Source: a virus | DNA length: 23,754 bases | Virus record (IMG/VR): IMGVR_UViG_3300025655_000294 | Location: 1-23,754 of that record | Reading direction: 5' to 3' (one strand) | Shown here: piece after piece, positions 1-23,754 of the stretch | Layout of the letters: every line of letters starts with the position of its first letter | Position numbering within the stretch: the stretch's first letter is position 1 | Notes under the pieces: model-generated | What the model was told of the DNA's origin: nothing | The model's database searches: none | What the model saw: only the letters and a program-made list of their open reading frames with translations | Translations under genes and position numbers: made by a program

Positions 1-1
1 A

Positions 2-181
2 GAGTTTGCTGAGATATATGCAGATGCTATTGAAGCTGTTGTTAATAAAGAGAAGCCTTTAACTTTAGCAGATATCAATGAAGGAATGGCTTTAAAAGCA
101 TTAAATATTGATACGTCAGGAATGAATACTGGTACAAATATTCCTGTGCTTGACTTAAAAACATTACAACCAGTTAACTAA
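2..181 (+). CDS. C-terminal end of an unidentified phage protein (partial)
   Basis: An open frame enters from the left edge and stops with TAA at 179-181, giving about 59 residues. The tail is mixed acidic and helical, then ends in a Gly/Asn/Thr-rich stretch and ...LKTLQPVN. The frame is clean and has the same A+T-rich codon use as the giant gene that follows 47 bases later on the same strand. It is therefore probably a virion or packaging gene in the same transcript, but that is inference from position. I do not recognise the family. Confidence 0.7.
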   Translation, partial: EFAEIYADAIEAVVNKEKPLTLADINEGMALKALNIDTSGMNTGTNIPVLDLKTLQPVN

Positions 182-187
182 TAAGTA

Positions 188-218
188 AAGAGCATGGCTC
201 TTGAATACACGAAAGTGT
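188..218 (+). other. Two small tandem RNA hairpins before the giant gene
   Basis: AAGAGC-ATG-GCTCTT (188-202) is a perfect 6-bp inverted repeat, and ACAC-GAAA-GTGT (207-218) is a 4-bp stem with a GNRA-type tetraloop. They fill the gap between the upstream stop and the ATG at 229. That start has no clear purine-rich ribosome-binding site. The hairpins might bring a distant site near the start or act as a processing site. Neither has a T tract, so a terminator is unlikely. Function unknown. Confidence 0.4.
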
Positions 219-228
219 AACTAAAAAT

Positions 229-3200
229 ATGGCAGAAGAAATAAAATACATACCTATAAGTGATGAGAAAGTATCTTCATTATTATCAGAAGCATCTTCC
301 GCCGCAGCTCAATCCGCTTCTTTATCCCAACAACTAGCTCAAAGACCTGTAACATCTGAGCCTGCAAGAACTCCTAAAAATATAGCTTATGTAAGATTAG
401 GTGATGATGCTGATAGCCCTATGGTTCGGATAGATGCTGATGCGCCCCCAGAAGAAATACAAGAACTTTTAAAAAATCCAGAACTAGAGAAAAAATTATT
501 TGAACAAGGTTACATTTATAAATATGGTGTAGGCGCCGAGCGATACAACAGACCCGATGACTTAAACGATACTGCCTTTATGAAAGGTTTGAAGGGGGGT
601 TGGACTGGACTTAAAACAATTGGAGCGGGGGCACTGGGAACCGTATTCGATTTACTAGGGGCAGAAGATTTAGAGAAAGCAACAAATGATGCTATCCAAA
701 GATACCAGTTAGAAGGTCAAGCTAAACAATATATTAGAACAGATGATGGAGAAATAATTCCCTTTAGCACTTCTGTTGAAGAAATATTTAATTCAGAGGC
801 TAGAACAAAAGACTTTTTAAAGTGGTTAAGTTTTAATGTGGGGCAAGGTCTTGTCACCACCATTCCTATTTTCGCGGCAAGCTTAGTCAATCCTGTTATT
901 GGTGTGGGAGCGGCTTATGGTATGGGTGTAGGTGATTCGCGAATTGCTCAGCTGGAAGCGACTGATTTTGAAAAAGCTAATGCAGGACTTTCTTTAGCCG
1001 CAGGTATTCCATATGCAGCTGCTGAAAGATTTTTCGGTGCGGGTATGCGCTTGGCGGATTTATTAAATCCTGCTAAAGAAGGAGCTAAAGAAGCTTTTGA
1101 AAAAGTATTAAAAGAAAGCACCGCTAAAACTATTGCCAAGGCTACAGGTAAAAGTATGTTAGGTGAGGCAGTGGCGGAAGGAAGTCAAACTGTTATCACT
1201 GAAACTGTAGGTGAGATAGAGGGACTTGCGGACAAAAATCAAAGCATTACGGCAGGTCTTGCTGACTTATATACAGATAAAAATTTCTATAAGAAGATAG
1301 GTGAAGCGGCAGCGGCTGGTGCTGCAGGTGGTGGACCTTTTGGTATCGCGGGTGGTGTTGCTCAAAGAATTAATATTAATGAAGCAGGTAAAGTTGATTT
1401 AAAAGATTCGAAAGAATATACTGACCAAAGACCCACAGACGAAAACAATAAAGATTTAATAGATAAACTTGGGGAAGATTTTAAAACTAAAAAGTACACT
1501 GTTACAGGTGTAGGTGAATCTATAGGTCTAGACGGCAATCCTATACTAGATGAAAACGAAAATCCTATTAGCCCCACTTTCCAAGTCACAGGTATTTATG
1601 ATGACAAAGGAAAAAGAAAAGTTATTTTAAAAGATACCACACCAGGAGCCGCTCGCACATATTTACATTACGATGCTTCTATCTTAGATTCTTTAAACCC
1701 AATAGAAGATGTAAAGACCGACAAGCCAGACACTCCTGTGTTACAAGTGGGTGAAATATATACAGATAATAAAGGTAATAGATTTGAAGTATTAGAAATA
1801 TTAGATCCTAATCCTAAATTAGGAATTACAAATAAGTCTATCAGGTTTAAAGAGCTAGATAATCCCGACAGAGAAGTAGGCACTTTAAAATATGACAGTT
1901 GGGTAAACAATGTAAAGACAGGATCTTTCCAACGCACCAGTGAAAAACCAGTATTCGACAAGCCAGGTGATTATGATAAAGTTAATGTAAAACCTGCCAC
2001 AGCTAAACAAAAAGAAAAAGCAAAAAGTATTTTAAAGTCTAGAGGATACACAGATGATGCGATCGACCGTATAGACTCCGCAGGAAATCGCGCTTTACTG
2101 CTTGAAGCCAATAGTGAAGATGCACAAAACTATATATCACCAGAAGAAACTGAAAGACTTGGTCAGCTGGGATACTTGGAAGAGATGGCTAATGGTTTTA
2201 CTGTAGAAGTTCCTCGCGGTGGTAAGCGTTCTATATACACTGCCCAAAAAATAAATGAGATTTTAAACAACACTTCCATCAACAAGAAAACAGGTAAGAG
2301 TGTTGGTCGAGAAATACTGGAAGATATTTTAGAGAACAATGTAGAAAACACTACTACTCCCGTAGGTAAAGAAGTGGTCGGTAGAACGCCCGCCGTGCCC
2401 CCTCTGAGCGAACAGGAAATTGTTAATCAATCAGATGAAAAGATAGCAAAGCAGTTATCTAAAATTGGTGACCAGTTACGAGACCCTAAAACATCTGAAA
2501 GTAAAAGACAAGAAATACTTAACTATAGAAATATTTTAGATGTCGCTTCTACTACAGAAATGTATCGCCCTGCAATAGATAGAAGATATGAAATGGAAAG
2601 CTTAGCTACTCGGATTGGATTTGGGGGCACACCTGCCGCAATTATAGGATATCAAAAAGCAATTGAAGGCTTACGTAAAAGAGTAGGCATTACAGAAGAA
2701 GATCGTGCTGAACAAATAAAACAATTCCAAGACAGAATAGATTCCGCCGAAGAAGACTTAAGAAGATTTAATATTATTTATTCTTCTTTTGGTTATCCAC
2801 CATTAACTAGAGAACAATTAAATAGTATAAAACACAATTCATTTCCTAAAAGAAATGAGATACGCCAAATGTATCAGGGTAAACCTGAAGGTAATCTAAC
2901 CCAAGTCAGAGAAGTTTGGGAAGCAACAGATGATCCTAAAGTTATTAAAATTAAAGAAACTCAAAGAATCATAAATGCTAATAAAATTAATGCAAGACTT
3001 AACCAAACTTTCTTAGGTACTATTAGTAATACTTTTTGGAATATGGATGGCGGCTACCCAGGGAACAAACCATCAGCCAATGCAGACTTAGCTGTAGTAT
3101 ATATGATGCCTAAAAGTTTTACTAAGTTGGCTTTAAAAGAACCTGACTTAACTATGGCAAGACAATTACAAAGACAGATTGCTTATGCTAGAGAAGGCAC

Positions 3201-6200
3201 TAACGGCATTACTCCACCTTATTTAGAACTAACAGTAGAGCAAGATGAAAATAATAATTACACTGTAATTGTTAACGGACATGAAGGTAGAGGCAGAGCT
3301 AATTGGGCAAACAGTTTAAATCCTAATAAACCAATACCTGTTTTAATAAAGGTCAATCAAAAAGGAAAGAGATATAAAAATCTAACATTAGCTAAAGGCG
3401 ATAGCTATAAAGAAGTCAGAGACAGAGTATTTAGAAATCCTAAAACTATATATCAAAACGAAGCTTTAACTAAAATAGATTCTTTACCTGAAGGTCAACA
3501 AGTTGAATACAATCCTAAAGCTTATACTTCCAAAGAAGTTCCAATTGTAGGATTTATCCACGATACTGATAATAAATTTGGTCCTATCTTTAAAGATGAT
3601 TATGAGTATAATCCTTTTGCTATAGATATCCAAATGTCTCAACTTGCCCCAAGATACACCCCAGAATTTACAAAGAATATGCCAAGAGTCTACACCATGG
3701 TAAGAAATGAATTAGACAGATTAGGGTTGACTTATGTAAACTTAAGTATTGTTAACAGGTGGTTAGATGGCGCTAAAGCAAAAGGTAAATTTATATTTCA
3801 CAGTGACTTAATTACAAATGCTTTAAACTGGACTAAGCCTCAATTAATATCAATATTAAATAGTCCTAAAGGTGAGTATGGTGGAGTTGTTACTACAGCG
3901 GATTCACAACTAATGACTTTAAGACATGAAGCGATGCATGCTATGTTTAGTAGTGGATTCTTCACAGACCAAGAAATGAAAATATTAAAAGATTATTCTA
4001 GAAGAGTTTGGATAGATAAATATAATATACGAAATGTTTATTCAGGCAAGCCAGATGCGTCAGAAGAATTATACATTGAAGAAGGTGTAGCATTTGCTTT
4101 TGCGGATTTTTTAGCTAATAAGTCTGACGTAAAAGGAGTATTAGCGCAGGCTTTTCAGAGATTAAAAGCTTATTTAATGGCTTTAGGAAACGCATTACGT
4201 GGTTTAGGATTTACCACTGCTGAAGATATATTCAATGATATAGATGCAGGTATGTTTAAACAAAGAGTAGAAGAATATAAAAGACTCGAACGAAATAATA
4301 TTATAATGAATAACAGCATTCTCGCTAAACAATATGGCAAAGCTACGTTTGATACTCAAATTGTAAATGCTTTTGGTTCTTTATCCGATGCTCCCATCAC
4401 TCAACCAAACTATAAAAACAGTTTAGAATATATTGAAGAACCATCATCTCCAGATTTAGATGCGTATATACCAGGAACGCGCCAAACTCTACGAAAAGAA
4501 ATGCGTGAAATGTCTAACGATATTAAAGCACAAGAAAGAGAAGAAGCTCGTGGTCAGATTAGTGAAAAAGGTTTGGGAACTCTTAGTAGAGTATTCTCAC
4601 ATGCTAGAATATGGGCTAAGAAATATCCAATCTTTGAAAAATTATATACAGCTGTGAATTTTAGAGATCAAAAAACTAGAGAGTTGCAAAGTAAATTTGT
4701 AGACATTCTGGGTAAAAGTTATTTAAAAGTAATTCGCAATCCCCAAGCAACTGCTTTATTAAACAAAGCATTTGAAATATCTCAACAGGTACCAGGTAGA
4801 TATAGAGGAGATGAGAATAATAGAATAATTTTTAGAGCTGATAGAGATGGGGATGGAGCCAACAGTAAAGTTAAAGCAGGGGATATTGTTATTCTGGAAG
4901 GTGATCTAGCAGATGCATATGAAAATGCTCAAGAAGGTATTCAGTATATGCACAAAGAAATTGTTAGAGGTTTACTAGCTAATGATGCTTCTACTGAATT
5001 ATTAAATGATGCTATTGCTTTAGCTATTCAATATGAAGCTTTGAATTTAACTGATAAAACTTTTATTAATGGAACTAAAGCTATTACAGAATTAACAGAA
5101 GCTGATTTTGAAAATTTAAATTACACAGATATCAATCAAATAACTACAGCTATTGCTAACTTACAAGAAACCATACAAGACAACCCAGAATTTTTAATTA
5201 ACCGCGGTATTACAACTGAAGAAGGAAAAGTCTTGGTTAGTAAAATTGCCCAAGTGTTGGGGGCACGGGATTCGGGTGGTACCGTTGGGACTGGCATGCT
5301 TGCTTTGAGCAGTGAATTAAAAAAGTACAATGATTTTACTTTAACAGATTATGTACCTCTCCAAAGATTTGGTAACTATTTTATTGTAGTAAAAGATAAA
5401 GATAATAATACAGTTGATTACAGATTATTTGAAAGAGGATATTTTGGTGGAAGATTATCCAATGAAGAAAGTGAAGTTCGCGCAGAGTTAGAAGCAAAGT
5501 ATGGAAACAACACAGACTATACAATATCAGAAACGCGCGAAGTTAGTATTCAACAATTAAGAGATAGAGTTCAAGCTGATTTTGCTAGCATAGATTCCGC
5601 CGCTAGTTTTATATCTGATACCAATAAAGAATTATATAATCAGATAAGAAAAGAAATAGAGACTGTGTTAAACAAAGGTACTGATTTAACAAAAGGACAG
5701 GTGTTGGGTTTCAGTGCTTTCATTAAACCACGTAAAAAAGAAGGGGGTATTCCAGGATATAGTACTGATTTCGCTAGAGCTATTACTCAGTATGGTTTAG
5801 CTAGCAGCAACTTCGCTGCAGGTAATAGGTTCAATCACACTATTGGCAAGGCTTGGAGAAACACACAAGATGAGAAACAAAATCCAGATAAGAATTTAAG
5901 AGAAGCCTCTAATGAGTGGTATCAATATGTGTTAGATCCTAAACAAGAACTAGCTAGTATCAGAAGATTAGGATTCTGGTATTATCTTGGTGGTAATATA
6001 TCTTCAGCATTCTTACAGTTGATGAGTATTGTACAATTTAGTGGACCAATCTTAAGCACAATCTCTGGCAAAAGACAATCCGCCGCTATTGAATTATCCA
6101 AAGCATTTAAAGACGTAATGAAGATGTTACAATTTAATGGTAGAAGATATCAAGATGTGTATATAGATTTTAATAAACTTCCAGAAGATGTACGTGAAGA

Positions 6201-7614
6201 CGCGATGGCTGATGTGTTTAACGGTACTATCAAGCAAGGTATGGCTATGCATGAAGCTGGTATGCCACAGGGTGGAGGTATTGTTGGAAGAAATGAAAGA
6301 GTAAAAAGAAACATAAGAACATTTGAGAACACAGTTATTGGTGGTGTGTTTAATACTTTTGAAACTATCGCGCGTTTGACTGCTTATATTGCTACACATA
6401 GAATGATGCAACAAACAGATGCTATGGAAAATGCTACTAAGTTTTTTAAAACAGATGCTGATTTCCAAGCTAATATGGATAGAAATAATGGAGTAGCTAC
6501 ACCTAGAATGGTAGCCCAACAAATGCTAGAGGAAACTTTTGGTGTATATGGTAAATTAAATAGACCTAAATATATGAGAGGTTGGGGTTCTGTGTTCTTC
6601 CTATTCCAGACTTACATCAGTCAGATGTATAGTTTAATGTTTAGAATGTTTAAAGACCGAGGTCCTGCAGGTAAAAAGGCGTTGGCTAAAATGATGTTAA
6701 TGATTGCACTTACTGGTGGACTATTAGGATTACCTGGTATGGATGAGGTAGCATGGTTAAGAGATTTAATAAGAAAGCAAGTAACAGGTATTGATAAAGA
6801 TACGAGAGCCGAGTTAAGAAATATGTTAGTCGAAGTATCTAATCCTAAAGTAGCAGAATTTTTTGAGAATGGTATATTCAATGCATTAGCTAATGTAGAT
6901 GTTCAAAGAAGATTATCTTTTGGTAATGTCCCAGGTTCAGCACAGATGCGTGCAATTCTAGGAATGATGGGTATAAATACGGGAGCAAGAGCTGAAGAAT
7001 TTTTAGGGGCACCAGGTGCTATCTTATTCCAAAATGCTAGAAACTTCTTTGGGGCTTATAATAGAACTGGAGACTTTCCTATTCAAGAATTTTTATATGC
7101 AGTAACTCCTACATTTATTACTAACTTAATTAAAGCAGGGGATGTCGCATTAGATGGTAGAGTCGAATCAAGATACGGAACAGTATTAACAGATGACGCA
7201 GGTTTATATGATGCGTTCCTACAAGGCATAGGTTTTACTCCAACCAAAGTATCTAAAGAACGTGAGCTATTAAGATTAGAAAAATTAAATGTTGGTAGAA
7301 ATTCTTTAATTCAAAGTAGAATGAATGTTAAAGTAACTGCCGCATACAAAAAAATATATAGTGGAATGATGCAAGAAGATTTTAATTTACAACTGGAAGG
7401 TCAAGAAGATTTAAGAGAGATACTTCAAATGTTATTTGCTCACAATTCTAAACAAGACTTGGCAGGTCAATTAAATATTGACGTACCAAGACTTGCTAGT
7501 GAAGCCCTAAAAGATTTAATAAAAGAATACAGGCTTCTAAAACAGGGATCTAAAGTCATACCTCTAAATGTTAAGAATGCAAAAGACTTAGGGGTAATGT
7601 ACGATATACCCTAG
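229..7614 (+). CDS. Giant virion-associated polyvalent protein with metallopeptidase motif
   Basis: This 2461-residue protein has the build of large phage polyvalent, probably DNA-ejection, proteins. Residues about 115-275 form a Gly/Ala-rich amphipathic region with hydrophobic stretches near 205-230. Around residues 1000-1030 the motif GHEGRGRA (H1018, E1019, R1021), followed by IPVLI, resembles the ParB-like segments of phage polyvalent proteins. Residues 1233-1237 read HEAMH, an HExxH zinc-peptidase motif, and E1284/E1285 in a following helix could be the third ligand, as in gluzincins. The C-terminal part has hydrophobic segments near 1915-1945, 2119-2140 and 2151-2170, the last ending LLGLPGMDEV as in LPD38-type domains. 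Seen: the motifs and the length. Known of the family: such proteins travel in the capsid and help DNA entry. Inferred: this role here. The start lacks a good ribosome-binding site. The stop shares CTAG with the opposing gene. Confidence 0.85.
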   Translation: MAEEIKYIPISDEKVSSLLSEASSAAAQSASLSQQLAQRPVTSEPARTPKNIAYVRLGDDADSPMVRIDADAPPEEIQELLKNPELEKKLFEQGYIYKYGVGAERYNRPDDLNDTAFMKGLKGGWTGLKTIGAGALGTVFDLLGAEDLEKATNDAIQRYQLEGQAKQYIRTDDGEIIPFSTSVEEIFNSEARTKDFLKWLSFNVGQGLVTTIPIFAASLVNPVIGVGAAYGMGVGDSRIAQLEATDFEKANAGLSLAAGIPYAAAERFFGAGMRLADLLNPAKEGAKEAFEKVLKESTAKTIAKATGKSMLGEAVAEGSQTVITETVGEIEGLADKNQSITAGLADLYTDKNFYKKIGEAAAAGAAGGGPFGIAGGVAQRININEAGKVDLKDSKEYTDQRPTDENNKDLIDKLGEDFKTKKYTVTGVGESIGLDGNPILDENENPISPTFQVTGIYDDKGKRKVILKDTTPGAARTYLHYDASILDSLNPIEDVKTDKPDTPVLQVGEIYTDNKGNRFEVLEILDPNPKLGITNKSIRFKELDNPDREVGTLKYDSWVNNVKTGSFQRTSEKPVFDKPGDYDKVNVKPATAKQKEKAKSILKSRGYTDDAIDRIDSAGNRALLLEANSEDAQNYISPEETERLGQLGYLEEMANGFTVEVPRGGKRSIYTAQKINEILNNTSINKKTGKSVGREILEDILENNVENTTTPVGKEVVGRTPAVPPLSEQEIVNQSDEKIAKQLSKIGDQLRDPKTSESKRQEILNYRNILDVASTTEMYRPAIDRRYEMESLATRIGFGGTPAAIIGYQKAIEGLRKRVGITEEDRAEQIKQFQDRIDSAEEDLRRFNIIYSSFGYPPLTREQLNSIKHNSFPKRNEIRQMYQGKPEGNLTQVREVWEATDDPKVIKIKETQRIINANKINARLNQTFLGTISNTFWNMDGGYPGNKPSANADLAVVYMMPKSFTKLALKEPDLTMARQLQRQIAYAREGTNGITPPYLELTVEQDENNNYTVIVNGHEGRGRANWANSLNPNKPIPVLIKVNQKGKRYKNLTLAKGDSYKEVRDRVFRNPKTIYQNEALTKIDSLPEGQQVEYNPKAYTSKEVPIVGFIHDTDNKFGPIFKDDYEYNPFAIDIQMSQLAPRYTPEFTKNMPRVYTMVRNELDRLGLTYVNLSIVNRWLDGAKAKGKFIFHSDLITNALNWTKPQLISILNSPKGEYGGVVTTADSQLMTLRHEAMHAMFSSGFFTDQEMKILKDYSRRVWIDKYNIRNVYSGKPDASEELYIEEGVAFAFADFLANKSDVKGVLAQAFQRLKAYLMALGNALRGLGFTTAEDIFNDIDAGMFKQRVEEYKRLERNNIIMNNSILAKQYGKATFDTQIVNAFGSLSDAPITQPNYKNSLEYIEEPSSPDLDAYIPGTRQTLRKEMREMSNDIKAQEREEARGQISEKGLGTLSRVFSHARIWAKKYPIFEKLYTAVNFRDQKTRELQSKFVDILGKSYLKVIRNPQATALLNKAFEISQQVPGRYRGDENNRIIFRADRDGDGANSKVKAGDIVILEGDLADAYENAQEGIQYMHKEIVRGLLANDASTELLNDAIALAIQYEALNLTDKTFINGTKAITELTEADFENLNYTDINQITTAIANLQETIQDNPEFLINRGITTEEGKVLVSKIAQVLGARDSGGTVGTGMLALSSELKKYNDFTLTDYVPLQRFGNYFIVVKDKDNNTVDYRLFERGYFGGRLSNEESEVRAELEAKYGNNTDYTISETREVSIQQLRDRVQADFASIDSAASFISDTNKELYNQIRKEIETVLNKGTDLTKGQVLGFSAFIKPRKKEGGIPGYSTDFARAITQYGLASSNFAAGNRFNHTIGKAWRNTQDEKQNPDKNLREASNEWYQYVLDPKQELASIRRLGFWYYLGGNISSAFLQLMSIVQFSGPILSTISGKRQSAAIELSKAFKDVMKMLQFNGRRYQDVYIDFNKLPEDVREDAMADVFNGTIKQGMAMHEAGMPQGGGIVGRNERVKRNIRTFENTVIGGVFNTFETIARLTAYIATHRMMQQTDAMENATKFFKTDADFQANMDRNNGVATPRMVAQQMLEETFGVYGKLNRPKYMRGWGSVFFLFQTYISQMYSLMFRMFKDRGPAGKKALAKMMLMIALTGGLLGLPGMDEVAWLRDLIRKQVTGIDKDTRAELRNMLVEVSNPKVAEFFENGIFNALANVDVQRRLSFGNVPGSAQMRAILGMMGINTGARAEEFLGAPGAILFQNARNFFGAYNRTGDFPIQEFLYAVTPTFITNLIKAGDVALDGRVESRYGTVLTDDAGLYDAFLQGIGFTPTKVSKERELLRLEKLNVGRNSLIQSRMNVKVTAAYKKIYSGMMQEDFNLQLEGQEDLREILQMLFAHNSKQDLAGQLNIDVPRLASEALKDLIKEYRLLKQGSKVIPLNVKNAKDLGVMYDIP

Positions 7615-8849
7615 CACATCCAAGAAACCCAATCTTTAGATTTCGCGCCAGTCGGTTCATCGACTACTACAGGTACTTGAAAAGTGACACCGTATTCTGG
7701 GTGAGTAAACCATAAAGCTTGTTGCGGTCTTTCAGATGTGAATCTATTTGAGTAGGCGTATTCATCATAACCCTTTGTAGAGCCATTAACGATACAACCT
7801 TTTAAAGATATGTATTGATGGTAGTGACCCATGATTACATAATCAATTGTTTTGTTTTGGTTGTGGTATTCCTGTTTAATCTTCTGAACACCACGTGCAA
7901 TCGGTCCAAGCATTCCCACAATTCCCGTGCCCCCTGCCACTCCGAGGCGATCACCATGGGTTAGTAAGTAATTAACACCGTATATCTTGTATACTGTATC
8001 AAAACCTGTCGGTATTTGGAACTGGATTCGCTTGTCATTTTTAAAATGTCTAGCTAGTAGGTTGTATAGCATCCAATCGTAGTTAGTTTTCGCGGCTTGC
8101 TTGTGGCGATATTGTTTATAGGTACGTGAGTGATTGCCAAATGTACAAGGTACAAATACTTTACCAAAAGTATTAGCAAATCTTTCCAACGCCCATGTAA
8201 AATTATCTAGTAAATCTAGTACATGCTCAATATTAGAGCCATCATTACTCTCAGCTAGTTCATCATGGATATCACCCGAAATCATATCACCGCCTAACGC
8301 ACAAACAATCCCAGGATATTTAGGATTAACCATATGGTTAGTGCATAGGTCTATGGTAGTATCAATAACATTCTTGAATCTTCTTAACGCAATCGTTCTA
8401 TCATATTCATTAATCCCATTGACCGCTTCTTTATAGACGACCTCGCCCCAGTGAAAGTCCGATAAGAATATCGTAGGCACACCAGGTGCCCCCTTGGCAG
8501 GCGTAGTTTTTGTCAACCACTTAGGTGGTTTGACTACATGATTCTCAGCTTTAATTAAACTGTTCTTTAATTTTTGATGGGATAGATTCTCTTTAGCGAG
8601 TACATCTACCTGTCTTTTTAGATCACGGATTTCCGCGTCGTGTGCATACTGCTGTTCAATCAGCGCCGCCTCAGCGTCGGGGGGCACGGTTGTGGGTTTA
8701 ACACCTTGCAGTTGTGCTTGTTCAATTCTCTCGATAAGAGTAGTCCGCGGGATTCCTAGTTCTCTAGAAGCCGCCGCTTTGTTTCCTTTGTTTCGGATGA
8801 CCGAATTAAGGGCATCAATAAGGATACTTTTTGCTGTAGTTTTTGCCAT
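7611..8849 (-). CDS. Fis-type HTH plus calcineurin-like metallophosphoesterase
   Basis: The protein has 412 residues when started at ATG 8849, which has AGGAGAT six bases upstream. A longer open frame to 8972 runs through the promoter and is rejected. Residues about 5-45 look like a Fis/HTH_8 helix-turn-helix (KAAASRELGIPRTTLIERI). A coiled-coil-like linker spans about 55-105. The phosphoesterase domain then shows D131-x-H133, GGD (D188), GNH (N239-H240), H298 in THGD, and GHxH (H342, H344). These are the full two-metal ligand set of the calcineurin-like superfamily, so the enzyme should be active on a phosphoester. The substrate, whether nucleic acid, nucleotide or protein, cannot be read from the sequence. 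The DNA-binding start suggests action on DNA or a regulatory role. It has its own strong promoter and lies alone between two plus-strand blocks. Confidence 0.88.
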   Translation of the reverse strand: MAKTTAKSILIDALNSVIRNKGNKAAASRELGIPRTTLIERIEQAQLQGVKPTTVPPDAEAALIEQQYAHDAEIRDLKRQVDVLAKENLSHQKLKNSLIKAENHVVKPPKWLTKTTPAKGAPGVPTIFLSDFHWGEVVYKEAVNGINEYDRTIALRRFKNVIDTTIDLCTNHMVNPKYPGIVCALGGDMISGDIHDELAESNDGSNIEHVLDLLDNFTWALERFANTFGKVFVPCTFGNHSRTYKQYRHKQAAKTNYDWMLYNLLARHFKNDKRIQFQIPTGFDTVYKIYGVNYLLTHGDRLGVAGGTGIVGMLGPIARGVQKIKQEYHNQNKTIDYVIMGHYHQYISLKGCIVNGSTKGYDEYAYSNRFTSERPQQALWFTHPEYGVTFQVPVVVDEPTGAKSKDWVSWMC

Positions 8850-8871
8850 AATTATCTCCTGTAGTGCGCGA

Positions 8872-8900
8872 ATAATACCACGTTTTTTAACCCTTGTCAA
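8872..8900 (-). promoter_or_regulatory. Sigma-70 promoter for the metallophosphoesterase
   Basis: On the minus strand TTGACA (8895-8900) is separated by 17 bases from TATTAT (8872-8877). The -35 box is consensus and the spacer ideal. The predicted start near 8865 leaves a short leader holding the AGGAGAT site before ATG 8849. The -35 overlaps the -35 of the opposite promoter. Confidence 0.75.
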
Positions 8901-8922
8901 GCAAATAATCATATGGTATAAT
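8894..8922 (+). promoter_or_regulatory. Sigma-70 promoter for the late/lysis cassette
   Basis: TTGTCA (8894-8899), a 17-base spacer and a consensus TATAAT (8917-8922) point right. The expected transcription start falls at about 8928-8930, on the ATG of the next small ORF. It probably drives the whole plus-strand cassette to the hairpin at 11989. Confidence 0.7.
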
Positions 8923-8928
8923 TTTCTA

Positions 8929-9042
8929 ATGAAGTTAACGGATACCATAGTAATCACAGCACCCGTAGTCAAAATAGGCGGAGATGCTGTTAAAGTAGAA
9001 GAGGCTGACTCCTCTTCGGATTCCCAACAACAAAACCCTTAA
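8929..9042 (+). CDS. Small hypothetical protein, possibly leaderless
   Basis: This is a 37-residue ORF starting MKLTDTIVI and ending in an acidic Ser/Asp/Gln-rich tail. Its ATG lies six bases after a consensus TATAAT, so the message would have almost no leader and no Shine-Dalgarno site. It ends 10 bases before the next gene, whose ribosome site AAGGAG overlaps the end of this frame. It may be a real leaderless gene or simply open sequence in the leader of the cassette. No family recognised. Confidence 0.45.
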   Translation: MKLTDTIVITAPVVKIGGDAVKVEEADSSSDSQQQNP

Positions 9043-9052
9043 GGAGTAATCA

Positions 9053-9385
9053 ATGAAAAAAGGAAGAATACAACCAGGTAAAAATACACCTGTAAAAACT
9101 AAGTCAAGTTCTAGCTCATCTAGTAAAAAGTCGTCTTACACTGCAAAGAATCCTAGAACTAGACAGTCAATGACAACTAATAAAAAATCCACAGCAAACG
9201 CTGGGGATAATGTTAGTAAATCTAAACCAACAGCCAACGGATCTGCTGGCAAAAACTACAATGTCGGAGTATCTAAAGGCGGCGTTTCTTTTGGTGAAGC
9301 ATTTAAACATTTTAGAAATCAAGGTGCTAAAGAATTTACTTGGAACGGTAAAAAATATCACACAAAAACTAAAGAAGAAATGTAA
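9053..9385 (+). CDS. Small basic phage protein, Ser/Lys-rich with conserved C-terminus
   Basis: The protein has 110 residues and its start has AAGGAG six bases upstream. The first about 70 residues are Lys/Ser/Thr/Asn-rich and probably disordered. Residues about 76-106 form a compact segment, SFGEAFKHFRNQGAKEFTW followed by NGKKYHTK, of a type I recall from many phage structural proteins, where an amphipathic helix is followed by a W-x-G-K-x-Y strand. No enzyme motif is present. The position, with other small basic proteins before holin and lysozyme, suggests a late gene, perhaps a minor virion component. The stop TAA overlaps the next ATG (TAATG). Confidence 0.75.
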   Translation: MKKGRIQPGKNTPVKTKSSSSSSSKKSSYTAKNPRTRQSMTTNKKSTANAGDNVSKSKPTANGSAGKNYNVGVSKGGVSFGEAFKHFRNQGAKEFTWNGKKYHTKTKEEM

Positions 9386-9606
9386 TGCCAATCACTAGGG
9401 CTAGTTTACCTAAGACCACTTCTCTTAAAGTTAAGAATAAAAATAAGAAGAAGTATCAAACACCTGGAGCCAAAGCTAGAGCTAAGGCTACAGCGAAAAC
9501 AAAAGCAATCTTATCCCAACAAAGAGGGGAAGGATCTCCTCAAGGTAAGGTTGTGATGAGAGGTTTTGTAAAAAAGCTTTATGATAAAATCAAAAACAAA
9601 AAGTAA
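9385..9606 (+). CDS. Small highly basic hypothetical protein
   Basis: The protein has 73 residues and is extremely rich in Lys/Arg/Ala, including KNKNKKKYQ and KARAKATAKTKA, and ends KLYDKIKNKK. Its ATG is fused to the upstream stop as TAATG, so translation is probably coupled. The charge suggests nucleic-acid binding, but no fold is recognisable. Its last 26 bases overlap the next ORF in another frame. Confidence 0.65.
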   Translation: MPITRASLPKTTSLKVKNKNKKKYQTPGAKARAKATAKTKAILSQQRGEGSPQGKVVMRGFVKKLYDKIKNKK

Positions 9607-9775
9607 ATCCACTGTTAACAAAGCAGGGAATTATACTAAACCCAGTATGAGAAAAGCTTTGTTTAATAAAATAAAAGCAGGTGGTAAAGGTGGAGCACCT
9701 GGGCAGTGGTCAGCACGAAAAGCCCAGTTGCTAGCCAAACAATATAAAGAAAAAGGTGGAGGTTACAAATCCTAG
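9581..9775 (+). CDS. Small basic protein of the GGKPGQWSARKAQ type
   Basis: The protein has 64 residues. The core GGAPGQWSARKAQLLAKQYK followed by GGGY is a conserved motif that I recognise from small proteins in marine phages. Its biochemical function is, as far as I know, unestablished. The N-terminal 20 residues are Lys/Ser-rich and overlap the previous gene by 26 bases. The ATG at 9581 has no convincing ribosome site, so the true start may lie further in, for example the ATG at 9648, although the conserved-looking AGNYTKPSMRK segment favours the long form. Confidence 0.7.
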   Translation: MIKSKTKSKSTVNKAGNYTKPSMRKALFNKIKAGGKGGAPGQWSARKAQLLAKQYKEKGGGYKS

Positions 9776-9776
9776 G

Positions 9777-9869
9777 ATGGAAAATACTTGCAAAAATTGT
9801 GAGCACTCTTGCCACTGCAGTAACTCATCCAGCTGTCATTGCGGGTGTTCCAATTGCGAGCACAAATAA
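9777..9869 (+). CDS. Tiny Cys/His-rich probable metal-binding protein
   Basis: The protein has 30 residues, with eight Cys (5, 8, 12, 14, 20, 22, 24, 27) and four His (10, 13, 21, 29). The pattern is CxxC, CxC, CxCxC, C, resembling a metallothionein or very small zinc knuckle. The ATG lies one base after the upstream TAG, and the stop is four bases before the next ATG, so it fits exactly into the cassette. A longer GTG-started frame covers the same bases, but its first 25 residues are unremarkable, while this frame has a composition very unlikely by chance. The sequence shows a likely metal-binding peptide. Whether it stores metal, chaperones a metalloprotein or binds nucleic acid is unknown. 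Confidence 0.75.
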   Translation: MENTCKNCEHSCHCSNSSSCHCGCSNCEHK

Positions 9870-9873
9870 TAAG

Positions 9874-10137
9874 ATGCCCGCTTTAAAGAAACCGCAAAAA
9901 AGTTTACGTGCTTGGACTAGACAGAAGTGGCGAACCAAATCGGGTAAGCCATCTACTCAAGGTCCCAAAGCTACAGGCGAAAGGTATCTACCCGAGTCTG
10001 CTATTAAAGCTTTGTCATCTGGTGAGTATGCAGCAACTACGGCTGCCAAAAGAAAAGGAAGAGCGCAAGGTAAACAGTTTGTGGCACAGCCAAAGAATAT
10101 AAAAAAGAAAGTAAAGAAATATAGGAGCGTAAAATAA
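9874..10137 (+). CDS. Small basic conserved marine-phage protein
   Basis: The protein has 87 residues from ATG 9874. The start was chosen because the upstream bases are used by the Cys-rich ORF in another frame and because the family-like region begins at once (SLRAWTRQKWRTKSGKPS). The block GERYLPESAIKALSSGEYAA followed by KRKGRAQGKQF and a Lys-rich tail is a pattern I recognise from small phage proteins often found beside the WSARKAQ type. Function unknown. No membrane segment. It ends in TAATG with the holin start. Confidence 0.75.
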   Translation: MPALKKPQKSLRAWTRQKWRTKSGKPSTQGPKATGERYLPESAIKALSSGEYAATTAAKRKGRAQGKQFVAQPKNIKKKVKKYRSVK

Positions 10138-10550
10138 TGTTATCTAAATTATTGGGTGGTAGTTTAGTAGAAACTGTTGGTAAAGTTATTGATAGTGTTC
10201 ATGTGTCCGATGAAGAAAGAGGAAAAATAAAAATAAGATTACAGGAATTAGAAAATGAAATTAATAGTAAACAAATGGAGATTAATTTAGCTGATGCTCA
10301 GTCTACAGCTACAGATATTTCAGGTATATTGCAGCGTTCTTGGCGACCCCTCATTGGGTTTAGTGCAGCAATATCCATTTTTTGGGAGTTTGTCCTTAAA
10401 AATTTTATCATGTTCTTTCTAGCCGTGTTTGAAGTACAGACACAACCGCTACCAAGTATGGATATGGAACAACTCATGCCGTTAGTCATGGCGCTTTTGG
10501 GCATGGCGGGCTTGAGAACTTTTGAGAAGTCTAAGAAGATTACCAAGTAA
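10137..10550 (+). CDS. Holin of the three-TM/GTA-holin type
   Basis: The protein has 137 residues. Residues about 20-55 are an amphipathic charged helix. Then ILQRSWRPLIGFSAAISIFW leads into a first membrane segment (about 70-84), a second follows in LKNFIMFFLAVF (about 86-98), and a third is around LMPLVMALLGMAGL (about 113-127), followed by RTFEKSKKITK. This matches the 3TM phage holin family, which makes holes in the inner membrane to let endolysin reach the wall. The lysozyme 113 bases downstream has no signal peptide, which fits holin-dependent release. It starts and ends in TAATG overlaps, so it is translationally coupled on both sides. Confidence 0.85.
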   Translation: MLSKLLGGSLVETVGKVIDSVHVSDEERGKIKIRLQELENEINSKQMEINLADAQSTATDISGILQRSWRPLIGFSAAISIFWEFVLKNFIMFFLAVFEVQTQPLPSMDMEQLMPLVMALLGMAGLRTFEKSKKITK

Positions 10551-10663
10551 TGTACCAGTTAGAAATATTTACATATAAAATTATTAATAAAATATATAAA
10601 CTATTTGAAAAAGAAAAACCTAAAGATGAACATGAAGTTCACTGGGGTATAGGAGGTAAGTAA
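10550..10663 (+). CDS. Small hypothetical protein between holin and lysozyme
   Basis: The protein has 37 residues, MYQLEIFTYKIINK onwards, with an amphipathic Tyr/Ile/Lys helix and then a charged tail ending HWGIGGK. Both its start and its stop are TAATG junctions, with the holin and the lysozyme, and GGAGG within its 3' end would serve as the lysozyme ribosome site. This exact nesting is the main evidence that it is translated. The position between holin and endolysin suggests a lysis accessory role, but there is no motif to support one. Confidence 0.6.
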   Translation: MYQLEIFTYKIINKIYKLFEKEKPKDEHEVHWGIGGK

Positions 10664-11109
10664 TGTTTGAAAAACTTAAGGAGAGAATAAAAGAACACGA
10701 AGGATTTAGGTCTTATGTTTATAAGGATTCATTAGGATTCGCAACCATAGGATACGGTCACTTGGTAACGAAGGAGGACAACTATGAAGAAGGTGTTGAA
10801 TATAGTAAAGAACAATTGGAAGCCGTCTTTGAAGATGATTTTCAAAATGCCTGTGATTGCGCTCAATTGGTCGCTGACAGTTTTGATATCAATCTTGACG
10901 AGCATCCAGAACCTGTTAAAGAAGTTCTTATAGAGATGACATTTCAGTTAGGTGTTGGAGGGGTAAGTAAGTTTAAGAAATTTCTTGGACACTTATCCAC
11001 CAGCACCTATCATCTTGCGTCGGATGAGATGCTCGATTCGCGTTGGGCAAAACAGACCCCGCACCGTGCAGAGAAATTATCTTATGCCATAAGGGCGCTT
11101 GCAGATTAA
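10663..11109 (+). CDS. Endolysin, T4-type lysozyme (GH24)
   Basis: The protein has 148 residues and cleaves the glycan backbone of peptidoglycan at lysis. The GH24 catalytic triad is visible as E13 (EHEGFR), D22 and T28 (ATIGYGH), with the E-x8-D-x5-T spacing of T4 lysozyme. The C-terminal half shows the conserved FQLGVGG and the final SRWAKQTPHRAEKL, matching the SxWxxQTPxRA motif. There is no N-terminal hydrophobic signal, so export must rely on the holin. GGAGG lies eight bases before the ATG, which overlaps the upstream stop. Confidence 0.95.
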   Translation: MFEKLKERIKEHEGFRSYVYKDSLGFATIGYGHLVTKEDNYEEGVEYSKEQLEAVFEDDFQNACDCAQLVADSFDINLDEHPEPVKEVLIEMTFQLGVGGVSKFKKFLGHLSTSTYHLASDEMLDSRWAKQTPHRAEKLSYAIRALAD

Positions 11110-11112
11110 TGT

Positions 11113-11355
11113 ATGTTAAAATTTGTAATCCTATTTCAGTTATGTTTAGCAGGGGGAATAGACAATCCTGCGGATGTACAGTGTGTTAGGATTATAAGCG
11201 AACCCATTTACACTAACAGATTAGATTGCGAACTACAAGCCAAAGAAGTAGGCAAGTGGGTGCAAGATGAACTTGATCAAATAGGCGGAGCCTCCGTCTT
11301 ATATGCCCGTTGTGTTAATACATACACAATGGATTATCTAGAACAATTTAAGTAG
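11113..11355 (+). CDS. Secreted small Cys-containing protein
   Basis: The protein has 80 residues. Residues 1-14 (MLKFVILFQLCLAG) look like a short signal peptide, possibly with a weak lipobox (LCLAGG). The mature part has three Cys (24, 39, 67), and similar small exported proteins occur in marine phages. It follows the lysozyme by three bases. The place after holin and endolysin is where spanins sit, but it lacks a long coiled coil or Pro-rich mature region, so a spanin role is only a possibility. Its stop TAG overlaps the next start GTG. Confidence 0.7.
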   Translation: MLKFVILFQLCLAGGIDNPADVQCVRIISEPIYTNRLDCELQAKEVGKWVQDELDQIGGASVLYARCVNTYTMDYLEQFK

Positions 11356-11993
11356 TGGCATTTCTTGTAGCAAATGTTCCACCTATTGAAGTCCTTGTTA
11401 AGAAAGAGTATCTCTATGACTTTCAGAGGGGGCACGGTGAGTATGAACCAGGAATCTGGATCACCGTTAAATCTATACAAGGTCGCGCATTATATTTCGA
11501 GACCTATCTCTATGAAACGGGAGCTCTATATGATAAGCTACCTATCTCGGCTTTTGTCTGGAAAGAGACGAAGGAAGAGATGGAACTCGAAGACCTAGAG
11601 CTTTGGGATTGTTTTAGCTACCACATCTCAGTTATACAAAAGGTGAGTATAGGGTCGGGGAAATGTAAATACAAGGCTCCAAACGGGAATTTTTATTTTG
11701 GGGAGTATTTATATACTATAGATAGTTGTCATCCAGACTACAACATACCAGATATTGGGTATTCTGAGGTACCTACACAACATAAGTCCTTTAATATAAT
11801 ACAATTAGACAACGGGTATTTCGCCGCTCAGCCTAACAATCGGGTAATATTCTATGACAAGTCTTTATCCCCAAAGAAGATGAGGTTCCCAGACTATAAG
11901 GTTTCAACTATTGAATATGGTGTGGAAAATAAATCTAAGTATACAGCGGGTGATGATACTAATTTCTTTTATGAGTTCGAAGAACAAAGCTAG
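11355..11993 (+). CDS. Conserved 212-residue marine-phage protein of unknown function
   Basis: The start is GTG in a TAGTG overlap with the upstream stop, and no ribosome site is visible, so coupling is likely. The sequence has segments I recognise from a widespread hypothetical family in marine phages: KKEYLYDFQRGHGEYEPGIW, a Trp-Asp-Cys-Phe block, LYTIDSCHPD, and QHKSFNIIQLDNG with AAQPNNR. The family is mostly beta-strand-like and soluble, with no membrane segment. Its biochemical role is not known to me. It is the last gene of the plus cassette, and its stop lies in the stem of the following hairpin. Confidence 0.8.
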   Translation: MAFLVANVPPIEVLVKKEYLYDFQRGHGEYEPGIWITVKSIQGRALYFETYLYETGALYDKLPISAFVWKETKEEMELEDLELWDCFSYHISVIQKVSIGSGKCKYKAPNGNFYFGEYLYTIDSCHPDYNIPDIGYSEVPTQHKSFNIIQLDNGYFAAQPNNRVIFYDKSLSPKKMRFPDYKVSTIEYGVENKSKYTAGDDTNFFYEFEEQS

Positions 11994-12020
11994 GCAAGAA
12001 GCCTAGCCTATTCCTCTTTT
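11989..12020 (+). terminator. Terminator-like hairpin between convergent genes
   Basis: GCTAGGC (11989-11995), loop AAGAA, GCCTAGC (12001-12007), then CTATTCCTCTTTT. The 7-bp stem is perfect and contains the TAG stop of the 212-residue gene. The tail is pyrimidine-rich rather than a pure T run. On the opposite strand the stem is followed by TTTGTTCTT, so it may work in both directions. Confidence 0.6.
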
Positions 12021-12023
12021 AGA

Positions 12024-12224
12024 TTACTTCTGTGGTATTCTTAATACGTTAGGGAAGTATTGATTTTCTTTGTAGAAATTAAAAGCCCAGTACCAATCGT
12101 CTTTATATTCTGCTCTCGCGTACTGTTCTAATTCTGAGTCTCCGTCTGTTCCTGCAGTATTAAAGATGTTTAAACATCTATTAACAAATGAGTTAGTTAC
12201 GGAGAAAGTTCTTGGGTTTGCCAT
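12024..12224 (-). CDS. Small hypothetical protein
   Basis: The protein has 66 residues, MANPRTFSVTNSF onwards, with a Tyr/Trp/Phe-rich centre (EYKDDWYWAFNFYKENQYF). AAGGAG lies six bases before ATG 12224, a good ribosome site. It overlaps the upstream 66-residue gene by 28 bases. No signal peptide and no known family. It is the last gene of the long minus array before the hairpin. Confidence 0.65.
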   Translation of the reverse strand: MANPRTFSVTNSFVNRCLNIFNTAGTDGDSELEQYARAEYKDDWYWAFNFYKENQYFPNVLRIPQK

Positions 12225-12397
12225 AGTTTCTCCTTTATTGATATTTCAGCCAAGGCTCTCCAGTAGTCCTTGTCTTTGATGGGGAGTGTAGCAAACTTTT
12301 GTTTAGAAGTCAAGCGTTTGTTGCTGAATAGCAGGTATAGCTTTTTTGCAAGGCTATCGTATATAGTTTTTTGTGGATAAGTATTTTGATTTGTCAT
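12197..12397 (-). CDS. Small hypothetical protein
   Basis: The protein has 66 residues, MTNQNTYPQKTIYDSL onwards, basic, with a DYWRALAEISIKEKLW segment that looks helical. The ribosome site is weak (AGAGAC just before the ATG). It lies directly downstream of a minus-strand terminator hairpin, so its expression may depend on read-through. No family recognised. The 28-base overlap and shared strand suggest joint translation with the next small gene. Confidence 0.6.
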   Translation of the reverse strand: MTNQNTYPQKTIYDSLAKKLYLLFSNKRLTSKQKFATLPIKDKDYWRALAEISIKEKLWQTQELSP

Positions 12398-12407
12398 GTC
12401 TCTGTAA

Positions 12408-12578
12408 TTAAAAAGGAGCTAGTATTTCTACCAGCCCCTTTGTACGGTTGTGGAAAAAAGAGTTCCCCAAACTGTTTCTAAATATTGCATCTAGAAGAAG
12501 TAAGGTTCTTCGTGCCCCCCTGTCTCCAGTTTTTAAGCGAAAGGTCATATGAATTAACACATGAATGCCCTATATAAT
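12408..12578 (-). ncRNA. Candidate small RNA of about 170 nt
   Basis: A near-consensus promoter (12585-12613) predicts a start near 12578, and a 13-bp hairpin with a U tract ends the unit near 12410. No conserved protein lies between. The transcript contains a small GAAGAA/TTCTTC hairpin (about 12494-12511) and one copy of the GGGGGCAC motif. A 46-codon frame (12548-12408) is open across it but has no ribosome site and runs through the terminator stem, so I favour an RNA or a leader/attenuator for the two small genes downstream. No known RNA family recognised. Confidence 0.4.
12410..12441 (-). terminator. Rho-independent terminator or attenuator
   Basis: On the minus strand AAAGGGGCUGGUA, loop GAAA, UACUAGCUCCUUU pairs over 13 bp with two G-U pairs and is followed by further U residues. 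In plus-strand RNA the same two positions would be A-C mismatches, so the structure is built for minus-strand RNA. It sits 13 bases upstream of ATG 12397. Confidence 0.65.
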
Positions 12579-12584
12579 GTTATA

Positions 12585-12613
12585 ACTATATCACAAGTTA
12601 AACAATTTGTCAA
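12585..12613 (-). promoter_or_regulatory. Sigma-70 promoter at the end of nrdB
   Basis: TTGACA (12608-12613), a 17-base spacer and TATAGT (12585-12590) on the minus strand. The nrdB stop codon TGA is part of the -35 box. A perfect palindrome GTTATAAC (12579-12586) overlaps the expected start and might be a repressor site. It would transcribe the small RNA unit and, by read-through, two small genes. Confidence 0.65.
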
Positions 12614-13575
12614 GAGGAAAATGCATCACTCCAGTCTCCTTGAACTGCGCCCTTTGCGTACTCAGTAGCCCTAGTTTCAAAGAAGTTTTCGTGTGCCTGC
12701 CCATTGACAATGTAGTCTACCCACTCTAGTGGGTTTGATTTTACTCCGTAGTTAGGCTTTAAACCTAGCTGAAGTAATCTTCTGTCCGCCATGTAGTGTA
12801 TATAGTTCTTAACTTCTTGTGGAGTTAATCCTTGGACTGGTCCTTGTTGGAATGCCAAGTCAATAAACTTCTCTTCAAGAGTTACCATATCTCTACATAT
12901 ATCATACAATGACTTTTTAAATTCATCATTCCATATGTGCGGCTTCTCATCTAATACTGTATGTAAAAGTTTAATCATGTTTTCAACATGGTGGTTCTCA
13001 TCTCTGATTGACCACGCTACGATTTGCCCCATGCCTTTCATTTTGCCGAAGCGCTGAAAGTTTAGTAGCATAATGAATGATCCAAACAACTGCAGTCCTT
13101 CACCGAATGCAGAGAACACAGCCATGTCACGAACGATCTTCTCTTCTTCCGTGCCCCCTTTGCTTTCCCAGAGATAGTTATGTTTGTCTGCCATCTCCGC
13201 GTACTCTTGGAATGCTTTGTACTCTCTATCATCCATACCAATGGTATCGTTTAGTAGTGAATAACTATGCGCATGGTTAGCCTCCGACGTAGCAATAGCG
13301 GATAACATCATACGCACTTCTGGTTTCTTGAACATGGGTATATACACATCCATATAGGCTTGTGCAATATCTACGTCACCTTGTGTAAAGAATGTTAGAA
13401 TCTGTTTCACTAGATTCTTTTCTGCATCATTCATCTTTGAGTTCCAATCATTTACATCTTCATGTAAAGGAACTTCACTGGGTAACCAGTGCATCTTCTG
13501 TTGTTGATCATAGGCTTCAAACGCCCATGGATATTCAAATGGTTTGTAATATTCTCTGCCTTCAAATACTGACAT
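12610..13575 (-). CDS. nrdB: Class I ribonucleotide reductase beta subunit
   Basis: The protein has 321 residues. It houses the di-metal centre and tyrosyl radical that start reduction of ribonucleotides to deoxyribonucleotides, in complex with NrdA in the cytoplasm. Metal ligands are visible as D67, E98 and H101 (SEANHAHSY), E159 (FGEGLQ), E193 and H196 (RDENHHVE). Y105 stands seven residues after E98, the spacing of E. coli E115 to Y122, so a Tyr radical of the class Ia/Ib kind is expected. AAGGAG lies six bases before the ATG. It follows nrdA by nine bases and is clearly co-transcribed with it. The length is slightly below bacterial NrdB, as in other phages. Confidence 0.96.
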   Translation of the reverse strand: MSVFEGREYYKPFEYPWAFEAYDQQQKMHWLPSEVPLHEDVNDWNSKMNDAEKNLVKQILTFFTQGDVDIAQAYMDVYIPMFKKPEVRMMLSAIATSEANHAHSYSLLNDTIGMDDREYKAFQEYAEMADKHNYLWESKGGTEEEKIVRDMAVFSAFGEGLQLFGSFIMLLNFQRFGKMKGMGQIVAWSIRDENHHVENMIKLLHTVLDEKPHIWNDEFKKSLYDICRDMVTLEEKFIDLAFQQGPVQGLTPQEVKNYIHYMADRRLLQLGLKPNYGVKSNPLEWVDYIVNGQAHENFFETRATEYAKGAVQGDWSDAFSS

Positions 13576-13584
13576 ATATTCTCC

Positions 13585-15342
13585 TTATGCTTCACAAGCC
13601 ACACATGCGGCTTCTTCTTGTTGATAGTCTTGTCTAATAGTTCTTTCTATCTGACTGGATAGATTCTCTACTTTCTTTAACGCTTGGCTTCTCATGTAGT
13701 AAAGTGTTTTGACTTTACCTTTCCACGCTCTCAAGTGAATACCATGTAATGTTTTGGTGTCCACATCTGGCGGTAAGAACAAGTTTAAACTTTGTGATTG
13801 ACAGATGTATTGCTGTCTATCCGCCGCTAAATCCACCAAGTGTCTCTGATTCATTTCAATTGCAGTTTTAAATACTGCCTTCTCTTCATCAGATAAAAAG
13901 TCTAAGTGTTGTACACTACCCCCATTAGTCACAATAGATTTCCAAACTTCTTTATTGTTTCTATCATGCTTTAACAATACTCGTTCTAAGTATTTGTTTT
14001 TCATAAGGAAGGTACCACTTAAAGTCTTTTGAGAAAACGCGTTGGCGCGTAGTGGTTCTATGGATGGAGAAGTTCCCCCGCAGATAACAGACGAAGAAGC
14101 ATTAGGAGCAATGGCGATGACATGAGAATGTCGTAGCCCTGTGCCCTCCATGTCTGCAGGAGAACCCCTTTCCGCCCCGAGCTTTTCATTAGCAGCTTGA
14201 GCCTCGTTATGGATATGCTTGAATATAAAATCATTAATGTCTTTAGACTTTTCACCATCCATTGCTACTTCTCTTTTCTGGAAATAACTATGTAGCCCCA
14301 TTGTACCTAAGCCAATGGCTCTTTCACAACGCGCGGAATTAACTGCACGCCACATGTAAGAGGGGGCACTTGTAATGAAATGCTCTAAAACATTATCAAG
14401 CATACGTACCAAATCTTCTATAAATAATTTATTATCTTTCCACTCATCAAAGTATTCCAAGTTCACGGAAGATAAACAACACACTGCAGTTCTATCTTTT
14501 GCTGTGGGTAATGTAATCTCGGAACATAAGTTAGAGTGATTGAATTTTAATCCTAGTTTCTTTTGGGATTCGGGTAGCGCCGCATTGACTGTATCAATAA
14601 ATGAAATGTACGGTTCGCCCGTTGCGATTCTAGTTTCCAGAATCTTAATCCATAAAGTTCTAGCATCAATAGTTTTAATAACTTGTTTAGTGTGCGGGTC
14701 AATTAGATTCCAAGCCTCACCTTTCTGGACAGCTTCCATAAAAGCATCCGTGACATTGATACCATGGTGTAAGTTTAAATTCTTTCTATGAATATCTCCA
14801 CCTGTAGGTTTTCTCATTTCAATAAACTCTACAATCTCTGGGTGAGATACATCCATGTATGATGCATAACTACCACGTCGTGTTGCGCCTTGATGGAACG
14901 CAGTCATCTGAGAATCCACCACATGCATGAAAGGAATCACACCTGTAGTTTTATTACCAATACTTGTAGCCATACCTTGGGATCTAACATTACCCCAGTA
15001 TCCACCAATACCACCGCCCATGCTAGACAGCCATATGTTTTCAGTATAGTGATCTGCTAAACCTTCACGTGAATCATCTACATAATTTAAGAAGCAGGAT
15101 ATAGGTAGCCCTCGTGTTGTTCCCCCGTTAGATAAGATAGGTGTTGAAAACATAAACCATAACTTACTAGCGTAATCATATAATCTTTGTGCGTGGGCTT
15201 GGTCATCAGCAAATGTTTTTGCCGCCCGAGCAAAGCCATCTTGAGGACTAGCCTCAGTGGGTAGTAAGTATCTATCTTTAAGTATTGTTTTGCCAGAATC
15301 TGTCAAGAGTTCATCGCGAGAGTAGTCTATATTTATTTTCAT
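13585..15342 (-). CDS. nrdA: Class I ribonucleotide reductase alpha subunit without ATP cone
   Basis: The protein has 585 residues from ATG 15342, which has AAGGAG five bases upstream; an open frame to 15417 lacks such a site. It is the catalytic subunit that supplies dNTPs for phage replication. Visible: C83 (LPISCFLN) and C288/C289 for the redox pair, the N271-x-C273-x-E275 active site (NLCSEI), Tyr548-Tyr549 of the radical path (LYYMR), and the C-terminal CVAC (580-583) that is re-reduced by a thioredoxin or glutaredoxin. The protein begins directly with the alpha core (DELLTDSGKTILKDRYLLP). The roughly 90-residue N-terminal ATP cone of E. coli NrdA is absent, so dATP activity inhibition should be lost. 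No glutaredoxin gene is seen here. Confidence 0.96.
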   Translation of the reverse strand: MKINIDYSRDELLTDSGKTILKDRYLLPTEASPQDGFARAAKTFADDQAHAQRLYDYASKLWFMFSTPILSNGGTTRGLPISCFLNYVDDSREGLADHYTENIWLSSMGGGIGGYWGNVRSQGMATSIGNKTTGVIPFMHVVDSQMTAFHQGATRRGSYASYMDVSHPEIVEFIEMRKPTGGDIHRKNLNLHHGINVTDAFMEAVQKGEAWNLIDPHTKQVIKTIDARTLWIKILETRIATGEPYISFIDTVNAALPESQKKLGLKFNHSNLCSEITLPTAKDRTAVCCLSSVNLEYFDEWKDNKLFIEDLVRMLDNVLEHFITSAPSYMWRAVNSARCERAIGLGTMGLHSYFQKREVAMDGEKSKDINDFIFKHIHNEAQAANEKLGAERGSPADMEGTGLRHSHVIAIAPNASSSVICGGTSPSIEPLRANAFSQKTLSGTFLMKNKYLERVLLKHDRNNKEVWKSIVTNGGSVQHLDFLSDEEKAVFKTAIEMNQRHLVDLAADRQQYICQSQSLNLFLPPDVDTKTLHGIHLRAWKGKVKTLYYMRSQALKKVENLSSQIERTIRQDYQQEEAACVACEA

Positions 15343-15394
15343 GTATGCTCCTTTATTAATTTTGAATGTTTCTCGAGGCGAGTTTTTCATCCTA

Positions 15395-16651
15395 TCACAA
15401 CTTGACTGGGAATACAAGACCGTCTTGTACTTTTATATACCCAGCTTCTTCCATCGCTTTAACAGTTTGTTCAGATTCACCTGGCGCGAGAGTTCTTCGA
15501 AGAAGTTCCCGCTTAAAGTGTCGAAGGTGGATGTATCCTTGCTTCGAATTTGCCATAGTTTCTTTCGACCATACTGCCATATCTTGCGCTAGTTTACCCG
15601 CCCTAGCCATACCAAAGCCTGCCAATGCACGAGGCATAGCCTCTTCTACTTCAAACATTAAGTCTTTAGTTTTCTGCCAATGGTCCCAAGTAATAATCTT
15701 ATCCTTAGAACTACTAGCTGAAATAGCTAAAGATACTTTAATAAAGTGCGATACTCTACGTTGTGTATACTCAGCTAAGTTTGCATCAGTCGGTATTGGT
15801 TCAAGTCCTGTTTCAATATCTTCGTTGATCTTATCAAATGCGCGGTCATCAAATCTCATAGGTCCATACATCTTTGCAATCTCAGACAAGTCATGTCTCA
15901 GATTAACAATGGTTGCATCTGAAACTTTGTCTTGTAATAAAGACTGAGGAATCTTTTCACCATCATAAAAGACAGGAATGATTCTAGATAATAGACCTTG
16001 TGACCTAGCATCTTCTGGTAAGTTATCAACGAACTGCTCGGGTGTAGCACATGCGATCCAATTTAAACAAGGACCTTTAATAATGTGCTCACCTGCAGTC
16101 TTGGTTTTATGTGAGTATTCTTCTTTACTATCCCACATATCGGTCAAGAACATTTGTAAGTAACGCTCATGTCTTGATAGGAATGTACCAAGTTCTGAAG
16201 TTACTAATGTTAATGACCCATCAAAAAATTCTTCACCCATTGTAGATAGTCGCATGTCAAGTCTTGATGCTTTAGACATATCCACTGCTAATTTTTCTGG
16301 AGTAATTCTATCTTGAATAAGATAGAGAGGAAACTCTTTCAAACCATACTCAACTAATCCAGAATTAAAATTCTCGTGGTCTGGTTTTGTACCAACAGGT
16401 GTTGTTAGTTTACGAAATACTTTACTAAATGGTAGAATCAAACTAACAGATTTGTTTCTCCCTGGTCCCGCTACTAACACAACAAATATATTCGCACGTA
16501 TATCGTAGTTCGCCATAGGCATCCACACTCTTCTGCCCAATGCACCAGACACAGATGACAGCGCCGCCCAAGTTCTAAACAACTTAGGTATCGGACTTTT
16601 TTCTGTAGCCTTTACGCATGCGTCTATATAGTCTTTATATATTCGCGCCAT
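15395..16651 (-). CDS. Phage helicase/primase-type P-loop ATPase (DUF3987-like)
   Basis: The protein has 418 residues. Residues 24-60 (RTWAALSSVSGALGRRVWMP, then NIFVVLVAGPG) lead into a P-loop, G62-P-G-R-N-K67-S68. A probable Walker B/acid is in VTSELGTFLS, followed by an LTDMWDS segment. This order is typical of the DUF3987 proteins of phages, relatives of primase-helicases, although the P-loop GPGRNKS is atypical, with Arg-Asn where GSG is usual. The gene lies directly downstream of the polymerase (17-base overlap, start inside the polymerase 3' end) and upstream of nrdA, so a replication role is likely. No DnaB-type helicase or TOPRIM primase is visible nearby, so this may be the replicative helicase; that is inference. 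Confidence 0.7.
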   Translation of the reverse strand: MARIYKDYIDACVKATEKSPIPKLFRTWAALSSVSGALGRRVWMPMANYDIRANIFVVLVAGPGRNKSVSLILPFSKVFRKLTTPVGTKPDHENFNSGLVEYGLKEFPLYLIQDRITPEKLAVDMSKASRLDMRLSTMGEEFFDGSLTLVTSELGTFLSRHERYLQMFLTDMWDSKEEYSHKTKTAGEHIIKGPCLNWIACATPEQFVDNLPEDARSQGLLSRIIPVFYDGEKIPQSLLQDKVSDATIVNLRHDLSEIAKMYGPMRFDDRAFDKINEDIETGLEPIPTDANLAEYTQRRVSHFIKVSLAISASSSKDKIITWDHWQKTKDLMFEVEEAMPRALAGFGMARAGKLAQDMAVWSKETMANSKQGYIHLRHFKRELLRRTLAPGESEQTVKAMEEAGYIKVQDGLVFPVKL

Positions 16652-18194
16652 CGTGCCCCCTCTCCCATGTTTTCATGTTCTTCCAAGTGTTACCCACTTC
16701 AACAGAGGAAGGTATCACCAATGTTCTCTCGCCTACTTGAATAGGATTTGTCATACACGCAACGATCTTAGGCATCAGCTCATCTATCTTTTCAGTAGGA
16801 ACCTGTCCTAAAATCGCGTCGTGTACTTGTCCTAATACTTGAACACCCTCATCACGCAACTCATTCCACACTCGATATAATCCCATGTTCAATAAATCAC
16901 CAATCGTAGATTGAGGTACGTAAGCAATAGCACCACGTAATGTTGTAGCATCATCTAGCCTACCCCAGAACTGTCTGCGTCTGCCGATAGGAGTAGTTAG
17001 TGTCCCAGTATTTAACAACTCATTTGCTATGTTGTCATGCCACTTGCGTATTCCAGGGAATGCTCCAGGCACTTCAACGTATTTAACTTTATCACCATAT
17101 ACTTTGCCATATACTAGAAGCTCATCAAAACCAGCTTTAGGATCTTGTTGGTGCCAGCGATTCACAGAATCAAGACTGACTACTCCACCATAATAAAGTA
17201 ATTGGAATCTTGTAGCATGTGCTACTTTAATTTTTAAATGTCTAGCCAAAGATGTAGCTGACAAACCATAGTTAGTACCATGACCAGCACGCTTACACAT
17301 ATCTCTAAAACTAAACTGCAAATAATAAGGATTCTCGGCTAGCTTTCTTTCTTGAACAGGATCACCACTCCACCCCATATTTTTCCAGACCATCTTAACT
17401 ACAGTGGTATGCAAGTCACCACTCTCACATGCATCAATATATCCTTGGTCACCTGTTAAGTAAGCAACCACGCGAGATTCCGCCTGCTCCAAGTCTGCAT
17501 AGAACATAGTCATTCCATCATCTGGAATAAAAATTTCGCGCAAGTCTTTGGTTATGTTTTGAAGATTAGTTCCTGTACCCCAAGGGGCTTCTGAAGATGA
17601 CCAACGCCCTGTCTCTGTGCCTGCCACATTATAAGAACAACGAATGCGATTGTCTTTATCTCTTGTAGTTTCTAGCACACCAAGTTGTTTGTCGATATCA
17701 CGTAAGGCAAGAATTGCATTGGCAAATACTTTTGCTCGTGGATAATTTTCGCGCAGTTTCTCTAGCGCCTCACGATCTGTTGAAACTTTTGACTTCCCCT
17801 TTTTATAGGACATGATCTTAGGTATACCTAAGTGTACATAAAATAAATCCTGTAATTGTTTTGGTGAAGCGTGGTTTAAATCTTTACCTGTTGCCGCTTG
17901 GGCAAATAGATTTAACATTCGCTCTAATTTCAAGCGCACTTTTTTCAAGGGGGCACGCATGTTCTTAACTTTCTCTAGGTCTACGCGCAAACCCTTCTGC
18001 ATCATAGCCATCGCAGGCTTGAGGCTATCTATTTCAAACTGATATGTTTTGGAAGTGGTATCGTCTAATTCTTTTTTGATCTTCTGCCAAATCTCTAGAG
18101 TCACCGCGCAATCTAAAGCGCAATAAGTCCAGAGGATCTGCTCAGAATCGAGTTCGATATTTTGTATATCTACGTTCTTTATTATTTTTGCCAT
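16635..18194 (-). CDS. DNA polymerase family A, polymerase part
   Basis: The protein has 519 residues; AGGAG lies nine bases before the ATG. It begins inside the 3'-5' exonuclease domain with Exo III only (Y24-x3-D28 in TYCALDCA). The polymerase domain follows: GTETGRWSSS (192-201), motif A D234-L-E-Q-A-E-S-R241, motif B from R297 and K301 to Y309-G310, and motif C H458-D459-A460. D234 and D459 are the two metal ligands. Two features stand out: the residue equal to E. coli Phe762 is H305, and the residue after the motif C Asp is Ala instead of the usual Glu. The missing Exo I and Exo II are in the separate gene at 18722-19807, so the two products probably assemble in trans. It is expected to be the replicative polymerase of the phage. 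Confidence 0.93.
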   Translation of the reverse strand: MAKIIKNVDIQNIELDSEQILWTYCALDCAVTLEIWQKIKKELDDTTSKTYQFEIDSLKPAMAMMQKGLRVDLEKVKNMRAPLKKVRLKLERMLNLFAQAATGKDLNHASPKQLQDLFYVHLGIPKIMSYKKGKSKVSTDREALEKLRENYPRAKVFANAILALRDIDKQLGVLETTRDKDNRIRCSYNVAGTETGRWSSSEAPWGTGTNLQNITKDLREIFIPDDGMTMFYADLEQAESRVVAYLTGDQGYIDACESGDLHTTVVKMVWKNMGWSGDPVQERKLAENPYYLQFSFRDMCKRAGHGTNYGLSATSLARHLKIKVAHATRFQLLYYGGVVSLDSVNRWHQQDPKAGFDELLVYGKVYGDKVKYVEVPGAFPGIRKWHDNIANELLNTGTLTTPIGRRRQFWGRLDDATTLRGAIAYVPQSTIGDLLNMGLYRVWNELRDEGVQVLGQVHDAILGQVPTEKIDELMPKIVACMTNPIQVGERTLVIPSSVEVGNTWKNMKTWERGHDGANI

Positions 18195-18211
18195 TGCTTT
18201 TGTCTCCTGTG

Positions 18212-18442
18212 TTACTCATAGTCTCTCTCAATTATCATGTCGATATAATGTTTTGCTTTTAGTAAGTCTTGCTTGCCACCCTTGTCTTGGTGTCTACAGA
18301 TATACTTGATTGCATTACCTTCTGCAAAAAGAAATTTGTTCTGGTTAACGAACTCCGATGGTTGTATCTTGAACTTCTTGTAATGATCGCCACCCACTTG
18401 AGTTGAGTATGTGGTCGTTGCTCTATTACTTGTATAACTCAT
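18212..18442 (-). CDS. DUF3310-type small protein
   Basis: The protein has 76 residues. VGGDHYKKFKIQPSEFV, then GNAIKYICRH and DLLKAKHYIDMIIE match the DUF3310 pattern common in phages, sometimes labelled nucleotide kinase without firm proof. It has no P-loop, so kinase activity is doubtful. It lies between the two halves of the DNA polymerase and overlaps the upstream small gene by 17 bases. Confidence 0.8.
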   Translation of the reverse strand: MSYTSNRATTTYSTQVGGDHYKKFKIQPSEFVNQNKFLFAEGNAIKYICRHQDKGGKQDLLKAKHYIDMIIERDYE

Positions 18443-18713
18443 CTATTCCACCTATAATATTAAATACCTCGTTGCGAACATACTGCGGATTTAAGAATGC
18501 ATACTCGCAAACAAGACTAAAATCTTCTGTCTTTCCGCGCAACCATATCTTGGCGCGCTCTTTATTTGATAGACTTTCGCGTGCCTTATTGGTCGACATA
18601 AAGTCTGATATCGCTTGGTCAATTACTGATCTCCACAATCGTACTTCACTTTCGATAGTTACTAAATCATTTGGTATATGTAACTCCGCAAAGTATGGAG
18701 CACGTTTCGCCAT
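18426..18713 (-). CDS. Small phage protein with RLWRSVI / EDFSLVCEYA motif
   Basis: The protein has 95 residues. EVRLWRSVIDQAISDFMS and WLRGKTEDFSLVCEYAFLNP match a small phage protein type I recognise, in which a helix is followed by a DFxxVCxxA block. The function is not established; some relatives lie in replication or recombination regions. It has no homing-endonuclease motif (no HNH, GIY-YIG or LAGLIDADG), which matters because it sits in the polymerase split. It starts eight bases after the stop of the exonuclease half. Confidence 0.75.
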   Translation of the reverse strand: MAKRAPYFAELHIPNDLVTIESEVRLWRSVIDQAISDFMSTNKARESLSNKERAKIWLRGKTEDFSLVCEYAFLNPQYVRNEVFNIIGGIDELYK

Positions 18714-18721
18714 TATTACAT

Positions 18722-19807
18722 CTATTCATCTCTCTTAGTACTCTTTGAAAACTTAGCCATCGTTTTCCAAGCACCCTCGTTTGTATATATCGAACCTAAA
18801 AAGCCTAAGCCTTTCTGTTGTTCGGGCTGTAATGCATGTTGGGCATGCATTGTATCATGAATAGTTCCCGCTACTTTTATATTGTGTTTATATTGTAGCC
18901 ACGACACATCATACGTTTGGTTCTGTGCGACCTTCGTAATCTTTTCATTTTCAAGGATGCGTTTTATCCAAGCCCATGCTTGTTGTTCATGGGTAACATC
19001 AGTCCAATAGTTTTGGAGTACGTTTCGTTTGTCCTTGAATGGTATAACGAGAGCGACAGTATCGCTTGGAGCGAAACCAATACAAGTAATAAAACCGCCG
19101 CCTGTTTCAATGTCGAAACTGAGTGGCTGATCTTCGTTATTCTCTCTAATATACTTTTGTTCGAAGTCCTCGAGGTCTTTGATTTCTGGTTCAATCCATA
19201 ACTCTCTTTCTTTTATTTTAATTTCTGGTGTGTTTGATTCTTCGACTGCCTTCTTGATATCTGCTAAGACAATAGGTCTGAAGTCAAAGTTTCTAATGAC
19301 GGCACTAGGACTAAACGTAGGCATAACTTTGGTCCCACCTGTGAGGTCCGATTTGAGAATGGTTCCCCTGTAAGTACCTATCTTGTCTAGTCCTGTCAGC
19401 GCCCATAACGCAAGGCTACCCATGGCAATAATGACATTAGGTTTGCACGCGTTAAGCTCGTTTTGCAACCGCTCTAACTCGCTCTCATACTCGGGCTTTA
19501 GAAAGCCGAAGCCATTCACAGGATACTTCGAGCGCCACTTATTCTCTTTACTAAACTTAGAATAGTTCTTCTTGTTCATAAAGAAATGGGCGGGGTTCTC
19601 CTGTGCTGGCTTCTGAGCGAGAGCATGCGTAAGCAAACAGTTCTCCACATTTAGTTCTAATATCTCACACATCTTGTGAAACATTTTTCCCGTACTACCA
19701 ATCATGATTTCACCAAGACGTTGCTCATCCGTAGTTGGAAAATCAAATACGAAAGCTATCTTGCAATCACCGTTAGGTTGTTGTGAAGGTACTGTCTGCT
19801 TATTCAT
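18722..19807 (-). CDS. UDG-like domain fused to 3'-5' exonuclease part of split DNA polymerase
   Basis: The protein has 361 residues. Residues about 16-190 resemble the uracil-DNA glycosylase superfamily: FDFPTTDEQRLGEIMIGSTG (21-40), NVIIAMGSLALWALTG (124-139), YRGTI and TFSPSAVIRN (164-173). The family 4 catalytic motifs are altered (GEAPG to FDFPT, HPS to SPS) and the four-Cys iron-sulfur set is missing, so glycosylase activity is doubtful. Residues about 225-345 are the DnaQ-like exonuclease: Exo I D232-I-E234, Exo II N296-x3-D300 and IHDT (H317, D318). The frame ends before Exo III, which opens the 519-residue polymerase gene 528 bases downstream. UDG-like/polymerase fusions are known in phages; here the fusion is broken in two. 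It starts one base after the stop of the SSB candidate. Confidence 0.85.
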   Translation of the reverse strand: MNKQTVPSQQPNGDCKIAFVFDFPTTDEQRLGEIMIGSTGKMFHKMCEILELNVENCLLTHALAQKPAQENPAHFFMNKKNYSKFSKENKWRSKYPVNGFGFLKPEYESELERLQNELNACKPNVIIAMGSLALWALTGLDKIGTYRGTILKSDLTGGTKVMPTFSPSAVIRNFDFRPIVLADIKKAVEESNTPEIKIKERELWIEPEIKDLEDFEQKYIRENNEDQPLSFDIETGGGFITCIGFAPSDTVALVIPFKDKRNVLQNYWTDVTHEQQAWAWIKRILENEKITKVAQNQTYDVSWLQYKHNIKVAGTIHDTMHAQHALQPEQQKGLGFLGSIYTNEGAWKTMAKFSKSTKRDE

Positions 19808-19808
19808 G

Positions 19809-20246
19809 TTAGAGTATTCTCTTTATTGTTGGTTGTAGAATATCTTTATTCTGCCCCACCATCTCGTGCTTGATTAAGCCCTTGAAGGTTTTACCAATTG
19901 CCATCTCTAGCAATTCACTGTAAGGCAGGTCTTCCACATGACCCATGTCTAACCCATTAGTTAGAAATGATTTCAATCCTGTTGCAGGATTGCTTACTTT
20001 CAAGGCATTAGGTGTAGCCCAGAACTCCATACGAGTTGGTAGCACATCCTTGAGTTTATCTTCGGGTAAATCCGAATCAATAACTCCGATCGCCTTGATG
20101 TTTACTCTGACGATAGGGGTATTATTTTTACCCACTTCGTCTGCTCTATAAGATGTTATAGAGAACTCATAACTACCCTCTGGTAAATCGACAGCTTCTG
20201 GCGTGTCATTGGGTGTCATGGTTAAGAAGTCAGCAATATTAGACAT
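19809..20246 (-). CDS. Probable phage single-stranded DNA-binding protein
   Basis: The protein has 145 residues. After a short lead, LPEGSYEFSITSYR, TPIVRVNIKAIGV and ATPNALKVSNPATGLKSFL give an alternating strand pattern, ending GKTFKGLIKHEM and ILQPTIKRIL. This resembles the DUF669/OB-fold ssDNA-binding proteins that sit beside Sak4-type recombinases. There are few diagnostic residues, so the call rests partly on the neighbour. Its ATG overlaps the stop of the Sak4-like gene as TAATG, and AAGGAG lies just upstream, within that gene. It would coat single strands during replication and annealing. Confidence 0.6.
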   Translation of the reverse strand: MSNIADFLTMTPNDTPEAVDLPEGSYEFSITSYRADEVGKNNTPIVRVNIKAIGVIDSDLPEDKLKDVLPTRMEFWATPNALKVSNPATGLKSFLTNGLDMGHVEDLPYSELLEMAIGKTFKGLIKHEMVGQNKDILQPTIKRIL

Positions 20247-21049
20247 TATTTATCTCCTTTCGTATTGCTCTCTTTGAGTTTAGACTGTGCGTTCTTTTGA
20301 ATAGATTCAAATAACTTGTTCAAGTCAAGTTCAATGTTCGGCTCTATTAAAGATGGCGCGGTAACTTTCAGATCCATCTTGTGGTCTGACATTGTACGTA
20401 ACGTGCGCTCTGTTCCTTTGCTAGATGAACGAGTATCTATTCTACATACACAGTTAAAGTATCTACCAATCTTAGTAGATAGCTTCGACCCAACAGATGT
20501 AGGATATGCTTTGGACACACCCATCTCACCTTCCATGTACTGCATATGCGTGGTCACAATGACATTACATTTCACTTCATCACCTGTGATATATTGTATA
20601 ATGTTTTGGACATCACGCGCCGCCGCACCCCACTCGGGTTGGCTAGCTTGCTCTGTTGGTTTTTTGTTATTGAAGACGAGAGCCGCTCTTAAGGCAGCTT
20701 CGCCCATCAGTGTGAGGGAATCAATCACTAGAACTGTATCGTCTCCCCATTCTTTCACAGGACCTAAGTCCTCATCACCATCTTTCCAGTGTGATAATAA
20801 CCGTGCCCCTCGTCTGAACGAGTCAGCCTGTCCTAGTGAATCTCTTAACGTAACATATGATACGTTCTTTACTGCCTCGGGTTTTAAAAACTCGGGCAAG
20901 ATATCAAGTCCGTCATCATAGTCTAGTATACGTAGCTTCTTGCCAGCATTAGCTAAACTTGCTAGAGCTGACGTTTTACCAGAGCCACTATCTCCACAGA
21001 GTAATAGCTTGGTAACACTTGTTGATTTATGTTTACTTATGTTTGCCAT
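20246..21049 (-). CDS. Sak4-like RecA-fold ATPase
   Basis: The protein has 267 residues. The Walker A G19-D-S-G-S-G-K-T26 is followed by ILDYDDGLDIL and a Walker B ending in D110 (TVLVIDSLTL), then NVIVTTHMQY. This is the layout of phage AAA_24/Sak4 proteins, RecA-related single-strand annealing recombinases that work with a partner SSB. A partner candidate follows at once in a TAATG overlap. It is the first gene after a consensus promoter, and AGGAGAC stands nine bases before the ATG. Expected role: recombination-dependent replication or repair in the cell. The distinction from general phage nucleotide-binding proteins cannot be settled by eye. Confidence 0.82.
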   Translation of the reverse strand: MANISKHKSTSVTKLLLCGDSGSGKTSALASLANAGKKLRILDYDDGLDILPEFLKPEAVKNVSYVTLRDSLGQADSFRRGARLLSHWKDGDEDLGPVKEWGDDTVLVIDSLTLMGEAALRAALVFNNKKPTEQASQPEWGAAARDVQNIIQYITGDEVKCNVIVTTHMQYMEGEMGVSKAYPTSVGSKLSTKIGRYFNCVCRIDTRSSSKGTERTLRTMSDHKMDLKVTAPSLIEPNIELDLNKLFESIQKNAQSKLKESNTKGDK

Positions 21050-21074
21050 AAACTGGTCTCCTATAATGTTTTGA

Positions 21075-21102
21075 ATTATATATTATTAAAAAGATTTGTC
21101 AA
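21075..21102 (-). promoter_or_regulatory. Consensus sigma-70 promoter for the Sak4-like gene
   Basis: On the minus strand TTGACA (21097-21102), a 16-base A+T-rich spacer and TATAAT (21075-21080), both consensus. It lies in the only real gap of this part of the array, five bases after the nuclease stop, and gives a leader of about 20 bases with AGGAGAC before ATG 21049. It probably boosts recombination and replication genes inside the longer operon. Confidence 0.8.
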
Positions 21103-21107
21103 GAAAA

Positions 21108-22067
21108 TTATTTACCACCCTTGATAACTTCAAGTTCTTGTGGTTTTGTTTCTTCTAAATCTGGGTGATACTCTTGAGTAAAGTCATTACCAAAGAACAT
21201 TCCCCTTTGTGATTTCGCATGAGCACATGCTTCTCTATATCTACAACCACCGTAGTTTCCACATGATGTGAAGTTCGCGGGATAGTATTGTGAGTTAGCA
21301 TACACATCTGATATACTAAGGTGATGCAACGTATCATTGTACCACTCATCAATCAGTTCTTTCGGTACGTTGTATACTTGTCTTGCAAACCTTGTAAAAT
21401 TCGCGCCTGTCTGTACCGCGTCAATGATGAAGCCATCAACAGGCAACTGCAATACTTCACGACACGCCCAGATGTATGCGAACACTTGGTTGTTCGGCAT
21501 GTAGCCATTGAAATACCATTCAGATAAAGATGACTTGGTTGTTTTCGTATCAACCAGATACAGTCTGTCATCAATAGAAACAATCTTATCTATACGACCA
21601 CTGAACCTGTGACCTTGGTCACCAATGGGTACTTCAAACCTTTGTTCCAATGCGGGCGATCCGTCTGGCATGGTCGCTAGCTTTAGCTTATCATCCCAGA
21701 ACTCCTCTGCTTTCCACACAACCGCTCGGAGCGCCGCCTCTAGTCCTCTTGCATTTTCATCAGCAAGTTTTAAGTCCTCACCAAATTCGCGCAAGACGGA
21801 AGCTACTGCACGTTTCGTGGATTCATTCTTTGTTAAACCCTCGTGCCTTGCCTTGTCTAGTTCTTCTAAACCATGGTGTACTGCGGAACCAAATCCCGTA
21901 GCACTGGAGTAGCTTGTAGATTTCCAACCGTCTAATACAGACAGCTTGTAATATCTAGGGCAAGCTAAGAAAGAACTTAGGCTTGAAGTGTCCCATATCT
22001 TTTGAACAGGTTGACCATTGTCATCCCATACAAACTTTCTAATTCTTGGTAGTTCGCTCTCACTCAT
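21108..22067 (-). CDS. PD-(D/E)XK nuclease, Cas4/RecB-like with probable Fe-S cluster
   Basis: The protein has 319 residues. The order of motifs is SSLSSFLACPRYY (C36), GSAVHH (H64), GRIDKIV (D160), LVDTKTTK (D173, K175), NNQVFAYIW (Q194, Y198), then C269, C275 and C281. H-D-DxK-QxxxY is the RecB/Cas4 nuclease core, and the early Cys with the late three-Cys cluster would bind a 4Fe-4S cluster as in Cas4/AddB. It should be an end-processing exonuclease producing single strands for the Sak4-like ATPase downstream. No cas genes or CRISPR repeats are present, so a CRISPR role is not supported. Ribosome site AAGGAGAC precedes the ATG. Confidence 0.9.
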   Translation of the reverse strand: MSESELPRIRKFVWDDNGQPVQKIWDTSSLSSFLACPRYYKLSVLDGWKSTSYSSATGFGSAVHHGLEELDKARHEGLTKNESTKRAVASVLREFGEDLKLADENARGLEAALRAVVWKAEEFWDDKLKLATMPDGSPALEQRFEVPIGDQGHRFSGRIDKIVSIDDRLYLVDTKTTKSSLSEWYFNGYMPNNQVFAYIWACREVLQLPVDGFIIDAVQTGANFTRFARQVYNVPKELIDEWYNDTLHHLSISDVYANSQYYPANFTSCGNYGGCRYREACAHAKSQRGMFFGNDFTQEYHPDLEETKPQELEVIKGGK

Positions 22068-22323
22068 ATTGTCTCCTTAAGTTTCTGATACTAGCATATC
22101 CAAAATGTTTTTCTCAAACTTCTTTGGTGCTGTGGTTGTCGCACTCTTCTTGGATATACGTTTACCGCTTGACTCTGCATCACGCACATTGATGCGTGTC
22201 GCTTTTAAATACTCTATTATTTTTTGAATCGCCGCCTCATCATTAGATAACTCGACTGAATCTTTTTCTAATAACTCTGTTGGTATTGTAATCTCCTGTG
22301 TCTCACTCATGTTGTCTCCTTAA
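22058..22323 (-). repeat. Duplicated stop/ribosome-site/start leader
   Basis: Two 23-base copies, 22058-22080 and 22301-22323, differ at one base and read TTAAGGAGACAA(T/C)ATGAGTGAGA on the minus strand. Each holds the stop codon of the preceding gene, a strong AGGAG site and the first codons (Met-Ser-Glu) of the next gene. This points to duplication or conversion of an intercistronic module. Confidence 0.7.
22077..22310 (-). CDS. Small charged hypothetical protein
   Basis: The protein has 77 residues, MSETQEITIPTELLEK onwards, acidic in the first half and Lys/Ser/Thr-rich from about residue 45 (GKRISKKSATTTAPKK), ending in a short helix. The start has a strong AAGGAGAC site shared with the nuclease leader. 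It sits just upstream of the nuclease gene. No known fold; probably partly disordered. Confidence 0.65.
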   Translation of the reverse strand: MSETQEITIPTELLEKDSVELSNDEAAIQKIIEYLKATRINVRDAESSGKRISKKSATTTAPKKFEKNILDMLVSET

Positions 22324-22628
22324 TGTTTTGTTGATGGGTCTGTCTTTGTTGAAGCAAATACAGAATCCATTGTGTCTCCTGTTTTATTGTTCCTCTTTTC
22401 CATTTCATCTATCAGTGGTCCCGCTGTTGTAAATGTATGTAATACATCTGCAAGCAAACCAAAGCTACCCATTGTACCATACTTTAATAAAGATAACCTC
22501 ATCCCTATCTCATATAGTGCTGATATAATAACATCCGTATCATACTCTTTGGATACATTCATCAGCGGGTCTTTCAAACTTTCTACACATGCTTCAAATG
22601 AAGCACGATAGTTTTTATCATCTGTCAT
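22320..22628 (-). CDS. Small hypothetical protein
   Basis: The protein has 102 residues, predicted mostly helical (SFEACVESLKDPLMNVSKEY, then DVIISALYEIGMRLSLLKYG), with a polar tail. The ATG overlaps the upstream stop as ATGA, and GGAG lies nine bases before it. The middle segment GSFGLLADVLHTF is moderately hydrophobic but short. Not recognised. Its place in the operon before the nuclease suggests an early gene. Confidence 0.65.
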   Translation of the reverse strand: MTDDKNYRASFEACVESLKDPLMNVSKEYDTDVIISALYEIGMRLSLLKYGTMGSFGLLADVLHTFTTAGPLIDEMEKRNNKTGDTMDSVFASTKTDPSTKH

Positions 22629-22951
22629 ATTTTTTCTCCAGTGTTTGCGTCAACAATTTCTAGTTCTTTAACATCATCTAAAATGTGCATGATCTCTACT
22701 CCATTATCAACTTCATTAATTTTTAGTACGTCATATTTTGTGGGGTCTCCCTCACCAGTTTCTTCTGCCAACTTTCTATATGCTTTAATGTATTGATAGA
22801 TACGCATACGAAAAGTAAAAGGCTTGTCATTCTTTATGATAAACCTAGGTGATTCATCACTCGTTGGATCTTCAATTGCCTTAACGATTTTTTCTAAAGC
22901 GATTGAAATATCTGTCCAACGGTAAAGGTTGCCCGTCTTTGCCTTCTTCAT
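22625..22951 (-). CDS. Small hypothetical protein, basic helical front and acidic tail
   Basis: The protein has 108 residues. The N-terminal half (RWTDISIALEKIVKAIEDP, then RMRIYQYIKAYRKLAEE) looks like two basic helices that could contact DNA; the C-terminal half is acidic and strand-like. AGGAG stands eight bases before ATG 22951. It overlaps the upstream 70-residue gene by 71 bases in another frame and the downstream gene by four. No known family. Confidence 0.65.
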   Translation of the reverse strand: MKKAKTGNLYRWTDISIALEKIVKAIEDPTSDESPRFIIKNDKPFTFRMRIYQYIKAYRKLAEETGEGDPTKYDVLKINEVDNGVEIMHILDDVKELEIVDANTGEKI

Positions 22952-23093
22952 TGTTTAACTCCTGTAAATATTCGTGATCGTTTGGGTCGAACATAGGGTC
23001 GTTTTCAAATTCTTCTAAGTCAAACTCATCCTCTAGTTCTAAAGTTTCATCTAATAAATAGTTATCACCTGTGGTGAATTTACGTTTAGCCAT
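22881..23093 (-). CDS. Small acidic hypothetical protein
   Basis: The protein has 70 residues from ATG 23093 with AGGAG five bases upstream; the open frame runs to 23168, but those 25 residues overlap a better small ORF. MAKRKFTTGD is followed by a strongly acidic stretch (about residues 16-45, rich in Glu/Asp) and a basic end RYFNRFRKNR. The acidic surface could mimic DNA or bind a basic partner; this is speculation. The last 71 bases are shared with the next gene in a different frame. Confidence 0.6.
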   Translation of the reverse strand: MAKRKFTTGDNYLLDETLELEDEFDLEEFENDPMFDPNDHEYLQELNNEEGKDGQPLPLDRYFNRFRKNR

Positions 23094-23101
23094 GTCTACT
23101 C

Positions 23102-23212
23102 CTATCCTAAAAATGTTAGCACCACGCCCACACCAAGTAAAATAAATACTCCGTATGTCGCTACCCACATCATTGCTCCTGTTATTTTATTACACACATC
23201 TTCAAAGTCCAT
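23102..23212 (-). CDS. Tiny single-pass membrane protein
   Basis: The protein has 36 residues: a short acidic/basic lead (MDFEDVCNKITG) and then one hydrophobic helix of about 22 residues (AMMWVATYGVFILLGVGV onwards). The ATG overlaps the stop of the cyclotransferase-like gene as TAATG, and the stop TAG is followed within a few bases by the ribosome site of the next gene. Such exact packing supports translation. Probably sits in the host inner membrane; function unknown. Confidence 0.65.
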   Translation of the reverse strand: MDFEDVCNKITGAMMWVATYGVFILLGVGVVLTFLG

Positions 23213-23640
23213 TACTTTCCACTCCATTCTTTTATGTTTTTTGTTGTTGTCACTCTGTAATCAGAGAGAACTTCTTTACCTGTAATTTTCGCGGGTGTTT
23301 CTTCTACCAGAAACATTTCTGCCACATGCTCCGTGCCATCTTCTAATTCCACTAGCGTATTTACAAGTGTATATCCTGCATTGAGTTCCATATCACACAC
23401 GGCTGCGTAGACATTATCATCTTTAATATCATACAGCTCACCTTTGATTCTGTATTTACACACTTTGTTATCGTAATGTCTAAATGTTATTGGATAACTA
23501 TTCAAGAAATCTTTGATCGTGTAATTACTATCTACGGTTATTGCTTCGCCGATTCGTTTTTGTTTTGCCATTAGTCCGTTTAGTCTTTCCCCCTTTTTGA
23601 GAGTTCCGTAAACGAACACTAATCTTTTCTGCTTTCCCAT
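23212..23640 (-). CDS. Gamma-glutamylcyclotransferase-like (AIG2/GGCT) protein
   Basis: The protein has 142 residues. The N-terminal LVFVYGTLKKGERLNGLM is the conserved VYGTLxxG loop of the GGCT/AIG2 fold, and IKGELYDI with CDMELNAGY fits the GEhY and the D-x-E-x3-Y region that carries the catalytic Glu in the family. Members release 5-oxoproline from gamma-glutamyl amines, and phage members are common but uncharacterised. Here it could modify small molecules or a cross-linked protein; the substrate is unknown. GGAG lies three bases before the ATG. Its 3' end is coupled to the tiny membrane protein. Confidence 0.85.
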   Translation of the reverse strand: MGKQKRLVFVYGTLKKGERLNGLMAKQKRIGEAITVDSNYTIKDFLNSYPITFRHYDNKVCKYRIKGELYDIKDDNVYAAVCDMELNAGYTLVNTLVELEDGTEHVAEMFLVEETPAKITGKEVLSDYRVTTTKNIKEWSGK

Positions 23641-23752
23641 TTGCTCCTTTCATATTTTCGCGTAACCAATCCTTGAGTTCAGAACGACAGAGAATTTCTG
23701 TCATAAAGTTTGCAAAAGAATTAACTATTGTTTCTTCGTCTTTGTCTTTGAG
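23528..23752 (-). CDS. C-terminal part of an unidentified protein (partial, overlaps next gene)
   Basis: An open frame enters from the right edge and stops with TAG at 23528. The first part (IVNSFANFMTEILCRSELKD, then WLREN) looks like a normal helical protein end; the last 36 residues are Lys/Arg/Asn/Gly-rich and overlap the cyclotransferase-like gene by 113 bases. The overlap is unusually long, so the real protein may end earlier if there is a sequence error, or the basic tail may be genuine. No family recognised. Confidence 0.45.
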   Translation of the reverse strand, partial: LKDKDEETIVNSFANFMTEILCRSELKDWLRENMKGANGKAEKISVRLRNSQKGGKTKRTNGKTKTNRRSNNRR

Positions 23753-23754
23753 TT

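Follow-up and report, generated by a model that had tools for sequence, protein, structure and literature searches.

The window analysed here (the whole stretch of 23,754 nucleotides of IMG/VR record IMGVR_UViG_3300025655_000294) carries a family A DNA polymerase on two separate genes. Four open reading frames, all on the minus strand, were found exactly as a preliminary description had given them: a 361-aa product (18722..19807; the N half), two small genes of 95 aa (18426..18713) and 76 aa (18212..18442), and a 519-aa product (16635..18194; the C half). A DUF3987 primase-like gene (15395..16651, minus strand; ORF, Pfam and PHROG) overlaps the end of the polymerase gene and belongs to the same operon, with conserved gene order. 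By ORF, Pfam and PHROG, the N half comprises a uracil-DNA-glycosylase (UDG)-like domain at its N-terminus (PF03167, E 1e-8), which the preliminary description omitted, and the Exo I and Exo II part of a 3'-5' exonuclease, and the C half comprises Exo III and the polymerase domain (PF00476, E 7.9e-45; phrog_17). Pfam DNA_pol_A_exo1 (PF01612) is matched from position 7 to 129 by the 361-aa protein (E 3.6e-13); the 519-aa protein gives a weak match (E 0.04) to the final 24 positions of this profile (150-173). PHROG phrog_17 (DNA polymerase) is covered from 475 to 798 by the 361-aa product and from 802 to 1239 by the 519-aa product, so that the two join with almost no loss or duplication. The genes of the two halves differ in reading frame and are separated by two coding genes, and the matches of both profiles run across the two products, bearing out the original claim that the polymerase is split inside its exonuclease domain.

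Motifs were assigned by profile alignment to E. coli Klenow, which agrees with the earlier placement of Exo I and Exo II on the first product and of Exo III on the second. Exo I (D232 and E234 in DIET; codons at 19106..19114, minus strand) aligned to Klenow D355/E357, Exo II (N296 and D300 in QNxxYD; 18908..18922, minus strand) aligned to the Klenow Exo II motif, and Exo III (Y24 and D28 in YCALD; 18111..18125, minus strand) opens the polymerase product; the sequence YNGLD was placed by the same alignment on the Klenow Exo III Y/D motif. All three DEDDy motifs are present, spread over the two products. The C half, aligned to Klenow, has motifs A, B and C with the catalytic Asp residues (D234, R297/K301/Y309 and H458-D459, conserved in the split loci), which makes it a member of family A, although the window departs from the usual form of that family, in which exonuclease and polymerase share one polypeptide, a feature that is not strictly defining. 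Before the Exo III helix, the C half has an N-terminal extension (MAKIIKN...; 18147..18194, minus strand) with a predicted beta strand, corresponding to residues 167-170 in the model of a relative (L236, see below), and the (K/R)II in this extension is conserved among split relatives.

Small genes come and go in the gap between the halves. In the window it holds a 95-aa protein of a family of unknown function (18426..18713, minus strand), for which no Pfam or PHROG match was found, and a DUF3310 protein of 76 aa (18212..18442, minus strand; PF11753, E 1.1e-10), and Pfam revealed no endonuclease gene in the break. The 95-aa family, with a Ka/Ks of about 0.09-0.18, is the first cargo gene in 59 loci (the group of the window and marine relatives), and some relatives have DUF6378 in place of DUF3310. 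Fourteen loci have less than 25 nt between the halves and nothing inserted, the joins being often of the ATGA or TAATG type, and most of the remaining split loci have one to five unrelated genes there, from 103 families. The slot had been described as occupied by ordinary small genes; this stands for the window but not for the 14 empty loci, nor for a minority of relatives with homing endonucleases, i.e., at least ten with HNH or LAGLIDADG-like genes (an HNH family in seven loci, plus L224, L235 and L267). Some of the cargo is of the HD/MazG kind, which raised the idea of a 2-aminoadenine phage; PurZ was not noticed in the window's list of gene families (Pfam, PHROG).

Gene 1 ends in a C-terminal tail (AKFSKSTKRDE and stop; 18722..18757, minus strand) whose K358 is conserved in 168 of 182 loci and which is disordered in the structure model; in the 14 cargo-free loci the ending is TIKRDD/E. 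A Shine-Dalgarno-like motif is present in the last 18 nt of gene 1 in 111/182 loci versus 13% of control windows, and AGG accounts for 33 of 73 Arg codons in the gene 1 tail versus 9% elsewhere. We had considered the conserved KR(D/E)(D/E) tail as a binding element only, a reading rejected on the codon data, which point largely to a ribosome-binding site. Marine members retain the KR(D/E)(D/E) tail without a strong Shine-Dalgarno.

The same split point was found in at least 182 distinct viral loci, including the cultured Caulobacter phage Kuura, and in three bacterial-MAG contigs, a recurrence far beyond chance. A survey of fused and split relatives, suggested with the original observation, showed that the split loci form one clade adjoining relatives with a single UDG-exo-pol gene. 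A branch with an SH-aLRT of 99 (90 rows, LG+G4) sets the split group apart, and in a second tree (50 rows, C20 mixture, with long branches removed) its value is 91; end branches in the clade measure about 0.5 changes per site. No fused form was present among the close relatives in the matches listed, which were retrieved by pattern-based scans that could have missed a few fused members of the clade. Kuura (OQ067476, genes 029-026) has the same split point, exonuclease and polymerase residues and gene order at 35-38% identity, and its slot likewise contains two small genes, but different, unrelated ones. Its exonuclease half is annotated as a hypothetical protein, and the text of the Kuura paper reports a DNA polymerase without mention of an exonuclease (PMC9959647). 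The adjoining fused group includes Microcystis phage Mel-JY34, Desulfofustis phage LS06-2018-MD01 and Bacteriophage sp. MW202489, with the same domain order and a similar neighbourhood (in Mel-JY34 the polymerase gene is also followed by a DUF3987 gene). The fused UDG-exo-pol polymerases share a His at the Klenow F762 position with the split clade, but they are one polypeptide, in which a linker of ~20 residues takes the place of the tail, stop and start of the split clade.

D232, E234, N296, D300, Y24 and D28 show no variation in any split locus that could be aligned (180-182/182), those of Exo III being conserved in 182/182 and those of the N half in 180-181/182, where the remainder are alignment gaps. 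Ka/Ks was 0.04-0.16 for both halves and 0.05-0.12 for the exonuclease part, which indicates strong purifying selection on each half. The split PolA is the sole PolA in 17 longer records, the 43.8-kb Kuura genome among them; in these records PolB is absent, and there is no second match to PF01612 (PolA-type 3'-5' exonuclease). The conservation of the exonuclease residues would also be compatible with an exonuclease that serves a different purpose. The UDG-like domain of the window shows FDFPT and SPSA in place of the catalytic motifs GExPG and HPS/A, whereas distant split relatives retain GEAWG and HP; to judge from these motifs, the UDG part looks degenerate in the group of the window.

The cut passes through the catalytic site of proofreading, and the site would therefore have to be assembled from two proteins. 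We regard it as very probable that the locus encodes a long-established, obligate two-subunit UDG-exo-polymerase of the PolA type with a shared proofreading site. One operon would give two separately translated proteins, protein 1 with the UDG-like domain and Exo I/II and protein 2 with Exo III, palm, fingers and thumb. Their association would run through the exonuclease domain: by docking its Exo III helix on the fold of protein 1, protein 2 would complete one DEDDy 3'-5' exonuclease. The cut lies in a variable loop that connects the Exo II half to the Exo III helix. For L236, whose halves are separated by a single stop, we modelled the 261-residue exonuclease region with that stop read through; in the underlying alignment the sole misplaced part was the short MKII extension in the polymerase rows. 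The model (mean pLDDT 86.5; about 94 for the Exo III helix) matches Klenow 324-545 at Z 17.4, spanning both halves, and its residues 2-241 form one Klenow-like fold, split at ~164; as the halves are covalently joined in the model, it mostly shows compatibility of the fold, not binding.

The alternative named in the preliminary description, loss of proofreading, would make the 361-aa protein a leftover or a protein with a new role, and the 519-aa protein an exo-minus polymerase. An exonuclease-deficient phage PolA exists (divPolA1, with all three catalytic aspartates replaced; PMC11348598), and the apparently degenerate UDG part might be taken in the same sense, but the exonuclease residues are 100% conserved on both products over a divergent clade and the exonuclease part has a low Ka/Ks, which renders such a loss improbable. 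The invariant residues, the purifying selection and the lack of a second exonuclease match in the longer records instead strongly favour a site made of two polypeptides, and a complete exonuclease on either single product was not seen in any relative examined. It is also barely plausible that splicing rejoins the halves, whether through a group I or II intron, a split intein or in some other way: phage polymerase genes often contain introns and inteins, and L202 and L347 have intein-like insertions in theirs, yet no intron was found, with no Rfam match in the window (gathering; junction at E<=1) or in 14 relatives, no Hint or intein match in Pfam was obtained for the products, which have a short tail and a short extension at the break, the intervening DNA is taken up by coding genes that are under selection and vary from one relative to another, and 14 loci hold nothing to splice out. 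The statement that the window is free of homing-endonuclease, intein and intron signs is in line with these searches. Occasional bypass of the stop in the abutting forms, by readthrough or frameshift, would yield some fused enzyme and make the split partly cosmetic; in-frame TAA-ATG joins (L220, L136) and a TAG-CGA-ATG join (L236) lend themselves to it, but stops and frames vary among relatives and bypass is impossible where one to five genes intervene, as in the window, so we think this very unlikely. An assembly or sequencing artefact, conceivable for a metagenomic contig, was rejected because the same arrangement occurs in the isolate Kuura and in many independent metagenomes.

As to the origin of the split, a free-standing homing endonuclease gene might have divided the polymerase and later been replaced by other genes. 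Such genes in the slot of some relatives, and endonuclease-associated splits in T4-related phages (PMC2988022), speak for this possibility, which we nevertheless hold to be rather unlikely: most loci are without an endonuclease, 14 loci have a stop/start join only, and the endonucleases in the slot may be later arrivals. Moreover, within the fused clade, L288 has been split once more and independently at this very point, by a single TAA with GGAGG before it and ATG after it, so that splitting needs no insertion. In the two-subunit reading, the founding event would most simply have been a stop or frameshift with reinitiation in the variable loop where the cut lies, giving abutting stop and start with a Shine-Dalgarno in the gene 1 tail; small genes would later have been inserted and exchanged between stop and start.

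The polymerase is a natural enzyme cut through its own active site and maintained across a large clade, showing where a polymerase can be divided, and would be a natural two-part proofreading polymerase to which the correction activity could be added or withheld. With the UDG-exo part as a separate subunit, exonuclease subunits could be exchanged, or proofreading could be tuned through the ratio of the subunits, which might depend on the Shine-Dalgarno in the gene 1 tail and on the cargo; that the whole clade has an obligate heterodimeric replicase used in this way is a speculative and unlikely extension. The slot is a hot spot for cargo within a core gene, and annotation misses it.

Split phage replication enzymes are already known; the position in the exonuclease site and the clade-wide fixation appear to be new, and we found no other report of this exonuclease split in the open-access literature. 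The OM43 phages MEP401 and MEP402 encode their family A polymerase in two ORFs separated by a small one (PMC10580990; L003), but there the cut lies inside the polymerase domain, the exonuclease is whole, and one phage group is concerned. The T4-like gp43A/gp43B polymerases of Aeromonas phages 25 and 44RR and the split NrdA of Aeh1 likewise consist of two reassembling polypeptides, and the gp43A and gp43B halves of phage 25 co-purify with polymerase activity (PMC2988022); these are, however, a family B polymerase and a ribonucleotide reductase, and their splits are associated with an endonuclease gene or an untranslated spacer. In the group 2.2 jumbo phages, the core of Pol III alpha is distributed over two proteins that are thought to reconstitute (PMC7824862), in another polymerase family and with the genes far apart.

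The window encodes its polymerase on two genes, and the four minus-strand ORFs of this region lie where the preliminary description had placed them. The first product (361 aa; 18722-19807, minus strand) combines a UDG-like domain (PF03167) with the initial three quarters of the profile for the Pol I 3'-5' exonuclease. The final 24 profile positions lie at the start of the second product (519 aa; 16635-18194, minus strand), which then runs on as a family A polymerase; the match to phrog_17 is likewise shared out, with positions 475-798 on the 361-aa product and 802-1239 on the 519-aa product. Profile alignment with Klenow also confirmed that Exo I and Exo II are on the first product and Exo III on the second. 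Between the halves, on the same strand, are a gene of 95 aa without known relatives in Pfam and PHROGs and a DUF3310 gene of 76 aa (18212-18442).

A comparison of fused and split forms, proposed in the same description, showed that the close relatives retrieved are all split: scans of IMG/VR yielded at least 182 distinct split loci, and no fused form was found among these relatives. The UDG-exo-pol single gene occurs in a sister group, in which most of the at least 80 loci retrieved have one ORF. An isolate, Caulobacter phage Kuura, is split at the identical place and carries two small, unrelated genes between its halves; bacterial MAGs added three contigs with the identical split and a fourth, incomplete one that looks alike. 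In a tree built from the two halves joined together, a branch separates the split loci from all others (SH-aLRT 99 with 90 rows; 91 under a mixture model with long branches removed), so that the split in this clade would need only one origin, long ago.

The preliminary description had offered two alternatives, an exonuclease site built from two polypeptides or a loss of proofreading, and the first is favored by residue conservation, Ka/Ks and the lack of another PolA in the longer records. D232, E234, N296 and D300 of the first product and Y24 and D28 of the second show zero substitutions in every alignable one of the 182 split loci, across which overall identity drops to about 35%; because these residues are conserved on both products, the sequences imply a working shared site. 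Ka/Ks is 0.04-0.16 for both halves (0.03-0.18 for the genes between them). Among 17 longer records, one of them the complete Kuura genome, no family A polymerase other than the split enzyme occurs, and neither a family B polymerase nor a second exonuclease of this profile was found there; since the phage grows with the split enzyme as its only recognized polymerase, the arrangement is implied to work at least for synthesis. We consider it highly probable that the enzyme has two subunits that share one proofreading site.

The exonuclease region was modelled on a split locus (L236) read across its stop, because its halves are in the same frame with TAG-CGA alone between them; 46 relatives were supplied as separate halves or natural one-stop chains. 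The model (mean pLDDT 86.5; about 94 in the Exo III helix) has a disordered first-half tail and forms a strand where the second half begins (MRIID). Across both halves it matched Klenow 324-545 (Z 17.4, rmsd 3.5, 204 residues) and the exonuclease ExnV1 (Z 17.9), which shows both predicted pieces to be compatible with one exonuclease fold, a measure of fold fit and not of binding.

By our mapping of helix names onto the Klenow alignment, the cut appears to fall between exonuclease helices E and F, a region described as variable and mobile among PolA enzymes (DpoZ structure, PMC8599892). The genes abut or overlap in 14 loci (less than 25 nt from stop to start), e.g., at GACGAATGAAGG, where the polymerase ATG shares nucleotides with the TGA that ends the exonuclease half, or by in-frame TAA-ATG and TAG-CGA-ATG joins. 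One locus of the otherwise fused clade (L288, 3200-3310) carries an independent break at the corresponding position, made by a single stop codon (GGAGGATAACCCATG; GGAGG-TAA-CCC-ATG, in frame). Therefore, the loop preceding the Exo III helix tolerates a stop and a restart. Gene 1 usually terminates in TIKRDD/E, for which AAGAGGGAYGAA is a frequent coding sequence. Of the 182 loci, 111 have a Shine-Dalgarno-like motif in the final 18 nt of this gene, compared with 13% of control windows; 33 of the 73 Arg codons in the tail are AGG, a codon with a share of 9% elsewhere.

The slot between the halves is occupied by 0 to 5 genes (0-1358 nt), and 103 families in 76 arrangements occur at 185 loci. It is a fixed slot with gene turnover, and its cargo does not represent a single inherited insertion. 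Named families include DUF3310, DUF6378, DUF1937/DUF4406/nucleoside deoxyribosyltransferase-like, DUF7768, KTSC, DUF3102 and HD-domain proteins, and HNH or LAGLIDADG-like homing endonucleases are found in at least 10 loci. Members of the window's marine group invariably have the 95-aa family in first place, followed by DUF3310 in some and DUF6378 in others. Several named families (DUF3310, DUF6378, deoxyribosyltransferase-like, HD phosphohydrolase) resemble nucleotide-metabolism genes. The DUF3310 protein of the window is about 63-65% identical to its counterparts in a pelagiphage and in phage 023Pt_psg01 (retrieved loci L002:5153-5392 and L001:5950-6189), whose polymerases are unlike that of the window, and in 023Pt_psg01 the gene is likewise the immediate upstream neighbour of PolA; these observations suggest gene exchange.

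Phage replication enzymes on two polypeptides are already known: the halves of Aeromonas phage 25 gp43A/43B co-purify and polymerise, and an active enzyme is also formed by the split NrdA of Aeh1 (PMC2988022). PolA of the OM43 phages MEP401/402 is split within the polymerase domain (PMC10580990), whereas the cut in the window's clade runs through the exonuclease site. A clade-wide split through this site is apparently new, as no report of one was found in searches of open-access papers.

Other features of these polymerases were also recorded. In the marine group the catalytic motifs of the UDG-like part (window 19286-19768) are altered (FDFPT; SPSA replacing HPSA), which suggests that glycosylase activity was lost, and an insertion of roughly 35-45 residues follows motif B in the fingers (17019-17150, polymerase residues about 349-392) that is absent from Kuura and other relatives. 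Motif B itself (17265-17306, KRAGHGTNYG) has a histidine, H305, at the Klenow F762 position, invariant in 173 of 173 alignable split loci and present in most fused relatives; for position 762, two surveys of viral PolA discuss Phe, Tyr and Leu and make no mention of histidine (PMC6302109, PMC9069017). Interrupted genes include a fused-clade locus (L346:5654-5894) with a UDG-exonuclease break of about 240 nt that resembles an HNH endonuclease fragment and in which no Rfam intron was found. In-frame intein-like insertions occur in motif B of L347 (HGCVTAG...VTGNTNY; about residues 680-968, ORF 4887-8282) and ahead of NLQN in the polymerase domain of the L202 C-half ORF. Two further records have PolA annotated as a pair of ORFs, with the cut apparently inside the polymerase domain: Vibrio phage ABTNL-3 (3396-6530), where an ORF of 185-aa size lies between the two, and MW202554 (1727-4364). 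Elsewhere in the window, a ferredoxin-family protein (11355-11993; phrog_3704, E 1.3e-89) and a gamma-glutamyl cyclotransferase-like protein (23212-23640; phrog_2520) are candidate auxiliary metabolic genes.
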